DNA of 64,000 nt from Anaerolinea sp. Lineage in GTDB: Bacteria > Chloroflexota > Anaerolineae > Anaerolineales > Villigracilaceae. Location of the stretch: NCBI GenBank assembly GCA_020723805.1, contig DYID01000003.1:62001-126000 (forward strand), in the 5' to 3' direction. Position 1 is the first letter of the stretch, and every line of letters starts with the position of its first letter. The notes beneath the pieces are model-generated. The model saw nothing but the letters and a program-made list of their open reading frames with translations. It was not told the DNA's origin and made no database searches. The translations under genes were made by a program, and so were the position numbers. Below are positions 1-64,000 of this stretch, one piece after another.

Positions 1-921
1 ATGCTGGCGGCGGGGTTGTTCTCCGCCTGTTCAACAGCGCAGGCGACAACACCCGCCGCTCTTGAACCCACACAGTCAACACCGCCATCCCCAACAGCCG
101 CTTTGGTAATTCCATCACCGTCCGCGTCCCCCACCGCAACCTTACCTGCTTTCACGCCTGCACCCGCGCCGACAAGCCCCGACCCTGCGAGTTGGAAAAC
201 CTGGTCCGTCATCCCAACGCTCAGCCCGCAGATGCTGGATGTGTATGTCAAAGGGCAAAACCTGGGGCGCGATGTGCATGTCGTTTCTGTGGTGGGCGAT
301 TGCGAAAGTTCCTCCGACTGGTTCTTGAAGGACTTTTCAAAAGACGAACGCTTCTACAAACTCGGTCCATACACAAACCTGCAAAGCACGATTGATCATT
401 TCAAAGCCTCCCTCGGGTATCGCAGTTACGCCGCCCTCCGCGGCGCGACTGCATCCACTGTGCTCTCGCCCCTCTGGGCTGACCCCCAGGCTTGTGAGAG
501 CGGCGAAACACCCCTGGCGTGTGAATACCGCCTGCACAACCCAGCCTTTGCCTTCATCGCGCTCGGCACCAACGACATTCATAAGCGCGAACAATTCGAA
601 CCGCAAATGCGCGAGATTATCGAATACACGCTGGAACAGGGCATCATCCCCATTCTGGTCACGAAAGCCGACAATCTGGAAGGCGATGAAAGCATCAATC
701 AAAGCATTGCACGTCTCGCAGTGGAGTATCGCGTCCCGGTGTGGAACTTTTGGGCGGCAGTTCAGCCCCTGCCCGGGCACGGGCTTCAAGAAGACGGCGC
801 TCATCTTACCTTTGCCCCAAACTTCTTCGATGACCCCCAAAACCTCGAAGGCGCCTGGGCAATCCGAAACCTGACTGCCCTGCAGGTCCTGGATGCCATA
901 CTTGCAGAAGTGCAGGAGTGA
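1..921 (+). CDS. SGNH/GDSL-like lipoprotein, probably 5'-truncated by the window edge
   Basis: The frame opens at base 1 with ATG. Only nine residues precede the lipobox Cys (LFSAC), too short for a signal peptide, so the true start probably lies upstream. A Thr/Pro/Ser-rich linker (about residues 12-62) follows, then an SGNH-like domain. It shows GDC (99-101) where block I normally has GDS, GTND (189-192, block III) and DGAH (D265, H268, block V). I infer an outer-surface lipoprotein with an SGNH fold and a Ser-to-Cys change at the usual nucleophile; activity is uncertain. The next gene is a tandem paralogue three bases downstream. Confidence 0.7.
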   Translation: MLAAGLFSACSTAQATTPAALEPTQSTPPSPTAALVIPSPSASPTATLPAFTPAPAPTSPDPASWKTWSVIPTLSPQMLDVYVKGQNLGRDVHVVSVVGDCESSSDWFLKDFSKDERFYKLGPYTNLQSTIDHFKASLGYRSYAALRGATASTVLSPLWADPQACESGETPLACEYRLHNPAFAFIALGTNDIHKREQFEPQMREIIEYTLEQGIIPILVTKADNLEGDESINQSIARLAVEYRVPVWNFWAAVQPLPGHGLQEDGAHLTFAPNFFDDPQNLEGAWAIRNLTALQVLDAILAEVQE

Positions 922-924
922 ATT

Positions 925-1887
925 ATGCAAAGAATGATTCTCATCTCACTGATTTTGACCCTCCTCGCGGCTTGTTCCAGCACAGGGACATCCACTCCAG
1001 CCGCGCCCCTTTCACCGACGGACGCCGCGCTTCAAACCGACCCGACGCCTGCTTCGCTCCAACCAGCCTCCGCCTCCCCGACGGCGCTTCCCGCCACCTC
1101 CACCCCCACACCAACACCCAAACCGCCCCTCGCCAAAGACGCCTGGATGCAAATGCCTGCCGTGCCAAGCGGCGTCAGCGACGCCATGCGCGAAGTGTAC
1201 CGGCGCGGCTTGGAACTGGGCAACGACCCGACCCATTTCTCCGTCATCGGCGATTGCCAAAACGTGTCCTCGTATTTTCTTTCCGTGTTCGATAAACCTG
1301 GAGAATACAGCCTCGGCGAAGAATATGCCTACCTTCAACCCACCATTGACTACTATCAGGGCTCGTTCTCGCGCGTGAGCGTGGCTGTGAAAGGCGGCTT
1401 CAACGCCGCGGCGGTCATCTCCCCCCTGCGCGCCGACCCGACGGTCTGCAACGCCAACGAATCCCCCCTCGATTGCGAACTGCGCCTGTGGCGTCCCTCC
1501 GTCGTCATCGTCAGCATGGAGACGTGGTGGTCGCATAAGCCCGCGCAGGAATACGAAAAGTACATGCGCCGCGTGCTCGACCGCATCATCGAAAGCGGCG
1601 CCGTCCCCATCATCGCCACCAAAGCCGACAACCTCGAAGGCGACCATGCCATCAACGCCGCCATCGCCCAACTCGCCTACGAATACGATATTCCGCTGTG
1701 GAATTTCTGGGCGGCGGTTCAGCCTTTGCCCAATCATGGTCTCAGCCCCGATGGCTTCCACCTCACCTTTGCCCGTAACTTCTTCGATGACCCCGTCCGC
1801 ATGAAGAGCGCCTGGCCCTGGCGCAACCTGACCGCCCTGCAAACGCTGGATGTCGTCCGCAAAGGGTTGACGAAAGGACAGCCGTAG
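925..1887 (+). CDS. SGNH-like lipoprotein, tandem paralogue of the preceding gene
   Basis: This 320-residue protein begins with a clear lipoprotein signal (LTLLAAC) and a Pro/Thr/Ser linker to about residue 70. The body aligns throughout with the upstream gene, including the closing FHLTFARNFFDDP and ALQTLDV blocks. It keeps GDC (109-111) and the C-terminal DGFH (D276, H279), but the block III GTND of its neighbour is replaced by SMETWW. The oxyanion Asn is therefore missing and this copy may be a non-catalytic binding or structural protein. It probably arose by tandem duplication and shares a transcript with the first copy. It ends one base before the convergent mrpG. Confidence 0.75.
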   Translation: MQRMILISLILTLLAACSSTGTSTPAAPLSPTDAALQTDPTPASLQPASASPTALPATSTPTPTPKPPLAKDAWMQMPAVPSGVSDAMREVYRRGLELGNDPTHFSVIGDCQNVSSYFLSVFDKPGEYSLGEEYAYLQPTIDYYQGSFSRVSVAVKGGFNAAAVISPLRADPTVCNANESPLDCELRLWRPSVVIVSMETWWSHKPAQEYEKYMRRVLDRIIESGAVPIIATKADNLEGDHAINAAIAQLAYEYDIPLWNFWAAVQPLPNHGLSPDGFHLTFARNFFDDPVRMKSAWPWRNLTALQTLDVVRKGLTKGQP

Positions 1888-1888
1888 A

Positions 1889-2230
1889 TCAGTCCTTTTC
1901 CTGCCCCACTTCCAGTTTGCCTTTCAGGTCGTCCCGTTTGCCGACGAGGGGAACGCCCGTCCGGTATGCCGACGAAGAGATGGCATGTGCTACCGCCGGC
2001 GACGCCGCCAGCACGAAGAAGATCAGCAGCAGGGCTTTCCAGGTGGCGAGGGGGGTCAGGATGTCGGCGGCGAGCAGGAGGAAGACCAGCCCAAACACGC
2101 TGACCTTGCCGGTGGCGTGCAGGCGTGTGTACACATCGGGCAGGCGGATGAAGCCGATCACCCCGATGAGGGAAAACAATGTCCCCAGCACAAGCAGGAG
2201 GAATGCGAGGAGTTGCAGGACGGTTTCCAT
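1889..2230 (-). CDS. mrpG: Na+/H+ antiporter subunit MrpG
   Basis: A 113-residue membrane protein with three predicted helices and the MrpG/PhaG signature GFIRLPDVYTRLHATGK near residues 25-42. MrpG is a small subunit of the multisubunit cation/proton antiporter in the cytoplasmic membrane. It is the last gene of the minus-strand operon. Its start codon overlaps the mrpF stop by one base (TAATG), indicating translational coupling. The Lys/Glu-rich cytoplasmic tail is ordinary for the family. Confidence 0.93.
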   Translation of the reverse strand: METVLQLLAFLLLVLGTLFSLIGVIGFIRLPDVYTRLHATGKVSVFGLVFLLLAADILTPLATWKALLLIFFVLAASPAVAHAISSSAYRTGVPLVGKRDDLKGKLEVGQEKD

Positions 2231-2505
2231 TAGAACACCCGGTGGTCCGAGATGTACTTTGCCAGTGCAATGGTGGAAATGTAACTCAGCGCCGCGGCGG
2301 CAATGGCAACGTCAATATAAATGATGTTGGCGCGTATGATGGAGATAATGACGAAGACGGCGATGGTTAGCGTGCTTGCCAGGTCGAGACCCGCCAGGCG
2401 GCTGAGACTGTTCTCGCCGCGCCAAACCCGCCAGGCGGCGACGAGCGCCATGAACAGGTGGGCAATCAACACAATCCAGATGGTGATGTCGAGGAGAGAC
2501 TTCAT
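2230..2505 (-). CDS. mrpF: Na+/H+ antiporter subunit MrpF
   Basis: A 91-residue protein with three hydrophobic helices (about 5-25, 37-60, 64-84). It matches the length and layout of MrpF/PhaF, including the RVWRGENSLSRLAGLD loop between helices 1 and 2. In the Mrp complex it is a small integral subunit that packs with MrpE and MrpG. It lies between mrpE, 17 bases upstream in transcription, and mrpG, which it overlaps by one base. Confidence 0.92.
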   Translation of the reverse strand: MKSLLDITIWIVLIAHLFMALVAAWRVWRGENSLSRLAGLDLASTLTIAVFVIISIIRANIIYIDVAIAAAALSYISTIALAKYISDHRVF

Positions 2506-2522
2506 GACTCCAATTCCATTCT

Positions 2523-3014
2523 CTATTCGAACATGCGGCTGAGCAGGCTCTTGCGCAGGTTTTGGGCATCGGCAACCATGCGCTCGGAGTCGTCCACGTT
2601 CAGGCAGTGAGTGTACATCACGCCTTCGTCATCTATCGCCACGACCATTTCGCCGGGCGAGAGGCTGATGGAGTGCGCCGAAAGCGCAGTGCCGAGTTCG
2701 CTCTGCGTTCCGCTGGGGATGGCGATGATGCCGGGGTTGATGGGCAGGTTCGGGTCCAGGACGATGCGGGCGGTGCTGAGTCCGCCGCGGATCACATCCC
2801 CGGCGACGATGAAGAGGTAACGTATCCCCGCCCACAGGAATTGCGGGAGCCGCCTCCAGTGGATGAGCGGCAGGTCCATCTTCGGACGGAGCAGGCTGAT
2901 GCCGACCGCGACCAGTGCGCCCACCACAAGGTTGGCGGGTTCGACGTTACCGGTCAGGGCAAGGTACACAAGAAACAACGGCACGGAAAATTGAAGCGTG
3001 TGAGACATGGTCAT
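2523..3014 (-). CDS. mrpE: Na+/H+ antiporter subunit MrpE
   Basis: About 163 residues with hydrophobic N-terminal helices, LYLALTGNVEPANLVVGALVAVG-type sequence and the conserved soluble C-terminal portion containing NPGIIAIPSGTQSELG and the LSPGEMVV motif typical of MrpE. The frame is open further upstream, but that stretch lies inside mrpD. ATG at 3014 (two bases after the mrpD stop) or at 3008 is the likely start, and I cannot separate the two. The gene is part of the mrpAB-C-D-E-F-G operon. Confidence 0.88.
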   Translation of the reverse strand: MTMSHTLQFSVPLFLVYLALTGNVEPANLVVGALVAVGISLLRPKMDLPLIHWRRLPQFLWAGIRYLFIVAGDVIRGGLSTARIVLDPNLPINPGIIAIPSGTQSELGTALSAHSISLSPGEMVVAIDDEGVMYTHCLNVDDSERMVADAQNLRKSLLSRMFE

Positions 3015-3016
3015 TC

Positions 3017-4492
3017 CTATCTCAGGATGGCGGCAATGTAGAACGCCGGATCGCCCAGCCACGCCGCCGCCCACTGGGAGAGCGAGACGAGCGGTTCAGC
3101 CCAGACGCCGAGCAGGAGACTGAGCAATACGAGCAGCGCCGGCGCGAGGAGGCGGTCGCCCGCCTTCTCTTTGGCTTTGGGATTTGGCTCGAACCAGATG
3201 CGGATGAACGCACGGGTGACGTAGGTCAGCGTGACGATGCTCGCCACGCCAATGATCAGCAGGGGGACGTATTGCGCCGCTTCCACCCCGCTCCAGAAGA
3301 TCATCAACTTGCTGATGAATCCGTTCAGCGGAGGGATGCCCGCCAGCGCCATGCCGCCCAGCAGGAAGAGCACACCCGCGAAAGGATAGTATTTCCCCAC
3401 GCCGACCACCACCTCGAATGAGGCAGATTTAACCGCGGCGCGGCTTGCCATTGCGCCCGCCAGCATGAGCATGGCGGCTTTGACGAGCGCATGGTTGAAA
3501 GTGAAGACCAGCGCCGCCGCCAGCGAAAGAGGCGTTCCCCAGCCGATGCCCACCAAGATGAAGCCGATTTGCGCCAGCGTGGAATATGCCAGCATGCGCT
3601 TGACGTTGTGCGTCCCTGCCGCGCCGAAGCCGCCGTAAATCACGCCTGCCACGCCCACGCCGACAAGCAGAGTCTTGAGCAAAGTCACTTCGGGGAAGAG
3701 CAGCGCCGTCATGCGAAAGAAGGCATATACACCTACCTTCACCACCAGCGAGGAGAGCATGGCGCTGACGGCGGTCGGGGCGGCGGCGTGGAAATCGGGC
3801 TGCCAGAAGTGGAAGGGGAACGCCGCGCTCTTGATGAGGAAAGTGGCGGTCAGGAACGCCATGCCTGTCATTGTCAGCGGCGCGGAGGGGTTGGAGGCGA
3901 TGCGGGCGGCGAGGTCGGCGAGGTTGAGCGTGCCGTGCGCAACATACAGCGAGCCGATGCCAAGCAGGAAGAAAACAGATGCAAGGGTGGAGATATAGAA
4001 GTATTTGTAGGCGGCTTCCACGCCGTAAGTGTCATCGGCGATGGCAGTGAGGACCGCGCCAGAGATGACGATGATCTCGGCGAAGACAAAGAGGTTGAAC
4101 AGGTCGCCGGTCAGGAAGGCGCCGGTTAGACCGGCGGCGAGGGCGAGGAAGAGCGGATAGTAGGTGGGGTACTGAACGACCTTCTCCGTCGAGCCAAGCG
4201 AGTAAATGAGCCCTGCCGAAAGCACAATCTGGCTCATCAACACCATGAAAACGCCCAACGGGTCGGCGGTGAGGGTGATCCCGAAGGGGACCTGCCAGGA
4301 GCCCATTTGGACAGAGACAGGCTGGCCGGTCGTCAGAACCGCGCGGAGCAATCCAAAGGTGGAGGCGAGGGCGGCGAGCATGAGTCCCAGCGCCAGGGCG
4401 GATTGAATCTTCCGCCTCTTGCGCAGAGCGAGCGTGAGCGGCACGCCGGCAAAGGGGAGCAGAAGCGGGAGGAGCAGCAGCCAGGTATTCAT
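3017..4492 (-). CDS. mrpD: Na+/H+ antiporter subunit MrpD (NuoM/N-like)
   Basis: A 491-residue polytopic protein homologous to the proton-pumping NuoL/M/N subunits of complex I. Recognisable blocks are LPLLLPFAGVPLTLAL at the N-terminus, FNLFVFAEIIVISGAVLTA, and KSAAFPFHFWQPDFHAAAPT followed by VSAMLSSLVVKVGVYAFFR, which carries the membrane Lys residues used for proton transfer. MrpD with MrpA forms the ion-conducting core. The start codon shares one base with the mrpC stop (TAATG type at 4492), so translation is coupled. Length is normal for MrpD. Confidence 0.95.
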   Translation of the reverse strand: MNTWLLLLPLLLPFAGVPLTLALRKRRKIQSALALGLMLAALASTFGLLRAVLTTGQPVSVQMGSWQVPFGITLTADPLGVFMVLMSQIVLSAGLIYSLGSTEKVVQYPTYYPLFLALAAGLTGAFLTGDLFNLFVFAEIIVISGAVLTAIADDTYGVEAAYKYFYISTLASVFFLLGIGSLYVAHGTLNLADLAARIASNPSAPLTMTGMAFLTATFLIKSAAFPFHFWQPDFHAAAPTAVSAMLSSLVVKVGVYAFFRMTALLFPEVTLLKTLLVGVGVAGVIYGGFGAAGTHNVKRMLAYSTLAQIGFILVGIGWGTPLSLAAALVFTFNHALVKAAMLMLAGAMASRAAVKSASFEVVVGVGKYYPFAGVLFLLGGMALAGIPPLNGFISKLMIFWSGVEAAQYVPLLIIGVASIVTLTYVTRAFIRIWFEPNPKAKEKAGDRLLAPALLVLLSLLLGVWAEPLVSLSQWAAAWLGDPAFYIAAILR

Positions 4493-4824
4493 CAGTTCTT
4501 CAAGCCTTTCACTTCGTCGCTGTCGCTGGTCTTGTAGCGCGTCGAGATAACGTAAAGCAGGCTGAGCACAAAGGCAAAGCCGCCCATGCTGATGACGATG
4601 GCGGTCAGGACGAGCGCCTGCGGGAGCGGGTCGCTGATTTGCGCGGCGGCGGTGGAATAGGCGGCGGACTGTCCGTTGTAGGCGCCGGCGCTGAACAGGA
4701 ATAGGTTGACCGCATTCGAGAGCAGCACCAGCCCAACCGCCGCGCGGATGACGTTGCGGCGCAAAATCTGGTAAATGCCCGCCGCAAAGAGAATACCGAT
4801 GGCGAGGGACGTGAGCAGGTTCAT
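4492..4824 (-). CDS. mrpC: Na+/H+ antiporter subunit MrpC (NuoK-like)
   Basis: A 110-residue three-helix protein starting MNLLTSLAIGILFAAGIY. It has the MrpC/NuoK hallmarks GLVLLSNAVNLFLFSAG and DPLPQALVLTAIVISMGGFAF. The frame is open upstream, but the start at 4824 is fixed by family alignment and by a 4-base ATGA overlap with the end of mrpAB. MrpC is the NuoK-like subunit of the antiporter and sits between the MrpA and MrpD modules. Confidence 0.94.
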   Translation of the reverse strand: MNLLTSLAIGILFAAGIYQILRRNVIRAAVGLVLLSNAVNLFLFSAGAYNGQSAAYSTAAAQISDPLPQALVLTAIVISMGGFAFVLSLLYVISTRYKTSDSDEVKGLKN

Positions 4825-7721
4825 TGTTTTTCCTCCAGCGCCGCGAGGTCGGCGTCGGCTTCGAGGTCTTCCTCGCGCGGGTGACCGAGGTTGTCGAGGA
4901 TGAGGGTCGCCGCGCCCATCACACTCAACGCGATGGACACCTCGAAGAGGAACGAGTTGGTCAGGTAGAAGCCGGGCGGCAGGGGCAGACGAAGCATCCT
5001 GCCATAATCCACCGGCGAAAAGAAGCCGCCCCCAAAGACCGCCCCGCCGAGGGCGTTGAGCACCGCCAGCGTCAGGCCGGCGGCAATCATGTTGTTGCGG
5101 TTGAGCCAGGCGAGTTTGCGGCGCGTTTCGTAATAGCCGAACAGCATGTACCACTGCGCGATGGCGAGACTGATGATGACCCCGGCGGTAAAGCCGTCGC
5201 CGGGCTGGTCGTGACCGTACATCATGTGCGTGATTCCGAGCAGGAACGCCAGCGGGAGCATGATGTACGCCAGCGTGTGCAGCATGGGCGAGGTGGGCAG
5301 GTTGAACACCCCGCGCGGCGTGTTCGGTTTGAGGCGTTTCTCCGGCTCCTCGCGGGTGCGGTCACTGCTCTTGCGCGTGGCATAATGCAAGAGGGTGTAG
5401 ATACCCAGCCCCGCCAGTGAAAAGACCAAAATCTCCATCAGCGTATCTGCACCGCGGAAATCCACCACGATAGCACCGACGATGTCTTTTGCGCCGGTTA
5501 ACGGCTTGGCGTTCTCCGCGTAGAACGGCGAGACGACACTCTCACGCGGGCGCGTGTTCAACGCCGTGAACGCCAGCCCCGCCACGACCAATCCCGCCAG
5601 CCCGGCAAGCAGGGCGTCGCGCACCATGCCGCGCCGGCTGTGCAAAAGTTCGTTGGCGCGGTCGCGCAACTTGCGTGGAATCAGGCTCAGGCTGAGGATC
5701 AGGATCACCGTCGAAAGGATGTCCACTATCAACTGCACCAGCGCCACATCGGGCGAGGGCTCCAGCGCCATCCACATCGCCACGCCCAAGCCGGTGATGC
5801 CCAGCGCGATCACGGCGTACAGATCGCGCCGCACGAAAACGCTCACCAGCGCCGAGACGGTCAGCATGACCAGCGAGAACATCCGCAAGCCGTTCAACCC
5901 TTCAATATTCCATGTCAGCGCGGGGAGGGAGATTTGCCGGGGGATGCCGTTGAACAGGACGACGAGGACAATCGCGCTCAAGAGCAAGATGCGGAGGTAA
6001 ACCCGCAGCCGTCCGCCCTGCAGCCTGGTCGCTGTCCGAGAGAGCGTATCCAACCCGGAAACGGTCCCGTCGAAGAGCGCGTTCGTTGTGAAGTTTGGCA
6101 GGAAGTCGGTCATCCACGCGCGGATGCGTTCTCTCTGCCAAAAGAGGAGCGAGCCGAGCGTCACCGCCACAATGGACAGAATCAACGGCACGTTGATGCC
6201 GGTCCACAGGGCAAGCGAGATTTTCACCTTGTCGCCATAGGCGGCTTTGGCAGCATCGGCGAGGAACTCCACGAGGAATTGCGGCTCGACCGGGGTCAGC
6301 CCAATCAACAGCGAAATGATTGCAGGAACGGCGGGCGCCAGCCAGAAGGCGAAGTGAGGGTCATGCCCGTGCGGTGGGTGTTTTTCGTCGGCGGGTTTGC
6401 CGAGGAAAACGCCCCAGACGGCGAGCGCGGCTTGGGCGAGTATCAAGGCTCCGGCGAGGACCGTTGCCAGCGGGAAGAGGCTGTCCACGATGGGAGGCAG
6501 GCTTGGGTGAGTCGCAGAAGCGAGGAGCGTCTCTTTGGCGAGGAAACCGAAGAGGGGCGGGAGTCCAGCCATCGAGAGGGCGGCGATTCCCGTAATCCCA
6601 AACATGAGCGGCATTTGTCTGCGAAGCCCGCCCAGTTTGCGGAGGTCGCGGGTGCCGGTTTCGTGGTCAATGATGCCCGCCGACATGAACAGCGCAGACT
6701 TGTAGAGCGCGTGAGCGAGGATGCTGATGACCAGCGCCTTGAAGGCGATCTCGGTATCCTGCCCGATGAGCGCAACCAGCACGCCGAGTTGGGAAACGGT
6801 CGAATAGGCGAGCAGGGGCTTGAGGTCGTTCTGTTTGAAGCCGAGGTACGCGCCGACCAGCATGGTCGTCAGCCCGACGATGGAAAGCGTCCAGAACCAC
6901 AAGTCGGTTTGCCCCAATGCAGGGTTGAGCCGCGCGAGGAGATAGACGCCTGCCTTGACCATGGTCGCCGAGTGCAGGAAGGCGCTGGCAGGCGTGGGGG
7001 CGGTCATGGCTTCGGGGAGCCAGATGTGGGCGGGGAATTGGGCGCTCTTGGTGAAGGCGCCGAAGGCGATGAGTGCGAAGAAGACCGGGTAGAGCGGGCT
7101 GGCGCGCAAGAAGCCGCCGCTGGCGAGGACCGTCTTGAAGTCCGCGCCGCCACTGAGGTGGATGACGAAGAGGAAGCCCGCCAGCATGGCGATGCCGCCG
7201 CCGCCCGTGATGAACAGCGACTTGAACGCTCCCTTACGCGCCGCTTCGTCCTTGAATTTGTAGGCGATCAGGAGGAAGGATGAGATGCTCGTCCCTTCCC
7301 AGAAGAGGAAGAGGGTAATCAAGTCGCCGGCGAGGACGAGTCCCAGCATGGCGAGCATGAAAAGCAGGGTGTAGGCATGGAAGCGCCAGGCGGAGGCGTC
7401 GCCGCCGAAGTATTGCCCGGCGTAGATCACGACCAGCGTGCCGATGCCGGTGATGAGCAGGGCAAAGAGTGCGGAGAGACCGTCGAGGTAGAGGGAAAAG
7501 TCCAGCCCGACGGAGGGAATCCACGGAAGGGTGAAGGTCAGCGCTTTGCCGGAAGGGACGAGGGTGAAGGCGTAGAGGATGAGGAGGAAAGAAGTAAGAG
7601 CAAAGAGGGAGAGCAGCCAGCCGAGGCGCGAGGCGCTCCATCCGCTGCGGCTGAAGGCAAGGGCGGTCAGCGTGCCGGCGCCGAGGAGGAGAAGAGGGAG
7701 AGCGAGGATGAAGTCCTGCAT
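4821..7721 (-). CDS. mrpA: Fused Na+/H+ antiporter subunit MrpA-MrpB
   Basis: A 966-residue fusion. The N-terminal ~490 residues are NuoL-like (KSAQFPAHIWLPEAMTAPTP, then a Lys-containing helix). The middle carries the MrpA-specific C-terminal extension. The last ~150 residues are a full MrpB domain (ITHMMYGHDQPGDGFTAGV). This is the fused PhaAB-type arrangement also seen in proteobacterial group 2 Mrp operons; Firmicutes usually have separate genes. ATG at 7721 follows a purine-rich AAAGAGACAACC stretch and matches the family N-terminus (MQDFILALPLLLL). The gene follows the CaCA antiporter gene by 13 bases and overlaps mrpC by four. Confidence 0.93.
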   Translation of the reverse strand: MQDFILALPLLLLGAGTLTALAFSRSGWSASRLGWLLSLFALTSFLLILYAFTLVPSGKALTFTLPWIPSVGLDFSLYLDGLSALFALLITGIGTLVVIYAGQYFGGDASAWRFHAYTLLFMLAMLGLVLAGDLITLFLFWEGTSISSFLLIAYKFKDEAARKGAFKSLFITGGGGIAMLAGFLFVIHLSGGADFKTVLASGGFLRASPLYPVFFALIAFGAFTKSAQFPAHIWLPEAMTAPTPASAFLHSATMVKAGVYLLARLNPALGQTDLWFWTLSIVGLTTMLVGAYLGFKQNDLKPLLAYSTVSQLGVLVALIGQDTEIAFKALVISILAHALYKSALFMSAGIIDHETGTRDLRKLGGLRRQMPLMFGITGIAALSMAGLPPLFGFLAKETLLASATHPSLPPIVDSLFPLATVLAGALILAQAALAVWGVFLGKPADEKHPPHGHDPHFAFWLAPAVPAIISLLIGLTPVEPQFLVEFLADAAKAAYGDKVKISLALWTGINVPLILSIVAVTLGSLLFWQRERIRAWMTDFLPNFTTNALFDGTVSGLDTLSRTATRLQGGRLRVYLRILLLSAIVLVVLFNGIPRQISLPALTWNIEGLNGLRMFSLVMLTVSALVSVFVRRDLYAVIALGITGLGVAMWMALEPSPDVALVQLIVDILSTVILILSLSLIPRKLRDRANELLHSRRGMVRDALLAGLAGLVVAGLAFTALNTRPRESVVSPFYAENAKPLTGAKDIVGAIVVDFRGADTLMEILVFSLAGLGIYTLLHYATRKSSDRTREEPEKRLKPNTPRGVFNLPTSPMLHTLAYIMLPLAFLLGITHMMYGHDQPGDGFTAGVIISLAIAQWYMLFGYYETRRKLAWLNRNNMIAAGLTLAVLNALGGAVFGGGFFSPVDYGRMLRLPLPPGFYLTNSFLFEVSIALSVMGAATLILDNLGHPREEDLEADADLAALEEKQ

Positions 7722-7734
7722 GGTTGTCTCTTTT

Positions 7735-8841
7735 TCAACGCAGTGGGCGTTCTCTACCGTTTGCCAAGTTTCGCCGTTCCCAAACCAGTGAAGCGGCAAG
7801 GGTAACGACAGTCAAAGGGATGACACCGTACAGCAAAACGCTGTTGAACAGCGGCAGGGCGTCGTGCTGGGCGGCATCGAGGATGAGGTAGGCAGTGTAG
7901 GCGGCGTAGTAAAAGAGGAAGAGCCAGCCCTCCCAACGTTCGATGCGATTGCCGGTGAAGAAAATGGGCAGAGCAAGAACGGCGACGGCGAGCATCACGG
8001 GGATGTCGAACGCCTCTGCGGCTAACGAGACCGGCACTCCACCCGGGGCGACAAGAGCAGTGAGTCCCAGCACCGAGAGGAGATTGAAGATGTTGCTGCC
8101 AACCGCGTTGCCAACGGCAATGTCACGCTCGCCTTTGACCGCGGCTGTGATGGAGGTTGCCACCTCCGGCATGGAGGTTCCTGCCGCGACGATGGTCAGA
8201 CCGATGATGAGTTCACTCAATCCCAGCCAGCGGGCGATGGAAATGGCGCTTGTCACGAGCCAATTCGAGCCGAGGACAAGAAGCGCCAACCCCATGCCGA
8301 CCAGTCCGAGGTTGACGATCCACGGCTTCCAGCCGGTTTCGGCTTTGGCAGGGAATTCCTGGGCGTATTCCTCCTTCACAGCTTTGTTCTCCTTGCGGCT
8401 CTGGCGGATGAGGAAGATGGTGTAGACGATGATGCCGGCAAAGAGGAGAAGTCCCTCCAGCCTGCCGATGGCACCGTCCAGCGCCATCAGGTAGAAGACA
8501 AAGGAAAGCCCGATCATGAGCGGAACGTCGAGGCGGATCAACTGCTGTTGAACAATCAACGGGGTGATAACCGCCGAGATGCCCAAAATGAACAGAATGT
8601 TGAAGATGTTGCTGCCGACCACGTTGCCGACGGCGATGTCTGCCTGACCCGCCAGCGCGGACTGCACGGAAACCGCCATTTCGGGCGAACTGGTGCCAAA
8701 CGCAACGACGGTCAAGCCGATGATGAGAGGGGAGATGCCGACCTTTGCCGCCAGCCGCGAAGCGCCGCGCACCAGCCATTCCGCGCCAAAGATGAGGACG
8801 GCAAGCCCACCCAAAAAGGTAATCCCTGTCAGCAGTGTCAT
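7735..8841 (-). CDS. Calcium/sodium antiporter, CaCA superfamily (YrbG-like)
   Basis: A 368-residue protein of about ten helices in two inverted halves. Each half has an alpha repeat: FGTSSPEMAVS with DIAVGNVVGSNIFNI in the first, AAGTSMPEVATS with DIAVGNAVGSNIFNL in the second. The acidic residues in the SSPE/SMPE motifs bind cation. The family exchanges Ca2+ (or K+) against Na+ across the cytoplasmic membrane. It heads the operon that continues into mrpAB only 13 bases downstream, so Na+ extrusion by Mrp and Na+-driven exchange are probably co-expressed. A GGAGTAG sequence lies 10-16 bases before ATG. Confidence 0.93.
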   Translation of the reverse strand: MTLLTGITFLGGLAVLIFGAEWLVRGASRLAAKVGISPLIIGLTVVAFGTSSPEMAVSVQSALAGQADIAVGNVVGSNIFNILFILGISAVITPLIVQQQLIRLDVPLMIGLSFVFYLMALDGAIGRLEGLLLFAGIIVYTIFLIRQSRKENKAVKEEYAQEFPAKAETGWKPWIVNLGLVGMGLALLVLGSNWLVTSAISIARWLGLSELIIGLTIVAAGTSMPEVATSITAAVKGERDIAVGNAVGSNIFNLLSVLGLTALVAPGGVPVSLAAEAFDIPVMLAVAVLALPIFFTGNRIERWEGWLFLFYYAAYTAYLILDAAQHDALPLFNSVLLYGVIPLTVVTLAASLVWERRNLANGRERPLR

Positions 8842-9083
8842 TGATGTTTTCTACTCCTTCAATCCAAAACTTTTGCGTACGGATGACACGGATTTTTTTC
8901 GTGTTTTCACGGGATCTTCCGTCCATTCCGTGAAACTTGTGCTGAGCCTGTCGAAGTATCCGCGTCCCCAAAAGTTCTAATCCCAAATGACAGTATTTTA
9001 GCAAGGAATTGCGACGCGAATCGGTGAGGACGGCGAGACTTATGAAACTCATAGATTCGGAGCAAATTGGTGAAGTTTTCCTC
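8842..9083. other. Intergenic region holding a dispersed 85-bp repeat
   Basis: Bases 8900-8984, read on the minus strand, match 58502-58586 (plus strand) at about 74 of 85 positions by eye, without gaps. The core reads CTTCGACAGGCTCAGCACAA. The flank at 8879-8899 (ATGACACGGATT) also echoes the CGTGTCATCTGTGGC-type sequence near 58740. No coding potential is convincing. The upstream signals of the CaCA/mrp operon must lie here or within the repeat. Confidence 0.7.
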
Positions 9084-9112
9084 TTGACATTTTAGAACAA
9101 GTGTTCTATATT
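9084..9112 (+). promoter_or_regulatory. Sigma-70 promoter overlapped by a LexA-type operator
   Basis: TTGACA at 9084-9089 and TATATT at 9107-9112 are separated by exactly 17 bases. The spacer carries GAAC-AAGT-GTTC (9095-9106), which fits the GAAC-N4-GTTC SOS box recognised by LexA in Firmicutes and Actinobacteria. The wider 9093-9108 stretch TAGAACAAGTGTTCTA is a near-perfect palindrome. A repressor there would block RNA polymerase. Whether the LexA of this lineage uses this box is inferred. Confidence 0.65.
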
Positions 9113-9178
9113 TACGCCACTGTAATTTCCTTTTATGCGCGTGGCTCTTCCCCGGTTTGGGAGCCACAGGAGGCTCAA

Positions 9179-9880
9179 ATGAACCGTTCCGCAACTCTCA
9201 ACTCGCTTCAGATGTTCCGCAGGGTGGCGCTCCAGCGCGGACTAGTGTTCGGTCTGCTCATCCTCAGCGCCCTGCTGGCGTTCGAGGTTTTCAACTACTC
9301 CAGCACCTTCTTTGCCCTGCGCGACATCATCGGCGACCTGGCTGTGGGACCGTTCCGCTGGGCAACCGTGCTGGCGTTCGCCTTCTGCGCCATAGATTTT
9401 GCCGGCATCGCCCGCATCTTTACCCCTGAAAAGGGCGCCAATGAACCCGCCGAGGTCTGGTATTTGCTGGGTGCGTGGTTTCTTGCCGCGGCGTTCAATG
9501 CCGCGCTCACCTGGTGGGGTATCTCGGTGGCGATTATGAAGCATACGGCAGAAGGCGGCGTCCTGGTTGGGCAGGCGACCATGACCAAGGTGATACCCAT
9601 CTTGGTGGCGGTCATGGTGCTGACCATCCGCGTCTTGCTCATCAACACTTTTTCGATTGCCGGTGAGCGCATCTTCTCGCTGGCAGAGGATGGACAATAT
9701 TCCAATCGTCCCGCCTATCGCCCTGCCGAAAACGATACCTACCGTGCGCCTGCCGGCTCCTTCCCGCGCCCGGCGCCCAAACCCGCCGCGACGGTCAACC
9801 GCCCAGCCTATGCCGAACCGACCTACCACCCCATCGGCATGAACGCCGAAGCACAGAACAACAACCGCTTCATGAGTTGA
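9179..9880 (+). CDS. Membrane protein of unknown function with Pro/Tyr-rich tail
   Basis: A 233-residue protein. The frame is open upstream, but ATG at 9179 has an AGGAGG Shine-Dalgarno five bases before it, and the upstream frame runs through the promoter. There are about four hydrophobic segments (roughly 20-40, 50-72, 90-110, 135-155). A polar tail (about 165-233) is rich in Pro, Tyr, Arg and Asn (PAYRPAEND, FPRPAPKPAAT). I do not recognise the family. It is monocistronic, with its own strong promoter and a strong terminator at 9918-9949. The overlapping LexA-type box suggests damage-regulated expression. Confidence 0.75.
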   Translation: MNRSATLNSLQMFRRVALQRGLVFGLLILSALLAFEVFNYSSTFFALRDIIGDLAVGPFRWATVLAFAFCAIDFAGIARIFTPEKGANEPAEVWYLLGAWFLAAAFNAALTWWGISVAIMKHTAEGGVLVGQATMTKVIPILVAVMVLTIRVLLINTFSIAGERIFSLAEDGQYSNRPAYRPAENDTYRAPAGSFPRPAPKPAATVNRPAYAEPTYHPIGMNAEAQNNNRFMS

Positions 9881-9917
9881 GATTTTTGAGAGAATCCACA
9901 CCTCTCCCCCATCCAGC

Positions 9918-9955
9918 CACAGAGACGCCGCAAATACGGCGTCTCTGTGACTCTT
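9918..9955 (+). terminator. Rho-independent terminator
   Basis: A perfect 13-bp stem, CACAGAGACGCCG (9918-9930) with CGGCGTCTCTGTG (9937-9949), has a 6-base loop and is followed by ACTCTTGTT. It lies 38 bases after the stop of the membrane protein gene and before the convergent rnz gene, so it may serve both. Confidence 0.8.
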
Positions 9956-9988
9956 GTTCGTCTGTTCTATCCGCTGTCGGCGGCAAGG

Positions 9989-10906
9989 TTATTCGCGCTT
10001 GACTTGATAGGTATCAAAATCCCGCGCGACCACCACATTGGGAAACACCGCCTGCGCTTCCTTGAGTACATCCTTTTCGCGGTAGCGGCGCGAGATGTGC
10101 GTCAGAATCAATTTTTTGACGTTTGCCTTCACCGCCAGTTCCGCCGCCTGCCGCGCCGTCATGTGCGAAAACTGACTCGCCATCTCCGCCTCCTCTTCCA
10201 GATACGTCGCTTCGATGACCAGCGCATCCGCGTCGTGCGCCGCCTCGACCAAGTTATCCGTCCGACCGGTATCCCCCACAATGACGAGTTTCGCGCCTTT
10301 CGTCAGCGGACCCAGCACATCGTCGGGGGTGACGCGTTTGCCGTCGGGCAGGATGATGCTGTTGCCGGCGACCAGTTCGCGGCGTTCGGGTCCGAACGGC
10401 ACGCCGAGGGCGTCCGCTTTTTCCGGCAGGAAGGGACGGCGTGCCTTTCCCTCGAAAATGTAGCCGAGACAATCCGGTCCGCGATGGGTGACCGGGAAGG
10501 CGGTGATGGTGAAATCGTCCGCATCGAAGAACGTGCCAGGCTTGATTTCGTGGAAAGTGAGCGGCATGGGAGGCTGGTTGCCGCGCAGAACCACATCATA
10601 CACCAGCGCATGAACACGGTCGAGCGTGGCGCGCCCGCCGAAGATGTTGAGTTCCTCGATGGCTTCCCAGCGCAGGAAGGTGCTGAGCAATCCGCCCAGC
10701 CCGAGGATATGGTCGAGATGTCCGTGCGTGAGCAGGATGTTGGTCAGGTTTTTGAAGCCCGTGCCTGATTGCAAAATCTGGCGCTGTGTGCCTTCGCCGC
10801 AATCCACCAAAAAGCGGTATTCGTCGTGTTTGACGATTTGCGCTGAAAGCCCGCGCTTTGCCGAAGGCGCCGATGCCGATGTGCCGAGAAAGAGAATTTC
10901 GAACAA
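9989..10906 (-). CDS. rnz: Ribonuclease Z
   Basis: A 305-residue metallo-beta-lactamase fold protein, the normal length of bacterial RNase Z. The N-terminus FLGTSASAPS (6-15), the zinc motif HGHLDH (H61, H63, D65, H66), VGDTGRTD in the middle and LTHISRRY near the C-terminus are family hallmarks. It processes tRNA 3' ends. The start is TTG at 10906, preceded by AAGGATACAAGG; the resulting MFEILFLG fits the family. It is divergent from ftsK across about 200 bases. Confidence 0.95.
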   Translation of the reverse strand: MFEILFLGTSASAPSAKRGLSAQIVKHDEYRFLVDCGEGTQRQILQSGTGFKNLTNILLTHGHLDHILGLGGLLSTFLRWEAIEELNIFGGRATLDRVHALVYDVVLRGNQPPMPLTFHEIKPGTFFDADDFTITAFPVTHRGPDCLGYIFEGKARRPFLPEKADALGVPFGPERRELVAGNSIILPDGKRVTPDDVLGPLTKGAKLVIVGDTGRTDNLVEAAHDADALVIEATYLEEEAEMASQFSHMTARQAAELAVKANVKKLILTHISRRYREKDVLKEAQAVFPNVVVARDFDTYQVKRE

Positions 10907-10976
10907 CCTTGTATCCTTGAATGCGAAGTCCTACAATTTTACCCTACCGGCGGGAGTGCCCAATGTCGCGGGTTTC

Positions 10977-11035
10977 GCCACAGAGAGCGCAGAGATTTTG
11001 AGATTTTTCTCAGGGATCTCTGTGAGCTCTGTGGC
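10977..11035. repeat. Long imperfect inverted repeat upstream of ftsK
   Basis: GCCACAGAG at 10977-10985 pairs with CTCTGTGGC at 11027-11035. Pairing continues inward through CGCAGAGA and TCTCTGTG to TGAGA/TCTCA around a short T-rich loop. The arms resemble the outer part of the 9918-9949 terminator stem. It sits between divergent rnz and ftsK and could be a degenerate terminator or a small dispersed repeat. Confidence 0.55.
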
Positions 11036-11107
11036 AGAAAAATCTTTAGCCCATTCTTTTAGACACTCTCTACCGGCTGCGGCAAATGAAAATCAGACCA
11101 TTTGTGC

Positions 11108-11113
11108 TATACT
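11108..11113 (+). promoter_or_regulatory. Extended -10 element of ftsK
   Basis: TGCTATACT places a TATACT hexamer (11108-11113) behind a TG dinucleotide, an extended -10. No good -35 is visible. The same TTGTGCTATACT string occurs at 32982-32993 before the DUF4258 gene. The predicted transcript would start only a few bases before the chosen ATG. Confidence 0.5.
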
Positions 11114-11125
11114 CCAAGATGCCCT

Positions 11126-13438
11126 ATGCCGTTGAAGATGCCGTTTTCTTCTGCTCAAAAATCCTCCTCCGGTTCGAAGGGGAAATCCGCCGGTAAAGAT
11201 AAAGGGAATGCGCCGTCCAAACGGGGGAAGGCTGCGCCTCCTCCTCCGCCCGAACCTGCCCTCTCGTGGTGGGATTCCCTCTCCGCCGAGCGCAAACTGG
11301 ACGTGGTCGGCGTGGTCATGGCAGTCGTTGGCATTCTGACCACCCTCATCTTGTTCTCCGCCACGCGCAGTAACGTAACCGCCTACCTGATGCTCCGCTT
11401 GAGTCAGGCGCTTGGCTGGGGGATTTACATCCTGCCCATCGGGCTGATTGTGATGGGGCTCTGGCTCGTCCTGCGCCGCATCGAAAAACTCCCGCCGCTC
11501 ACGCTGGAACGCGCTACGGGCATCCTCCTCCTGTTTTTGTGGCTGCTGGCGGCGATGCACTTCATCATTGCCGCCCCCTCCCGGGCAGATGAAGCCGCCC
11601 TGAACGGCGACGGCGGCGGTTACCTCGGCGGTTTCTTCCAAAAAACCCTGGTCAATGCCTTTGGCATGGGCGGCTCCATCGTCCTTTTGTTCGCCTGGCT
11701 CCTCATCGCCGTCACCATGACGTTCGACCTCGAAATCCAGGACCTGATCCGCTGGCTGTCGCTGCTGATGACTTCCCTCTTCGAGCAAATTCGCCAGCGG
11801 ATGCCCAAACCCGCTTCGACCTCGCCGGAGCCTGCTGAGGTCGCCTCGAACGGATTCACCCCTCTGCACCGTCCTGAACCGGCTGTGGCGGAGCCCCTCC
11901 CCGCCGGCGCGCCGGTGACCACCGTCCGCCCGGCGGAGGCGGTCATTCAGTGGCAGTTGCCGGAGGTAAAGAACATCCTCGAGCCGGGCTCGGCGCCGGA
12001 GGTCAATGAGGAATTCATCCAGCAGCGCGCGCGGTTAATTCAGGAGACCCTGGCATCCTTTGGAGCGCCGGTGCAGGTAGTGGAGATCAACCGCGGACCT
12101 GCGATCACGCAATTTGGGGTGGAGCCGCTCTACGTCGAGACGCGAGCCGGGCGCACGAAAGTGCGTGTCAACAAAATCGCCTCGCTGGCAGACGACCTTG
12201 CCCTGGCGCTCGCCGCCCCGCGCATCCGCATTCAGGCGCCGGTGCCCGGTCATAGTTACGTGGGCATCGAAGTGCCAAACGAAGAAATGACCATGGTGGC
12301 TCTGCGCGATATCGTCGAAAGCGAATCGTTCAAACGCAGCCTCAGCCCGCTCAAATTTGCCCTCGGCAAGGATGTGACGGGACGTCCCATCAGCACCACC
12401 CTCGAAAGCATGCCTCACCTGCTGATTGCCGGCACCACCGGCTCGGGTAAATCGGTCTGCGTCAATTCGATTCTGACCTGCCTGCTCCTGCACAACACGC
12501 CGGACGAACTCAAGTTGATTCTCGTGGACCCCAAGCGCGTGGAATTGACCGGCTACAACGGCATTCCGCATCTGCTGGCGCCAGTGGTGGTGGAAGTGGA
12601 CCGCGTGGTCGGCGCACTGCAATGGATGACCCGCGAAATGGACCGCCGCTACCATCTCTTCGCGCAGGTCGGGTCGCGCAACATCAACGATTACAACGCC
12701 AAGATGAAATTACAGGGGCAAAAGCGGCTCCCCCTGCTGGTCATCGTCATTGACGAACTCGCCGACCTGATGATGATCGCCCCGACCGAAACCGAGCAGT
12801 CCATCACGCGCCTCGCGCAACTGGCGCGCGCCACCGGCATTCACATGATTCTCGCCACCCAGCGTCCATCGGTGGATGTGGTGACCGGTCTCATCAAGGC
12901 GAACTTCCCGGCGCGCATCGCCTTTGCGGTTGCATCCAACACCGACAGCCGCGTCATCCTCGACCAGCCCGGCGCAGAACGCCTGCTCGGGCGCGGCGAC
13001 ATGCTCTTCCAGGCGCCGGATGCCCCCGCGCCGGTCCGTTTGCAGGGCGTGTTCGTCTCGGACCGAGAAATCAACAATCTGGTGGAGTTCTGGCGCGCGC
13101 AGCTCGGCGGAGGAAGCCCCTACGCCGCTCCCGCCGCCCCGGTTGACATCCCCAAATCGGACGTGCCGCTCAAGCAAGTCCCTCTCTTCGACGATATGGA
13201 AGCCGTGGACACCAGCGTGGATCCCCTGCTGGCAGAGGCGATTGACCTCGTCCGCAAGGAGGGACGCGCCTCCGTGTCCATGCTGCAGAGGCGCTTGCGT
13301 ATTGGCTATACCCGCGCTGCGCGCCTCGTGGACATGATGGAAGACCAGGGCATCGTCGGTCCTCCCGAAGGAGGGACACAGATGCGGCAGGTGCTGGATT
13401 ACGGTCCCACTGCGCCGCCCAAGGATGACGGCGCATAA
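11126..13438 (+). CDS. ftsK: DNA translocase FtsK/SpoIIIE
   Basis: About 770 residues: a Lys/Ser-rich head, three or four membrane helices (about 60-215), a Pro-rich linker, the alpha/beta motor and a C-terminal gamma winged helix (about 690-755, VSMLQRRLRIGYTRAARLVD). Walker A is GTTGSGKS (436-443) and Walker B is LLVIVIDELADLMM. The TQRPSVDVVTGLIKANFPARIAF block is diagnostic. FtsK pumps DNA across the septum and supports chromosome dimer resolution. Start choice: ATG 11126 or 11138, since both lie just after the -10 element with no strong Shine-Dalgarno. An in-frame TTG further upstream overlaps the promoter and was not used. Confidence 0.95.
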   Translation: MPLKMPFSSAQKSSSGSKGKSAGKDKGNAPSKRGKAAPPPPPEPALSWWDSLSAERKLDVVGVVMAVVGILTTLILFSATRSNVTAYLMLRLSQALGWGIYILPIGLIVMGLWLVLRRIEKLPPLTLERATGILLLFLWLLAAMHFIIAAPSRADEAALNGDGGGYLGGFFQKTLVNAFGMGGSIVLLFAWLLIAVTMTFDLEIQDLIRWLSLLMTSLFEQIRQRMPKPASTSPEPAEVASNGFTPLHRPEPAVAEPLPAGAPVTTVRPAEAVIQWQLPEVKNILEPGSAPEVNEEFIQQRARLIQETLASFGAPVQVVEINRGPAITQFGVEPLYVETRAGRTKVRVNKIASLADDLALALAAPRIRIQAPVPGHSYVGIEVPNEEMTMVALRDIVESESFKRSLSPLKFALGKDVTGRPISTTLESMPHLLIAGTTGSGKSVCVNSILTCLLLHNTPDELKLILVDPKRVELTGYNGIPHLLAPVVVEVDRVVGALQWMTREMDRRYHLFAQVGSRNINDYNAKMKLQGQKRLPLLVIVIDELADLMMIAPTETEQSITRLAQLARATGIHMILATQRPSVDVVTGLIKANFPARIAFAVASNTDSRVILDQPGAERLLGRGDMLFQAPDAPAPVRLQGVFVSDREINNLVEFWRAQLGGGSPYAAPAAPVDIPKSDVPLKQVPLFDDMEAVDTSVDPLLAEAIDLVRKEGRASVSMLQRRLRIGYTRAARLVDMMEDQGIVGPPEGGTQMRQVLDYGPTAPPKDDGA

Positions 13439-13459
13439 CGTGAGCGCAAAACGTAGTGA

Positions 13460-13465
13460 TATAAT
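13460..13465 (+). promoter_or_regulatory. -10 box of the tRNA-Arg gene
   Basis: A consensus TATAAT lies nine bases before the first base of the tRNA, in the short gap after ftsK. No convincing -35 hexamer is seen at 17 bases. Confidence 0.55.
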
Positions 13466-13474
13466 CTCCCCCGC

Positions 13475-13549
13475 GCCCCGGTAGTTCAATGGACAGAACA
13501 AGGCACTCCTAAGGCTTAGATGTAGGTTCGATTCCTGCCCGGGGCACCA
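13475..13549 (+). tRNA. tRNA-Arg (anticodon CCU)
   Basis: A cloverleaf can be drawn. Acceptor GCCCCGG (13475-13481) pairs with CCGGGGC (13539-13545). The D stem is GTTC/GAAC. The anticodon loop CTCCTAA (13506-13512) has CCT at 13508-13510. The T stem GTAGG/CCTGC surrounds TTCGATT. The discriminator A is followed by an encoded CCA (13547-13549). The last anticodon-stem pair is an A-G mismatch; all other stems pair. It decodes AGG. Confidence 0.93.
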
Positions 13550-13602
13550 TCCCTGCGCCGTAGCGGCAGAGCAAACTCTAATCTATTTCTTACGCAAACC
13601 CC

Positions 13603-13738
13603 TTGAAAAAAGTTGGCGGATATAGTAATATATAAACGATGACTGCTAGGGTGCCCCCCTCACTCTGGCAGTTATCATTTAACGAACCTGACGCGGCGGT
13701 CTCGATACTCGCAACTCGACCGCCGCGTTTCTATTTCA
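13603..13738 (+). ncRNA. Candidate small RNA with its own promoter and terminator
   Basis: TTGAAA (13603-13608), a 17-base spacer and TAATAT (13626-13631) form a good promoter with no gene downstream on this strand. From about 13638 the sequence folds into a 15-bp hairpin, 13639-13653 with 13661-13675, whose only non-Watson-Crick pairs are three G-U wobbles, with a C6T loop. A GC-rich stem at 13691-13701/13718-13728 follows, then TTTCTATTT. This suggests a roughly 95-base structured transcript. The second stem may instead only be the terminator of the convergent aminotransferase gene. Confidence 0.45.
13691..13737. terminator. GC-rich hairpin terminator with REP-like loop
   Basis: ACGCGGCGGTC (13691-13701) pairs perfectly with GACCGCCGCGT (13718-13728), followed by TTTCTATTT on the plus strand. 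The segment GGTCTCGATAC...ACTCGACC inside it recurs in the hairpin at 23543-23599, so this may be a member of a REP-like family used as a terminator. Confidence 0.65.
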
Positions 13739-14990
13739 ACACCTTCTCCAACACTTCCCCAAACCTCTCCAACTCCTCCAGCGTGTTGTAGTGTACCGGT
13801 CCCACGCGCACCATGCCGCCTGCTTCCAGCAGCCCCATGCGCTCCACGATGGCGAGCGCATAGTTGTGTCCGTTCCAGACATAGATGCCATGTTTGCCGA
13901 GTTCCTCCGCGATGCGCGCCGGGTCCTTGCCTGGAGCCGTGAACGAGACCGTCGGTACGCGCTCATCGAGGCGACCCAAATCCGTGATGCCGTGAATGCG
14001 CGTGCCCGACACGGATTCGAGGATGCCAATCAATTTTTGGGATAACTGCTTCTCGTATGCCTGCATCGCCGACATGCCCTTCTTGAGTTCCAGCCGCCGA
14101 CCGCTGAACCCCGCCTCTTTCCAAGCCTGAGCCTGATCCGCTCCGAATTGCCTGCCCAGCCACTCGAGATATTCCAGCGCCCCCAGCACGCCCGCGATGC
14201 CTTCGTGGTTTTGGGTGCCGGTCTCGAATTTGTGCGGCAGTTCGTCCGAGGCGGGGCGGACTTTGTATGCCTTCAACTCATTCAACAGGTCATACTTCCC
14301 ATACAACGCCCCCGCATGCGGACCGAAAAACTTGTAGGCGCTGCAAACGAGGAAATCACAGCCAATCTTCTGCACGTCAATGGGACCGTGCGGCGCATAC
14401 TGCACCGCGTCAATGTACACCAGCGCCCCCGCCTCATGCGCCATCTTCGTCAGTTTCTCGACCGGGTTCACCGTTCCCAGCAGGTTCGAGGCGTAGCCGA
14501 ACGCCGCAATCTTCGGTTTCTTTTCCAGCGCCCGCGCAAAATCGTCGAGGTCGAGCGTGCCCTGCTCCACGTCAATATCCACCCAGAGCAGGTTACACCC
14601 CTTGTCCTCAGCAATCAACATCCAGGGGGAGATGTTCGCGTCGTGGTCGAGGCGGGTGACCAGGATGTTGTCGCCGGGCTGCAAGGTCCGCGCCAGCGAG
14701 CGCGAGATGTGCAGAGTCAGCGTGGTCATGTTGTTGCCGAAGATGATTTCCTCCGGGCGCGAGGCGTTGAGGAAATCCGCCATTGCCGCGTGCGCCTCGT
14801 ACAGAATTTCGTCGGAGCGGCGGCTGGTCTCGAACAAGCCTTCGTGGTTGGCGTTGCATTCGAGCAGGTAACGGTTGATGTGGTCGAGGCTCGGCTTGGA
14901 GATTTGCGTGCCGGCGGGGTTATCCAAAAAGACGGCAGGGCGCTGGAGCGAGGGAAACTGCTGACGAATGGTTTCGAGATCGAAAGACAT
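13731..14990 (-). CDS. PLP-dependent class V aminotransferase, cysteine desulfurase-like
   Basis: A 419-residue fold-type I protein. The PLP lysine is K220 in CSAYKFFGPHAG and the PLP-contacting Asp is D194 in VYIDAVQYAPHG. The N-terminal FLDNPAGTQ and the GNNMTTLTLHISRSL block resemble the SufS-like subfamily of the VC1184 type. No obvious catalytic Cys loop of IscS/SufS is present near the C-terminus, so true desulfurase activity is doubtful; the substrate is unknown. ATG 14990 follows AGGAG by five bases. It is divergent from the UspA gene. Confidence 0.85.
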   Translation of the reverse strand: MSFDLETIRQQFPSLQRPAVFLDNPAGTQISKPSLDHINRYLLECNANHEGLFETSRRSDEILYEAHAAMADFLNASRPEEIIFGNNMTTLTLHISRSLARTLQPGDNILVTRLDHDANISPWMLIAEDKGCNLLWVDIDVEQGTLDLDDFARALEKKPKIAAFGYASNLLGTVNPVEKLTKMAHEAGALVYIDAVQYAPHGPIDVQKIGCDFLVCSAYKFFGPHAGALYGKYDLLNELKAYKVRPASDELPHKFETGTQNHEGIAGVLGALEYLEWLGRQFGADQAQAWKEAGFSGRRLELKKGMSAMQAYEKQLSQKLIGILESVSGTRIHGITDLGRLDERVPTVSFTAPGKDPARIAEELGKHGIYVWNGHNYALAIVERMGLLEAGGMVRVGPVHYNTLEELERFGEVLEKVLK

Positions 14991-15063
14991 ACCAACTCCT
15001 GATTAATGAATTTCAGACGGAAAACTCGTATACTGGAATTGTACACTACGGAAAGGAGCCGCC

Positions 15064-15486
15064 ATGTTCGAACGAATTCTGCTCGCGGTGGACGGGTCGG
15101 AACATGCTCTTCACGCCGCCAAAGTTGCCGCCGACCTGGCGCGGTGCATGAAAGCAGAGTTAAGAATCGTAGTGGTCTATGCCCCCATCCCGCCGTATTT
15201 GGGCGAGCCCAATCTGCAGCGGGCAATCAATTCCCGCCTCGATGAGGCGCAGGCAATTCTGCAAAAAGCCGTGGAGGCAGCGGGGGATCTTCCCCAAGAA
15301 AAGATTCACACGGAATTGCTCGAAGGGGATGCGGCGGAAGCCATCATCGAAGTGGCAAAGACCCGCAACAGCGATTTGATTGTGATGGGTTCGCGCGGCT
15401 TGGGGCGGCTGGCGGGGCTGCTCTTGGGAAGCACCAGCCAGAAGGTGCTCAGCCATGCGCCATGCCCGGTGTTGATAGTCAGATAG
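15064..15486 (+). CDS. Universal stress protein, UspA family
   Basis: A 140-residue single Usp domain. The nucleotide-binding signature is complete at the C-terminus (GSRGLGRLAGLLLGSTSQKVL), and ILLAVDGSEHA is at the N-terminus, so it belongs to the ATP-binding branch. GAAAGGAG precedes the ATG. The last codons (ATA GTC AGA TAG) and the stop are the first units of the ATAGTCNN octanucleotide array, so the present C-terminus was set by the repeat. Confidence 0.93.
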   Translation: MFERILLAVDGSEHALHAAKVAADLARCMKAELRIVVVYAPIPPYLGEPNLQRAINSRLDEAQAILQKAVEAAGDLPQEKIHTELLEGDAAEAIIEVAKTRNSDLIVMGSRGLGRLAGLLLGSTSQKVLSHAPCPVLIVR

Positions 15487-15521
15487 TCTGATAGTCGGAT
15501 AGTCCGATAGTCGTTAGTCGG
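15475..15521. repeat. Octanucleotide ATAGTCNN tandem array forming both stop codons
   Basis: Five consecutive 8-base units (ATAGTCAG, ATAGTCTG, ATAGTCGG, ATAGTCCG, ATAGTCGT) run from 15475 to 15514, followed by a seventh-base-short unit TAGTCGG. The uspA stop TAG (15484-15486) and the convergent mobA stop (15514-15516) both lie inside the array. A second array of the same family is at 40631-40758. Confidence 0.85.
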
Positions 15522-16137
15522 ATTGTTGGGCGAGACGCTCGGCTTCGGCGAACTCTTCGGGCGTGTTGACGTTCCAAAATGCCAGCCCGGCAGGGTCGAG
15601 GGACTTCAATTCATCAGCGGTCAATTCGCGCACGCTGACCTCGGGAAACCACGCGATGACCTTCCACTTGTCCGCGCGAATGGCGGATTCGATGGCGGGG
15701 AGACAGGTCTCGCGGCGATAGACGGCGTGAAACGGCTCGTACCCCTCCGCGCTTTTGGGGATGATCACATCCGCTTCTTCCTGGACGAGGAGCCTGGTCA
15801 TTGCTTCGATGAGCCTTGGGCTGGCGAAAGGCATATCGCAGGCGACGACCGCAACGAGGGGATGGGTGGCAGAAGCGATTGCAGTGTAGAGTCCGCCGAG
15901 GGCGCCGCGACCAGGCATCAGGTCCGAAACGAGGCGCAGACGCTGCACTGAGTCTGTCGAAGCGTCCAGAAAGGCATAATCTGCCGGGCGGTTGGTCGTC
16001 ACGATGACTTCATCCGCAATGGGCGTGAGACGTTCGATGACGCGCCGGATGAGGGGACGTCCGAGAAAGGGTTTGAGGGCTTTGTCTTCGCCCATGCGGG
16101 AGGAAGCGCCGCCTGCCTGAATGCAAATTGTGAGCAT
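15514..16137 (-). CDS. mobA: Molybdenum cofactor guanylyltransferase MobA
   Basis: A 207-residue nucleotidyltransferase. The signature GGASSRMGEDKAL lies at residues 9-21, and the metal-binding Asp is in VACDMPF. It attaches GMP to molybdopterin to make MGD for molybdo-enzymes. ATG 16137 gives the family N-terminus (MLTICIQAGG); upstream in-frame codons lack support. Residues about 59-66 (ASTDSVQR) are an odd insertion: bases 15942-15963 match the core of the dispersed CTTCGACAGGCTCAG repeat, inserted in frame. The stop lies in the octanucleotide array. Confidence 0.9.
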   Translation of the reverse strand: MLTICIQAGGASSRMGEDKALKPFLGRPLIRRVIERLTPIADEVIVTTNRPADYAFLDASTDSVQRLRLVSDLMPGRGALGGLYTAIASATHPLVAVVACDMPFASPRLIEAMTRLLVQEEADVIIPKSAEGYEPFHAVYRRETCLPAIESAIRADKWKVIAWFPEVSVRELTADELKSLDPAGLAFWNVNTPEEFAEAERLAQQSD

Positions 16138-16239
16138 TTGGAGTATTATAAACAGGTGGCAGTACATGCCCAAGAGTTTTTCTAATAACGACATTAGAGA
16201 ACGTCTCTTGCGCAGAAGTTCTGCGGAAGGAAGGTTCGT

Positions 16240-18690
16240 ATGACTACATCCATCGGTGATTTACTGGATAGGTTGACAGTGCCGGGGGAGTTATACGAGA
16301 AACTGCCCGATAACACGGTTGTGTGTCATGCCTGCGGGCATCGTTGTAAAATTCGCGAGGGACGGCGGGGGATTTGTCAGGTGCGGTTCAACCAGGGCGG
16401 AGAGTTGCGCGTGCCGTATGGCTATGTGGCGGCATTGCAAAGCGACCCCATCGAGAAGAAGCCGTTCTTTCATGTTCTGCCCAGCGCCAACGCGTTGACC
16501 TTCGGGATGCTGGGATGCGATTTTCATTGCGGGTATTGTTTTACGGGGGATACGATGGTTGTCACCAGTCGAGGTCCCATGACGTTACGCGAGGCGTTTG
16601 AACTGGGCGGGGCTCGAATGAGACAACCGGATGGAGAGATTTCGTTCCCCTCTGGTTTGAAAGCAATCACTTCGGCAGGGGTGCTTAGAGAGGTGAAAGG
16701 CGTTTTTCGGCACCCCTATCAGGGCGACCTCATCAAGGTCAAACCGTATTATTTGCCTGCGCTTCGCTGCACGCCCGACCATCGCGTGTTTGCCACAGAC
16801 GATGTTTCGAAACCACCGGCGCTTACCTTTGCAAGGGATTTGACTACGAAACATTATCTGGCTGTTCCCAAAAATTACCGTTTTTCCTCGCCTCAAGTCA
16901 TTGACGTGGAGCATCTGATTGGCTCACATCAAATCACATATCGAACGCCGTGGAAACTTTCGAGTGAGGAAATGCAGAGGATTATGAATCTTTCGGCGGA
17001 AGGGAAACCCTCGCGCGAAATTGGGGAACTGTTTGGAAAGAGCGGTTCCTATATCCGTCATTTGCGGGGAAAAATCAGGCGAGGGAACGTCACCGCAGTA
17101 AAAACATCACAGCCGTATATCGAGGACGGATATTTACGGTTCCCCAATGAACGGCAGCCGGGGCTTCCTGTACAAATTCAATTCGACGCGGCGGCGGCAG
17201 AGTTGTTGGGGTATTATTGCGCCGAGGGTTCGATCGTGGCGGATAAAAACCGCCCCAACAGTTTCGCAATCAATTTCAGTTTTTCAAAACAAGAAACCGA
17301 ACTGGCAAACCGCGTACTTCAATTGCTCAAGACCTGTTTCGGCGTGGAAGGCAGGCTGGTTCATCGCGATACGACGCTGGCAGTTTCTGTTACAAAGGCT
17401 TCGCTGGCTTTGCTGTTCAAGGCTCTTGCCGGAGAGCGTTCCACACGAAAGCGCGTGCCGGAAATGCTTTTCGATGCGCCGCGCGAGGTGGTCGAGGCAT
17501 TCCTGAACGCCTACCTTCAAGGGGATGGGCATCGCTTTTCCAATGGAAAGGTAAGCGTAACAACGGTTTCGAAGGATCTCGCCTATGGCGTAGCCTGGCT
17601 GGCGCTCAAGTGTGGATACTTCCCATCTGTATATGATGCTGAAATGCCGGAGAGCGGGACAATTCAGGGGCGTGTTGTTCGCCGCGCCGCTCATCAATTT
17701 ACAGTGGTTTGGTATGAGAACCGCGAAGTGATGCGGAAGATTGTGGAAACAGACGAGTTTTATCTTGTCCCCCTGCGCGGCATCGAACGAGAAGCCTTCC
17801 AGGGTGATGTCTTCAATATGGAAGTGGAAGGCGAACATAATTATCTTGCCAACTTCTTCCTGGTTTCCAACTGCCAAAACTGGCTGACTTCCCAAGCCAT
17901 GCGTGACCCGGCGGCGGATGTGTCGGCGAATTACATTCGCAAGATCACGCCGCAGGAGATGGTGAATCTGGCGAAACGAACGAAGGCATCGGTGGTGGTT
18001 TCTTCTTACAATGAGCCGCTCATTACCAGCGAGTGGGCGGCGGCGATTTTCAAGGAAGCGAAGGCGGCAGGCTTGATGTGCGCGTATGTCTCGAATGGGA
18101 ACAATACGCCGGAAGTGATGGAGTATCTTGCGCCGTATCTTTCAGCGTACAAGGTGGACTTGAAGTGCATGAGCGATAAGAACTATCGTAAATTGGGCGG
18201 CGTTTTGCAAAACACGCTGGATGGCATCAAGCGCGCGAGAGAGATGGGCTTGTGGGTGGAGGTGGTGACTCTCGTGGTGCCGGGCTTCAACGATTCGAAC
18301 GAGGAGTTGTGGGACGCGGCGCGCTTCCTCGCCGGCGTCTCGCGCGACATCCCCTGGCACGTGACCGCCTTCCACAAGGATTACAAGATGACCGACCCCG
18401 ATAACACGGATGCCAAAACACTCCTGCGGGCGGCGGAAATCGGGCGCGAGGCGGGGTTGAAGTACGTGTATGCCGGGAATTTGCCGGGACAGGTGGGGGA
18501 TTATGAAGATACCTTTTGCGCAGAATGCAACCATCGGCTGATTCGGAGGCGGGGGTATGTCATCCTGGAGTATCACATTACGGGCGAGGGGACATGTCCG
18601 CAGTGCGGCGCAAAAGTGGCGGGGATCTGGCACAAGGATCCTTCGCAGGTGACCTTGAACGGGCTGGGGATTCCCCTGCCTGTGTACTAA
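16240..18690 (+). CDS. amrS: AmrS-type radical SAM enzyme precursor interrupted by an intein
   Basis: The 816-residue precursor comprises extein residues 1-99 and 545-816 (371 residues after splicing) and an intein at 100-544. The host starts with a Cys cluster (CHACGHRCKIREGRRGICQV), then the radical SAM motif CDFHCGYC. Its first two Cys are C93 and C97; the third is supplied only after splicing (C545, CQNW). Later blocks are SSYNEP, AYVSNGN and YKVDLKCM. The C-terminus has a zinc-ribbon-like CAECNHR...CPQCGAK. The extein resembles the AmmeMemoRadiSam radical SAM enzyme. No AMMECR1 or Memo gene is adjacent. The host cannot bind its 4Fe-4S cluster unless the intein splices. Confidence 0.9.
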   Translation: MTTSIGDLLDRLTVPGELYEKLPDNTVVCHACGHRCKIREGRRGICQVRFNQGGELRVPYGYVAALQSDPIEKKPFFHVLPSANALTFGMLGCDFHCGYCFTGDTMVVTSRGPMTLREAFELGGARMRQPDGEISFPSGLKAITSAGVLREVKGVFRHPYQGDLIKVKPYYLPALRCTPDHRVFATDDVSKPPALTFARDLTTKHYLAVPKNYRFSSPQVIDVEHLIGSHQITYRTPWKLSSEEMQRIMNLSAEGKPSREIGELFGKSGSYIRHLRGKIRRGNVTAVKTSQPYIEDGYLRFPNERQPGLPVQIQFDAAAAELLGYYCAEGSIVADKNRPNSFAINFSFSKQETELANRVLQLLKTCFGVEGRLVHRDTTLAVSVTKASLALLFKALAGERSTRKRVPEMLFDAPREVVEAFLNAYLQGDGHRFSNGKVSVTTVSKDLAYGVAWLALKCGYFPSVYDAEMPESGTIQGRVVRRAAHQFTVVWYENREVMRKIVETDEFYLVPLRGIEREAFQGDVFNMEVEGEHNYLANFFLVSNCQNWLTSQAMRDPAADVSANYIRKITPQEMVNLAKRTKASVVVSSYNEPLITSEWAAAIFKEAKAAGLMCAYVSNGNNTPEVMEYLAPYLSAYKVDLKCMSDKNYRKLGGVLQNTLDGIKRAREMGLWVEVVTLVVPGFNDSNEELWDAARFLAGVSRDIPWHVTAFHKDYKMTDPDNTDAKTLLRAAEIGREAGLKYVYAGNLPGQVGDYEDTFCAECNHRLIRRRGYVILEYHITGEGTCPQCGAKVAGIWHKDPSQVTLNGLGIPLPVY
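16537..17871 (+). mobile_element. Intein with LAGLIDADG homing endonuclease in AmrS
   Basis: The 445-residue intein begins with Cys1 (block A, CFTGDTMVVTSRG). Block B is LRCTPDHRVFATDD. Block F/G is FNMEVEGEHNYLANFFLVSN, and the next extein residue is Cys. Two dodecapeptide motifs, LLGYYCAEGS and FLNAYLQGDGH, mark a LAGLIDADG endonuclease. A helix-turn-helix-like stretch (EGKPSREIGELFGKSGSYIR) precedes it. The terminal Asn is present but the usual penultimate His is Ser (VSN). All frames are intact, so splicing and homing look possible. Confidence 0.92.
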
Positions 18691-18704
18691 ACATTCTTTT
18701 GCTG

Positions 18705-18710
18705 TATAAT
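18705..18710 (+). promoter_or_regulatory. Possible -10 box for the ABC transporter operon
   Basis: A TATAAT hexamer sits about 95 bases before the solute-binding protein GTG start, just after the amrS stop. No matching -35 is visible, so it is only a candidate. Confidence 0.4.
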
Positions 18711-18802
18711 TCGTCCACTAGCCGGAAGGAGGTGGCTTGCTGCATATACTTTTCCCCTTTTCCCATCTTGCAACCCATTCTACATTCTCTTGGAGGAGAA
18801 AC

Positions 18803-20602
18803 GTGAAACGAAACCTTTTTGCCTTACTTTCCTTGCTGGTGCTTGCCAGCCTGGCATTGGCAGCCTGCGGCGGTGCGGCAACTACAGAGGCGCCTGCCGA
18901 GGCGCCCACTGAAGCGCCCGCCACCGAAGTCCCCACCGAGGCGCCGGCTACTGAAGCGCCCACCGAAGCGCCTGCCGCTGAGCCAACCCCTGTTCCCGAT
19001 GTTCCGATTGCCACCTACGACGGCACATCGCTTTCCGTGCCGCCGGAGGAATGCAACGGCGATTACGCCGGTCTCATCCAGTCCGTCGTTGCGCAGGACG
19101 ACCACACCGTGGTCTTCACCCTCTGCCGTCCCGATCCCGCTTTCCTCTCGAAGATTGCCTTCAATGTATATGGCATCTATCCGTCCGAGTGGATTGAAGC
19201 GACCGCGGGCGATGGTCAGCGCACGAGCGAGGGCTTGGAAAAGCCCGTTGGCACTGGTCCGTACATGATCCAGGAATGGAAGCGCGGCGAGAGCGTCACC
19301 CTGGTTGCCAACCCCAATTACTGGGGCGAAGCGGCTAAAGCCGAAACCCTGGTCTTCCGCTGGTCCACTGAATCGGCGGCGCGCCTGCTCGAACTGCAAG
19401 CCGGTACGGTTGACGGCATTGACAACGTCGGTCCCGATGATTTCGAGACAGTCAAAGCCGACCCGAACCTGCAACTGGTGGAACGTCCCGCGTTGAACGT
19501 GTTCTACATCGGTATCACCAACACCGCTGCTCCGTTCGATAACATCCTGGTCCGCCAGGCGCTTGCCCAGGGCATTGACCGCCAGCGCATCGTGGATGAC
19601 TTCTATCCGCCCGGATCCGAAGTCGCTTCGCACTTCACTCCCTGCGCCATCCCGAACGGCTGCGTGGGTGATCCGTGGTACGACTTCAACCCCGAAGCCG
19701 CCAAGGCATTACTGGAGCAGGCTGGCTACAACGCATCCAACCCCTTCCCGAAGATCAAAGTCTACTACCGCGATGTGGTGCGTGCTTACCTGCCGCAGGT
19801 GAGCAATGTGGCGCAGGATATTCAAGCGCAATTGAAGGAAAACCTGGGCATCGAAGCCGAGGTTGTGGTGATGGAATCGGGCGCCTTTATCGAAGCGTCT
19901 ACATCCGGCTCGCTCACCGACGGTATCTACCTGCTCGGTTGGAACGCGGACTTCCCGCACGTTACCAACTTCCTCGATTATCACTTTGGCGCTGCCAACC
20001 CGCAGTTCGGTAAACAGTCTGAGACTTATACGGAATTGCTGGTGCAAGCCGCCCAAATCGCCGACCCGGCCGAGGCTGAACCGCTCTACGTACAAATTAA
20101 CAACGCCATCCGCGAATACGTCCCGATGATTCCGGTGGCGCACGGTGGTTCGGGCGTTGCTTACCGCGCTGACGTGATCAACCCGCAAGCCAGCCCGCTC
20201 GGCACCGAATTGTTCTACGCCTCCGACCCCGGTGGACGCGACACCTTCGTCTGGATGCAAAACGCCGAGCCCATCAGCCTCTTCTGCGCCGATGAATCCG
20301 ACGGCGAATCCCTGCGCGTCTGCGAGCAGGTGACCGAGGCGCTGTACTCCTACGAAATCAACGGCACTGCCGTGAAACCCGCTCTGGCTGAGTCCTGCAC
20401 TCCGAACGAAGACCTGACGGTCTGGACCTGCACTTTGCGCCAAGGCGTCAAATTCCACGACGGCTCGGACTTCGACGCCAAAGATGTGGTCGCCACCTTC
20501 AACATGGGCTTGAACATCGGTTCACCCTTCCACGTTGGCAACACCAACCTGTGGGAGTACTACGACTATCTCTGGGGTCTGATGAAGAAGCCCGGTAAAT
20601 AA
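18803..20602 (+). CDS. Family 5 ABC solute-binding lipoprotein with permuted domain order
   Basis: A 599-residue lipoprotein. GTG 18803 follows GGAGGAG, the lipobox is LALAAC and a repeated TEAPTEAPATE-type linker runs to about residue 70. Residues ~72-476 match the middle and C-terminal part of DppA/OppA-type proteins (HTVVFTLCRPDPAFLSKIAF, GTGPYMIQEW, NPNYWG, VRQALAQGIDR). Residues ~477-599 are what normally forms the N-terminus of such proteins (TFVWMQNAEPISL, ALYSYEINGTAVKPALAES, LRQGVKFHDGSDFDAKDV with FHDGS at 551-555). The whole family 5 fold is present in circularly permuted order. It binds an extracytoplasmic peptide or similar solute for the permeases downstream. Confidence 0.88.
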   Translation: MKRNLFALLSLLVLASLALAACGGAATTEAPAEAPTEAPATEVPTEAPATEAPTEAPAAEPTPVPDVPIATYDGTSLSVPPEECNGDYAGLIQSVVAQDDHTVVFTLCRPDPAFLSKIAFNVYGIYPSEWIEATAGDGQRTSEGLEKPVGTGPYMIQEWKRGESVTLVANPNYWGEAAKAETLVFRWSTESAARLLELQAGTVDGIDNVGPDDFETVKADPNLQLVERPALNVFYIGITNTAAPFDNILVRQALAQGIDRQRIVDDFYPPGSEVASHFTPCAIPNGCVGDPWYDFNPEAAKALLEQAGYNASNPFPKIKVYYRDVVRAYLPQVSNVAQDIQAQLKENLGIEAEVVVMESGAFIEASTSGSLTDGIYLLGWNADFPHVTNFLDYHFGAANPQFGKQSETYTELLVQAAQIADPAEAEPLYVQINNAIREYVPMIPVAHGGSGVAYRADVINPQASPLGTELFYASDPGGRDTFVWMQNAEPISLFCADESDGESLRVCEQVTEALYSYEINGTAVKPALAESCTPNEDLTVWTCTLRQGVKFHDGSDFDAKDVVATFNMGLNIGSPFHVGNTNLWEYYDYLWGLMKKPGK

Positions 20603-20625
20603 ATCGTGATTTGCAACGAGTAAGC

Positions 20626-20659
20626 AATACGGGATGGCGGCGTACCGCCATCCCGTATT
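20626..20659 (+). terminator. Intercistronic hairpin between binding protein and permease genes
   Basis: A perfect 15-bp stem, AATACGGGATGGCGG (20626-20640) with CCGCCATCCCGTATT (20645-20659), has a CGTA loop. No T-run follows; instead AAAGGAAAACCG leads to the permease ATG. Such hairpins usually stabilise the upstream mRNA or attenuate read-through, keeping the binding protein in excess over the permeases. Confidence 0.75.
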
Positions 20660-20674
20660 CACAAAGGAAAACCG

Positions 20675-21754
20675 ATGATACAGTATGTTACCCGGCGCAT
20701 CTTAGCCTCCATTCCGGTTTTGTTCGGCATCTTGTTCGTCACTTTTACGCTGGCGCGCGTCATTCCGGGCGATCCGTGCCGTGCCATTTTGGGCGAAAAA
20801 GCCACCGAGGCGGTCTGCGCCCGTTTTATTCAGGAAAAGGGACTGGACAAGCCAATCCTGACGCAGTTTGGGATTTATGTAAAAGAAATAGCGAGCGGAG
20901 ATTTTGGACAATCGCTTCGCCTGGGCTTGCCGGTCACACGGCTTCTCATCGAGCGCCTTCCAACTACAGTGGAGCTCAGTTTTGCCGCGCTTCTCGTCGC
21001 CATTCTGGTTGGCGTTCCGCTTGGAATCATTTCGGCTGTGAAGCACAATTCCTGGGTGGATGTGATTACCATGGTGTGGGCGAACATCGGAGTCTCCATG
21101 CCGGTCTTCTGGCTGGGCTTGATGCTGGCTTACATTTTTTCCTTGTTATTGAAAGACACACCCTTCTGGCTGCCTCCTTCCGGGCGCGTCAGCCCGGGCA
21201 TCCCGACTCCTTCCTTGGCAGAGGCATGGGGCTTGACCCTTCCTGAAGACAGCTTTTTGACGGGCTTTTTGAATTTCATCAGCGGTATGAACGTTTTGAC
21301 CGCCATTCTGACCGGTAATTGGGCGCTGCTAAAAGACGCTCTGCAACATCTCATCCTGCCCGCCGTGGCGCTGGGAACCATTCCCATGGCGTTGATTGCC
21401 CGCATGACACGCTCCGCCATGCTGGACGTGCTTGGTCAGGATTACATTCGTACCGCCCGCGCCAAAGGGCTGACGTACAGGCGGGTGGTGCTCAAACATG
21501 CCTTACGGAATTCGCTCCTGCCCTTAGTGACCGTCATCGGACTTTCGCTGGGGAGTCTGCTTGGCGGCGCAGTTCTCACTGAAACGATCTTCGGTCTTTC
21601 CGGCGTAGGGCGCACTCTCTACGAAGCCATCACCGCCCGCGATTACGGAATCGTGCAGGCGTTTACTGTCGTGATTGCCATCTTTTTTGTGGCAATCAAC
21701 CTGATTGTGGACATCTCCTATGCCTACCTCGATCCTCGCATTCGCCTTTCCTAG
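20675..21754 (+). CDS. ABC transporter permease, DppB/OppB family
   Basis: A 359-residue inner-membrane permease. It has the N-terminal YVTRRILASIPVLFGILFVTF of the DppB family, about six helices and the EAA loop near the C-terminal third (DYIRTARAKGLTYRRVVLKHALRN) that docks the ATPase. An insertion of about 60 residues between helices 3 and 4 (FLTGFLNFISGMNVL region) makes it slightly longer than E. coli DppB. AAAGGA precedes ATG. It is co-transcribed with the binding protein and the next permease. No ATPase gene is in the window. Confidence 0.93.
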   Translation: MIQYVTRRILASIPVLFGILFVTFTLARVIPGDPCRAILGEKATEAVCARFIQEKGLDKPILTQFGIYVKEIASGDFGQSLRLGLPVTRLLIERLPTTVELSFAALLVAILVGVPLGIISAVKHNSWVDVITMVWANIGVSMPVFWLGLMLAYIFSLLLKDTPFWLPPSGRVSPGIPTPSLAEAWGLTLPEDSFLTGFLNFISGMNVLTAILTGNWALLKDALQHLILPAVALGTIPMALIARMTRSAMLDVLGQDYIRTARAKGLTYRRVVLKHALRNSLLPLVTVIGLSLGSLLGGAVLTETIFGLSGVGRTLYEAITARDYGIVQAFTVVIAIFFVAINLIVDISYAYLDPRIRLS

Positions 21755-21763
21755 GAAACTGCC

Positions 21764-22723
21764 ATGACGGAAACACAACAAGTTGCCACCCTCGATGCCG
21801 AAGCAATTTCCATTCAGTCGGTCAGTCTATGGCGGATTACATGGCGGCGGCTGTTCCGCCGTCGTTCCGCGCTTGTGGGGTTGGGGATTCTGGGCATCCT
21901 GGTCTTCATCGCCTTGACCGCCCAGTGGCTTGCCCCCTATGATCCCATCCAATCCATGCGCGACGTGAAAGATTATCCAAGCGAATACATCAAACGCCGC
22001 CTGCCTCCCTGCATTCACCTGTTCGGCTGTCCCGAAGAACAGCCGCAGCATCTGGCAGGACTCGATGGAAACAACCGCGACGAGTTCAGCCGCCTGCTGT
22101 ATGGAACGCGCATCAGCCTGTGGATTGGCTTCTCCACTGTCACCTTTGCCATTGTCATCGGCACTGTCCTCGGCGCATTGAGCGGCTACTTCGGCGGCTG
22201 GGTGGACAATGCGATCATGCGTATCATGGATGTGCTGCTGGCATTCCCCTCGCTTTTGCTGGCGATTGCCATCGTGACCGTGCTGGGTCCCGGGCTAACG
22301 AATGCCCTGCTGGCGATTGGCATTGTCTCCATCCCCGCCTATGCCCGCGTGGTACGCGCCTCCGTTCTCTCGGTTCGCGAAATGGACTATGTCTCTGCCA
22401 CGCGCGCCCTGGGCGGTTCCAACTTTGACATTTTGTTCCGCCGCATCCTGCCCAACGCCCTGACGCCTCTCATCGTGCAGGGAACGCTGGGCATTGCCAC
22501 CGCCATTCTCGACGCGGCGGCTCTTTCCTTCCTCGGGCTGGGCGCTCAGCCGCCCATGCCAGAGTGGGGCTCGATGCTTGGCGCGGAGCGTAACCAGGTC
22601 TTCACTGCACCCCATCTGGTTTTCTTTCCAGGCATTGCCATTATGTTGACCGTGCTTGCCTTCAATCTGCTCGGCGACGGTCTGCGCGACGCGCTCGACC
22701 CGCGGCTGGCACACGTGAGTTGA
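21764..22723 (+). CDS. ABC transporter permease, DppC/OppC family
   Basis: A 319-residue permease with the DppC N-terminal pattern (FRRRSALVGLGILGILVFIAL, then LAPYDPIQSM). A periplasmic insert follows (IHLFGCPEEQPQHLAGLDGNNRDEFSR), then the LLYGTRISLWIGF block and the EAA loop DYVSATRALGGSNFDILFRRILPN. It pairs with the upstream DppB-type subunit, which ends nine bases before it. The nucleotide-binding subunits must be encoded elsewhere. Confidence 0.93.
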   Translation: MTETQQVATLDAEAISIQSVSLWRITWRRLFRRRSALVGLGILGILVFIALTAQWLAPYDPIQSMRDVKDYPSEYIKRRLPPCIHLFGCPEEQPQHLAGLDGNNRDEFSRLLYGTRISLWIGFSTVTFAIVIGTVLGALSGYFGGWVDNAIMRIMDVLLAFPSLLLAIAIVTVLGPGLTNALLAIGIVSIPAYARVVRASVLSVREMDYVSATRALGGSNFDILFRRILPNALTPLIVQGTLGIATAILDAAALSFLGLGAQPPMPEWGSMLGAERNQVFTAPHLVFFPGIAIMLTVLAFNLLGDGLRDALDPRLAHVS

Positions 22724-22760
22724 AACCAGACATCAAAATTTCATCAAGGAGGAGTTGAAG

Positions 22761-23273
22761 ATGAGATCGAAATTTCAGTGGTGGAAGTTGATTGTCGGCT
22801 ACCTGTTGTTCATCTTCTTTCACCAGGTCTATGATATTTTGGGCGGGAACCTGTGGGGGAGAATCCTCGGCGAGGGCATCGAATCCATCTATGCCCACAT
22901 GAAGATGTACTTCTACGCCTATCTGGTTGTGAGCGTCATTGACTATTTTCTGCGCCGCAGGCAGATTGACGCAGCATCGTCGTTCTGGACAACCCGCATG
23001 TTGATCGCTTCTTCCTTCCCTTGGATGTCCATTGCTATCTGGTTCATTCCGGTGGCTGCGGGCATCGAACTCGGCAGCAGGGAATTATTGTATTCACTAA
23101 CCATCACCGCCCTGGGGCTGTACTTCGCTTTCCGCCTGGATGAGGGACTCGAGGGCGTCAAATTCCGTCCCGCCTTGAACTCCCTGATCTGGCTGGCTTT
23201 TGCCGCGGCGGTGATTACCTATGTGGGCTTTTCCTTCCATGTGCCGGATAATTTCTTCATTGCCGTGGAATAG
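22761..23273 (+). CDS. Membrane protein of unknown function
   Basis: A 170-residue protein starting at ATG 22761, behind AAGGAGGAG. Five hydrophobic segments are visible (about 8-26, 46-62, 78-98, 106-124, 138-156). Charged loops contain YFLRRRQID and FRLDEGLEGVKFRP. I do not recognise the family. It lies 37 bases after the dppC-type gene in the same direction and may be the last gene of that transcript. Its stop is immediately followed by the decayed sortase fragment. Confidence 0.7.
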   Translation: MRSKFQWWKLIVGYLLFIFFHQVYDILGGNLWGRILGEGIESIYAHMKMYFYAYLVVSVIDYFLRRRQIDAASSFWTTRMLIASSFPWMSIAIWFIPVAAGIELGSRELLYSLTITALGLYFAFRLDEGLEGVKFRPALNSLIWLAFAAAVITYVGFSFHVPDNFFIAVE

Positions 23274-23486
23274 AGTGACCGCTTCACCATTCACACCTAT
23301 GGGCAGACTTACGCCTACGAAATCTGCGAGAATACCCGTCTGTAGGATTCGAACTGCGTGGAAAAGGTATTCAAGCACGAAGAACTGGACTGGGTGGCGC
23401 GGCTCACCTGCGAAGGCTACAATTCCCTGACAGGTGGTTACTTCTTCCGCCGAATGGTGCGCGCCGTGCTGGTGGAAATCAAATAG
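23274..23486 (+). pseudogene. Decayed C-terminal fragment of a sortase-domain protein
   Basis: Read from GAC at 23277, this encodes DRFTIHTYGQTYAYEICENTRL, then an in-frame TAG (23343-23345). It resumes as VEKVFKHEELDWVARLTCEGY...FFRRMVRAVLVEIK and a stop at 23484-23486. It aligns along its length with the last ~70 residues of the intact sortase protein encoded at 23739-25799. The N-terminal portion is absent, and the fragment abuts the stop of the preceding gene without a gap. It is followed by a terminator with the same stem as the one behind the intact gene. Confidence 0.88.
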
Positions 23487-23495
23487 GAAACGCAA

Positions 23496-23531
23496 CGTCC
23501 CGAAGGATCACACCCTTCGGGACGGCTTTTT
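23496..23531 (+). terminator. Terminator behind the sortase remnant
   Basis: CGTCCCGAAGG (23496-23506) pairs with CCTTCGGGACG (23514-23524) across a 7-base loop and is followed by GCTTTTTG. The same stem core recurs at 25802-25860 and 39576-39611. Confidence 0.85.
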
Positions 23532-23542
23532 GTCACTGGAGC

Positions 23543-23599
23543 AACCGCTGGTCGAGTAATGGCGCGCGTTCGCCGCGCCATGTATCGAGACCAGCGGTT
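23543..23599. repeat. REP-like two-part hairpin
   Basis: AACCGCTGGTC (23543-23553) pairs with GACCAGCGGTT (23589-23599). Inside it, ATGGCGCG (23559-23566) pairs with CGCGCCAT (23574-23581). Between the stems are GAGTA and GTATCGA. Read on the minus strand, the GGTCTCGATAC...TACTCGACC core matches the hairpin at 13691-13728. Confidence 0.7.
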
Positions 23600-23738
23600 A
23601 TCTTTGATCGCTCATCCCTTGTCTGGCGTCAAAATTTAGATAAAATTAATCCAATTCAAACATACCCGAACGGCAGAGAGACCCGCGCCCGCCAAGGTAT
23701 GTTTTTTTTGGATTCACACCTTGCCTTGAGGTACGGAC

Positions 23739-25799
23739 ATGAAAGCATTTGTTCTTCGTTTCCTCTCTGCCTTGCTTTTGGTTGCGCTCCTGCTGGCGGG
23801 ACAGGGCGTCCGCCCGGCGTATGCGGCGAGTTATGTCGTCAACACGACCGCCGATAACACGACCGACGACGCCTTCTGTACCCTGCGCGAAGCGATTCTG
23901 GCGGCGAACAATGCGCCTGCCAATGCCAACTGTGGTGCGGGGAGTACCGTCAACGACACCATCACCTTTGACTCCTCTTTGGGTGTCGCGACGATCGCGC
24001 TCGGCTCCACCCTTCCTAACATCGTGAGCGGACAGGGCGCGCTGACGATTGACGGCGGCGGGAACATCACCATCAGCGGGAATAACAGCGTGCGGGTGAT
24101 GATTGTGGACAGCGATGCGGACCTCACCCTGCAAAACCTGACCATCGCCAATGGGAGAGCCATCGAGGGCGGCGGCGTGAGGAACGCCGGCACGCTGACC
24201 ATCACTGGCAGCACCTTCTCCGGCAACAGCGCGAGCAGCTTTTACGGCTACGGCGGCGGCGTGAGCAACGACGGCACGCTGACCATCACCAACAGCACCT
24301 TCTCTGGCAACAGCGCGGGCGGCTACTACGGCTACGGCGGCGGCGTGTACAACGACGCCGGCACGCTGACCATCACCAACAGCGCCTTCTCTGGCAACGG
24401 CGCGGGCGGCTTCTACGGCTACGGCGGCGGCGTGTACAACAGCGGCGGCACGCTGACCGTCACCAACAGCACCTTCTCTGGCAACAGGGCGGGCGGCTAC
24501 GGCGGCGTGTACAGCGGCGGCGGCGTGTACAACAGCGGCGGCACGGCGACGCTCAAAAACACCATCATCGCCAACAGCACGAGCGGCGGGGATTGCATGG
24601 GGGCGCCGCTGAACGGTTCGAACATCAACAATCTCATCGAAGACAGCGTCAACGCCTGCGGCTTGACGCACGGCGTGAACGGCAACATCATCGGCTTCGA
24701 CCCCAACCTCGGCGCGCTCACCGGCTCGCCCGCCTACTTCCCGCTTCTCCCCGGCAGTCCGGCGATTGACGCGGGCACCAACACCGGCTGCCCGACCGAT
24801 TCGCAAAACGGCGTCACGCGCCCGAAGGACGGCGACAACAACGGCTCCGCCATCTGCGACATCGGCTCGTACGAAGCCCCGCTCCCGCTGCTGGTCAGTG
24901 CGCACAGCCTGCAAACCGTATATACAGACACCGGCCCGGCTGCCTTCACCGTCACCTACAACCAAGCCGTCGCTGACCCGCTCGGCAACAGCGGCGCGGA
25001 TGACGTGACCAACCCCGCCAACTACCTGCTTATCGAAAAGGGCGGCAACGCCATCGCCGATACCGCCTCGTGCGCGGGCGGCGTGGGCGGCGATGATACC
25101 CAGCAAACCGTCACCGCTGTCTCTTACAACGCCTCCACCTTCACCGCCACCGTCACGCTGGCTGGCGCGCTGCCGATTGGCAATTATCGCCTGTTCGTGT
25201 GTGGCACGACCTCCATCGTCAGCCTGGATGACACTCCCCTCAACAACGGGGCGGACTTCACCTTTGACTTTCGCGTTCAACCGCAAACGACCCGCCTGCC
25301 CGCCACCGGCTTCCCGATGGGGCGCATCACCGAACTGGGCGCGCCCTCCGTTTCCTATTCGTCCACCGACCTCATCCTGGAAATTCCCTCGCTGGGCGTC
25401 AAAGCCCCGATTGTGGGCGTGCTGAAATCCGGCGATGGCTGGGATGTGACCTGGCTGGGCAACTCCGTCGGCTGGCTGGAAGGCAGCGCCTTCCCGACAT
25501 GGAAAGGTAACACCGTGCTGACCGGTCACGTGTGGGACGCCGATAACACCCCCGGCGTATTCGCCAAAATCAAAGACCTGAAATATGGAGACCGCTTCAC
25601 CATCCACGCCTACGGGCAGACCTACGTCTATGAAGTGCGCGAGAACACCTGGCTGTGGGGCGCCAGCCGCGTGGACAAGGTCTTCAAGCACGAGGAACTG
25701 GACTGGGTCACCCTGCTCACCTGCGAAGGCTACAATTCCGTGACAGGCAATTACCTCTTCCGCCGACTGGTGCGCGCCGTGCTGGTGGAAGTGAAGTAG
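23739..25799 (+). CDS. Secreted CSLREA beta-helix protein fused to an LPATG motif and a sortase domain
   Basis: A 686-residue protein with a signal peptide (to about residue 30, RPAYAAS). A CSLREA-type segment (FCTLREAILAANN) follows, then a parallel beta-helix with Gly/Asn/Ser/Thr-rich repeats (151-267). A second beta-rich domain runs about 385-510. LPATG lies at 520-524. The sortase domain (about 545-686) has catalytic His in TGHVWD (H597), Cys in LLTCEGY (C662) and Arg in FRRLVR (675-676). Sortases cleave LPXTG after Thr, so having both signal and enzyme in one chain implies self-processing or chain-to-chain transfer (inference). GAGG precedes ATG. An own-family remnant lies just upstream. 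Confidence 0.88.
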   Translation: MKAFVLRFLSALLLVALLLAGQGVRPAYAASYVVNTTADNTTDDAFCTLREAILAANNAPANANCGAGSTVNDTITFDSSLGVATIALGSTLPNIVSGQGALTIDGGGNITISGNNSVRVMIVDSDADLTLQNLTIANGRAIEGGGVRNAGTLTITGSTFSGNSASSFYGYGGGVSNDGTLTITNSTFSGNSAGGYYGYGGGVYNDAGTLTITNSAFSGNGAGGFYGYGGGVYNSGGTLTVTNSTFSGNRAGGYGGVYSGGGVYNSGGTATLKNTIIANSTSGGDCMGAPLNGSNINNLIEDSVNACGLTHGVNGNIIGFDPNLGALTGSPAYFPLLPGSPAIDAGTNTGCPTDSQNGVTRPKDGDNNGSAICDIGSYEAPLPLLVSAHSLQTVYTDTGPAAFTVTYNQAVADPLGNSGADDVTNPANYLLIEKGGNAIADTASCAGGVGGDDTQQTVTAVSYNASTFTATVTLAGALPIGNYRLFVCGTTSIVSLDDTPLNNGADFTFDFRVQPQTTRLPATGFPMGRITELGAPSVSYSSTDLILEIPSLGVKAPIVGVLKSGDGWDVTWLGNSVGWLEGSAFPTWKGNTVLTGHVWDADNTPGVFAKIKDLKYGDRFTIHAYGQTYVYEVRENTWLWGASRVDKVFKHEELDWVTLLTCEGYNSVTGNYLFRRLVRAVLVEVK
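24189..24539 (+). repeat. In-frame 84-93 bp direct repeats in the beta-helix region
   Basis: Four near-identical units start at GGCACGCTGACC (24189, 24273, 24360, 24447), and a fifth begins at 24540. Spacing is 84, 87, 87 and 93 bases, each a multiple of three, encoding 28-31 residue rungs (GTLTITNSTFSGNSAGG). The DNA-level similarity points to recent expansion by slippage or recombination. Confidence 0.9.
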
Positions 25800-25801
25800 A
25801 A

Positions 25802-25862
25802 AAACCGTCCCGAAGGTTGAGACCCTTCACTCTGTTCAGGGCGAGCCTTCGGGACGGTTTGT
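25802..25862 (+). terminator. Terminator of the sortase-fusion gene
   Basis: AAACCGTCCCGAAGG (25802-25816) pairs perfectly with CCTTCGGGACGGTTT (25846-25860) around a 29-base loop, followed by GTTT. The stem is palindromic, so it could also act for the convergent ettA gene. Confidence 0.8.
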
Positions 25863-25965
25863 TTATCGCTTCAACGTTCGATACTTGACCCGCTGCGGGG
25901 TGAGGTCTTTCCCGAACTTTCCCTCATCATTGTTTCATAGTCAGACCAGTTGCCGACTTCGCGTA
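25863..25965 (-). pseudogene. Remnant of the 3' end of an ettA-like gene
   Basis: On the minus strand this stretch reads NWSDYETMMRE, loses one base, then continues KFGKDLTPQRVKYRTLKR and a stop. It matches the last ~34 codons of the intact ettA immediately upstream in transcription (26011-26110). Similarity ends near 25965-25980. It is a decayed partial duplicate that keeps the frame only up to the single-base deletion. Confidence 0.85.
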
Positions 25966-26010
25966 CCGCGACATTCATGTCGCCGCCACAGTTGTGAAAT
26001 AAATTTCGCG

Positions 26011-27705
26011 TTACCGTTTCAATGTCCTATATTTCACCCGATGCGGGGTCAAATCCTTGCCGAATTTCTCCCTCATCATCGCTTCGTAATCGGACCAGTT
26101 GCCGATGTACATCTTCGCAACGGAATCGCCCTCAAACACAATCAGGTGGGTGCAGATGCGGTCGAGGAACCAGCGGTCGTGAGAGACGACGAGGGCGGTG
26201 CCTGCAAATTCTTCGAGGGCTTCTTCGAGGGCGCGCAGGGTGTTCACGTCGAGGTCGTTGGTGGGTTCGTCGAGCAGGATGACGTTTGCGCCTTCGGTGA
26301 GGGTCTTGGCGAGGTGGACGCGGTTGCGCTCGCCGCCTGAAAGCACGCCGACTTTCTTCTGCTGGTCTGCGCCGAGGAAGTTGAACGAGGCGCAGTAGGC
26401 GCGGGCGTTGATTTTGCGCTTGCCGAGTTCCAGCGTTTCCTGTCCCTGCGCGATTTCTTCATAGACGGTCTTTTCGGAGTCGAGCGTGCGCGATTGGTCG
26501 GCGTAGGCGAGTTTGACTGTCTCGCCGATTTTGATCGTGCCGCTGTCGGGCGTCTCTTTGCCGACGATCATCTTCAGTAGGGTGGTCTTGCCCGCGCCGT
26601 TCGGACCCACTATCCCGACGATGGCGCCTGGGGGAACGGAAGCCGTAAAACGGTCCAGAATGAGGCGGTCTTCCCCTCCTCCGTCGGGGCTAGCGTAAGA
26701 CTTCGTCACATTGTCAAACTCAATCACCACGTCGCCGAGACGCGGACCAGGCGGGATGTAAATCTCCAAATCTTCGCGGCGTTTCTCGGTCTCCTGCGAG
26801 AGCAGTTTTTCGTAGGCGGCGACGCGCGCCTGTCCCTTCGCCTGACGCGCTTTGGGCGACATGCGAATCCATTCGAGTTCGCGCTCCAGCGTCTTCTGCC
26901 GCTTCGATTCGGATTTCTCTTCGAGGCGGATGCGCTCCTGCTTTTGTTCGAGCCACGAGGAGTAGTTGCCCTTCCAGGGGATGCCGTAGCCGCGGTCGAG
27001 TTCGAGAATCCAGCCCGCGACGTTGTCGAGGAAGTAGCGGTCGTGCGTGACGGCGATGACCGTGCCTTTGTACTCGCGCAGATGATGTTCGAGCCACGCC
27101 ACGGACTCGGCGTCGAGGTGGTTGGTGGGTTCGTCGAGCAGGAGAATGTCGGGTTCGGTGAGCAGGAGGCGGGTGAGGGCGACGCGGCGCTTTTCTCCGC
27201 CCGAACAAATTTTGATGGGCGTATCGGCTGGCGGACAGCGCAGCGCGTCCATCGCCAGTTCGAGGCGGCTGTCGAGATTCCAGGCGTCGTGCTTGTCGAG
27301 TTCTTCCTGCAATTTGGCTTGCTCGGCGACGAGCGCGTCGAAGTCCGCGTCGGGTTCGGCGAACCTGGCGTTGACTTCATCGAAGCGGGCGAGCATATCC
27401 ACGATGGGCTGTACCGCTTCTTTCACGACCTCGAGGACGGTTTTCGTTTCATCGAGTTTTGGCTCCTGCTCCAGCAAGCCGACGGTGTAGCCCTTGCTCA
27501 TGGAGATTTCACCGACGTAGTCTTTGTCCACGCCCGCCATGATGCGCAGAAGCGTGGACTTGCCCGCGCCGTTCAGTCCCAGCACGCCGATTTTTGCGCC
27601 GTAGTAGAAGCCGAGGGAGATGTCGCGCAGGATTTGTTTGTTGGGAGGGACGATTCTGCCGACCCGATTCATTGAATATATAACTTGTGTGGTTTCGTTG
27701 CTCAT
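26011..27705 (-). CDS. ettA: Energy-dependent translational throttle protein EttA (ABC-F)
   Basis: A 564-residue soluble protein with two ABC domains. Domain 1 has Walker A GLNGAGKST, signature SGGEKRRVAL and LLDEPTNHLDAES. Domain 2 has GPNGAGKTT, SGGERNRVHL and LLDEPTNDLDVNT. The basic linker between them (KSESKRQKTLERELEWIRMSPK) is the P-site tRNA interaction motif of ABC-F proteins. EttA binds the ribosomal E site and gates the first peptide bond according to ATP/ADP. There are no membrane segments. Length fits EttA (about 555). A partial duplicate of its 3' end lies downstream. Confidence 0.95.
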   Translation of the reverse strand: MSNETTQVIYSMNRVGRIVPPNKQILRDISLGFYYGAKIGVLGLNGAGKSTLLRIMAGVDKDYVGEISMSKGYTVGLLEQEPKLDETKTVLEVVKEAVQPIVDMLARFDEVNARFAEPDADFDALVAEQAKLQEELDKHDAWNLDSRLELAMDALRCPPADTPIKICSGGEKRRVALTRLLLTEPDILLLDEPTNHLDAESVAWLEHHLREYKGTVIAVTHDRYFLDNVAGWILELDRGYGIPWKGNYSSWLEQKQERIRLEEKSESKRQKTLERELEWIRMSPKARQAKGQARVAAYEKLLSQETEKRREDLEIYIPPGPRLGDVVIEFDNVTKSYASPDGGGEDRLILDRFTASVPPGAIVGIVGPNGAGKTTLLKMIVGKETPDSGTIKIGETVKLAYADQSRTLDSEKTVYEEIAQGQETLELGKRKINARAYCASFNFLGADQQKKVGVLSGGERNRVHLAKTLTEGANVILLDEPTNDLDVNTLRALEEALEEFAGTALVVSHDRWFLDRICTHLIVFEGDSVAKMYIGNWSDYEAMMREKFGKDLTPHRVKYRTLKR

Positions 27706-27735
27706 AGTGGCGTGATTTTACCCGATGATTGTTTT

Positions 27736-27803
27736 TTAACCGCGAAGAACACGAAGTGCACAAAGGATTCTTTAACCGCGAAGAACGTAAAGAGCGCGTA
27801 GGA
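27736..27803. repeat. Two tandem copies of a TTTAACCGCGAAGAA element
   Basis: TTTAACCGCGAAGAACACGAAG at 27736-27757 and TTTAACCGCGAAGAACGTAAAG from 27771 repeat a degenerate GAA(C)-(A/G)CGAAG pattern of about 34 bases. They lie between divergent ettA and vapBC. No gene is present from 27706 to 27934 apart from this and the vapBC promoter. Confidence 0.6.
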
Positions 27804-27879
27804 CACTGGAAGTTGGTCGCTGTTTCCAGGAAAGGGGGAAGATGTCAGCCCATCTTCGAAAAGTATTACATATCCACTC

Positions 27880-27908
27880 TTGACTTACAAATTGGAATGA
27901 AGTAATAT
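27880..27908 (+). promoter_or_regulatory. Promoter of vapBC
   Basis: TTGACT (27880-27885) and TAATAT (27903-27908) are separated by 17 bases, followed by AAGGAG about 12 bases before the vapB ATG. The promoter lies close to the start of vapB, as expected for an autoregulated toxin-antitoxin operon. Confidence 0.7.
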
Positions 27909-27934
27909 TTACATGAACGAAGGAGATATTTGAA

Positions 27935-28165
27935 ATGGAAACTTACGCAACTGTAAAAGGTCAAATTGTCATTCCCGCGACGCTACGGCGGAAATACGGG
28001 ATTAAGAACGGCACAAAGATTATCGTCACTGACATGGGCGATGCGATTGTCTTGAAACCTGTGACCGAACAATATCTCAAAAGCCTGCAAGGTTCGCTCA
28101 AAGGCAAGGGCGGGCTGAAAACGCTGATGGATGAACGCCGCAAGGATAAGGAAAGGGAAAAATAA
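27935..28165 (+). CDS. vapB: AbrB/SpoVT-type antitoxin VapB
   Basis: A 76-residue protein. Residues 3-46 form an AbrB/SpoVT swapped-hairpin DNA-binding domain (YATVKGQIVIPATLRRKYGIKNGTK). The Lys-rich C-terminus (LKTLMDERRKDKEREK) is the usual disordered toxin-neutralising tail. The start follows AAGGAG. It precedes the PIN-domain gene by two bases. Together they should form a complex that represses the promoter at 27880-27908. Confidence 0.88.
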   Translation: METYATVKGQIVIPATLRRKYGIKNGTKIIVTDMGDAIVLKPVTEQYLKSLQGSLKGKGGLKTLMDERRKDKEREK

Positions 28166-28167
28166 AC

Positions 28168-28566
28168 ATGGCGACCAAAGTTCTTGACTCGTATGCGTTG
28201 ATGGCTTTCTTTGAAGACGAGCCGGGCGCGGACTTCGTGAGGGGGCTGATTCACAAAGCCGTGGAAGGCGACACAAGCCTGCTGATGACCGTCGTCAATT
28301 TGGGGGAGGTCTGGTATGCCATTGCCCGCACCAACTCCCCTGAGATTGCAGACCAGTATATTCACGAAATCAAGGGAATGGGGATTGAAATTGTGGAGGC
28401 GGACTGGAATCTCACCCGTCAAGCCGCCCTGTTCAAGGCAAACGGGAATATTTCATACGCTGATTGTTTTGCGGCGGCGTTGGCGAAGATCAAGAAGGCG
28501 GAGTTGGTGACGGGGGATAAGGAGTTCAAGTCGTTGGAAGGGGAGATTAAGATTGCGTGGGTGTAA
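28168..28566 (+). CDS. vapC: PIN-domain ribonuclease toxin VapC
   Basis: A 132-residue PIN domain with the complete acidic active site: D7 (KVLDSYAL), E47 (NLGEVWY), D99 (SYADCFAA) and D117 (TGDKEF). VapC toxins cleave tRNA or rRNA when the antitoxin is degraded. It is the second gene of the vapBC operon and converges with the HerA gene, whose stop is 80 bases away. It forms the left edge of the AT-richer accessory block. Confidence 0.92.
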   Translation: MATKVLDSYALMAFFEDEPGADFVRGLIHKAVEGDTSLLMTVVNLGEVWYAIARTNSPEIADQYIHEIKGMGIEIVEADWNLTRQAALFKANGNISYADCFAAALAKIKKAELVTGDKEFKSLEGEIKIAWV

Positions 28567-28645
28567 GTGGGGGAGATGGTGGTTGGTAATTGGGGCGTAT
28601 TGTAACAAATCGTAATTGTCAGAAATTTCAAGGGGAGTTTTGAAA

Positions 28646-30421
28646 TCAAAGCATTCTGCCCTGTATTATCAGACCATTTAATTTAGTGAAATCTTCAATA
28701 TCACTAAAGGCATTGAAGAACAGGGGCGTCCCCGCAAATGAGAGTGGCGAAACGGGACCAATGGTCATAAAGGAATATTCTCGACTAGCTGTGTCAAAAG
28801 ATGAGTGTGGGTCACGGAATTGTTGATAGAGTTTCAGATATTCTCCTTTGCCGCCTACCAATTCCTGCAATTTCCTGAACTCCGTTCCCATGCTCAAACC
28901 AAAACCAAAGAATGAAATACGCAATTGCTGGACAATTTCATTATCCAGACTGGACAGAGTCTGACTTAAAAACATCCAACCCAAGCCATATTTGCGCGTT
29001 GTGCGAACAGCGTCTACCAGATTGCGTTTGATACGTTGTTTACGCTCATTGTTGTCGCGTTCTTGTGGGGCAAAGCGATGGGCTTCATCCAATACAACAA
29101 GGGTATTGAGGCTTTTTTCTCCTTGATAAGCGTATTCAGCCTCTCGAATTAGAACACCCAGGAAAGCGTCTATCAGGAGTGGTTTGATTTTGTCATCCCA
29201 CACTCCTGTTGAAATTCCGCTTGGTCGTTTGGAAAGGTCAACCACAATGACAGGGCGGCTATTGTTGCTAAAAGTGATTAGAGCTTTCTTGACAATTGTC
29301 TCGATTGAACTTTTACCGCCTGTTTCAGCGAAGAATTTTGCGACATTATGCCATTTCTCTTTAACGGCTACATACTGACCGTCCTTCGATTTCTGAATCG
29401 TCTCTTGGATAAATCCTTGTACTCGTTCAATGCCCGCTCCGCCGCTGTAAATGCGATGAACGTTTTGGTGCAAGTGAGATAATGCCGAAAGTAACGCATC
29501 ATCATCAATCGCGGATAATTTGTGTTTTTTGCTCTCACGAAAATAGTCGGTTAAGTATGCGGCGGCAACATTTTGGTAATCAGCCGCTTTGATGCCTAAA
29601 TCAAAAAAGAAGCCAAATTCAGTTAGCAATTCGGTGAATAGTTCCCACGAGTCCAGCCTAAACTTGTCCAGATTATAAACTTCGACAGTTCTTCCCCTCC
29701 CTTTAACCAGTGTAGGATGCAAAATTCTTCCTATTGTAGGAGCGGGTTGGGTATTTTGCAAATCAAGAGAGAATTCCCCTTGTGGATCGAGAACAAACAA
29801 TCCCATTTTTTTATGACGCATGTACGCCAGTAAAATCATCTTTGCCAATACTGATTTACCAGAACCAGTTTTTCCAAAGATACCGAGATGATAGGCTTCA
29901 CCCGCTCCGTCTGGGCCACTATCAAAATGCTTGAACCACAATGGCAATTTAGGCTTGGAACCGTACACATGACCAAGATAGAACAGCTGTGATTGATACG
30001 GCGAGAGTAATTCTTTCAAGATGTCGTCGTCGGCAAGGTAAATCGGCGTGCCAGTGGCAGGGACAGTACCGAGAATGCTAGGGCGATAGTTGCCATTTTC
30101 GTTAGCGAATACTGCGCTAATTATCATCTGTCCCTGATGTGTATCCTGTCGTTCGCTAATGGAATCAACTCGCCCACGTTGACGAATCAGGCTTCGCATG
30201 GTTGGGTCTTCATGCCAAATGTTGCGCAAGGTAATTTCAGTAATTTGACCCAGCGCGTAATTGGTATAGGCGTCCTGGCTATATGGGAAAAAGGCTAATT
30301 CACCAACCAGTTTTTTGTTCACTGCGCTCGCCATAATGTCGAGCGCAAGTTCGTTGGTTGACGAGGGAGACCCAATTACGCCGATGCGCTCGGCTTTGGC
30401 AACAAGTTGCTCCAATGTCAT
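28646..30421 (-). CDS. herA: HerA-family hexameric ATPase/translocase
   Basis: A 591-residue P-loop ATPase. An N-terminal beta-barrel-like (HAS) region occupies about residues 1-130. Walker A is GKTGSGKS (183-190). LDPQGEFS follows (211-218). Walker B is LVVLDEAHR (441-449), with sensor FLSQTLSSLD (484-493) and an Arg-rich segment VRTTRKYG near 472-479 suited to an arginine finger. HerA pumps double-stranded DNA and partners with the nuclease NurA, here immediately upstream (three bases between stop and start). The bacterial context next to DUF4338 and toxin-antitoxin pairs suggests a defence role (inference). Base composition is visibly richer in A+T than the flanks. Confidence 0.9.
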   Translation of the reverse strand: MTLEQLVAKAERIGVIGSPSSTNELALDIMASAVNKKLVGELAFFPYSQDAYTNYALGQITEITLRNIWHEDPTMRSLIRQRGRVDSISERQDTHQGQMIISAVFANENGNYRPSILGTVPATGTPIYLADDDILKELLSPYQSQLFYLGHVYGSKPKLPLWFKHFDSGPDGAGEAYHLGIFGKTGSGKSVLAKMILLAYMRHKKMGLFVLDPQGEFSLDLQNTQPAPTIGRILHPTLVKGRGRTVEVYNLDKFRLDSWELFTELLTEFGFFFDLGIKAADYQNVAAAYLTDYFRESKKHKLSAIDDDALLSALSHLHQNVHRIYSGGAGIERVQGFIQETIQKSKDGQYVAVKEKWHNVAKFFAETGGKSSIETIVKKALITFSNNSRPVIVVDLSKRPSGISTGVWDDKIKPLLIDAFLGVLIREAEYAYQGEKSLNTLVVLDEAHRFAPQERDNNERKQRIKRNLVDAVRTTRKYGLGWMFLSQTLSSLDNEIVQQLRISFFGFGLSMGTEFRKLQELVGGKGEYLKLYQQFRDPHSSFDTASREYSFMTIGPVSPLSFAGTPLFFNAFSDIEDFTKLNGLIIQGRML

Positions 30422-30424
30422 GTT

Positions 30425-31573
30425 TTATGCTCCTGTTTCTGTACGGTAGCCGTGTAGACTCATGAAAACTTCCCCAATATTGCCCTCGTAATTTTCAGCC
30501 AAATTTTGGCTGGCAATTTGACGAAAAACGGGTATGGAACGCGCCAGATGCTTAACCATGCGGTCAGCCATGTAAAGCGGAAACGGTTCCATGATAGCTG
30601 TTGCCTGACATTGGTGTTCGATACCTTTGAGAACAATACTCAAACGGGATGGATTGTCTGCTATTGATTGCGCCAATTCTAGCCGCAGTGCTGGCCACCA
30701 CTGGACAGGGCGGTAGTAGACGACTTTAACCCCGTTCAAAAGTTTAATAATTTCATCCACCACCTTTTTTGCTTGTTCCTTACTTTCCTTGATGGGAGAA
30801 AGACTGATATGCCATGGGGTTTCAGGCGGTGTCAAAGACATAGGACGGGTATATTCACCTGGTTCCATAACTAGGCTTAGGATTCCCCGATCCTCATAAG
30901 CGCTGTGCCAGCCTGCTAATTCGCCAATTTCGCGTTTGGTTGTATATTTTGGCATTGCCACCCAAAAATGATCAGAACGTGTGGATTGTAAAATTATGCG
31001 ATAGGCATCCAAATAAGCCAGGACAGCTTCGAGTAAATATTTACTCACACGTAGATGAGATGCTTCGGCTACTTTACTCAGCGCTTGGTTGAAGAAGATG
31101 GTTGGCGTGGTTAGGGAACCATCCAAAAAGACAACCTCATGAGGAGCATCTTTTGCCAGCTGCATTTCATTGCCCACCATGATACTCTGTAATATTGAAC
31201 CAGTGTCGGCATGATGGATTTCTGTATTGACATAAACTAAATGACGCGGTTCAGGCCAATAACGTGCTTCGGATGGTGGTGTCAAACCCTCGACGGCTAC
31301 CGCTCCGACTGCCACCAGGTCTAATGCGAGTAAACGTTCAATCGCCATACTTCCGTCTACACCACATGTTGTAGGGGTATTGACAAAAGGGAGGGCGGCT
31401 TGCTTTTGGATTAAATCTTTCCTGAATAGTTCACTCCGCCAAGTTTCTTTCTTGGCTCTTAAATCACCAAAAGCAGAAAGCAATCGCTGGCTGACATCTT
31501 TGGTTTGTGTCAAAACTTCATCCACCAGCGCGGCAGGCAACTCGGCAAAGGGAGTGTTATTTACTTCAGGCAT
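30425..31573 (-). CDS. nurA: NurA-domain nuclease
   Basis: A 382-residue protein. The NurA core shows CGVDGSM (D73) and VVFLDGSLTT (D151), the two Asp motifs that bind Mn2+ in 5'-3' exonucleases of this family, and a C-terminal Arg/His-containing stretch (RMVKHLARSIPVFRQIA). A TTG codon 12 bases upstream is in frame, but ATG 31573 is preferred. NurA works on DNA fed through HerA. The gene lies between DUF4338 (112 bases upstream) and herA (directly downstream), so nurA and herA are certainly cotranscribed. Confidence 0.85.
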   Translation of the reverse strand: MPEVNNTPFAELPAALVDEVLTQTKDVSQRLLSAFGDLRAKKETWRSELFRKDLIQKQAALPFVNTPTTCGVDGSMAIERLLALDLVAVGAVAVEGLTPPSEARYWPEPRHLVYVNTEIHHADTGSILQSIMVGNEMQLAKDAPHEVVFLDGSLTTPTIFFNQALSKVAEASHLRVSKYLLEAVLAYLDAYRIILQSTRSDHFWVAMPKYTTKREIGELAGWHSAYEDRGILSLVMEPGEYTRPMSLTPPETPWHISLSPIKESKEQAKKVVDEIIKLLNGVKVVYYRPVQWWPALRLELAQSIADNPSRLSIVLKGIEHQCQATAIMEPFPLYMADRMVKHLARSIPVFRQIASQNLAENYEGNIGEVFMSLHGYRTETGA

Positions 31574-31697
31574 GTTCAGTTTCAATAAGGGGCGTGATGT
31601 CTATAGGAGTTTTTTGTTTACTCTAACGATGCCAACCAACTCGTTTGGTAGACAACATAATTGTCATTTGAAGATTCGAGTGACTGAATGAGAAGAA

Positions 31698-32612
31698 TCA
31701 TTGTTGCTCCATTTCGCTTCTAGAACTCAAAACCTTCATTAACATTGAGCGAACCTCGTTGCTTAATCCATAAAGATATATTTTCTTGGGCTCTTGGCTA
31801 TTTCGATATGACATTCCACTCTTTGCATAGCCTTTCGTTATACCTATTTCCTGCCAGTTTGCCGCTTTGTAACTTGTTCCCAAATATCTCGACGGTTGGA
31901 CAAAAGTCTCTGCGACTAATGGGGTAATTGAATAATACCAAGCCCAATCGGAAACTACCTTAACTGTTGACAGAGAAAGGATTTTTGAAGCAAGATTTTT
32001 CACTTTTACTGTCGGCAAAATCAAAAATCGGCTGTTATTGATCACTTTATTCAAGATGTCTTCGCGGGTAAAACCCAATTTCTGGAGTATCTGATTTCTT
32101 GGGCTAAGATTCCAAGCAGGTGACGAATAGGCAATAGCACCCAGAATGACATTTTCAGAAACGATTAGATATTTGAGAGTACGTCCAACTATAACCTTGT
32201 GGCCCAAGTAGTGGTATTGCTCAACCAGGTAATTCCAGATTTGTTCTTCCTTGTTGCCCTTTGCCAAAACAAAATCAATCGAGACTGGAATTTCAGTTAC
32301 TTCGCTTGGAATAATATATTTTCCAAGTTTAGGTTCTTGGGCATTGTTTTCTTTCTTAGTTTTTCTCTTTACTTTTGGTTCAGGCAACTTAATTACCCCC
32401 ATTTTTTCCAACTGCACCAAAGCATCGCGACAAGCTCTGTCTTTTAGCCAGCCATTTGGTTGTTTCCAGTCTAGCCTTTTACAAACTTCTTTTGAGATTC
32501 GAGTTCTTCCAAACTTATAGTATTTCTTTACACATGATTTAACCACACCTATTGAAGATGCTGTGAATTTTCTCCCACGCAGCGTAAATGATGTAGTAAT
32601 CTCTGGTTTCAT
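31698..32612 (-). CDS. DUF4338 protein, DruA-like
   Basis: A 304-residue protein matching the DUF4338 family, whose members include DruA of the Druantia anti-phage system. Typical blocks are KEVCKRLDWKQPNGWLKDRACRDALVQL at the N-terminus, QYHYLGHKVIVGRTLKYLI, NNSRFLILPTVKVKNLASKILSL, ETFVQPSRYLGTSYKAANW and PKKIYLYGL at the C-terminus. ATG 32612 fits the family, and the longer frame runs into the promoter. The molecular function of the family is unknown. It is the first gene of the DruA-NurA-HerA set. No DruB-DruE genes are present, so this is not a canonical Druantia locus. Confidence 0.85.
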   Translation of the reverse strand: MKPEITTSFTLRGRKFTASSIGVVKSCVKKYYKFGRTRISKEVCKRLDWKQPNGWLKDRACRDALVQLEKMGVIKLPEPKVKRKTKKENNAQEPKLGKYIIPSEVTEIPVSIDFVLAKGNKEEQIWNYLVEQYHYLGHKVIVGRTLKYLIVSENVILGAIAYSSPAWNLSPRNQILQKLGFTREDILNKVINNSRFLILPTVKVKNLASKILSLSTVKVVSDWAWYYSITPLVAETFVQPSRYLGTSYKAANWQEIGITKGYAKSGMSYRNSQEPKKIYLYGLSNEVRSMLMKVLSSRSEMEQQ

Positions 32613-32627
32613 AATCTCACTGTAGAA

Positions 32628-32656
32628 ATTATACCTGCATAATTTGCCAACTCCAA
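32628..32656 (-). promoter_or_regulatory. Promoter of the DUF4338-nurA-herA cluster
   Basis: On the minus strand, TTGGAG (32656-32651), a 17-base spacer and a perfect TATAAT (32633-32628) lie 16 bases before the DUF4338 ATG. The leader is very short and has only a weak Shine-Dalgarno (GTGAGA). Confidence 0.6.
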
Positions 32657-32659
32657 ACG

Positions 32660-32984
32660 TGAGAGGGAAGAGGGGAGGGAGGGGGAAGGACCTATCCCCC
32701 CCGCCCTTCCCCAAGGGGAAGTGGGCTGGTCAGTTGATGGCTGTGATGGTTTTCTGAGAGAGAGTTTTGGTAGAACATGGTTTTAGTTTCTCCCCCCTTG
32801 GGGTAGACGGGAGATGGGTTGGGTTTCCCCCTTTGTCCTTCGGACATCTTCCCCAAATGCGACAATGAAAATTTGGGATGATTATTGAGCAGTTGAATCG
32901 TCAGATTTGCCCACCGGGTGCTTCGCGAGGGGAGACTCGGCGATGGGCATTGTGTTTTTAACGAAAAAGTGGGCAATAAGATTG
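32660..32984. other. Non-coding stretch with C/T- and G/A-rich runs, probable dispersed element
   Basis: About 325 bases separate the DUF4338 promoter from the DUF4258 promoter. They hold polypurine/polypyrimidine runs (GGGAGGGAGGGGGAAGG at 32673), CCCCAAGGGGAAG (32710-32722) and CCCCTTGGGG (32797-32806), plus CCTTCGGAC (32838). Read on the minus strand, the conceptual peptide SPLPLGEGRGG resembles translations of intergenic repeats. I see no gene. It marks the right border of the AT-rich block. Confidence 0.45.
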
Positions 32985-32993
32985 TGCTATACT
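32985..32993 (+). promoter_or_regulatory. Extended -10 of the DUF4258/DUF2283 operon
   Basis: TGCTATACT, identical to the ftsK -10 region, lies ten bases before ATG 33004. The mRNA would be nearly leaderless, which fits the absence of a Shine-Dalgarno. Confidence 0.5.
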
Positions 32994-33003
32994 TTGAGCA
33001 GAC

Positions 33004-33282
33004 ATGCCCGACATCGAACCAATCCACAAGTTTGTTTTCACCGACCACGCGTTGAAAGAAATGGCGCGGCGCGAAATCACTCAGGAAGATGTAAGAGCAG
33101 TTTTAGCAAAGCCTGAGCAAATGGAAATGGTTCGAGACGGGCGGGCAGTTTACCAATCAAGAATTGGCATGGGCGAACCGCCGAAAACATACTTGCTGCG
33201 CGTCTTTGTAGATATTGAACCTGTCCCGCCATTCGTGGTTACTGTTTATCGAACGAGCAAGATCGAAAAGTACTGGAGATAA
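33004..33282 (+). CDS. DUF4258 protein, likely RelE/BrnT-fold toxin
   Basis: A 92-residue protein with FTDHALKEMARREITQEDVRAVL at the N-terminus and VVTVYRTSKIEKYW at the end, the DUF4258 pattern. The family resembles small RelE/BrnT-like toxins; catalytic residues are not established. It sits three bases before a DUF2283 gene. This gene pair is common near toxin-antitoxin loci, so I infer toxin plus partner. Codon use is AT-richer than in housekeeping neighbours. Confidence 0.8.
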   Translation: MPDIEPIHKFVFTDHALKEMARREITQEDVRAVLAKPEQMEMVRDGRAVYQSRIGMGEPPKTYLLRVFVDIEPVPPFVVTVYRTSKIEKYWR

Positions 33283-33285
33283 GCC

Positions 33286-33492
33286 ATGAAAGTCATTTAT
33301 GATCGCGAAACTGACACCCTGACGGTTATCTTTGCCGAAACTCCCGTCGCCGAAAGCGATGAGGACAAACCAGGTGTGATTCTGGATTATGACGAGAAAG
33401 GCAATCTTGTCTCGCTTGAAATTTTGGATGCTTCACGGAGAGTGAGCGTGCCGAGCAAAATCGAATATCAAGTCTCGCCTGTGGCGGGATAG
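33286..33492 (+). CDS. DUF2283 protein, likely antitoxin partner
   Basis: A 68-residue protein with the DUF2283 layout: MKVIYDRETDTLTVIF, then DEDKPGVILDYDEKGNLVSLEILDAS. It is acidic. It lies directly behind the DUF4258 gene and ahead of a terminator, so the two form a closed operon. An antitoxin role is inferred from context; DNA binding is not evident in the sequence. Confidence 0.8.
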   Translation: MKVIYDRETDTLTVIFAETPVAESDEDKPGVILDYDEKGNLVSLEILDASRRVSVPSKIEYQVSPVAG

Positions 33493-33501
33493 ATGAAAAC
33501 G

Positions 33502-33532
33502 AACTCCGAGGAGAACTCGGAGTTTTTGTTTT
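33502..33532 (+). terminator. Terminator of the DUF4258/DUF2283 operon
   Basis: AACTCCGAG (33502-33510) pairs with CTCGGAGTT (33516-33524) over a GAGAA loop, followed by TTTGTTTTG. Confidence 0.88.
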
Positions 33533-33557
33533 GCAGCAACTTGTCTTTTAGCCGCGG

Positions 33558-33776
33558 CTACCCTTCCCTGGGCGCGCGCATTTCGTCCAGCCGCTGGCGC
33601 AGTTCGATCTTGCGTTCGTCCGCGGCGTGACGGATTTCCTCAAAAAATTTCTGTCCGCGCTCGCGGAGTTGAGACCGCAGTTCCTCGCCCGGTTCGGGTG
33701 CCAGCAGAAGAGCAAGCACCGCCCCAACCAGCCCGCCGACGAGGATTCCAATCAAAAAGCCAAACATTCTTCTCAT
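33558..33776 (-). CDS. Small YtxH-domain membrane protein
   Basis: A 72-residue protein. A Gly-rich transmembrane helix (FLIGILVGGLVGAVLALLLAP, 7-27) is followed by the APEPGEELRSQLRERG motif and a charged amphipathic helix, the YtxH pattern. AAAGGAG precedes ATG. Such proteins are membrane-anchored coiled-coil factors often linked to general stress. It is monocistronic on the minus strand. Confidence 0.88.
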   Translation of the reverse strand: MRRMFGFLIGILVGGLVGAVLALLLAPEPGEELRSQLRERGQKFFEEIRHAADERKIELRQRLDEMRAPREG

Positions 33777-33991
33777 GATGATTCTCCTTTGTTCCTTCGC
33801 TGCAAAGTCTTCCCCAATAGAATGTGATTGAAATTATTATAGATGAAATTCGGGTTTTGTGGAATAATCAGAGCGCCGGGTGTATCTGTTTCGGAACGCC
33901 ACGGCATCACTCTCAAGGCTGTTCAAGGCGCGGCAATCAGGGGACGACCGCAACCATACAACGGCTCCTACCATCATGATTGGAGGATACC

Positions 33992-34879
33992 ATGTCCACA
34001 CCTGCTCCTGTTTCCACCGGCGCGCTTCCTGCGGCGCGCAAAAAAATCACCACGCTCACCTTCCGTCAAAAGAAGGAACGCGGCGAGCTCATCACCATGC
34101 TCACCGCCTACGACTACCCCACCGCGCTGGCGATGGATAAAGCCGGGGTTGATTCCATCCTCGTAGGCGATTCGCTGGGGATGGTCGTGCTCGGCTACGA
34201 AAACACGCTTCCCGTGACGATGGAGGAAATGCTCCATCACTGCCGGGCGGTGTCGCGCGGCGCAAAGACCGCCCTGCTCATCGGCGATATGCCGTTCATG
34301 TCCTATCAGGTCTCTGTCGAACAGGCGGTTCGCAATGCAGGCCGCTTCCTGCAAGAGGGCGGCATGGACGCGGTCAAACTCGAGGGCGGACGTGAGCGCG
34401 CCGACGCCATCCGCACCATCACCAGCGCAGGCATCCCCGTGATGGGACACATCGGTCTGACCCCGCAATCCATCCATCAACTGGGCGGCTTCCGTGCGCA
34501 GGGCAAGACCGCTGCCGCCGCAAAACGTCTCGTGGAAGATGCCCTGCTCCTCGAGGAGGCGGGCTGTTTCGGCATCGTACTCGAGTCAGTCCCCGCGCGG
34601 CTGGCGGAACTTATCTCGAAACGGCTGAGCATTCCCACCATCGGCATCGGCGCAGGGAACGGCTGTGACGGTCAGGTGCTGGTCACACACGACCTGCTCG
34701 GTTTGTTCGACCGCTTCACGCCGAAGTTCGTCAAAAAATATGCCAACTTCCACGCCGAAATGCAGAGGGCATTTGCCGATTACATCGAAGACGTGGAGAC
34801 CCGCCGCTTCCCCGCCCCCGAACACACCGTCGAGATGGATGACCGCGAATGGGAAGGGCTATTGAAAGAACTGGGCTGA
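33992..34879 (+). CDS. panB: 3-methyl-2-oxobutanoate hydroxymethyltransferase
   Basis: A 295-residue TIM-barrel enzyme. Signatures are LTAYDYPTALAMDKAGVDSILVGDSLGMV (Mg2+-binding Asp), MPFMSYQ, KLEGG, MGHIGLTPQ and the catalytic Glu in FGIVLESVP. It makes ketopantoate from 2-oxoisovalerate and methylene-THF for pantothenate/CoA synthesis. ATG 33992 is preceded by GGAGG. panE begins 11 bases after its stop. Confidence 0.96.
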   Translation: MSTPAPVSTGALPAARKKITTLTFRQKKERGELITMLTAYDYPTALAMDKAGVDSILVGDSLGMVVLGYENTLPVTMEEMLHHCRAVSRGAKTALLIGDMPFMSYQVSVEQAVRNAGRFLQEGGMDAVKLEGGRERADAIRTITSAGIPVMGHIGLTPQSIHQLGGFRAQGKTAAAAKRLVEDALLLEEAGCFGIVLESVPARLAELISKRLSIPTIGIGAGNGCDGQVLVTHDLLGLFDRFTPKFVKKYANFHAEMQRAFADYIEDVETRRFPAPEHTVEMDDREWEGLLKELG

Positions 34880-34890
34880 AGCGAAATCGC

Positions 34891-35841
34891 ATGAACATTC
34901 TTATCGTCGGCACCGGCGCGCTTGCCTGTCTCTTCGCCGCGCGGCTGGCGCAGGCAAAACACGCGGTCACCATGCTGGGCACCTGGCAGGAGGGCATCGA
35001 AGCGCTCAATCGGGAGGGCGTGCGGCTGGTTGACGCACAAAACCGTGAATGGCGTTTCCCCGTCCGCGCCACAAGCGATCCGCGCGAGTGCGGACGGGTG
35101 AAACATGCCATCGTGTTGGTCAAAGCCTGGCAGACGGAACGCGCCGCACGTCAACTGCGGGATTGTCTGGCGGACGACGGCATTGCCCTGACTCTCCAAA
35201 ACGGACTCGGCAACCGCGAAACGCTCATACGGGACCTGGGAACGGGGCGCGTCGCCCTGGGCAGTACCACCACCGGAGCCACGCTGCTCGGAGCGGGGCT
35301 GGTCAAGGCTGGGGGGGAAGGAGTCGTTTCGTTGGAACAGAACCCGGCTCTCGGTCCGCTTGTGGAGGCGTTGCAATCAGCCGGCTTCGGCGTGCAGACG
35401 GTGGAGAATCCCGAATCGCTGATTTGGGGCAAACTGGTCATCAACGCGGCGATCAATCCGCTGACGGCTCTTCTGCGCGTGAAGAACGGCGAACTGTTGA
35501 CCAATCCGTTTGCGCGCGAAGTGATGTGGGCGCTGGCGCGTGAAGCCGCCGAAGCTGCCCGCGCTGAAAACATTGTTCTGCCGTTCAATGACCCGCTGGC
35601 AAAAGTGGAGGAGGTGGCGCAAAGGACTGCCGCAAACACTTCGTCCATGTTGCAGGATGTGCTGCGCGGCACGCCGACGGAAATTGACGCGATTTGCGGC
35701 GCAGTGGTGCGAACGGCGGAAAAACACCGCCTCGGGGCGCCGGTCAATTGGACGTGCTGGCAGTTGGTGAGGGCGCTCCAGCCTGCGCGCCCCCAAGACA
35801 AACAAACTCCCCTTCAACCCTCCGCACACATGGTAAGATAA
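34891..35841 (+). CDS. panE: 2-dehydropantoate 2-reductase (ketopantoate reductase)
   Basis: A 316-residue protein with an N-terminal Rossmann domain (MNILIVGTGALACLFAARLAQ; the third Gly of GxGAxG is Ala) and the C-terminal helical domain. ESLIWGKLVINAAINPLTALL and the TSSMLQDVLRGTPTEIDAICG block carry substrate and catalytic residues. It reduces ketopantoate to pantoate with NADPH, the step after PanB, with which it forms an operon. ATG 34891 matches the family N-terminus. The C-terminal ~25 residues after LVRALQPARP are variable. Confidence 0.94.
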   Translation: MNILIVGTGALACLFAARLAQAKHAVTMLGTWQEGIEALNREGVRLVDAQNREWRFPVRATSDPRECGRVKHAIVLVKAWQTERAARQLRDCLADDGIALTLQNGLGNRETLIRDLGTGRVALGSTTTGATLLGAGLVKAGGEGVVSLEQNPALGPLVEALQSAGFGVQTVENPESLIWGKLVINAAINPLTALLRVKNGELLTNPFAREVMWALAREAAEAARAENIVLPFNDPLAKVEEVAQRTAANTSSMLQDVLRGTPTEIDAICGAVVRTAEKHRLGAPVNWTCWQLVRALQPARPQDKQTPLQPSAHMVR

Positions 35842-35872
35842 AGCCCAAATACCTTATGGCTTGGAGGCGTTC

Positions 35873-36763
35873 ATGCGCAAATGGCTCATCCTTTGGGCGC
35901 TGATGGTCTTGCTCTTCCCTCTTCCTGCACAAGCGCAGGAAAGCGGAGTTGTAAAACTGGATACTTTGAGCGTCATGCTCTGGGCGGAATATGACCAGCC
36001 GAGTATGCTGGTGATTTATAACTTCACGGTTACGGAAGATACAGCCGTGCCTGGAAGCGTGAATCTGCGCTTCCCTGCCGATGCAAATATTACGGCAGTG
36101 GCATACGAAAGCGGGGGCGAGTTACTGCTGGCGCAATATCAGCCGCTCCCCAGTGAAGACGAGCAATGGCAGGCAATTCAGATTTTCGTCACCGAGCGCA
36201 CCACCTATCACATCGAGTATTACCAGCCTCTCAAGCGCAGCGGCGAGGCGAGGTCGTTTACCTATCAGTGGACGGGCGATTATGCCGTCAATGAGTTCAA
36301 TATCGAGGTTCAGGTGCCGGGCGACAGCAAAGGCGCGAAGACGGAGCCGGTCATTCCGCTGATGCAAAGCGGGGCATCCCTCACCGGCGGGGCGCGGCTA
36401 AATGCCCTCGATCAGGGAGAGACGTATCAACTGCAACTGGAATACTCCCGCTCAAGCGAAGCACTTGTGGCGACGCCCGTTTCAGCACAAGTCGAGCCGC
36501 TCAACCCGGTGGATGAAAACACGGACGGACGTGCAACACTGGAGAAGTTACCGTTGGTACTCGGCGGGTTTGGTATTGCGCTCATCGTGGCGGCGCTGGT
36601 CTATTTCTTCCGAGGTCAATCCGCTTCGGCGCGTTCTGCCAAGCCGCGCAAACGTTCGCACAGGCAAGAGGAGGCAAGTGTGCCAAGTTACTGCCCCGAA
36701 TGCGGCACGCGCTCACAGCCGGGTGACCGCTTCTGCCGCGTGTGCGGGAGCAAGTTGAGATGA
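35873..36763 (+). CDS. Exported, membrane-anchored protein with cytoplasmic zinc ribbon
   Basis: A 296-residue protein with a signal peptide (MRKWLILWALMVLLFPLPAQAQE) and a beta-rich extracytoplasmic domain (about 25-215). One transmembrane helix follows (LVLGGFGIALIVAALVYFF), then a basic linker and a C-terminal zinc ribbon (CPECG...CRVCG). ATG 35873 follows GGAGG. I infer an outward-facing domain and a cytosolic Zn finger. The family is not recognised; similar layouts are frequent in Chloroflexota. It is followed by a strong terminator. Confidence 0.75.
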   Translation: MRKWLILWALMVLLFPLPAQAQESGVVKLDTLSVMLWAEYDQPSMLVIYNFTVTEDTAVPGSVNLRFPADANITAVAYESGGELLLAQYQPLPSEDEQWQAIQIFVTERTTYHIEYYQPLKRSGEARSFTYQWTGDYAVNEFNIEVQVPGDSKGAKTEPVIPLMQSGASLTGGARLNALDQGETYQLQLEYSRSSEALVATPVSAQVEPLNPVDENTDGRATLEKLPLVLGGFGIALIVAALVYFFRGQSASARSAKPRKRSHRQEEASVPSYCPECGTRSQPGDRFCRVCGSKLR

Positions 36764-36841
36764 AATGGATTCCGCTCCCCCTTGCGTAAAAGAAGACACT
36801 CTTCAGCGTCGGACCTTGCGCTGTAACACCAACGAACATTC

Positions 36842-36881
36842 AAAAAAGATGACGGGCGCACCAGCACCCGTCATCTTTTTT
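36842..36881. terminator. Bidirectional terminator
   Basis: AAAAAAGATGACGGG (36842-36856) pairs perfectly with CCCGTCATCTTTTTT (36867-36881) across a 10-base loop. The A- and T-runs make it functional for both convergent genes. Confidence 0.92.
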
Positions 36882-36906
36882 CTTCCCCCATGTTGAGGGG
36901 TTGTTT

Positions 36907-39009
36907 TTACGGACGCTTGTAAGCCGAGACATCACCGCCGAGATCGGCAATCGAGTCGATCAGAATCTGGGCGATGAATTTACCGTTGTGCACGAAGGCA
37001 CCCGGATCCTTCTGATAGTACTGGTAGTTGAAGGCGGCTTTGAGCAAGCGAGGTGTCCAAGCGGCAAAGCCCTTGCCATCCGCGCCGAAGAAGTACGGGT
37101 AGGCAGCAGCGTTGTAGGTGATGGGCGTGCCTTTGCTGTCGGCGTACGCCTGAATTTGGGCATACAACGCTTCAGCCAGGGCGTCCAGTTCAGCCTTCAC
37201 GCCTTCGGTGACGTCGCCGTCGCCGTCATAGTCGTGATCGCCGATGCGGTAGGTCTCGACCTCGGTGCTGTTGCCGTGACAACCGGCGCAAGCCTCGACC
37301 TTGGGCTCGAGCGCGTGGACGTTGTGGCAGTCCTGGCACTTGTTCAGAGGATGAGCAGTGAAAGCGCCCACGTATTCCTTGCCGTCGTACATGTAGGCGC
37401 CCTGTACTTCAGAGCCAAACAAGGTGGCGCCGGCGGCGAAGTAGTGGATGTTGCTGAAGCCCAGGCGTTTGCCCTCAGCGGGACCAGAGTCATCATTGGC
37501 GGCGCCGGAGGCGCGAATGGCGCCATCCACCGTGACCTTGGAGGAGCGACCCTGGTGGCACAGCAGACACAGGTTGCCGTCATCGGCTACGAATTTGCCT
37601 TCCGCATCCTTGCCGCCAAAGCTCACTTCGGCACCGGAGGGGAATTTCACCGACGCAACCGCATAGCGTTCGGGCCAGGCTTCCTCGTTGTGACAGGTGG
37701 TGCACATGAAGCCGTTGGAAGGTTCGCCTGCGATGTTGAGACCGTTCTTCACGAAGAACGGAACGCCCTCAGCCGTGTGGCACTTGGTGCAGCCGGCGGG
37801 AACTTCACCTTCGGCATCCCAGTGGCGGAAGGGCTCGGTGTTGCCGGCAAAGTGACCGGGATCGTTGCGCGTCAGAGCACTGACATCACCACCGAGGTCT
37901 TCGATGGAGTCAATCAGCAGTTGGATGACGTACTTGCCGCCGTGGGCGAACTTGCCCGGGTCTTTCTGAGCGAGTTGATAGTTATAGGCGGCTTTGAGCA
38001 GGCGCGGGGTCCAGTTGGGATACGCCTTGTCGTCTGCGCCGAACCAGTAGGGGTAGGCAGCCGGGTTATATTTGATTTCGGCGCCGGCGGTGTTGACGGC
38101 ATACTTTTGAATTTCAGCCAGCAGCAGGTCCTGCAAGCCCTGGAGTTCGTAGTAGATGCCTTCTTCCGTGTCGCCATCGCCGTCGTAATCCGAGGCGGAG
38201 GAGACCATGCGGATGTTCTTCAGGTCATCCACGCTGGCAACACCCTCGTGGCAGAAAGCGCACTGGTCAATTTTGACCTGCAGGGTATGCGGGTCGTGAC
38301 AGCCGGTGCAGGAATCGTAGCCTTCCACGTGGCGGAATTTGCCGTCGTAGGTCTTGCCGTCGTATTGATAGCCGCCCTGAACGACGCCGCCATAGAGCGT
38401 GGCGGCAGCCGGGTAGTAATGCACGTTGCGGAAGCCGAAGGGGCGGTCATTGACGGGGGCGGGCACGGCATCGGGGGCGTCCACGGCGTTATAGTCCGCG
38501 ATTGCCTTATCCACGCTCACCTTGGATTCGCGTCCCTGGTGGCATTCCATACAGCGGCTGTCGTCGCCGGCAGAAATGGTCACGCCGGAGGGGAAGGTCA
38601 CTTCGGTCTTGGTCAGGGTGACGGGGTTATGGCACGCCACGCACTGAATGCCAAAGACCTCTTTGGCAGGCACAGCCAGGTCAACCTTTCCCGCTTCGGA
38701 ACCGTCTGCGCCCAGGAAATCCTGATAGCCTTGGGTGCTGTGGCACTTGGCACAGGCAGTGGGTACTTCGGCCGGATCTTCTTCATCCCAATGGCGGAAC
38801 GCTTCGGTATCGCTGGCATTATGTGCAGAACCCTCCCACGCGGCGAGGTAGGGTACTTCCACCTCAGGCTGGGCAACGACCTCTTCCGTCGGGGCAGGAG
38901 CGGGAGGTTCCGTGGGAGGAACTGGGGCTTCGGTGGGTTCAGCGCCGCAAGCGGTAATGAGGACAGCCGCCAAAAGCAGAGAACCAAGAAGCATTAAAGT
39001 CTTTTTCAT
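36907..39009 (-). CDS. Decahaem c-type cytochrome lipoprotein built of two five-haem halves
   Basis: A 700-residue protein with lipobox (LITAC) and a Pro/Glu/Thr linker to about residue 50. Ten CXXCH sites fall in two sets of five: CAKCH, CVACH, CMECH, CTGCH, CAFCH, then CTKCH, CTTCH, CLLCH, CQDCH, CAGCH. The halves repeat the same motifs in order: FRHWD, FPSGxxxS, CHQGR(E/S)SKV, GFxNxHY, YDGDGD, NWTPRLLKAAYNYQ/AAWTPRLLKAAFNYQ, and LLIDSIEDLGGDVSAL/LIDSIADLGGDVSA. The gene therefore arose by internal duplication. Extracytoplasmic electron transfer is likely; electron donor and acceptor are unknown. AAAGGAG precedes ATG. Confidence 0.92.
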   Translation of the reverse strand: MKKTLMLLGSLLLAAVLITACGAEPTEAPVPPTEPPAPAPTEEVVAQPEVEVPYLAAWEGSAHNASDTEAFRHWDEEDPAEVPTACAKCHSTQGYQDFLGADGSEAGKVDLAVPAKEVFGIQCVACHNPVTLTKTEVTFPSGVTISAGDDSRCMECHQGRESKVSVDKAIADYNAVDAPDAVPAPVNDRPFGFRNVHYYPAAATLYGGVVQGGYQYDGKTYDGKFRHVEGYDSCTGCHDPHTLQVKIDQCAFCHEGVASVDDLKNIRMVSSASDYDGDGDTEEGIYYELQGLQDLLLAEIQKYAVNTAGAEIKYNPAAYPYWFGADDKAYPNWTPRLLKAAYNYQLAQKDPGKFAHGGKYVIQLLIDSIEDLGGDVSALTRNDPGHFAGNTEPFRHWDAEGEVPAGCTKCHTAEGVPFFVKNGLNIAGEPSNGFMCTTCHNEEAWPERYAVASVKFPSGAEVSFGGKDAEGKFVADDGNLCLLCHQGRSSKVTVDGAIRASGAANDDSGPAEGKRLGFSNIHYFAAGATLFGSEVQGAYMYDGKEYVGAFTAHPLNKCQDCHNVHALEPKVEACAGCHGNSTEVETYRIGDHDYDGDGDVTEGVKAELDALAEALYAQIQAYADSKGTPITYNAAAYPYFFGADGKGFAAWTPRLLKAAFNYQYYQKDPGAFVHNGKFIAQILIDSIADLGGDVSAYKRP

Positions 39010-39299
39010 CGAATTGCATTTCTCCTTTCAGTGGGTTTGGTGAAGTGGGATGGTATTGAATCGAATTAGTTTGCACCTCCTTATGAGAATGACGATTAGT
39101 TGTTTTAATCTAAAACTCATTTTAATATAAGATGTTTTTACATATAAGAATAGATGTCATTTGGCAAATAGATGAAAGTAATAGATTTCATAAGTTAAGT
39201 AAAATTACAAAAACCATATAAAACATACAATTTCTATGTAAAAGAAGATATAGGAAGATGTGTCGCGGCGATCTCAACCAACATTCATGAACTGAGAGA
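39010..39299. other. AT-rich upstream region of the decahaem gene
   Basis: About 290 bases of strongly AT-rich sequence contain TAATATAAGATG (39123), TTACATATAAG and TAAGTTAAGTAAAATTAC. No ORF, no Rex/CRP-type palindrome and no confident promoter hexamer pair was found. Presumably it carries the decahaem promoter on the minus strand. Confidence 0.5.
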
Positions 39300-39409
39300 G
39301 TGTCTGAAAATTTGTGCCGTTATTCGACATGCGTAGGTTATATCTATGTTAAGCGGGCGGTACCAGGGGAGAACACCGCTTGCGCGCAAATCATTGGCTT
39401 TCAGACGCT

Positions 39410-39560
39410 TTCTGAAGCGGGGATTCATCCTTTACGAGCCTGTCTTCAATCCCCAAAAACGAGAAAACAAAAAACGCTGTCGTATTTACTGACAGCGATG
39501 GGGATTATGACTATGTTGGAACAAAGAAGCGAAGCGGCTTTGTTACCGTTCAATCATAGA
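39410..39560 (+). pseudogene. Possible gene remnant of unknown family
   Basis: One plus frame without an initiator reads SIPKNEKTKNAVVFTDSDGD and YDYVGTKKRSGFVTVQS before a stop near 39557. This protein-like stretch does not continue upstream (TGA at 39409). Neighbouring frames upstream look coding-like only briefly, as in a frameshifted relic. I cannot name the family. The rest of 39300-39575 holds nothing else recognisable. Confidence 0.3.
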
Positions 39561-39562
39561 AC

Positions 39563-39611
39563 AAAAAAAGCAATCGTCCCGAAGGCTTGGGTGCGTGATT
39601 GCCTTCGGGAC
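39563..39611 (-). terminator. Terminator of the hdr-hydrogenase operon
   Basis: On the minus strand, GTCCCGAAGGC (39611-39601) pairs with GCCTTCGGGAC (39586-39576), followed by GATTGCTTTTTTTG. It shares the GTCCCGAAGG stem core with two terminators near 23.5 and 25.8 kb. Confidence 0.88.
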
Positions 39612-39619
39612 TGGAGGGA

Positions 39620-40087
39620 TCAAGCCCGCGCCGCCGCCAGCTGCGCTTGTGTATATGCCAGGCGCTCGAGAATGTAACGCACAATCTGACGCATGAGGGC
39701 GTAGCCCAAGCCGCAATCTTTTTCGCACAGGGCGCGCAGGGCGTTCGCTTCAATTTTGATGGCAGTACAGGCGGTATCGGCGCGAACAAGAGCAATGGAT
39801 TTGTAGGGTTCGCTCAAAGCAGAAACACCAAACGGCTCACCGGGGTTGACTTCTCCCACCAAAAATTCCTTGCGCAATTTGGGGTCATGCTTATCCTGCG
39901 AGACGGCAAAGAGGTCAACGTGACCGCTGGTGAGCAGGTAAAGCCCATCCACAGGGGCATCGGCTTCGAGGATGTTCGCGCCAGCGTCGTAGAACTCCTC
40001 ATTGGCAATCATGGCAAGTTCGCGGAGTTGCGCTTCATCCAAACAGCAAAAGAAGGTATGTTTTTTCAGAAGTTCAGGGGAAATCAT
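39620..40087 (-). CDS. Cyclic nucleotide-binding domain protein
   Basis: A 155-residue single cNMP-binding fold. It contains FYDAGANILEADAPVDGLYLLTSGHVDLF, then PGEPFGVSALSEPYKSIALVRADTACTAIKIE, and a C-terminal helix. No helix-turn-helix follows, so it is not a CRP/FNR regulator by itself. The phosphate-binding cassette is atypical (GEPFGVSALSE). It overlaps the hydrogenase protease gene by four bases as the last gene of the hdr/mvh operon. A role as sensor or adaptor for the complex is inferred. Confidence 0.85.
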   Translation of the reverse strand: MISPELLKKHTFFCCLDEAQLRELAMIANEEFYDAGANILEADAPVDGLYLLTSGHVDLFAVSQDKHDPKLRKEFLVGEVNPGEPFGVSALSEPYKSIALVRADTACTAIKIEANALRALCEKDCGLGYALMRQIVRYILERLAYTQAQLAAARA

Positions 40088-40641
40088 GGCGTCTCCATTT
40101 CAAAGCGGGAAGGCTTGTATTCAGCAGTGAGTTGAGCAAGCAAGTCTAGGGCACGTTGCGCCGCGGCAGGGACTGCGCTGGCGATGGCTGGGCTGAGCTC
40201 TTCGCCGAAGTCATACACGCGCCGCGCTTCGATGGCGATGATGTGGACATGCTCGTCCGATGGAAGCGGCATGCCCATGCGGCGTCCCAATTGGAGGGCG
40301 TGTTTGAGCGAAACGTCGTGCGCGGAGGCGCTGTGACCGTGCGTGAGGTCGTCCAAGTCGGCGAGGGTGAAGTGGACGATTGCGCCCTGAGGATGTTGCC
40401 CGGTATTGAGTGAGTCAATGAGGATGACGCGGTCGAAGCCGGTCAGGCGTTCCATCAGGCTGAGTCCTGCAAGGGAGTAACGCTCTATCGTAACAGAATC
40501 AGGCGTCGGCGGGGAAAGAAGCGGGAGCGGTGCGTCGCCGAGGGGAATCCCGCTGCGCCGGCTGACTTCCTCCGCCACGCGCCAGCCGACTCCGTCATCC
40601 CCCAGAATGGGATTGCCAAGACCGACGATTGTTAGTCTCAT
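40084..40641 (-). CDS. Hydrogenase maturation protease (HycI/HyaD family)
   Basis: A 185-residue protein with the family N-terminus LTIVGLGNPILGDDGVGWRVAEEV, whose Asp binds nickel, and FDRVILIDSLNTG in the middle. The GHSASAHDVSLKHAL block carries the conserved His. It trims the C-terminal peptide of the NiFe large subunit encoded just upstream. The start codon and first codons (ATG AGA CT) are themselves a unit of the octanucleotide array, and no Shine-Dalgarno is visible. Confidence 0.9.
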   Translation of the reverse strand: MRLTIVGLGNPILGDDGVGWRVAEEVSRRSGIPLGDAPLPLLSPPTPDSVTIERYSLAGLSLMERLTGFDRVILIDSLNTGQHPQGAIVHFTLADLDDLTHGHSASAHDVSLKHALQLGRRMGMPLPSDEHVHIIAIEARRVYDFGEELSPAIASAVPAAAQRALDLLAQLTAEYKPSRFEMETP

Positions 40642-40758
40642 AGTCTTATGGTCTTATAGTCTCATAGTCTTATAGTCTTATAGTCCCGTAACCAAATAGC
40701 CTCATAATCTGATGGCTAATCTGACTATGAGACTGTCAGTCTGATGACTATTCGACTA
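40631..40758. repeat. Second ATAGTC-type octanucleotide array, between hydrogenase gene and protease gene
   Basis: Units of eight (GTTAGTCT, CATAGTCT, TATGGTCT, TATAGTCT, CATAGTCT, TATAGTCT, TATAGTCC) run from 40631 to 40686. They decay through 40687-40720 and return as inverted and direct GACTAT/AGTCTGATG elements to 40758. The array fills the whole gap. The protease start codon and the large-subunit TAG stop both lie within it. Confidence 0.85.
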
Positions 40759-42216
40759 ATCTCGTTTCAAGACCTCCATGATTTCGCCGCTGGCGTTGTG
40801 GATGGTGACTTCGAGCGGCATCTGCCCGGGCAGGGAGTGGGTGGCGCAGCCGAAGCATGGGTCGTAGGCGCGGAACGCCATCTCGATCATGTTGAGCAGT
40901 CCTTCGTTGACCTTGCCGCCTTTGATGAGGGCGCGCGCGGCTTTGTTGGTGGACATTTGAATCGGCGCGTAGTTGTTGGTGGTGCCGACGATGAGGTTGA
41001 CTTTGGTGAGCAGTCCTTTTTCGTCCGTCCAGTAGTGATGCGTGAGGGTGCCGCGCGGCGCTTCGACGATGCCCACGCCCTCGGTGGGGATTTCGGTGGG
41101 TTTGTTGTGGACGTGCGGCGAGGTGATTTCGGGATCGGTGGCGAGTTCCACCCAGTGTTCGGCGGCGTAGAGCAATTCGATAAGCCGCGCCCAGTGAATG
41201 GCGAGACGGTGATGCACGGGCTTGCCGCCCAGCGTGGCGTACATCTTTTCGTAGTGTTCTTGCGCGCGCGGAGTCGCCATGCCGTCGGCGGCGTTGAGGC
41301 GCGAGAGCGGGGTGGCAAAATATACGCCGCTGTCCTTGCCGTCCACAAAGCCCTTCCAGCCCACCTTTTTGAGATAAGGGAACTTGAGGTAGGTCCACGG
41401 CTCGACATGCTCGGCAATGTGGTTCATGTAATCCTTCGGCTCATACTTGACGAACTCTTTGCCGTCGGGGTCCACCACGCGCACTTTGCCGTCGTAGAAG
41501 TTGACTTTGTTGTTTTCGTCCACCAGACCCATGGAGTAGGTGCGGTGGTAGTACACGTCGCCGAGGATGAGGTCAAGGTAGGTTTTGTTGGAGAGAACGA
41601 TGTCGTTGAAGGCTTGCAGGCTGAAGAGGGCAAAGTCAATCGCCCAGCGCCCCATCGCTTCGATTTCCTTGCGCTCCTCCTCGCTCAGGATTTTTGTCAC
41701 GCCGCCGGGGATGGCGGTGGCGGGATGGACTTTTCGTCCGCCGATCATCTCGACGACCTTGTGCCCGTACTTGCGCATCTGGATGACCTTGCCGCCGATC
41801 TCCAGCCCCACCTTGTGGACAACGCCGAGAATGTTTCTCTCCGCCACCGGCGCATCGGGACCGACAATGAAGTCGGGTCCGCCGAGGGCGTAGAAGTGGG
41901 TGGTATGGTCGGTGCAGTAGAACGCCATGTAGAGCAGTTCGCGCAGGAGTTTGGCGGTGCGCGGCGGATCCACGTGATAGACCGCGTCTGCGGCTTTTGC
42001 CGCCGCCATGTGATGTGCCTCCGGGCAGACGCCGCAGATGCGGTTGGTCAGCAGGGGCATTTCCTCCACCGGGCGTCCGACGCAGAAGCGTTCGAAGCCG
42101 CGCAGTTCGGGAATCTGGAAGTAGGAGTTGGCGACATCTCCGTTTTCATCGAGGAAGATGTCAATCTTGCCGTGACCTTCCAGGCGGGTGATGGGATCAA
42201 TGGTGATGCGTTCCAT
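40756..42216 (-). CDS. mvhA: [NiFe] hydrogenase large subunit, MvhA-type (group 3)
   Basis: A 486-residue catalytic subunit. The nickel ligands are in RICGVC (C61, C64) and DPCFGCATH (C454, C457, H460). The 26 residues after H460 (SLPGQMPLEVTI...) are the C-terminal extension removed by the maturation protease. Sequence style and partners (MvhD, HdrABC) indicate the group 3 hydrogenase that feeds electrons from H2 to heterodisulfide-reductase-like HdrA. It is cytoplasmic, with no signal. TAGGAGG precedes ATG. The TAG stop lies in the repeat array. Confidence 0.95.
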   Translation of the reverse strand: MERITIDPITRLEGHGKIDIFLDENGDVANSYFQIPELRGFERFCVGRPVEEMPLLTNRICGVCPEAHHMAAAKAADAVYHVDPPRTAKLLRELLYMAFYCTDHTTHFYALGGPDFIVGPDAPVAERNILGVVHKVGLEIGGKVIQMRKYGHKVVEMIGGRKVHPATAIPGGVTKILSEEERKEIEAMGRWAIDFALFSLQAFNDIVLSNKTYLDLILGDVYYHRTYSMGLVDENNKVNFYDGKVRVVDPDGKEFVKYEPKDYMNHIAEHVEPWTYLKFPYLKKVGWKGFVDGKDSGVYFATPLSRLNAADGMATPRAQEHYEKMYATLGGKPVHHRLAIHWARLIELLYAAEHWVELATDPEITSPHVHNKPTEIPTEGVGIVEAPRGTLTHHYWTDEKGLLTKVNLIVGTTNNYAPIQMSTNKAARALIKGGKVNEGLLNMIEMAFRAYDPCFGCATHSLPGQMPLEVTIHNASGEIMEVLKRD

Positions 42217-42225
42217 GCCTGCCTC

Positions 42226-43221
42226 CTAATGACCGTTGTGTTTGAACGCCGGCGCGCCCGCCTTGAAGAGCGAATCTGCCAGGTTGAAGCGGTAGAACTG
42301 ACCCGCCGGGTCGGGGATGCCGTCGAGGATGCGTTCGATTTCTTCCGGCTCAGTGGCGTCTATGACCGAGGCAAAGGCGGTCATCAGCCGCGCTCCGTAG
42401 TCAATCACGCCTTCGGCGGGACCGTAACAGCCGATGCACTGCGCCCCGGCGCGCGGACAGCGCGCATCGCATCCGCTTCGTGTGGCGGGACCGTTGCACG
42501 GAATCCCCTGCTCGAGCAGACACAACGCCGGATCCGCCGGCGCCACCTCCTGAATGCGGCGGAACGCCTTGATGGTCTTCACATTGCGCGCGCGCGGACA
42601 TTCATCGCAGACCGTCGAACCGCCCGCACCGATGACCGAACCTTTGGGCGGCAGTTGCGCTTTGCCCTCCAGCACTTGAAATACCAGGTCGAGCACTGCC
42701 GCGATCTGGTGGCTCTCCGGCGGACAACCAGGCATGTAATAGTCCACGTCCACCACCTGCGAGAGCGTATAGACGCGGTCCTTCAGGGCGGGGATGGTGA
42801 TTTCGCCCTCGGGTACTTGGGTCACCGGCTGCGGGTGAATGCCCTGCGGGTTGTCGGTGGAGATGGTGTGATAGACAGTCTCGAAAATCTCTCCCAGCGG
42901 GGCTAAATTTGCCAAGCCGGGGATACAGCCTTCGGTGGCGCAGGAACCGAACGCGACGAGCAGTTTCGATTTGCGGCGCAGGAGATGCGCCATGTGTTCG
43001 TTCTCTTCGTTGCGGATGGAACCGTTCCAGAGCGTGAGCAGGATGTCGCCGTCGGGCAGCGCTTCCACATCCTTGACTTTGGCATCCACCGCCACGGGCC
43101 AAAACGCGACCTCAAAACGCGCGTCCACCTCGAGGATTTTTTCGCCGATGTTCAGCACGGCGATTTCACAGCCGCCGCATGAACCGGACCAATACATGGC
43201 AAATTTCGGCTTTTCGCTCAT
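42226..43221 (-). CDS. mvhG: [NiFe] hydrogenase small subunit, MvhG-type
   Basis: A 331-residue subunit. The proximal cluster Cys are in SGSCGGCE (C15, C18), FGSCATEGC and MPGCPP. A second Cys-rich C-terminal part (CDECPRARN, CLLEQGIPCNGPATRSGCDARCP, CIGCYGP) binds further Fe-S clusters. It has no twin-arginine signal, as expected for a cytoplasmic Mvh-type enzyme. ATG 43221 follows GGAGGTGG and overlaps the mvhD stop by four bases. The long upstream frame is a shadow inside mvhD. Confidence 0.94.
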   Translation of the reverse strand: MSEKPKFAMYWSGSCGGCEIAVLNIGEKILEVDARFEVAFWPVAVDAKVKDVEALPDGDILLTLWNGSIRNEENEHMAHLLRRKSKLLVAFGSCATEGCIPGLANLAPLGEIFETVYHTISTDNPQGIHPQPVTQVPEGEITIPALKDRVYTLSQVVDVDYYMPGCPPESHQIAAVLDLVFQVLEGKAQLPPKGSVIGAGGSTVCDECPRARNVKTIKAFRRIQEVAPADPALCLLEQGIPCNGPATRSGCDARCPRAGAQCIGCYGPAEGVIDYGARLMTAFASVIDATEPEEIERILDGIPDPAGQFYRFNLADSLFKAGAPAFKHNGH

Positions 43222-43685
43222 GCCGCCACCTCCAATGCAGGCTCTTCGACCTTGTGACCGTTGCCTGCCAGTTTCCTGTTCCATCCTAGCGGACCGAGTG
43301 CACGGATCTCCTCCACGAAGGTGTTGATTTCCTGGGCAAGTTTCATGCCTTCGGCGGCGCTCGCCCACACGAGTTTGACGCGCTCCGGCTCGATGCCCAT
43401 ACCTTTCAGCACGCGCCGCAGCAGCAGGTAACGCCGCAGGGCTTTGTAGTTTTGTTCGATGTAGTGACATTCGCCGGGATGACAACCGGTAATCAGCACG
43501 CCGTCGGCGCCGCTGGCGAGTGCCTTCATGACGAAGGTCGGGTCGAGCCGCCCCGAACACATCAAACGGATGAGGCGCACGTTGGGGGCATACTTCATGC
43601 GGGCAGTGCCAGCCAGGTCTGCAGCGCGGTAGGAGCACCAGTTGCAGGTGAAGCCGATGATGACGGGTTCGAATGTTTCGCTCAT
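43218..43685 (-). CDS. mvhD: MvhD-type [2Fe-2S] electron transfer subunit
   Basis: A 155-residue protein matching the MvhD family: IIGFTCNWCSYRAADLAG (C14, C17), RLIRLMCSGRLDP and GADGVLITGCHPGECHYIEQN. MvhD carries a 2Fe-2S cluster and links the hydrogenase to HdrA. The tail after about residue 130 is variable. GGAGGCAG precedes ATG. It is between hdrA (ten bases) and mvhG (overlap). Confidence 0.95.
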   Translation of the reverse strand: MSETFEPVIIGFTCNWCSYRAADLAGTARMKYAPNVRLIRLMCSGRLDPTFVMKALASGADGVLITGCHPGECHYIEQNYKALRRYLLLRRVLKGMGIEPERVKLVWASAAEGMKLAQEINTFVEEIRALGPLGWNRKLAGNGHKVEEPALEVAA

Positions 43686-43695
43686 ATCTGCCTCC

Positions 43696-45708
43696 TCACA
43701 CCGCCAAATTGACGTCCATCAGCAGACCGTCAATCTGCGCCAGGATTTGTTCGTTGCTGAAGCCGGTGCCGCTGATGGCGCCCGCCGGGCAAGCCGCCAC
43801 ACAGGTGCCGCATCCTTGGCAAAGCGCCGGGTTGATCTCGCTCACCATGCGGTCTTCGTGGAAGAGGATGGCGTTGAACGGACACAGCCCGTTGCAGATG
43901 CGGCAGCCGGAACACTGCGCCTCGTTGATGCTGGCTTTGATCGGCTCCAGCACCACTTCCTTTTGCATGATTTTGTTCAGGACGCGCGCCGCCGCAGCAG
44001 CGCCCTGCGCCACAGACGCGGGAATATCTTTTGGACCGGTGGCGCAGCCGGCAATCATCACGCCCTCGGTCATGGTCGAAACCGGGTCGAGTTTGGGGTG
44101 TTTTTCGATGAACCAGCCATCGGAGGAACAGCCGACGCCGAACAGGTGGCTGGTCTCTTTGGCATCGTGACGCGGCTCCATGCCGATGGAGAGGATGACC
44201 ATATCCACCGGGATGCGGCGCTGTTTGCCCGCCAGCGTATCCTCCACCTGGATGATGAGTTTGCCCTCTTCGCGTTCGTTGCGGGCGGCGTTGGTCACCT
44301 GGGCAACCTTGCCGCGTACAAAGAGGGTCCCTTCTTCCAGTACGCGCTGGTAGAATTCATCGTAGGCTTTCATGGGCGTGCGCATGTCAATGTAGAACTC
44401 GTACACTGTCGCGCCGGTCCGCTCTCTCACCAGATGGGCAAACTTGAGGCTCTGCATACAGCAGATGCTGGAGCAGTAGTTGTTGTAGTTCTTATCGCGC
44501 GAGCCGACACAGTGGATGATGCCCACTGTCTTGGGCTGGGTCTTGCCGTCGCGCAGGACGATGTTGCCGCCGGTGGGACCGGCTGCGTTGCTCATCCGTT
44601 CGAACTCGATGCTGGTGAAAACGTTCGCCAGCCTCCCATAGCCGTAGTTGCTAACGCGGCGTGCGTCGAACAGGTCGTAGCCGGTGGCGAGGATGATGTT
44701 GCCCACCTGGATGGTGACGTACTCTTCTTTTTGGGTGAAATCAATGGCGTTGGTGGGACAGAACTTCTCGCAGGCTTTGCAGGTGCCTTTTTGGAAGTAG
44801 GTGCAGTTCGGCGCGTCAATGACCGGGTATTTCGGCACGGCTTGCGCGAACGGCGTATAAACCACTTTGCGGTAGCCCAGCCCCGCCTCGTACACGTCAT
44901 CCACCACCTTCTTGGGGCATTTCTCCACGCAGATGCCGCAGCCGGTGCACAAGTCGGTGTTGACATAGCGCGGCTTCTTCTTGATTGTCACCGTGAAGTT
45001 GCCCACATAGCCGGCGACGTGCGTCACCTCGCTCCACGTCAGCAGTTCGATGTTGGGATGGTTGCCCGCCTCGAACATGCGCGGGGTGAGGATGCACGCG
45101 GCGCAGTCGAGGGTGGGGAAAGTCTTGTCAAATTGCGCCATGTGCCCGCCGATGGACGGTTCGCGCTCAACCAGATAGACCTTGAACCCGGCGTTGGCAA
45201 TTTCGAGCGCCGCCTGGATGCCGGCAATGCCGCCGCCCACCACGAGGGTGTCGGGATGAATCGGCACGCGGATCTCCTCCAGCGGTTCGTTCTGTATGAC
45301 CCTTCGGACTGCTCCAGCCACCACAGCCTTTGCCTTCTCTGTGGCAACCGCCTTGTCAGTATGCACCCACGAGACCTGCTCGCGGATGGACGCCAGTTCG
45401 GTCAGATAAGGATTCAGCCCGGAGCGTTTGCTTGCCCCGCGGAAAGTCATCTCGTGCAGGTGCGGCGAACAAGCCGCCACCACCACACGCTCCAAGCCCA
45501 GTTCCTTGATGTCCTTCTCGATCAGTTCCTGCCCGAGGCTGGAGCACATGAATTTGTAATCGCGCGCGATGACCACCCCCTCGGCGCCGAGGGTCTTTTC
45601 CGCCCACTCGCGCACTTGTTCCACATCCACCGTGTGGGAAATATTGGTGCCGCAATGGCAGATATAGACCCCAACTTTGGGTTTGCTGCTCTTGGATTCA
45701 GCGCTCAT
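43696..45708 (-). CDS. hdrA: Heterodisulfide reductase-like subunit HdrA (electron-bifurcating flavoprotein)
   Basis: A 670-residue protein. The N-terminal thioredoxin-reductase-like part has VVGGGIAGIQAALEIANAGFKVYLVE for FAD, after GVYICHCGTNI. Cys motifs CTGCGICVEKCP and CKACEKFCP are central, and CSGCRICNGLCP and CQGCGTCVAACP near the C-terminus bind 4Fe-4S clusters. HdrA FAD splits electron pairs between a low-potential ferredoxin and the HdrBC branch. It overlaps hdrB by four bases. In a bacterium the HdrB substrate is not necessarily CoM-S-S-CoB. Confidence 0.95.
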   Translation of the reverse strand: MSAESKSSKPKVGVYICHCGTNISHTVDVEQVREWAEKTLGAEGVVIARDYKFMCSSLGQELIEKDIKELGLERVVVAACSPHLHEMTFRGASKRSGLNPYLTELASIREQVSWVHTDKAVATEKAKAVVAGAVRRVIQNEPLEEIRVPIHPDTLVVGGGIAGIQAALEIANAGFKVYLVEREPSIGGHMAQFDKTFPTLDCAACILTPRMFEAGNHPNIELLTWSEVTHVAGYVGNFTVTIKKKPRYVNTDLCTGCGICVEKCPKKVVDDVYEAGLGYRKVVYTPFAQAVPKYPVIDAPNCTYFQKGTCKACEKFCPTNAIDFTQKEEYVTIQVGNIILATGYDLFDARRVSNYGYGRLANVFTSIEFERMSNAAGPTGGNIVLRDGKTQPKTVGIIHCVGSRDKNYNNYCSSICCMQSLKFAHLVRERTGATVYEFYIDMRTPMKAYDEFYQRVLEEGTLFVRGKVAQVTNAARNEREEGKLIIQVEDTLAGKQRRIPVDMVILSIGMEPRHDAKETSHLFGVGCSSDGWFIEKHPKLDPVSTMTEGVMIAGCATGPKDIPASVAQGAAAAARVLNKIMQKEVVLEPIKASINEAQCSGCRICNGLCPFNAILFHEDRMVSEINPALCQGCGTCVAACPAGAISGTGFSNEQILAQIDGLLMDVNLAV

Positions 45709-46718
45709 TGCTCTGCCTCCTCTGCGTTGCGGGGCTTGCCTTTGACGTTCTTTAACAGCCGCGGCGGCATGGGCAAGCCTTCTTCTTTCTTGCGGCGCGG
45801 CGCGCCTTCCTCCACCGCTTCCGGCACCTCCACGCCGATGCGCGCCAGCGCCTCTTTGGTGCTGGTAATTTCGGTGCCAAACCCCAGTTTTTCGGGCGGG
45901 AACCCCAGTGCCAGTCCGATGAGTTGGGTAAAGAACACAATCGGCATGTGGTAATGGGTGCCGAAATGACGGTTGGTTTCCGCCTGGTAGGCATCAATGT
46001 TCATCTGGCACATCGGGCAGACGGTCACCATGATGTCCGCCTTGTATTTTTCGGCGGAGGAAATCAGGCGGCGGATGAGTTCGTAGGCGGTTTCGGGACC
46101 GATCTGGGTCATGTGACCGCCGCAGCAGGCGGTGGCGCGCGGAAAGTCAACCACCTCCGCGCCGATGGCTTTGAGCACCTCCTCCAGTTCGATGGGGTGT
46201 TCGGGGTCGGACCAGCGGTGGTAATAGTCGGGTCGCGGGACCATGCACCCGAGGTACGGAGCGACGCGCAGTCCCTTGAGCGGTTTGACCACCTTCGACT
46301 TGAGCACATCCAACCCGATGTCATTGATGATGACATCCAGAATGTGGCGAATATCGAGCGTGCCGGGGACGTAATGCAAGCCGCCCGCCTCCAACGCCTG
46401 GTTGACCTTTTCGCCCAGCGCCGGACGCTCCGCCATGTAGTAATCGGCTTTTGCAAGGTTGAGGTAACAGGCGGAGCAGGGCGCGACGACGGTCTTGGTG
46501 CCGTTGTTCATTTTCGCGGCAAGCGCCAGGTTGCGGGCGATGAGCGAATAGGCGGGGATGAGGTTGATGCCCACATATTCGGTGGCGCCGCAGCAGTTCC
46601 AATCCTCGATTTCCTTCAGGTTGATGCCGAGCGGTTCGGCGATTTCCATCAGGGAGTCGTAATAGGCTTTGGCGCTGCTTTCCATGGAACAACCGGGGTA
46701 GAAGAGATAGTCGTTCAT
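45705..46718 (-). CDS. hdrB: Heterodisulfide reductase-like subunit HdrB
   Basis: A 337-residue protein with two CCG domains that bind non-cubane 4Fe-4S clusters: FYPGCS...DWNCCGATE...APCSACYLNL in the first half and PYLGCMVPRP...RATACCGGHMT...VCPMCQMNID in the second. It is the site of disulfide reduction in Hdr complexes. A Lys/Arg/Glu-rich tail of about 45 residues follows the domain. Four-base overlaps on both sides tie it to hdrC and hdrA. Confidence 0.95.
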   Translation of the reverse strand: MNDYLFYPGCSMESSAKAYYDSLMEIAEPLGINLKEIEDWNCCGATEYVGINLIPAYSLIARNLALAAKMNNGTKTVVAPCSACYLNLAKADYYMAERPALGEKVNQALEAGGLHYVPGTLDIRHILDVIINDIGLDVLKSKVVKPLKGLRVAPYLGCMVPRPDYYHRWSDPEHPIELEEVLKAIGAEVVDFPRATACCGGHMTQIGPETAYELIRRLISSAEKYKADIMVTVCPMCQMNIDAYQAETNRHFGTHYHMPIVFFTQLIGLALGFPPEKLGFGTEITSTKEALARIGVEVPEAVEEGAPRRKKEEGLPMPPRLLKNVKGKPRNAEEAEQ

Positions 46719-47311
46719 GAGGTCAGCTCCAGTTCCTTGGCTTTGTCCAAAATCGCCTTGAGCTGCGGCATACCCTTGATGCGTTTGGGCGTGAGGCTCA
46801 TGCGTCCCTTGGTGAGCATGCCCAAACCCAGCGTGCTCATCCCCACTAGGCGCAAAGGAGCATGCTTGAGGTAATGCCGCGTTGCCAGACCGAACTCGAA
46901 ACTGCGCCCGTATTTTTCCACCATGTCCACAAAGGTTTCGGAGAATTCCGGGGCAGTGGCGTCACGGTATTTCTTTGCGCGGATTGCCATGGACTTGAGC
47001 GTGTACATCACGTCGGTGATGTGAACATTTTGCGGGCAGCGCACTACGCAGTGATAGCAGGAGACGCAAATCCATGGGGTGTTGCTCTGGAGAACGGCGT
47101 CGCGCATCCCCGCCCGCAGCATGGCGAACAACATGCGCGGGGTGTGATCCATCTCTTCGGCGGGCGGGCAGGACCCGCCGCACGAGCCGCACTGGATGCA
47201 CATCTCCAAATGCGAAACCCCCGCCGTCTTCATGCTGACCTCTTCCAGCAGGGAAAGGTCTTCCTCCTGTATGAGCGCGGTTCTGAAGGATTGTGTGTCT
47301 GCTTGGGGCAT
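46715..47311 (-). CDS. hdrC: Heterodisulfide reductase-like subunit HdrC
   Basis: A 198-residue protein with two 4Fe-4S motifs, CIQCGSCGGSCPP and CVSCYHCVVRCP, typical of HdrC, which passes electrons from HdrA to HdrB. ATG 47311 is preferred: it has GGAGGTG just upstream, whereas the in-frame ATG at 47323 overlaps that Shine-Dalgarno. It is the first gene of the eight-gene operon hdrCBA-mvhDGA-protease-cNMP protein. A Rex-type palindrome lies about 130-150 bases upstream. Confidence 0.93.
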   Translation of the reverse strand: MPQADTQSFRTALIQEEDLSLLEEVSMKTAGVSHLEMCIQCGSCGGSCPPAEEMDHTPRMLFAMLRAGMRDAVLQSNTPWICVSCYHCVVRCPQNVHITDVMYTLKSMAIRAKKYRDATAPEFSETFVDMVEKYGRSFEFGLATRHYLKHAPLRLVGMSTLGLGMLTKGRMSLTPKRIKGMPQLKAILDKAKELELTS

Positions 47312-47441
47312 AAGCACCTCCATGCTTTGCAGTTCGGTCTGTCATCCGCTTCGACATGACAGTTTGCCCAACGACAATGGTCGTACAATTGATACAATAA
47401 AACGCCCCCTTCTTCATTTTTTCCTTTCCCTACTCAATTGC

Positions 47442-47472
47442 TAGTGAAATATGTCACAATTTAAATTGTCAA
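47442..47472 (-). promoter_or_regulatory. Rex/CRP-type operator and adjacent palindrome upstream of hdrC
   Basis: TAGTGAAATATGTCACAA (47442-47459) matches the classic Rex operator TTGTGAAATATTTCACAA at 16 of 18 positions. It also contains a TGTGA-N6-TCAC CRP-like core on the minus strand. It runs into a perfect 14-bp palindrome, ACAATTTAAATTGT (47456-47469). Rex is the NADH/NAD+ sensing repressor and CRP/FNR proteins bind similar sites, so the regulator is not decided by sequence alone. Confidence 0.6.
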
Positions 47473-47522
47473 TTATCATGAGGCAGGGGAAGGCTTGGGA
47501 AGAGGGACAAGGTTCGAGGTCC

Positions 47523-47565
47523 AAAAAAGGAACCGAACGTCTCCGCATGAGGTGGAGGCGTTCGG
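47523..47565 (-). terminator. Terminator of the small membrane protein gene
   Basis: CCGAACGTCTCC (47533-47544) pairs with GGAGGCGTTCGG (47554-47565) with one G-T pair and a 9-base loop. On the minus strand the stem is followed by TTCCTTTTTT. Confidence 0.85.
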
Positions 47566-47605
47566 TCGTCTCTGTTTTGACGCTTCATCTACTTCGGAAG
47601 CAGCC

Positions 47606-47893
47606 TCATTTATGGTTCTTTCCGAACGGTTCGGCAGATTGGCGCACAAAGGCATGGATGGTGAGCATGACAATCAAGCCGATGAGCATGCCCAACGCCT
47701 CGGGAAGACGCTCGGCAGTTTCGGCAACCAGCCCGCGTCCGCCAACGGTAATGCTCTGCCCAAATTCCGCCACAGCCTGCATCATCTGGCTGAAGTGGAG
47801 GTCCACATACGCCACGCCCGCCAGGGCAATGACCGTGAACGGCAGGGCAAGGGCAAACACCCAGAACACTCCTGCAAACGGTACCTTACGCAT
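47606..47893 (-). CDS. Small two-helix membrane protein of unknown function
   Basis: A 95-residue protein from ATG 47893 (AAAGGAGG seven bases upstream). Two hydrophobic helices (about 5-26 and 64-84) flank an extracytoplasmic loop containing HFSQMMQAVAEFGQSITVGGRG. No motif is recognised. It lies between the hdr operon and the LuxR-type regulator, has its own terminator and may be a target of the neighbouring two-component system. Confidence 0.7.
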   Translation of the reverse strand: MRKVPFAGVFWVFALALPFTVIALAGVAYVDLHFSQMMQAVAEFGQSITVGGRGLVAETAERLPEALGMLIGLIVMLTIHAFVRQSAEPFGKNHK

Positions 47894-48045
47894 GGCAACC
47901 TCCTTTCTTCTTGGTCGCATCCAGCGCATTAGAGAACGCATGTCACGCTCCGCTTGCCTGGTAAATCTTTTCCATTCAATTACAGCATAGATGAAGGAGA
48001 TGCCAATTTCAATAGGGCATATAAGCCATTTTTATTGTAGTAAAT

Positions 48046-48063
48046 TACCCCTACTTATAGGTA
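48046..48063. promoter_or_regulatory. Possible NarL-type inverted heptamer pair
   Basis: TACCCCT (48046-48052) and ATAGGTA (48057-48063, reverse complement TACCTAT) both fit the TACYNMT heptamer bound by NarL-family regulators, arranged as inverted repeats with a 4-base spacer (canonical 7-2-7 differs). It lies upstream of the small membrane protein gene and just behind the NarL-type regulator gene. Confidence 0.3.
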
Positions 48064-48091
48064 GAACAAATCTATAAACTTGTGCTGCCGG

Positions 48092-48745
48092 CTACGGCTT
48101 GATCAGCCCCTTGCGAATGGCATATTTGACCAGTTCACTGCGGCTGTGCAGCCCCAGTTTACTCATTAGGTTCTCGCGGTGACGCGCCACCGTATGAACA
48201 CTGATGCCCAGGATTTCGGCGATTTCATCGTTGTTCTTCCCCTCCGCTAACAAAGACAGGACTTCGCTCTCGCGGGGGGTCAAGCCGTTGATGGTTTCTT
48301 TTGTTTCTTCCTCCCCGCTGCGCGAGAGAAAATCGGTCACGAGCAGTTTTGCCAGCGAGGGATAGATGTACACCTCGCCACGGTGGGCGGCGCGAATGGC
48401 GGTAATCAGGTCATCGGGCGCGGCGCGTTTGGGGACATAACCCGAAGCGCCCGCCTGAAGCATTTCAAAGAAATACTGCTGGTCTTCGTGAATGGTCAGC
48501 GCCACCACCGCTGTTTCGGGGTGAGCCGCTTTGATGCGCCGCGCCACTTCGATGCCGGAAAGGTCCGGCAGGGCGATGTCCATGATAACCACGTTCGGTT
48601 CGAGTGTTTCGACCAGTTCCAGCGCCTGCCTGCCCGTATTTGCCTCTCCCACAATGTCCATATCGGCTTCGTTTTCGAGGAGCATCCGCAAGCCGCTCCG
48701 CACCACTTCATGATCATCCACCAGCAGCAGACGTATCTCTGTCAT
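48092..48745 (-). CDS. LuxR/NarL-family response regulator
   Basis: A 217-residue protein. The receiver domain has D10/D11 (LLVDDHEVV), phospho-acceptor D56 (VVIMDIALPDLSG) and YVPKRA carrying the Lys. The C-terminal LuxR helix-turn-helix is LTPRESEVLSLLAEGKNNDE...SVHTVARHRENLMSKL. AAGGAGA precedes ATG. It overlaps the kinase gene by 32 bases. Targets are unknown; the flanking redox operons are candidates. Confidence 0.95.
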   Translation of the reverse strand: MTEIRLLLVDDHEVVRSGLRMLLENEADMDIVGEANTGRQALELVETLEPNVVIMDIALPDLSGIEVARRIKAAHPETAVVALTIHEDQQYFFEMLQAGASGYVPKRAAPDDLITAIRAAHRGEVYIYPSLAKLLVTDFLSRSGEEETKETINGLTPRESEVLSLLAEGKNNDEIAEILGISVHTVARHRENLMSKLGLHSRSELVKYAIRKGLIKP

Positions 48746-50195
48746 TTGTCTTCTCCTTCAAGGGCATCACCACTTCCACAATGGTGCCTACGCCGGGCAG
48801 GGACGAAACATGGCATTCCCCACCGATGAGCGCGGCTCGTTCGATCATGCCCAGCAGACCCCAGCACGGGCGTCCGCTTTGATTCAACGTCGCGTTCACA
48901 TCGAAACCGCAGCCCGAATCCTCCACCCGGATTCGTATCTCATTCTCATCGAACACCACAAGCACTTCCGCCTTGTCGGTTTGAGCATGACGGATGACAT
49001 TCGTAAGACTCTCCTGGACGATGCGGAACAACACCGTGCGGACATCCACCGGCAGAGCCGCCTCTTCCCCTCGACTGGAGACTGTCACTGCCAACCCAAA
49101 CCTTTCCTTCACCTCATCCGCGTACCAGCGCAGGGTGGGCAGGAGACCCAAATCGTTCAACTGCGGCGGATGCAAACCGCTGACCAAGTTCTGCAAACTC
49201 AAAAGCCCCTCGCGCACAACGCCCTGCAACTGGCGCGCCTGAGCGCTGACCTTTTCCGGCTTCGAGACGTTGCCTGCAATGGCGCTCAGCCCCATGCCCA
49301 GTGCGGTGAGGGTCTGACCGAGTTCGTCGTGCAGTTCCTGCGCAATGCGCTGACGTTCCGACTCCTGCGCGCGGACGGTGCGGTGGAGCAACTCGTCGCG
49401 CAATTCGTCGAGATGACGATGCTCCCTCTGCTGCGCCTGCCGCAGGCTTTCGATGCGCCGCCGTGTTTCCTCCTCGAACGCTCGCAGGGAACTGATGATG
49501 CCGATGGCGGCAACGCACGCCATCACAGAACGGAACAACTGAACGGGAAAACCAAACCACTCGCGGAAGACATTGGCGTTCAGAAACGAAGAAGGAAAGA
49601 CATTGCTCGGTGAAGCAAACAACTGTCCAATGCCGCCGTAGAGACCGAAGGCAACTGCCGCCGCCAGCACGTCTCTGCCATAGCCGCGCATCCCCGCCTG
49701 GAGGAATTTTTGTCTCTGTAAAATGAGCCCCCACGCAGTGAGCGCCGCGCCGGGGATTGCCAGCGCATAACGGGTGTATACATCCAGCGCCGTCAGCCGT
49801 GCGGCGGGAGGTTCGGTTAGATACAGCCAAATCAGCCCAATGACCCAGATGCCTGCAATGACGCTAATCAACTGCCTTACAAGTCGTGTACGTTCCGAAC
49901 CTGCAATAAGCCGTGCGCCAAAGGAAAAAAGAAAGAGAAAAGATACGGCAAGAAGCACAATGCGCCCCCCGCCGATATATGGATATGCCCATGCGCTTTG
50001 AATATCGGGGTGGATGAGCAGAAACATCTCGATCCATTCATGCCCCCCATGAATCAACCCGAAGCCTGCCAGCGAGCGCAGGGCGCGCGCAAAGTCCAAT
50101 TCAGACGAACGGTCTACTTCCAATAATACAGCCAGCCCCATGCTAAAAAAGGACAGACCGTAAAAGAAGTAGACCGTTATGATGTCCACAGGCAA
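48714..50195 (-). CDS. Membrane sensor histidine kinase, HisKA_3 family
   Basis: A 493-residue kinase. The N-terminal half has about seven hydrophobic helices (to about residue 240), a membrane-embedded sensor of unknown signal. A coiled region and the HisKA_3 dimerisation box ESERQRIAQELHDELGQTLTALG (phospho-His in ELHDE) follow. The HATPase domain has VIRHAQTDKAEVLV (N-box variant) and VEDSGCGFD (G1). It pairs with the overlapping NarL-type regulator. The start is TTG 50195; a GTG two codons later is possible. Confidence 0.9.
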   Translation of the reverse strand: MPVDIITVYFFYGLSFFSMGLAVLLEVDRSSELDFARALRSLAGFGLIHGGHEWIEMFLLIHPDIQSAWAYPYIGGGRIVLLAVSFLFLFSFGARLIAGSERTRLVRQLISVIAGIWVIGLIWLYLTEPPAARLTALDVYTRYALAIPGAALTAWGLILQRQKFLQAGMRGYGRDVLAAAVAFGLYGGIGQLFASPSNVFPSSFLNANVFREWFGFPVQLFRSVMACVAAIGIISSLRAFEEETRRRIESLRQAQQREHRHLDELRDELLHRTVRAQESERQRIAQELHDELGQTLTALGMGLSAIAGNVSKPEKVSAQARQLQGVVREGLLSLQNLVSGLHPPQLNDLGLLPTLRWYADEVKERFGLAVTVSSRGEEAALPVDVRTVLFRIVQESLTNVIRHAQTDKAEVLVVFDENEIRIRVEDSGCGFDVNATLNQSGRPCWGLLGMIERAALIGGECHVSSLPGVGTIVEVVMPLKEKTNDRDTSAAGG

Positions 50196-50261
50196 CCTGT
50201 AATTTCAGTATACCCACTACGCAGATTACCCGCTAAGTTATTTTGTTCGTCAAAATGCCTG

Positions 50262-51524
50262 TTATTTTTCCAGTCCGCCGGCGTTGATCCACTCCTTGAT
50301 GAGGGTGAGTTCGTCGGGCGTCAATTGGGCATAAGGGTGCTTGCCGCTCTCGAACTTGGTGACAATCAGGCTGTTGGCGTCGTCACCGGCGGTGAAAAAC
50401 GGTCCATTCTGTCCACCCTTGACGGCATCGGCATAGGTGGAGAGGTTCAACCCGCCCGATGCGCCCGCGCCGTGACAGGTGAGACATTTGGCGGCGAAAA
50501 GCGCGCCGATTTGTCCATCCCAAGTGGGACCTGCGGCAGCCGCCTCGGGAGTGGCAGAAGGCGCCTCGGAAGCAGAATCAGCCCCGGTGGCGGTCGGAAG
50601 CGCGGTCTCCGTCGGCGGGAGGGTGGGGGTGGCGGTCGGCGTCGAGGTGGGAGTCGGTGTTGGGGTGGGCGTCTGTCTCAAAAACACAGGAACGGTCTGG
50701 GTGACCACCGGCAGAGTTGCTGTGGTCTCATAGCCGACAAAGTAATAAAAGCCAAAGCCAAAGAGCACCAGGATGGCGGCGGCGATGGGGGCATAGATCC
50801 GCTGGCGCTTTTTGATGACATCCGCCGGCACCGGCTCATGATATTTGCCCGATTCAATCAATGCCAGTTCAGCGGGATGCTCATGCTCCATCTCTTCACG
50901 GGTGAGCGTGCCGGTGAACATGCTCTTGTTGAAGGTCTTGAGGTGGACGTGGTAGAAGTGCCAGATGAGAATCGCCAGCACCGCCAGCAATGCCTCGCCG
51001 CCGTGCGCTGCCTTGGCAGCAGGGACTGCCTCGCCCGGCAGAAAACGCAGCGCCGAAATCGGGTTCCACATGATGAAGCCGGTCAGCCCCATCACGATGG
51101 TACCCCAAATGAGCGCCAGGTATTCCATCTTCTCGGCGTAGGTATAACGCCCGTAATACGCCTTGTGCTTCCTGCGCCCCAGATAATACTGGATGTCGTG
51201 AATGAGATGCTGGAGGTCATCAATCCACGGGATCATGCTGATGGGGTTACGCAAGACCAGCACACGATAGGTCACGTCCAGCACATGCACCACACTGACG
51301 ATCATCATCACAATCGCCGAGGCGTGATGAATCTGGCGGGCGGTTTCGACGCCGCCGATGAGGTTGAAAAACCAAATGCTGAACGGCGCAAGGGCATACT
51401 TCTGCGTCAGACCGGTGAGCGCCAGAAGCGTGAACGAAATCAGGAAGATGATATGCTGAAGCCGCTGAAGCGGGTCGAAGCGGACGTATTTTTGCGGTTC
51501 GGATGCGCGAGGCGTATCAGTCAT
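50262..51524 (-). CDS. Cytochrome b561-type membrane protein fused to a monohaem cytochrome c
   Basis: A 420-residue protein. Residues ~25-230 form a four-helix dihaem cytochrome b domain with His pairs in ARQIHHASAIVMMIVSVVHVLD and LLAVLAILIWHFYHVHL. A fifth helix (about 258-280) leads to a Thr/Pro linker and a C-terminal cytochrome c domain with one haem site, CLTCH. ATG 51524 is chosen because the longer frame is antisense-like sequence inside the upstream gene. It overlaps the nine-haem cytochrome gene by eight bases. It is the derived copy of a duplicated cyt c/cyt b pair. Confidence 0.9.
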   Translation of the reverse strand: MTDTPRASEPQKYVRFDPLQRLQHIIFLISFTLLALTGLTQKYALAPFSIWFFNLIGGVETARQIHHASAIVMMIVSVVHVLDVTYRVLVLRNPISMIPWIDDLQHLIHDIQYYLGRRKHKAYYGRYTYAEKMEYLALIWGTIVMGLTGFIMWNPISALRFLPGEAVPAAKAAHGGEALLAVLAILIWHFYHVHLKTFNKSMFTGTLTREEMEHEHPAELALIESGKYHEPVPADVIKKRQRIYAPIAAAILVLFGFGFYYFVGYETTATLPVVTQTVPVFLRQTPTPTPTPTSTPTATPTLPPTETALPTATGADSASEAPSATPEAAAAGPTWDGQIGALFAAKCLTCHGAGASGGLNLSTYADAVKGGQNGPFFTAGDDANSLIVTKFESGKHPYAQLTPDELTLIKEWINAGGLEK

Positions 51525-52944
51525 GGGAGGTCTCCTCTTCATCCGCTGACTTCGACTCGTCCGCCGCTTCCGACTCCGCCGGTGCCTGCTCTGCCTCACC
51601 AGGCTGCTCCTCCACCGACGGCTCTTCCTGCGCCTCTGCGGGCGCTGCCGCGGCGGCTGGCTCCTCCACCGGCTCATTCGCTTCCAGCGGCGGCGTTTCT
51701 TCCACCGCTTCGGGGGCGGGCGTTTCTTCCGCCTTCGTTTCGGTTTCAGCGGGCGCGTCCGCAGGCGCGGCAAGCGGCTTCACAGCCTTTTTCTCCTTGT
51801 AACGATTGATCATCGCGCGGCTGAAGTCCATGACGACAAGCAGGAGCATCGGTCCCAGCACGGCGGGGATGAAGAATTTGTAAAACAGATTCACGTAATA
51901 AACGAGGGGATACTTCTCCGGCGACGGGATGTAATGCGACATCCACGCTTCGGGAAAATTCGCCGTTGCGCCGGGGTGACAGACCTGACAGCGCGCCAGC
52001 AAATTCTCGCGCACTGCCAGCCCCTTGTTCGGATCGTCCGCGCGGGCAATATCGTGCACGCCATGGCAGTCGGTGCAGACCGGTTTGTTCGTTGGCTGGT
52101 CGGGGAAAGTCTTATCGAACAACACCACCGTCGTGCCGTGAAAGTCTGCCACGTAGGTATTCAAGACCTGGGTGGAAAGACCGTATTTTCGCATCAAGGC
52201 ATTATTCGTATGACACTCCGCGCACAAGAATGGAATGCTGTTGCGGAACGACGCCGTGAGGGGGCTGGAAATGTTATGCACGCCGTGACAATCGGTGCAG
52301 GTCGGCACATCCAGGTTGCCGTCCTCGGTCAGCGCCTTGCCGTGCACGCTTTCTTTATACTGGTCATAAATCGCGCTGTGGCATTGGGCACACGTCTGCG
52401 GGATGTGCAGGCGGGCGTAATCGAGCAGTTCGCCGCTCTGCGGGTCGGTCAGCCGCTGTTGGGTGTGCGGGTTGTGGCAGTCGGTACAGACGGCGGCTTC
52501 CAAATTCCCTGCGGCAAGCGACTTCTCGTGCACACTATCGAGCGTCAGATTAAACTGCTCTTCGTGGCAGTTCTTGCAGACTGTGTAATAATCCAATTTG
52601 AACTCGCGCAGCGACTCCGCCGTCCGTTCGGGATGAGGAAAACCCTCGATGTCGGAGTGACAGGTCACACAGGTCACATCGTTTGAGCCGTGCGTGCTTT
52701 CTGCATACGCCTGCGGGTCAATCGTCAATGGCAGGGGTTCGCCGCTTTTCAACTGGACGCTGAACCCCGGCTGGGAATGACACGCCAGACAGGTATCGTT
52801 CTCCGCCTGGGGAGACGGAGCCTGTCCCATCACCGCCTCGCTCTCGGACCTCGAACCTGCCGCGGCTTCCGAAACAATGGTCCCCCCGCCGATGAGGAGA
52901 ACCGCCACGCTCATCACAATAAGGTAAATGCGTAGTCGTTTCAC
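51517..52944 (-). CDS. Nine-haem cytochrome c with membrane anchor and acidic tail
   Basis: A 475-residue protein with an N-terminal signal or anchor. Nine CXXCH sites (CLACH, CVTCH, CKNCH, CTDCH, CAQCH, CTDCH, CAECH, CTDCH, CQVCH) lie between about residues 50 and 330. One transmembrane helix (VNLFYKFFIPAVLGPMLLLVV) follows, then a cytoplasmic tail of about 100 residues very rich in Ala, Glu and Pro. It is paralogous to the cytochrome at 53663-54772, which lacks the tail. The start is GTG 52944, overlapping the upstream cytochrome b stop (GTGA). Confidence 0.92.
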   Translation of the reverse strand: MKRLRIYLIVMSVAVLLIGGGTIVSEAAAGSRSESEAVMGQAPSPQAENDTCLACHSQPGFSVQLKSGEPLPLTIDPQAYAESTHGSNDVTCVTCHSDIEGFPHPERTAESLREFKLDYYTVCKNCHEEQFNLTLDSVHEKSLAAGNLEAAVCTDCHNPHTQQRLTDPQSGELLDYARLHIPQTCAQCHSAIYDQYKESVHGKALTEDGNLDVPTCTDCHGVHNISSPLTASFRNSIPFLCAECHTNNALMRKYGLSTQVLNTYVADFHGTTVVLFDKTFPDQPTNKPVCTDCHGVHDIARADDPNKGLAVRENLLARCQVCHPGATANFPEAWMSHYIPSPEKYPLVYYVNLFYKFFIPAVLGPMLLLVVMDFSRAMINRYKEKKAVKPLAAPADAPAETETKAEETPAPEAVEETPPLEANEPVEEPAAAAAPAEAQEEPSVEEQPGEAEQAPAESEAADESKSADEEETSHD

Positions 52945-53666
52945 TTCTTCGCTCCCGATTTGACTTTAAGCGACCCACCTGTCAGGCGTTCATATTCCTT
53001 TTCATGGAAGGTGCGCATCTCCTCCTCGCTCAGCCGTCCGGTAAACATGCTCAAGTTCGTCCGCTCGATGTGGACGTGATACACATGCCAGATCAGGATA
53101 AAGATGGCAATAACAATCGCTTCGGTACTGTGCGCCAGTTTGGCGGCAGGCACCACCCCGCCCGGCAGGAACTTGGTAAAGAACACCGGGAACCAGATGA
53201 TGAAGCCGCTGACTCCCATGATGAGCACGCCAAAGAAGACGAACCAATACGTCACCTTCTGCTCGAAGTTGTAGCGCCCAAACTTTGGCTTGTCATTGCG
53301 CAAGAACAGCAGATACTGAAGCATGTGACCCGCATCGCGCACGTCCTGCCAGGTGGGCAGGAGGTCGCCGGGCAGGCGGCGTTTCGACATCAGGTAAAGA
53401 ATGCGCCCAAAGTGATACAACGCCTCCAGCGCCAGCACGATGGCGGCAATGTGATGAATCTGGCGGATCAACTCCACACGCTCAGGCGTCGAGAGCAAAT
53501 CCTGGCTGATGGAGAATTCCCGGTACTTCTGCGGCAGACCTGTCAGGAGTAAAACCAATCCGCTCAACAACAGAATGGCGTGTTCCCAGCGCTGCGCCGC
53601 CGTAAAGCGAGGGAAGGTCCGTTCGTGACGGACGGGTGGCAGAGAGGTGGTGGCATTTCCGCTCAT
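52941..53666 (-). CDS. Cytochrome b561-type quinone-linked membrane subunit
   Basis: A 241-residue four-helix protein. Haem-ligating His are in LIRQIHHIAAIVLALEALYHFGR and IVIAIFILIWHVYHVH, a pattern like formate dehydrogenase gamma or thiosulfate reductase cytochrome b. It probably passes electrons between quinone and the nine-haem cytochromes on either side. The cytochrome b domain of the next-but-one gene is its paralogue. Four-base overlaps at both ends show translational coupling. Confidence 0.9.
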   Translation of the reverse strand: MSGNATTSLPPVRHERTFPRFTAAQRWEHAILLLSGLVLLLTGLPQKYREFSISQDLLSTPERVELIRQIHHIAAIVLALEALYHFGRILYLMSKRRLPGDLLPTWQDVRDAGHMLQYLLFLRNDKPKFGRYNFEQKVTYWFVFFGVLIMGVSGFIIWFPVFFTKFLPGGVVPAAKLAHSTEAIVIAIFILIWHVYHVHIERTNLSMFTGRLSEEEMRTFHEKEYERLTGGSLKVKSGAKK

Positions 53667-54772
53667 GACAGATTCCTCCTCACGCGGTCAACCGTTGCGC
53701 GGACGATTTGCAGGACAACGTAAATGATGCACACCCACAGGACAAACGGAACGAACAACTTATAGAACCTGTCCACATAGAAGAGGAAGGGGGTGCGTTC
53801 CAGGCTGATTTCGTTGTGACCGGTCCAGGCATCGGTCCAGTTTGGACCCGCGTCCGGGTGACATTGCTGACAGGTGGCAAGCAGGTTGTTCGGGTTCACG
53901 CGCGATTGTGGGTCGTCCGTCGAGCGGATGTCGTGAATGCCGTGGCAGTCGGAGCAAACCGCGCTGTCGTGCCAGATGGTGGGCCACTTCGCCTTGTAAA
54001 CCGAAACGTCCACCCCGTGCCATGAGCGTTTGTAGATGCTATAGACATCGGCAGATAAACCATACTTGCTCATCAATTCTTCGTTGGCATGACAGCCGGC
54101 GCACAATTCCGGCTCCGCCACACGGAACTGGGCGGTGCGTGGGTCTTGAATGTTGTGTACGCCGTGGCAGTCGGTGCAAACCGGCACGTCGGGGTTTTCT
54201 TCCGACATCAGCGCCGCGCCGTGCACGCTTTGACGGTAAGTGTCCACAATTTCGGTGTGGCACTGGCGGCAGGTCTCAGAGATGAGTGAGCGCGGCTGAT
54301 CCGGCGGGCGGACGTCGTGTGCGCCGTGACAGTCGGTGCAGATGGGCGCATTCAGGTTGCCCGCCTCCGCCGCTTTGGCGTGCATACTGTCCTGCGCTTT
54401 TTCGTAGTTGACCGAATGGCATTTTTCGCAGGCTTGGTAATAGGCGCGGGATAGTTCACGGGCGCTCTGGTATTTCAACTCGGGATGAGGGTATTCCTTG
54501 ATGTCGGTATGACAGGCTTCACATTCGATGCCAACCGTACTATGCACCGAGTGGTCGAGATCATCCTGAGAGATGTAAAGGGAAAGCGTCTCGCCGCTGG
54601 GAAGCGTAATGCTCAAATTGGGGGCGCCATGACAGGAGAGACAGTATTTTTCGGTCTCCTGCGCCGAAGGTACGGCGCTGGCTGGCGAAGCCGATACAAA
54701 ACTCAACAGCAGGATGAACATGCCTGCCGCGAGAAACCAGAATGCCTGACGATGGGTGATACGCGTTGCCAT
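53663..54772 (-). CDS. Nine-haem cytochrome c with C-terminal membrane helix
   Basis: A 369-residue protein. A signal segment is followed by nine CXXCH sites (CLSCH, CEACH, CEKCH, CTDCH, CRQCH, CTDCH, CAGCH, CSDCH, CQQCH). Motifs such as ICTDCHGAHDVRPP and SVHGAALMSEENPDVPVCTDCHGVHNI repeat. A C-terminal helix (YKLFVPFVLWVCIIYVVLQIV) anchors it, leaving the haems outside. It is the shorter paralogue of the 51517-52944 product and is coupled to the cytochrome b gene. GGAGCG precedes ATG. Confidence 0.92.
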   Translation of the reverse strand: MATRITHRQAFWFLAAGMFILLLSFVSASPASAVPSAQETEKYCLSCHGAPNLSITLPSGETLSLYISQDDLDHSVHSTVGIECEACHTDIKEYPHPELKYQSARELSRAYYQACEKCHSVNYEKAQDSMHAKAAEAGNLNAPICTDCHGAHDVRPPDQPRSLISETCRQCHTEIVDTYRQSVHGAALMSEENPDVPVCTDCHGVHNIQDPRTAQFRVAEPELCAGCHANEELMSKYGLSADVYSIYKRSWHGVDVSVYKAKWPTIWHDSAVCSDCHGIHDIRSTDDPQSRVNPNNLLATCQQCHPDAGPNWTDAWTGHNEISLERTPFLFYVDRFYKLFVPFVLWVCIIYVVLQIVRATVDRVRRNLS

Positions 54773-54775
54773 GTG

Positions 54776-54985
54776 TCAGCGCTCCTTCCTTTTTTTCTTT
54801 TTCCCGCCGGGTGGGGGCTGGTTCTCGCCATTTTCTTCGTAGCCGCTGGGTGGCTCGGGCGGTTCGGCAACCAGTCCCAGTTTACGGAGCAGGTAGGATA
54901 TGCCAAACAGAATTGCCAACGGCACCAAACAACGCAGGATGAACAGTAGAGCCACAATGAATGGACTGGCTGACGGTTCGTTCAT
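54776..54985 (-). CDS. Small single-helix membrane protein
   Basis: A 69-residue protein from ATG 54985 (GGAGGGAAATACG upstream). One hydrophobic helix (about 8-32, FIVALLFILRCLVPLAILFGI) is followed by a Pro/Glu segment and a Lys/Arg-rich end (GGKKKKRKER). It is the first gene of the cytochrome b/c operon, three bases before the nine-haem cytochrome gene. Possibly a small assembly or stability subunit; no family is recognised. Confidence 0.65.
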   Translation of the reverse strand: MNEPSASPFIVALLFILRCLVPLAILFGISYLLRKLGLVAEPPEPPSGYEENGENQPPPGGKKKKRKER

Positions 54986-55134
54986 CGTATTTCCCTCCAT
55001 GGCGGATTTTTCCAGCCGCCCGCAACACATGGATTGGTCATTGCATCTCCAATATTAAGATTGAGATTAGACAAAAATAAGTATAACTTAATCAAACTCT
55101 TTGTCCTATGGATGAATGTAATCAATTTAACCTG

Positions 55135-55160
55135 AACGGCGGAGGTTGAACTCCGCCGTT
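55135..55160. terminator. Hairpin terminator behind the nrfD-type gene
   Basis: AACGGCGGAG (55135-55144) pairs with CTCCGCCGTT (55151-55160) over a GTTGAA loop. It lies 27 bases after the nrfD-type stop on the minus strand; only a weak T-rich run follows in that direction. The remaining 54986-55134 is AT-rich and should hold the promoter of the following operon. Confidence 0.65.
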
Positions 55161-55187
55161 TGTCACCTGCTGGGGAAAATCAGTAGT

Positions 55188-56417
55188 TTAATGTTCCTGT
55201 TTCTCGAAAAGCGGCAGGAAGCGCACCGCCAGCGTGATGACAATGAGGGCATAGCCGATTACCAGCACCGCCACCCCCCATTCGATGGGAGCCGGGGTGT
55301 AACTGCCGATGGGTAATTCAAACGCTGTGCCGGGAGAATACGAAAGCGGGACAAACAATCCGCCAACGGTCACATTCCAGCGGTGGACGATGATACCGGT
55401 CATGGCAGAAAGCGCCCCCACCACCGCCGCGGCGGGATTTTTATTGAAGCGCGGCACAAGGAACAGCACAGCCGGCACGAGAATCCCCAAAATCACCTCC
55501 CCCACCCAGAAACTGAAGGTGTAGGGAGTCTGCTGTTGAAGGAGCGCAAACGCTTTGCTCACGCCGGGCGTTCTGCCGTAATAGGTCACTGCCGCCATAT
55601 CCCAAAACTTGATATATCCATAAGCCAGCAGCCCCACTCCGCTGAAACGGGTGATGATGCGCAGGACATCATGCGGCACGGTGCGTTTGCCGAGTATCCA
55701 TTCCAGCACGTAAGCCACCCCCACTGTCACTGCGGGACCCGCTGCAATGGCAGATAGCACGAACATGATGGGCATGCTCGGTTTGAACCAAATGGGGCGG
55801 GACTTGATGACGCCGTAGGTGGCTCCCAAGGAGGATTGATGGAGCAGGGAAATCACCAGCCCCAGCACTGCCAGGAACGGCGTGAATTTGTGCAGGGAAT
55901 GTCCAAACGCACGCAGGCGGGTCCAGCCGTCGAAGAAGGGGGCGTCCACAATCACCGGTGCAAATTCTGTCACCAGAATCAGCAGGTAAATGGTGATGCA
56001 CATGGTCACTTCCCAAAGCACCGAGTGCACATTCCAAAAGACCCAGGGATGCCAAAAGCGGTCCGGACGACCGATGTCCATCAGCAGGGTGACCATGGCG
56101 GAGGTGTAACCGGCAAAGCCAATCAACACCGCCAAGCGGATGACCGGCTGAAGACGCTTGATGCCGAAGATATACACAATCGCCGAAAGGGTAAAGGCAC
56201 CCGCCCCCAGCGCAATGGCTGAAAGGTCAATGGTAATCCACAAGCCCCACGGCACCGCGTCACTCAGGTTAGTGATGATGAGCCCCTTCAACAAAACTTG
56301 TATTGCAGAATAGAGACCAATCACCAACAGGACTGCTAGAAATCCCATCCATAGCAGAAACCCTCTGCTAAAGGATGGAAACTGAAAGGACTTGCGGGGT
56401 AAGGTTGACGTGGTCAT
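55188..56417 (-). CDS. NrfD/PsrC-family quinone-interacting membrane subunit
   Basis: A 409-residue polytopic protein, about ten helices, with the HybB/NrfD-type blocks NLSDAVPWGLWITIDLSAIALGAGAF, DIGRPDRFWHPWVFWN and LHQSSLGATYGVI. These proteins oxidise or reduce quinones and hand electrons to a 4Fe-4S partner, which is encoded immediately upstream (one base between stop and start). ATG 56417 is fixed by that junction. It is the last gene of a cytochrome c/ferredoxin/NrfD module. Confidence 0.93.
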   Translation of the reverse strand: MTTSTLPRKSFQFPSFSRGFLLWMGFLAVLLVIGLYSAIQVLLKGLIITNLSDAVPWGLWITIDLSAIALGAGAFTLSAIVYIFGIKRLQPVIRLAVLIGFAGYTSAMVTLLMDIGRPDRFWHPWVFWNVHSVLWEVTMCITIYLLILVTEFAPVIVDAPFFDGWTRLRAFGHSLHKFTPFLAVLGLVISLLHQSSLGATYGVIKSRPIWFKPSMPIMFVLSAIAAGPAVTVGVAYVLEWILGKRTVPHDVLRIITRFSGVGLLAYGYIKFWDMAAVTYYGRTPGVSKAFALLQQQTPYTFSFWVGEVILGILVPAVLFLVPRFNKNPAAAVVGALSAMTGIIVHRWNVTVGGLFVPLSYSPGTAFELPIGSYTPAPIEWGVAVLVIGYALIVITLAVRFLPLFEKQEH

Positions 56418-56418
56418 A

Positions 56419-57273
56419 CTAGAGTCCCTCCCGGGGCGGGATGTAGTACACGCTGGCATCCGTTCCCAGTTCATCGCGCAGGCGGAAGGTCGGGTTGGAG
56501 GCGATGAGTTGAGAAACCCGGCTTTCAGGGTCTTTCAAGTTTCCAAAGACGCGCGCGCCCACCGGGCAAATGTTGACACAGGCGGGCGTCGCCTCACGAT
56601 CTATACCGGGTCTGAGCCCCTTCGCCAAACCCGCGTCAATGCGGTGAATGCAAAACGTGCATTTCTCGACCACGCCACGCGGACGGCGCTCCACTTCCGG
56701 CGTTCCCCAGGCTGGCACGTATGGGTTTTCCTCGTCACTGCGATCCTTCCAATTGAAGCGGCGCGCATCATACGGACAGGCAATCTGACAATAACGGCAG
56801 CCGATACAACGGTCGTAATCCATTACGACCAGCCCGTCTTCACGATGGTACGTTGCCTTGACCGGACAAACTTCCACACAGGGAGCGTTCTGACAGTGCA
56901 GGCAGGGGCGGCTGAGGAAGAAAGTATGTCCGCCGGAGGTCTTTTCCTCGATGACGATGTTCCATGGCTCTTCGGGGTTGACATCGTTGGTGGCAGTGCA
57001 GGCGCGCATGCAATACTCGCACCCGATGCACTGATCGAGGTTGATGACCATACCCCAGTGATACTGCCCCGTCTGCGCGCCGTGACCGGCATAATTCTCC
57101 CCTTCCAGCTGTCCCTGCTTCAACTGCCCAAACGGAGAAAGCGGACCAGTGGTCAGAAGAGGCGCGGCGATGATGGAACCTGCCGCTGCGGCGGCAATTT
57201 TCAGCACGTCGCTGCGCGTCAATTTGACTACGGCTTTTTTTCTAGTCTTCTTTTTTGGTGTCTGTGTCGTCAT
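56419..57273 (-). CDS. 4Fe-4S ferredoxin subunit (NrfC/HybA-like)
   Basis: A 284-residue protein with the classic four cluster set: CIGCEYCMRACTA, CLHCQNAPCVEVCP, CIGCRYCQIACPYDARR and CTFCIHRI...CVNICPVGA. The N-terminal signal looks like a Tat signal, but the twin-arginine is degenerate (KLTRSDVLKIAAAAAG). ATG 57273 gives MTTQTPKKK. It overlaps the octahaem gene by 32 bases. It is the electron relay between the cytochrome and the NrfD subunit, by analogy to NrfCD/Psr modules. Confidence 0.92.
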   Translation of the reverse strand: MTTQTPKKKTRKKAVVKLTRSDVLKIAAAAAGSIIAAPLLTTGPLSPFGQLKQGQLEGENYAGHGAQTGQYHWGMVINLDQCIGCEYCMRACTATNDVNPEEPWNIVIEEKTSGGHTFFLSRPCLHCQNAPCVEVCPVKATYHREDGLVVMDYDRCIGCRYCQIACPYDARRFNWKDRSDEENPYVPAWGTPEVERRPRGVVEKCTFCIHRIDAGLAKGLRPGIDREATPACVNICPVGARVFGNLKDPESRVSQLIASNPTFRLRDELGTDASVYYIPPREGL

Positions 57274-58252
57274 TTTCCTCGACCTCCACATAGCGAATGC
57301 GCTGACTGACCACCCACGCCGCAACCCCGCCGACAATCAACCCCACGATGGCGCCTTGAATCAGCCCTGTATAAAGCCGGACGGTATTTTGCGCCTCCAA
57401 ACTCTGAATGGTCTGTTCCTTTTCACTGACCAGTTTTTCCAACTCCTCCGCGCTGGGCGCATCGCCGGTTTTCTGACCGGTGAGCGAAACAATGGTGTCG
57501 CGGGTGTGAACGGTATCCTTGTGACAACCAACGCAGGCTTCCGAGCCGACGACAAAGGTATGCCCCGTGGCAAACAACCCGCCGGTCATCGCTGTGTTCG
57601 AAGCGGCGGACATGTGGCAGTCACTGCACGAGAGACCGGAATTGGCATGTGTGCCATGCGTAAAGGAGGAACCAGTGTCCTTGTGGCAGTTGGTGCACAA
57701 TTCGGTCACGGTAGCCGCGCGCGGTTCCTGCGAATGCGGGTTATGACATGCCTCACAATTCAGGTTGATTTGCCCGTGGCGGCTTGCCTGCCATTCATCG
57801 GTGGTTGTCTTATGGCAGGTAGCGCACAATGTGTAATCGGGCGTAATCGGCATGGGCTGTTCGGGATGCCCTGCCTGCATGGGACCATGACATGCTTCAC
57901 AAGCCACCCCTTGCTCAGAATAGTTACCCGTCTTGGCATCGAAGCCGGTCGTGTGACACGCCAGACAGGATGGCGACGACCCCTGCTTGACCCAATCCTC
58001 CTGGAAGATGGGGGACGAAAACGCCTGCGAATGCAGTGTGCCAGACCATTCTTTGTGAATTTCCTCATGACATGCGGCGCAAGTATCGGATGTGACGTAT
58101 TTCGTCCCTTCCTGCAGGGCAGGCGCCGGGTCCGCAGCGGCAGAAACGGGTTCCGACAGGCTGACCGCCGCCCCCACGGCAAGACACGCCGCAAAGACCA
58201 GAGCAAACGTCATCCATGCAGGCATTCCAAGATGCGGTACGAATTTCTTCAT
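57242..58252 (-). CDS. Octahaem cytochrome c with C-terminal membrane anchor
   Basis: A 336-residue protein. The signal segment is followed by eight CXXCH sites (CAACH, CLACH, CEACH, CATCH, CEACH, CTNCH, CSDCH, CVGCH), a layout like cytochrome c554-type or NapC-associated electron carriers. A coiled segment (LEKLVSEKEQTIQSLEAQN), a Gly-rich helix (IQGAIVGLIVGGVAAWVV) and an acidic end follow. AGGAG precedes ATG. It is the first gene of its operon, with a near-perfect CRP/Rex-type palindrome 62-79 bases upstream. Confidence 0.92.
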   Translation of the reverse strand: MKKFVPHLGMPAWMTFALVFAACLAVGAAVSLSEPVSAAADPAPALQEGTKYVTSDTCAACHEEIHKEWSGTLHSQAFSSPIFQEDWVKQGSSPSCLACHTTGFDAKTGNYSEQGVACEACHGPMQAGHPEQPMPITPDYTLCATCHKTTTDEWQASRHGQINLNCEACHNPHSQEPRAATVTELCTNCHKDTGSSFTHGTHANSGLSCSDCHMSAASNTAMTGGLFATGHTFVVGSEACVGCHKDTVHTRDTIVSLTGQKTGDAPSAEELEKLVSEKEQTIQSLEAQNTVRLYTGLIQGAIVGLIVGGVAAWVVSQRIRYVEVEENDDTDTKKED

Positions 58253-58313
58253 GTGTCATTCTCCTGTTCAATGATTTTGCGTTCGCGACGAAATAAGATA
58301 AATTTGGTTGAAT

Positions 58314-58331
58314 TTGTGAAATTTATCACAA
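58314..58331. promoter_or_regulatory. Rex/CRP-type operator upstream of the octahaem operon
   Basis: TTGTGAAATTTATCACAA is a TTGTGA-N6-TCACAA palindrome, a perfect CRP-like TGTGA-N6-TCACA core and close to the Rex consensus TTGTGAA-N4-TTCACAA. It is about 62-79 bases before the octahaem ATG in AT-rich sequence. It closely resembles the site at 47442-47459. Confidence 0.65.
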
Positions 58332-58857
58332 TCTTCTAAGCCTATTCTAACCAAGTATGGGGATTTATATAGTGCTGAACATCACCAAATTTATATGATG
58401 GACAGAAATGTCATCACCCCCGCTAATGGATGGGTCAAAAAATATCCTGATGTAAGGAAACCAATTGCCCCAACTGATCGGTGTGTAAACAACGTCAATT
58501 CAGGATTAGGACTTTTGGGGACGTGGATACTTCGACAGGTTCAACACAAATTTCACGGAAAGGATGGAAGATTCCTTGAAAACACAATGTGCTACCGTAC
58601 AACGGCGAGAACCTCAACGCTGATTAGGCAGATGGCGCGGATTTCTTTTTTGGGTTTCACCGTTTTTAACGGGAACCCCAAAATCTTTGCCGCGAATTTC
58701 ACGGATTTACACGGATTGGGAATGAAAAATCAGCGAAAATCCGTGTCATCTGTGGCAAAAACCGGCGTATCGTTTTTCATCCCGCTAGAAACGGCAGAGC
58801 CAAAAAAACATCAGCGAAATCCGCTAAATCCGTGACATCCGCATCGCAGCGTACCGT
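58332..58857. other. Intergenic region filled with dispersed repeats
   Basis: About 525 bases without a convincing gene. Bases 58502-58586 are a copy of the 85-bp repeat at 8900-8984 (opposite orientation). Bases about 58682-58762 hold a second repeat type, with CGCGAATTTCACGGATTT and AATCCGTGTCATCTGTGGC arranged as imperfect inverted halves. AATCCGTGAC recurs at 58825. A 146-codon reading frame across it is made of repeat sequence. Confidence 0.65.
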
Positions 58858-60033
58858 TTACCTCTCACTATCCAAATACTTCAACCCCGACCCCGTGTTG
58901 AACAGCACCACCCGTTCGGCGGGGTCGAGCCATTTTTGTTTCAGCAGTTCCTTCAACGCCGCCAGGGTTGCCGCCCCCTCCGGCGCGGCGAAGATACCCT
59001 CCAGCCCGCCCAGTTGACTCTGCGCTTCGAGAATCGCCTCGTCGCTCACCGCCACCGCCGTCCCCCCGCTTTCGCGCAAGTCCTTCAGGATGAGCGCATC
59101 GGCAAAACTTTTCGGCACGCGCAAGCCGGAAGCGACAGTGTGGGCGTTCTCCCAAAACTCGCAGACCGCCGCATTCGCCTCAAAGGCTTTCACCACCGGC
59201 GCGCATCCCGCCGCCTGCACCGACACCATGCGTGGACGCCGCGTCTTCTCCAGCCAGCCCAGCGCTTCGAGTTCTGCAAAGGCTTTCCACATGCCCACCA
59301 GCCCCGTCCCGCCGCCGGTGGGATAGAGGATGACATCCGGCAACTCCCAGCCAAACTGCTCCGCCAGTTCATAGCCCATGATTTTTTTCCCCTCCGTGCG
59401 GTACGGCTCCTTGAACGTCGAAAGATCGAACCAACCCTCGGCGCGCGCCCTTTCCCCCGCCTGCTTTGCCGCATCGCTGATCAAGCCGTCCACCAACACC
59501 ACCTCCGCACCCGAAATGCGGCACTCCTCCAGGTTGGCGCGCGGCGTATCGGCGGGCATATACACCGCCGCCTGCATCCCGGCGCGCGCCGCATACGCCG
59601 CCATCGCGCCGCCCGCATTCCCGGCTGTGGGAATAATCACCCGCTTGATCCCCAACTCCTTCGCCTTCGACACAGCCGCCCCCAGCCCTCTGGCTTTGAA
59701 CGAACCGGTCGGATTCGAACTCTCGTCTTTCACAAATAGATGAGACAGCCCCAGTTCCCTTCCCACGTTGGGAAGTTTCAACAGAGCGGTGTCGCCCTCC
59801 CCCAGGAACACCACATTCGACGCATCTACAACCGGCAGCAATTCATGCCAGCGCCACATCCCCTTTGCGCGGCGCGAAATTTCATCCCGGTCCACTTCGC
59901 GGCGGACGCGCTCCAAATCGTACACCGCCAAAAGCGGCGACTGACATTCCCGGCAGAACGTCTGCACCTCCTGATGAGGATACGCCTTGCCACACTTCGA
60001 ACATTGCAAATGCGAGATGTAGGAATAAGTCAT
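58858..60033 (-). CDS. thrC: Threonine synthase
   Basis: A 391-residue PLP enzyme with an N-terminal zinc ribbon (C11, C14, C27, C30). The PLP lysine is K113 in NPTGSFKARGLG. PTAGNAGGAMAAYAA and LYPTGGGTGLVGMW are the phosphate- and substrate-binding loops. It converts O-phosphohomoserine to threonine. Zinc-ribbon threonine synthases of this fold-type II group also include cysteate synthase-like enzymes, so substrate assignment is slightly uncertain. Monocistronic, divergent from the repeat-filled gap. Confidence 0.9.
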   Translation of the reverse strand: MTYSYISHLQCSKCGKAYPHQEVQTFCRECQSPLLAVYDLERVRREVDRDEISRRAKGMWRWHELLPVVDASNVVFLGEGDTALLKLPNVGRELGLSHLFVKDESSNPTGSFKARGLGAAVSKAKELGIKRVIIPTAGNAGGAMAAYAARAGMQAAVYMPADTPRANLEECRISGAEVVLVDGLISDAAKQAGERARAEGWFDLSTFKEPYRTEGKKIMGYELAEQFGWELPDVILYPTGGGTGLVGMWKAFAELEALGWLEKTRRPRMVSVQAAGCAPVVKAFEANAAVCEFWENAHTVASGLRVPKSFADALILKDLRESGGTAVAVSDEAILEAQSQLGGLEGIFAAPEGAATLAALKELLKQKWLDPAERVVLFNTGSGLKYLDSER

Positions 60034-60142
60034 GGACTACCTCCGGGCTTTTTCTTCGAGTTTAGCACACCCGCGCTTCCCACTGGACCTTCAGCCTGCC
60101 CAGCCTCCCAAGCCTTTTCTCCCCTCAGCATTTTCCTCCTCC

Positions 60143-61405
60143 CTACCCCCACTTCAAGATGTAAATCCCCGCCAGGATGCGCAAAACGCCAAACAGAATC
60201 AACGCGCCGAAGAGACCGATTTGCGCGGCAATGGCGGAACCTCCCAACGAACCGCCCAGAATGGCAAGGTTCAAAACGACGGTGTACCACGCCAGGTGCG
60301 CCGGACGGTCATCGGGCGGGATGCGTTCGAGCATGTAGTTGGCATACGCGCCATTGGTCCATGCCCAGGTGAAGCCGCCGAGAAAGGCGATGGCATAGAA
60401 CTGCCAGACCTCATGCGTGAACGCCAGCAAAAGCGGGTAGAGCGACATGCCCACTACGCCCCAGCCGGTCACCCGCTTATGACCGAGGCGGTGGACGACG
60501 TTCCGCAATTGCATCGAGCCGATGAGCATGGTGAGGTAATACAGCGCCTGACTGATGCCGAGCGTGTTGTCGCTCAGTTCGAGAACGCGCACGTTGTATT
60601 GCGGGTAGACCGGCGTGGTGAGGTTGTGTGTCAGGTGGAAGGCAAAGAGCGCCAGCAAAACTTTCTTGAACGGCGAGGAGAGAATGTCGAGGCGGAGGAG
60701 GGAGGCAAGGCGGCGGGGAGATGCGGTTGATTGATGAGGAGCAGGCTGAGGGGCGGAAAGAGGCGCAGACGTGTCGTCTTGCACAGGACGAATGAAGTAG
60801 ATGTGGTAACTGCTCATCGCCGCGCCGAATGCCCCAATCCCAAAGACGATTTGGTAACCGGAGGGGAAGGGCAGACGGTCGAGGAGGAAGCCGCTGAGCA
60901 GGGATGTGAAAATATAGGTGAGGGCAAACATGACGTTGCGCGTGCCTGCCACGTGCGCGCGGTAACGTTCGGGGACGGCTTCGGCAAACAGAGCGTTGAA
61001 GCCCACGCCCAGCGGTGTGAGGGGAATCGCCATGAAGAAGGTGATGAGGATGATGGCAGTCACCTGGGCGGAGGCGTCGAACCACCAGGGGAGAAAGATG
61101 AAGAAAAGGAAGCCAATGCGGTAGAGGACGGATGTCCAGAAGATGGCGCGGCGGGTATCGCGTTTGGAGAGCCAGCGCCCGGCGGGAATGGCAAGGAAGA
61201 GGTTGACCACCGCCGACATGGCGCCAATCAGACCGAGTTGTACACTGGTGGCGCCCAGGCGGGTGGCATAGACGCTCAGAAAGTTGATGACCGAACCGCT
61301 CAGTACGCCAAACCAGGCGATGTCGTAGTAGAGGTGGCGAAAGGTGGCGTGATATTCGGGTGGAACGTCTGCCTGTTTGAAGAGACGGGAAATGCTCGAA
61401 AACAT
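60143..61405 (-). CDS. Major facilitator superfamily transporter
   Basis: A 420-residue protein with about 12 helices and a charged central loop (residues ~205-235, SAPLSAPQPAPHQST). The first cytoplasmic loop has the MFS motif A variant PAGRWLSKRDTRRAIFW. VPERYRAHVAGTRNVMF in loop 4-5 is typical of drug- or sugar-type MFS. Substrate unknown. It ends 109 bases after thrC begins and 28 bases separate it from the Nudix gene, so the two may be cotranscribed. Confidence 0.88.
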   Translation of the reverse strand: MFSSISRLFKQADVPPEYHATFRHLYYDIAWFGVLSGSVINFLSVYATRLGATSVQLGLIGAMSAVVNLFLAIPAGRWLSKRDTRRAIFWTSVLYRIGFLFFIFLPWWFDASAQVTAIILITFFMAIPLTPLGVGFNALFAEAVPERYRAHVAGTRNVMFALTYIFTSLLSGFLLDRLPFPSGYQIVFGIGAFGAAMSSYHIYFIRPVQDDTSAPLSAPQPAPHQSTASPRRLASLLRLDILSSPFKKVLLALFAFHLTHNLTTPVYPQYNVRVLELSDNTLGISQALYYLTMLIGSMQLRNVVHRLGHKRVTGWGVVGMSLYPLLLAFTHEVWQFYAIAFLGGFTWAWTNGAYANYMLERIPPDDRPAHLAWYTVVLNLAILGGSLGGSAIAAQIGLFGALILFGVLRILAGIYILKWG

Positions 61406-61433
61406 GGGAAAGGATTATAGCCGCATCCGGCAG

Positions 61434-61973
61434 TTATTTTTGGGGGATGTCGAGGGGCTGCAAGGCGGAGGGCTGACCGAGCAGCCAGCGCAGGATTTGA
61501 GCAAACCAGTAACTGAATGCGGCAGGGTCGCTGGTGAGGCGTCCTTGGAGTTCGGCGAGGGTAAGGAAGTCCACGCGTTCGACTTCTTCGGGGTCGAAGC
61601 GGAGCGGCTGAAGGTCGAGGACGCTGCGGTAGAGGAGGCTGATTTCGTTGTCGTTGGGTCCGTAGTTCATTTTGAATTTGATGAGCGGCTGAAGTTCGAG
61701 TCCGCTCACGCCGAGTTCCTCTGCCAGCCCGCGCACTGCCGCCTGGAGGTAGGTTTCTCCCGCCTGGACATGTTCGGAGATGGAGCAGTCGAGGGTGAGG
61801 GGGGCATGGGTGCGGGTGCGGCTGCGCTGTTGAACGAGCAGTCTGCCGTCCCGGTCGAAGAGCAGGACGTGAACGCCGCGATGCCAAAGTCCTTGGGCAT
61901 GGGCAACCGAACGCGGCGCCTGGTAAAGGACAACGTCCTCTTCGGTCACAATATCGAACAATTCGTCGGGCAT
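61434..61973 (-). CDS. Nudix hydrolase, isopentenyl-diphosphate isomerase-like
   Basis: A 179-residue Nudix protein. The region HRGVHVLLFDRDGRLLVQQRS, the SISEHVQAGETYLQAAVRGLAEELGV box and the DNEISLLYRSV block resemble YfcD/IDI-type Nudix proteins. In the Nudix box the usual REL is RGL, so the first catalytic Glu is replaced while the EE pair stays. It probably hydrolyses a nucleoside diphosphate-linked substrate, or has reduced activity. ATG 61973 fits the family. It precedes the MFS gene. Confidence 0.88.
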   Translation of the reverse strand: MPDELFDIVTEEDVVLYQAPRSVAHAQGLWHRGVHVLLFDRDGRLLVQQRSRTRTHAPLTLDCSISEHVQAGETYLQAAVRGLAEELGVSGLELQPLIKFKMNYGPNDNEISLLYRSVLDLQPLRFDPEEVERVDFLTLAELQGRLTSDPAAFSYWFAQILRWLLGQPSALQPLDIPQK

Positions 61974-62083
61974 GGTCTGATTATAGGTCAGTTTTCGGCT
62001 GCGCGGCGGAAAGCGGGGGAGGAAAACTGGTTCCAGCGAACCTTTCCCCTGTTCCGTGTGTTTTTTTCATAAATTCACATGTT

Positions 62084-62157
62084 CTGGAAAGGAGAGACAG
62101 CAGCCTATCGCCCATTGCCGAAGGAAGAACATCACTTTGCCCACCCGCTTTCACTAT
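62084..62157 (+). ncRNA. Possible glycine-riboswitch-like leader of the amino-acid permease
   Basis: GGAGAGAC (62091-62098) and GCCGAAGGA (62117-62125) are the two most conserved blocks of the glycine aptamer, in the right order and at reasonable spacing. TGGAAAG (62085-62091) can pair with CTTTCA (62148-62153) as P1. P3 pairing is not clean by eye, and only one aptamer is present. It lies 22 bases before the Shine-Dalgarno/ATG of an amino-acid permease, a known context of single glycine aptamers. Confidence 0.4.
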
Positions 62158-62178
62158 ACCCGATAAGGAGAGTAAACG

Positions 62179-63795
62179 ATGGCTAAGAAAGAAATGTCTC
62201 GTGAGGAGATTATCAAGCAGGACATGCGTGATCTCCACAAACTGGGTTACGCCCAGCAGTTGTTTCGTGAGATGGGAGGGTTTTCAAACTTCGCCATCTC
62301 ATTCTCGATCATTTCAATTCTGACCGGCGCCATTCTGTTGTTTGGCTACGGTCTCGGTTTTGCGGGACCCATCATCAACACGTTCGGCTGGCCCCTGGTC
62401 ACGCTGTTCGTTTTGACGATTGCCGCCTCGATGGCGGAATTAGCCTCCGCCTACCCCACGGCTGGAGGTCTTTATTTTTGGGCGCACCGCCTGGGCGGCT
62501 ACAAGTGGGCATGGGTGACCGCCTGGTTCAACATGCTCGGGCAGATCATGATTACGGCGGGCATTGACTTCGCGGCTGCCATCTACATCGCCGGCGCTCT
62601 GAACCGCATCTTTGGAACCAACCTGGACACCACCAACACGATGACGATGGTGGGCGTGATGATTGCCATCATGATTCCGCAGGTGTTGATTAACATCTTC
62701 GGCATCAAGTTAACCGCCAAACTGAATGACTTCAGCGTGTACTGGCACATCGGCGGGGTGGCGGTCATGGCATTTTTGCTGATTGCCTTCGGCAAGGTTT
62801 CGCAGCCGTTCTCCTTCCTGTTCCAGAGCGCCATTAACACCGACCTGACCTCGTTCACTTCGTTTGCGGCAGGTCCCTACACCTTCGATTCCATCATGAT
62901 GAAGGCGCTGGGACCGCTGTATGCAGGCGGCGGGCTTGCCCTGGCGTTCGTGCTGGGTCTTTTGCAAGCGCAATGGACCTACACCGGCTACGACGCCTCA
63001 GCGCACGTGGCGGAAGAGACGGTGATGGCGCGCTTGAACAGCGCCTGGGGGGTGTTCCTTTCGGTGGCGGTTTCGTTTGTGGTCGGTTACATCATGCTGC
63101 TTACGTTGACCCTGCACATTCCCAACGGGCTGGATGGCATTCCCGCGGCGATTGATCCCGCCAATTCGCCGGCGGTGCTGTACATCGTCTATTCCAACTT
63201 CGACAACCCGATCTTTGGTCATATCATTGCCATTATCATCGGCGTTGCCATGTGGCTGTGCGGACTTTCCTCCATTACCAGCATGAGCCGCATGTGGTTC
63301 GCCTTTGCGCGCGACGGCGGGATGCCGGGCTACTCTCTCATCAGCCAAATTCATCCCAAGTGGCGCACGCCGATGTGGTCCATCATCATCACCTCGATTA
63401 TTGCCGTCATTCTGACGGTCTATTCGGCGGTGTATTCAGTCATCGTGGCGGTCAGCACCACGGCGCTCTATCTGGCGTATGGTATCCCCATCTACCTGAA
63501 CGCCCGCAATAAGATGCAGCAAAAAGGAGAATACACCACGCCCGAAACGGCGCCCTGGAGCCTGAAGAAATGGGGTCCCGTTCTGAACTGGATCGCAGTG
63601 GCGTGGATTGCCTTCATCACCATCCTGTTCTCCATCCCGCCGAACGAACTGGCTGGCTGGTCCATCGTCATCCTGGGCGTGTTTATGTTCCTGTATTGGA
63701 ATTTGGACGCCAAGAAGCGCTTCACCGGTCCCAAGCCGCACGCGGAAGAGGAACTGCGCAAGATCGAAGCACAAATGGCGGCGGCAGACGATTAG
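62179..63795 (+). CDS. Amino acid permease, APC superfamily
   Basis: A 538-residue protein with 12 predicted helices. The N-terminal GYAQQLFREMGGFSNFAISFSIISILTG is the hallmark of the eukaryote-like BAT1/GabP-type APC branch. ASMAELASAYPTAGGLYFWAHRLGG is helix 3. YTGYDASAHVAEET and SRMWFAFARDGGMPG are further conserved blocks. AAGGAGAG precedes ATG. It transports an amino acid or gamma-aminobutyrate-like compound; if the leader is a glycine sensor, glycine or alanine is likely. Confidence 0.92.
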   Translation: MAKKEMSREEIIKQDMRDLHKLGYAQQLFREMGGFSNFAISFSIISILTGAILLFGYGLGFAGPIINTFGWPLVTLFVLTIAASMAELASAYPTAGGLYFWAHRLGGYKWAWVTAWFNMLGQIMITAGIDFAAAIYIAGALNRIFGTNLDTTNTMTMVGVMIAIMIPQVLINIFGIKLTAKLNDFSVYWHIGGVAVMAFLLIAFGKVSQPFSFLFQSAINTDLTSFTSFAAGPYTFDSIMMKALGPLYAGGGLALAFVLGLLQAQWTYTGYDASAHVAEETVMARLNSAWGVFLSVAVSFVVGYIMLLTLTLHIPNGLDGIPAAIDPANSPAVLYIVYSNFDNPIFGHIIAIIIGVAMWLCGLSSITSMSRMWFAFARDGGMPGYSLISQIHPKWRTPMWSIIITSIIAVILTVYSAVYSVIVAVSTTALYLAYGIPIYLNARNKMQQKGEYTTPETAPWSLKKWGPVLNWIAVAWIAFITILFSIPPNELAGWSIVILGVFMFLYWNLDAKKRFTGPKPHAEEELRKIEAQMAAADD

Positions 63796-63821
63796 CCTTC
63801 GGCTTTCGAGCCTGAGTAACC

Positions 63822-63889
63822 GATGTTACGCAGTTTTGTCGTAGCGCGCCTGAAAACGCGAGATGTATCTCGTGCTACCGCGTAACATC
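63822..63889. repeat. Nested inverted repeat, REP/MITE-like
   Basis: GATGTTACGC (63822-63831) pairs with GCGTAACATC (63880-63889). Inside it, GTAGC (63841-63845) pairs with GCTAC (63874-63878). Innermost, CGAGAT (63859-63864) pairs with ATCTCG (63867-63872). It lies between the permease stop and its terminator. Confidence 0.65.
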
Positions 63890-63903
63890 ACTGACGTAAA
63901 TCA

Positions 63904-63941
63904 AAACCGACCTCCCGGTTTCGGGAGGTCGGTTTGTTTTG
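63904..63941 (+). terminator. Terminator of the permease gene
   Basis: AAACCGACCTCCCG (63904-63917) pairs perfectly with CGGGAGGTCGGTTT (63922-63935) over a GTTT tetraloop and is followed by GTTTT. The remaining bases to 64000 show no gene. Confidence 0.92.
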
Positions 63942-64000
63942 GCTTGTTTTAGAGGAGGGAGTTACGCGAGTGCGGGTACACAAGTAAACAAGTAGGCAAG

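What the first reader, a model, noticed from the sequence alone, without database searches (positions are those of the whole stretch)
28646..32656. DUF4338(DruA)-NurA-HerA gene cluster: candidate undescribed defence system
Seen: three minus-strand genes from one promoter, encoding a DUF4338 protein, a NurA-type nuclease with both Asp motifs and a HerA-type ATPase with intact Walker motifs. Base composition is AT-richer than the flanks, and vapBC and DUF4258/DUF2283 lie on either side. Known: DUF4338 is DruA of Druantia, which otherwise uses a large DruE helicase; HerA with nucleases or SIR2/DUF4297 proteins forms anti-phage systems; HerA-NurA is an end-resection pair in archaea. Inference: DruA-like recognition coupled to a HerA-NurA motor-nuclease instead of DruE would be a distinct system.
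Basis: partly seen in the sequence, partly recalled or inferred. Interest (0 to 1): 0.8.

Follow-up and report, generated by a model that had tools for sequence, protein, structure and literature searches.

The report
Mobile DruA-NurA-HerA candidate defence operon
This is a three-gene unit, found together in many unrelated bacteria, that probably marks a cell's own DNA with one protein and shreds unmarked invading DNA with the other two; in this genome the marking gene appears to have been swapped for a distant cousin.

Summary
In detail: a DUF4338 (DruA) gene, a NurA nuclease and a HerA ATPase lie in tandem on the minus strand. The key prediction, conserved adjacency, also holds. Of 72 relatives of this HerA found in sequenced genomes, 7 are cut by the contig start; 62 of the other 65 carry a DruA gene (one a fragment), nearly always directly upstream of NurA-HerA, over about 15 phyla. 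No held paper has DUF4338, HerA and NurA together, and no PADLOC model matches the NurAs tested.

One surprise changes the reading. The window's own DruA is not the usual partner. It belongs to a distant, transposon-associated DUF4338 clade, and a decayed 3' end of the usual druA remains between it and nurA. The replacement is under purifying selection, so it looks like a natural module swap.

The DruA model is a GNAT fold whose best solved match is phage Mu Mom, a DNA-adenine modifier. NurA matches archaeal NurA and the TdpAB nuclease. My best explanation is a modification-and-restriction system: DruA marks self DNA and HerA-NurA destroys unmarked DNA. Trio and swap are shown; fold and site context are moderately supported; modification and defence are inferred.

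The parts
28646..30421 (-). HerA-family hexameric DNA-translocase ATPase (591 aa), intact Walker A/B
   Evidence: Pfam DUF87 1.5e-14; motifs in 23 aligned sequences; nearest solved HerA-type chains incl. TdpA; dN/dS 0.045 vs L038
30425..31585 (-). NurA-family nuclease (386 aa; likely ATG at 31573), acidic residues D77/E140/D155 intact
   Evidence: AlphaFold2 model pLDDT 88.9; VIA Z 21.2 to S. solfataricus NurA, 14.0 to the nuclease chain of TdpAB; 47/47 invariant residues; dN/dS 0.048
31574..31641 (-). decayed 3'-end relic of the canonical druA gene that once preceded nurA
   Evidence: colinear 68-bp match to the druA 3' end of L106 (E 0.002) and a stronger match in the sister locus L038 8703-8831 vs L039 (E 1e-8); multiple alignment; a profile test of the L038 relic was negative
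31698..32612 (-). replacement DruA (DUF4338) of the transposon-associated clade, Mom-like GNAT fold with an N-terminal helical part (304 aa)
   Evidence: Pfam DruA 2.7e-32; tree; fold match to phage Mu Mom Z 8.7; dN/dS 0.115
27935..28566 (+). flanking VapB-like/PIN (VapBC-type) toxin-antitoxin pair, convergent with herA; not part of the unit
   Evidence: Pfam MazE_antitoxin 5.7e-10 and PIN 1.9e-18; not seen between herA and the ABC-F gene in L106
33004..33492 (+). flanking DUF4258 and DUF2283 genes; not part of the unit
   Evidence: Pfam 2.7e-10 and 2.4e-18
26011..27705 (-). ABC-F gene whose 5' side is a variable site carrying different defence genes in some relatives

Best explanation
This is one copy of a horizontally mobile three-gene anti-invader system, DruA-NurA-HerA, that works like a modification-and-restriction system. 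Proposed steps: (1) DruA, a Mom-like GNAT protein with an N-terminal helical (possibly DNA-binding) part, adds an acyl-type mark to bases of the cell's own DNA. (2) A HerA hexamer with a NurA dimer loads on DNA and translocates. DruA sets specificity and is exchangeable: in this lineage the usual DruA was replaced in place by a distant DUF4338, leaving a relic. Shown here: trio conservation, intact motor and nuclease motifs, the swap and its maintenance. Moderately supported: GNAT/Mom-like fold, defence-type site. Inferred: base modification, and attack on unmarked DNA.
For: Trio in 62 of 65 assessable loci; HerA tree of 55 rows in 15 labelled groups. In Chloroflexota, DruA occurs in 15 of 251 genomes: 8 canonical trio, 2 window type, 2 variant DruA+HerA operons, 1 beside a 1,820-aa ORF of DruE size (not scanned), 2 on short or cut contigs. 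DruA fold: best of 998 aligned chains is phage Mu Mom, Z 8.7, 147 residues, 3.7 A; Pfam Mom hit 1.6e-4, under its cut-off, in the nearest relative; shared GxxYxAxNxxxxG stretch. NurA fold and acidic residues intact; TdpAB, the effector of a phosphorothioate system (function recalled), is among the matches of both NurA and HerA. HerA and NurA trees track each other (Mantel r 0.93) while DruA is looser (0.44 and 0.53) and 2.5 times more diverged, as expected for a specificity module (59 loci). Purifying selection on all three genes. Same-site alternatives in relatives: AbiE, AbiL-like, TIR protein with an NTPase, type II MTase+REase, MTase+HerA, another NurA-HerA-DruA.
Against: No phage assay. 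The window DruA has Q239 where 8 of 10 clade members, and Mom (D139), have an acidic residue. PADLOC enrichment beside the trios is modest. Archaeal HerA-NurA is known in DNA-end processing, and T. kodakarensis NurA cut circular ssDNA but not circular dsDNA (PMC12977600, passages), so a loading or entry step is missing from the model.
Confidence: 0.45

Rival explanations
1. Defence without modification: DruA is a catalytically altered GNAT-fold DNA-binding sensor that recognises phage DNA or replication structures and loads HerA-NurA onto them; self is spared because the target structure is absent.
For: The N-terminal part is helical in the model; [quoted passage not shown] window Q239 departs from the acidic residue of relatives; the swap of a whole DruA fits exchange of a recogniser equally well.
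Against: Canonical DruA has a strongly conserved core, and the best structural match of the window DruA is a DNA-modifying enzyme.
Confidence: 0.3
2. Housekeeping or accessory DNA end processing (archaeal-type HerA-NurA repair), with DruA as an incidental partner.
For: NurA matches archaeal end-processing NurA in fold; related NurA-HerA pairs occur without a detected canonical DruA on Rhizobium and Euzebya plasmids.
Against: The family is patchy (7 of 151 genomes of the order have a close relative; other hits are short or weak) and scattered across phyla; another 589-aa frame with a short match around Walker A, perhaps a resident HerA, lies elsewhere in this genome (G000:C53, not examined further); DruA is present in 62 of 65 loci.
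Confidence: 0.12
3. In the window lineage the system is dead: a transposon-borne DUF4338 gene inserted into druA, and nurA-herA are passengers.
For: The window DruA falls in the transposon-associated clade (DDE domains in L123 and L126); a druA relic remains; the same-site copy L106 is broken by an internal deletion.
Against: No transposase gene in the ORF list around it and no bracketing inverted repeats; since the split from L038, dN/dS is 0.115 (DruA), 0.048 (NurA) and 0.045 (HerA) at dS 0.53-0.78, so all three have been kept working; the nearest relative L119 heads an operon with a HerA-like gene.
Confidence: 0.1

Closest known systems
TdpABC (hypercompact phosphorothioate modification-restriction; TdpAB structures 8wet/8wfd)
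   Same: HerA-type ATPase plus NurA-type nuclease as a two-protein effector: window NurA matches the TdpAB nuclease chain at Z 14.0, the HerA profile matches TdpA at 6.6e-12. Three genes, one of them proposed to modify DNA.
   Different: The third gene is a Mom-like GNAT (DruA), not the phosphorothioation enzyme TdpC (recalled); NurA here is closer to archaeal NurA (Z 17-21) than to the Tdp nuclease.
Druantia type I (DruABCDE)
   Same: Canonical trio DruA is the same family as Druantia DruA (PADLOC DruA1 8.9e-102 and 3.9e-106 in the two tested; joined in the tree at 0.999).
   Different: No DruE or DruB-D in the window and none recurrent at the trios; a NurA-HerA motor-nuclease takes their place. 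The window DruA is outside that clade.
HerA-SIR2, HerA-DUF4297 anti-phage pairs
   Same: HerA hexamer plus partner effector (recalled); weak PADLOC HerA matches.
   Different: Partner is a NurA nuclease plus DruA; HerA is far from the NCBIfam anti-phage HerA cut-offs (29 bits against 850).
Archaeal/Deinococcus HerA-NurA end-processing complex
   Same: Same two enzyme families, adjacent genes; NurA fold matches both.
   Different: Almost always with DruA (62 of 65 loci), patchy and mobile.
Phage Mu Mom and Mom-nuclease pairs of jumbo phages
   Same: GNAT fold; best structural match of window DruA; Mom fused to REase has been proposed as restriction-modification (PMC7824862, passages).
   Different: Only a weak sequence profile match to Mu Mom; paired with a motor-nuclease rather than an REase.
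HerA/FtsK capture systems, DndFGH, BRC (PMC10853773, PMC12839542)
   Same: HerA/FtsK motors combined with GNAT proteins; those authors call DUF4338 a GNAT domain and propose GNAT-based self marking (passages).
   Different: The word NurA does not occur in either main text; those systems carry DndF/G/H or BREX parts.

Membership tests
HerA-NurA motor-nuclease pair | HerA-type ATPase with intact Walker A and B | tested here: met
HerA-NurA motor-nuclease pair | NurA fold with conserved acidic residues | tested here: met
   Pfam alone is under the cut-off, but fold Z 21.2 and D77/E140/D155 invariant in 47/47; their role as active site is recalled
HerA-NurA motor-nuclease pair | physical NurA2-HerA6 complex | not testable with these tools
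   no complex prediction offered
Druantia type I | DruA (DUF4338) protein | tested here: met
   Pfam PF14236 2.7e-32; but no PADLOC DruA match for the window protein, unlike the canonical trio DruAs tested
Druantia type I | large DruE helicase and DruB-D genes | tested here: not met
   no ORF of that size and kind in window 24-38 kb; none recurrent among trio neighbours, where the next families occur in 3-5 loci, one of them a UvrD helicase
TdpABC | HerA-type TdpA and NurA-like nuclease TdpB | tested here: inconclusive
   profile and fold similarity, but archaeal NurA is closer
TdpABC | TdpC phosphorothioation enzyme in the operon | tested here: not met
   only DruA, NurA and HerA are found in most loci; TdpC identity recalled
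Mom family (GNAT DNA modifiers) | GNAT fold closest to Mom | tested here: inconclusive
   Mom ranks first, Z 8.7, other GNATs 8.0; Pfam Mom 21.9 bits, under cut-off 27.1, in relative L119 only
Mom family (GNAT DNA modifiers) | DNA base acylation | not testable with these tools
   needs LC-MS or nanopore data
Transposon-borne DUF4338 gene | belongs to the transposon-associated DUF4338 clade | tested here: met
   support 1.0; DDE domains in L123 and L126, transposase-type genes next to L120, L124 and L125; L121 and L122 rest on placement alone
Transposon-borne DUF4338 gene | adjacent transposase or terminal inverted repeats at the window copy | tested here: not met

The most novel reading that the evidence does not exclude
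DruA-NurA-HerA is an undescribed, widespread modification-restriction system in which a Mom-like GNAT writes a new self-mark on DNA and a HerA-NurA motor-nuclease reads its absence. DruA proteins are interchangeable specificity cassettes, with the window caught after a swap, and the same activity would explain the unknown role of DruA in Druantia type I.
Probability: 0.35. Interest if true: 0.88.

Novelty: new variant of a known kind. Interest (0 to 1): 0.72.

Why it matters
DruA has been part of a named defence system since 2018 (Doron et al., as cited in PMC13316683), and I know of no activity shown for it. A compact trio, present in cultured bacteria, in which DruA comes with a motor-nuclease of known structure, makes its role directly testable: look for a DruA-dependent DNA modification. 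If true it adds a new self-mark chemistry to bacterial immunity, unites HerA-NurA 'repair' enzymes with restriction, and gives a natural swap experiment on what DruA specifies.

Tried and rejected
Rejected first reading: one search found the window DruA only in its same-genus relative and suggested the trio was not conserved; clustering showed that a different gene fills the slot, and Pfam identified it as DruA too. A test that failed: a profile HMM of canonical DruA does not see the L038 relic above shuffled peptides (score -1.9; best of 1000 shuffles 3.5); the relic rests on pairwise matches to the closest relatives (protein E 1.2e-6, DNA E 1.3e-8) and on colinearity. L119's second gene could not be shown to be a NurA (hhalign probability 0.4), so I do not call L119 a proven trio. 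No inverted repeats bracket the window druA. IMG/VR scans with the window DruA, its L119 relative and the window HerA, which reach close relatives only, found nothing. PDB sequence searches gave no credible relative for NurA or DruA. PADLOC on nearest flanking genes: 74 matching models among 104 proteins against 2 among 104 control proteins. Of the 25 models shown of the 74, 19 are GajB (UvrD-type) models matching the same number of proteins (2), so the number of defence-like neighbours is small and is not given by the tool. The flank proteins come from all phyla, the controls only from ten stretches of ten Chloroflexota genomes, so they are not fully matched. Left out to keep the numbers equal: 5 of 109 flank proteins (from L037, L044, L096) and 2 of 106 controls. 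For the ABC-F site I scanned 10 proteins from 5 of 24 sites, picked because they looked like defence genes, so that is not an unbiased rate. The NurA dN/dS was wrong (frame error) and is replaced. Relatives of the window DruA are rare: 7 of 400 Chloroflexota genomes at E 1e-5. Literature searches. DUF4338 occurs in 3 held papers and no held paper has DUF4338, HerA and NurA together. Papers on TdpABC did not turn up; two looked up by id were not held. What I say of TdpABC, Druantia's discovery and Mom's residues is recalled where no call is cited.
Full report
1. What is there. The window holds three minus-strand genes: druA (31698-32612), nurA (30425-31585) and herA (28646-30421). Pfam calls DruA at 2.7e-32 and the HerA central domain at 1.5e-14; NurA is below its cut-off (18.6 of 21 bits). 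An AlphaFold2 model of NurA from 47 aligned sequences (pLDDT 88.9) matches Sulfolobus NurA at Z 21.2 over 301 residues and Thermococcus HerA-NurA at Z 20.9, and D77, E140 and D155 are invariant in 47 of 47. The block is AT-rich (43-47% G+C).

2. The trio is conserved. One scan of 84,980 genomes with the HerA gave 72 loci; it relies on exact short peptides, so it is a lower bound, and the window's own genome may be left out. NurA lies directly upstream of HerA almost throughout. Clustering the neighbours showed one more family, about 390 aa, directly upstream of NurA; the next most frequent families occur in only 3-5 of 69 loci. Pfam calls the new family DruA at 1e-73 to 1e-104 in the four members tested. 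Strict count: 72 loci; 7 cut at the contig start (L042, L053, L054, L060, L087, L095, L097). Of 65 left, 62 have this DruA: 59 by the script, plus L071 (ORFs overlap), L098 (fragment) and L100 (DruA downstream), seen. The exceptions are L038 (window type), L063 and L105. Some loci are near-copies; L038 is the same contig as L032. In an independent draw of 251 Chloroflexota genomes, 15 have DruA; 8 are canonical trios, 2 are the window type, 2 are variant operons with other HerA-like genes (L119; L157, with Pfam-confirmed NurA, HerA and DruA in another order), 1 sits by a 1,820-aa ORF of DruE size (not scanned), and 2 lie on short or cut contigs.

3. It moves. The HerA tree mixes phyla: Chloroflexota needs 8 changes of label, Bacillota 5, Pseudomonadota 3 (55 rows); binning errors in metagenome assemblies could account for some. 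In the window's order 7 of 151 genomes have a close relative; the other matches are short or weak, mostly around Walker A, among them a 589-aa frame elsewhere in this genome.

4. The window's DruA is a replacement. The canonical-DruA profile sees it only at E 0.007. In a 79-sequence tree it falls, with L119, in a ten-member clade (support 1.0) of transposon-associated DUF4338 proteins: L123 and L126 carry DDE-transposase domains, L120, L124 and L125 lie beside transposase-type genes (DUF4277 as such is recalled), L121 and L122 rest on placement. The 61 canonical trio DruAs and four Druantia-type DruAs form another clade (0.999). Close relatives by HerA, L039 (94%), L040 (88%) and L106 (93%), carry canonical DruA. 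L106 shares the window's ABC-F neighbour, so it is the same site. Between the new druA and nurA lies what is left of the canonical druA 3' end: in L038 a 54-aa ORF matching the L039 DruA C-terminus at E 1.2e-6 (44% over 45 aa) and DNA at E 1.3e-8; in the window 68 bp at E 0.002. A profile test of the L038 relic was negative. Since the window and L038 split, dN/dS is 0.115 for DruA, 0.048 for NurA and 0.045 for HerA, against 0.06-0.10 for three flanking genes. The replacement has been kept.

5. What DruA may do. Its model is moderate (pLDDT 64.8, pTM 0.49): N-terminal helices, then a GNAT-like core. Foldseek lists GNAT acetyltransferases, none below 0.001. Independently, Pfam's Mom family hits the L119 relative at 1.6e-4, under its cut-off, and hhalign places Mom's AGVVYQASNFDFIG against the window's LGTSYKAANWQEIG, at low probability (1.7%). 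Mom D139 aligns with an acidic residue in 8 of 10 clade members, but with Q239 in the window and L038. Published work calls DUF4338 a GNAT domain (PMC10853773, passages), proposes GNAT-based self marking with HerA/FtsK in BRC systems (PMC12839542, passages), and Mom plus nuclease as restriction-modification in jumbo phages (PMC7824862, passages).

6. Motor and nuclease. HerA's nearest solved relatives by profile include TdpA (6.6e-12) and several HerA proteins; NurA matches the TdpAB nuclease at Z 14.0. As I recall, TdpAB restricts DNA that lacks the TdpC mark. Replacing TdpC by a Mom-like GNAT gives the model proposed here. HerA and NurA trees track each other (Mantel r 0.93), DruA less (0.44, 0.53), with a median distance of 4.2 against 1.7 for HerA (59 loci): the pattern of a fixed effector with a fast, exchangeable specificity module. 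The T. kodakarensis authors think a direct end-resection role unlikely and suggest antiviral defence as a possibility (PMC12977600, passages).

7. Context. The 5' side of the ABC-F gene is a variable site: among 24 sites viewed, the window, L038 and L106 carry this trio, whole or broken, and L157 the variant NurA-HerA-DruA. PADLOC supports AbiE (L163), an AbiL-like pair (L165), a TIR protein (L182, beside an NTPase whose NACHT match is just under cut-off), a type II methylase with a nuclease (L168), and a methylase followed by a HerA (L170) among 10 hand-picked proteins. The other sites were not scanned, and several hold ordinary-looking genes. Flank enrichment around trios elsewhere is weaker.

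8. Verdict. Trio conservation and the DruA swap are shown. GNAT fold is likely, Mom kinship plausible. Anti-invader function is likely from mobility, site and kinship of the effector; the self-marking mechanism is inferred. No PADLOC 2.0.0 model matches the three NurAs tested (window, L050, L107), and my paper searches found no description of the trio in their listings; subscription papers and most preprints were not searchable.

Noticed in passing
window 26011-27705 (5' side), L157, L163, L165, L168, L170, L182: The 5' side of this ABC-F gene looks like a defence hotspot in the family, with different systems in different genomes.
   Followed up: partly
L170 4969-9139: A type II/orphan-type DNA methylase, a HerA-type ATPase (668 aa) and an unassigned 440-aa gene in a row at the same ABC-F site: possibly another mark-plus-motor system.
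   Followed up: partly
L119 6153-9841 (G289): A window-type DruA followed by an unassigned 353-aa gene and a HerA-like gene with a variant Walker A (GLASKTS): possible source of the swapped DruA.
   Followed up: partly
L157 8879-12843 (G062): A third DruA/NurA/HerA combination with gene order NurA-HerA-DruA; genes nearby resemble, by eye, the AbiE pair of L163 (not scanned).
   Followed up: partly
L106 9056-10672: A same-site relative with canonical druA whose nurA and herA are cut by an internal deletion: a dead copy.
   Followed up: yes
L076 4903-7662, L086 4901-7654, L075 2451-5201: A UvrD-type helicase of about 917 aa precedes the trio, overlapping the druA ORF in L076 and L086.
   Followed up: partly
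L101 11887-13623: A protein with a weak prokaryotic Argonaute match (1.3e-18) lies directly downstream of the trio.
   Followed up: no
L127, L128 (Rhizobium and Euzebya plasmids): NurA-HerA pairs of this wider family without a detected canonical DruA within 8 kb; two DNA methylases lie downstream of the Euzebya one.
   Followed up: no
L132 3639-10714 (haloarchaeal plasmid): A 705-aa protein with a DUF4338 domain, followed by two hypothetical genes and an annotated FtsK translocase, resembling DndFGH (recalled).
   Followed up: no
window 32706-32806: A short inverted repeat (13-nt arms) just upstream of druA, perhaps a small non-coding mobile element.
   Followed up: no
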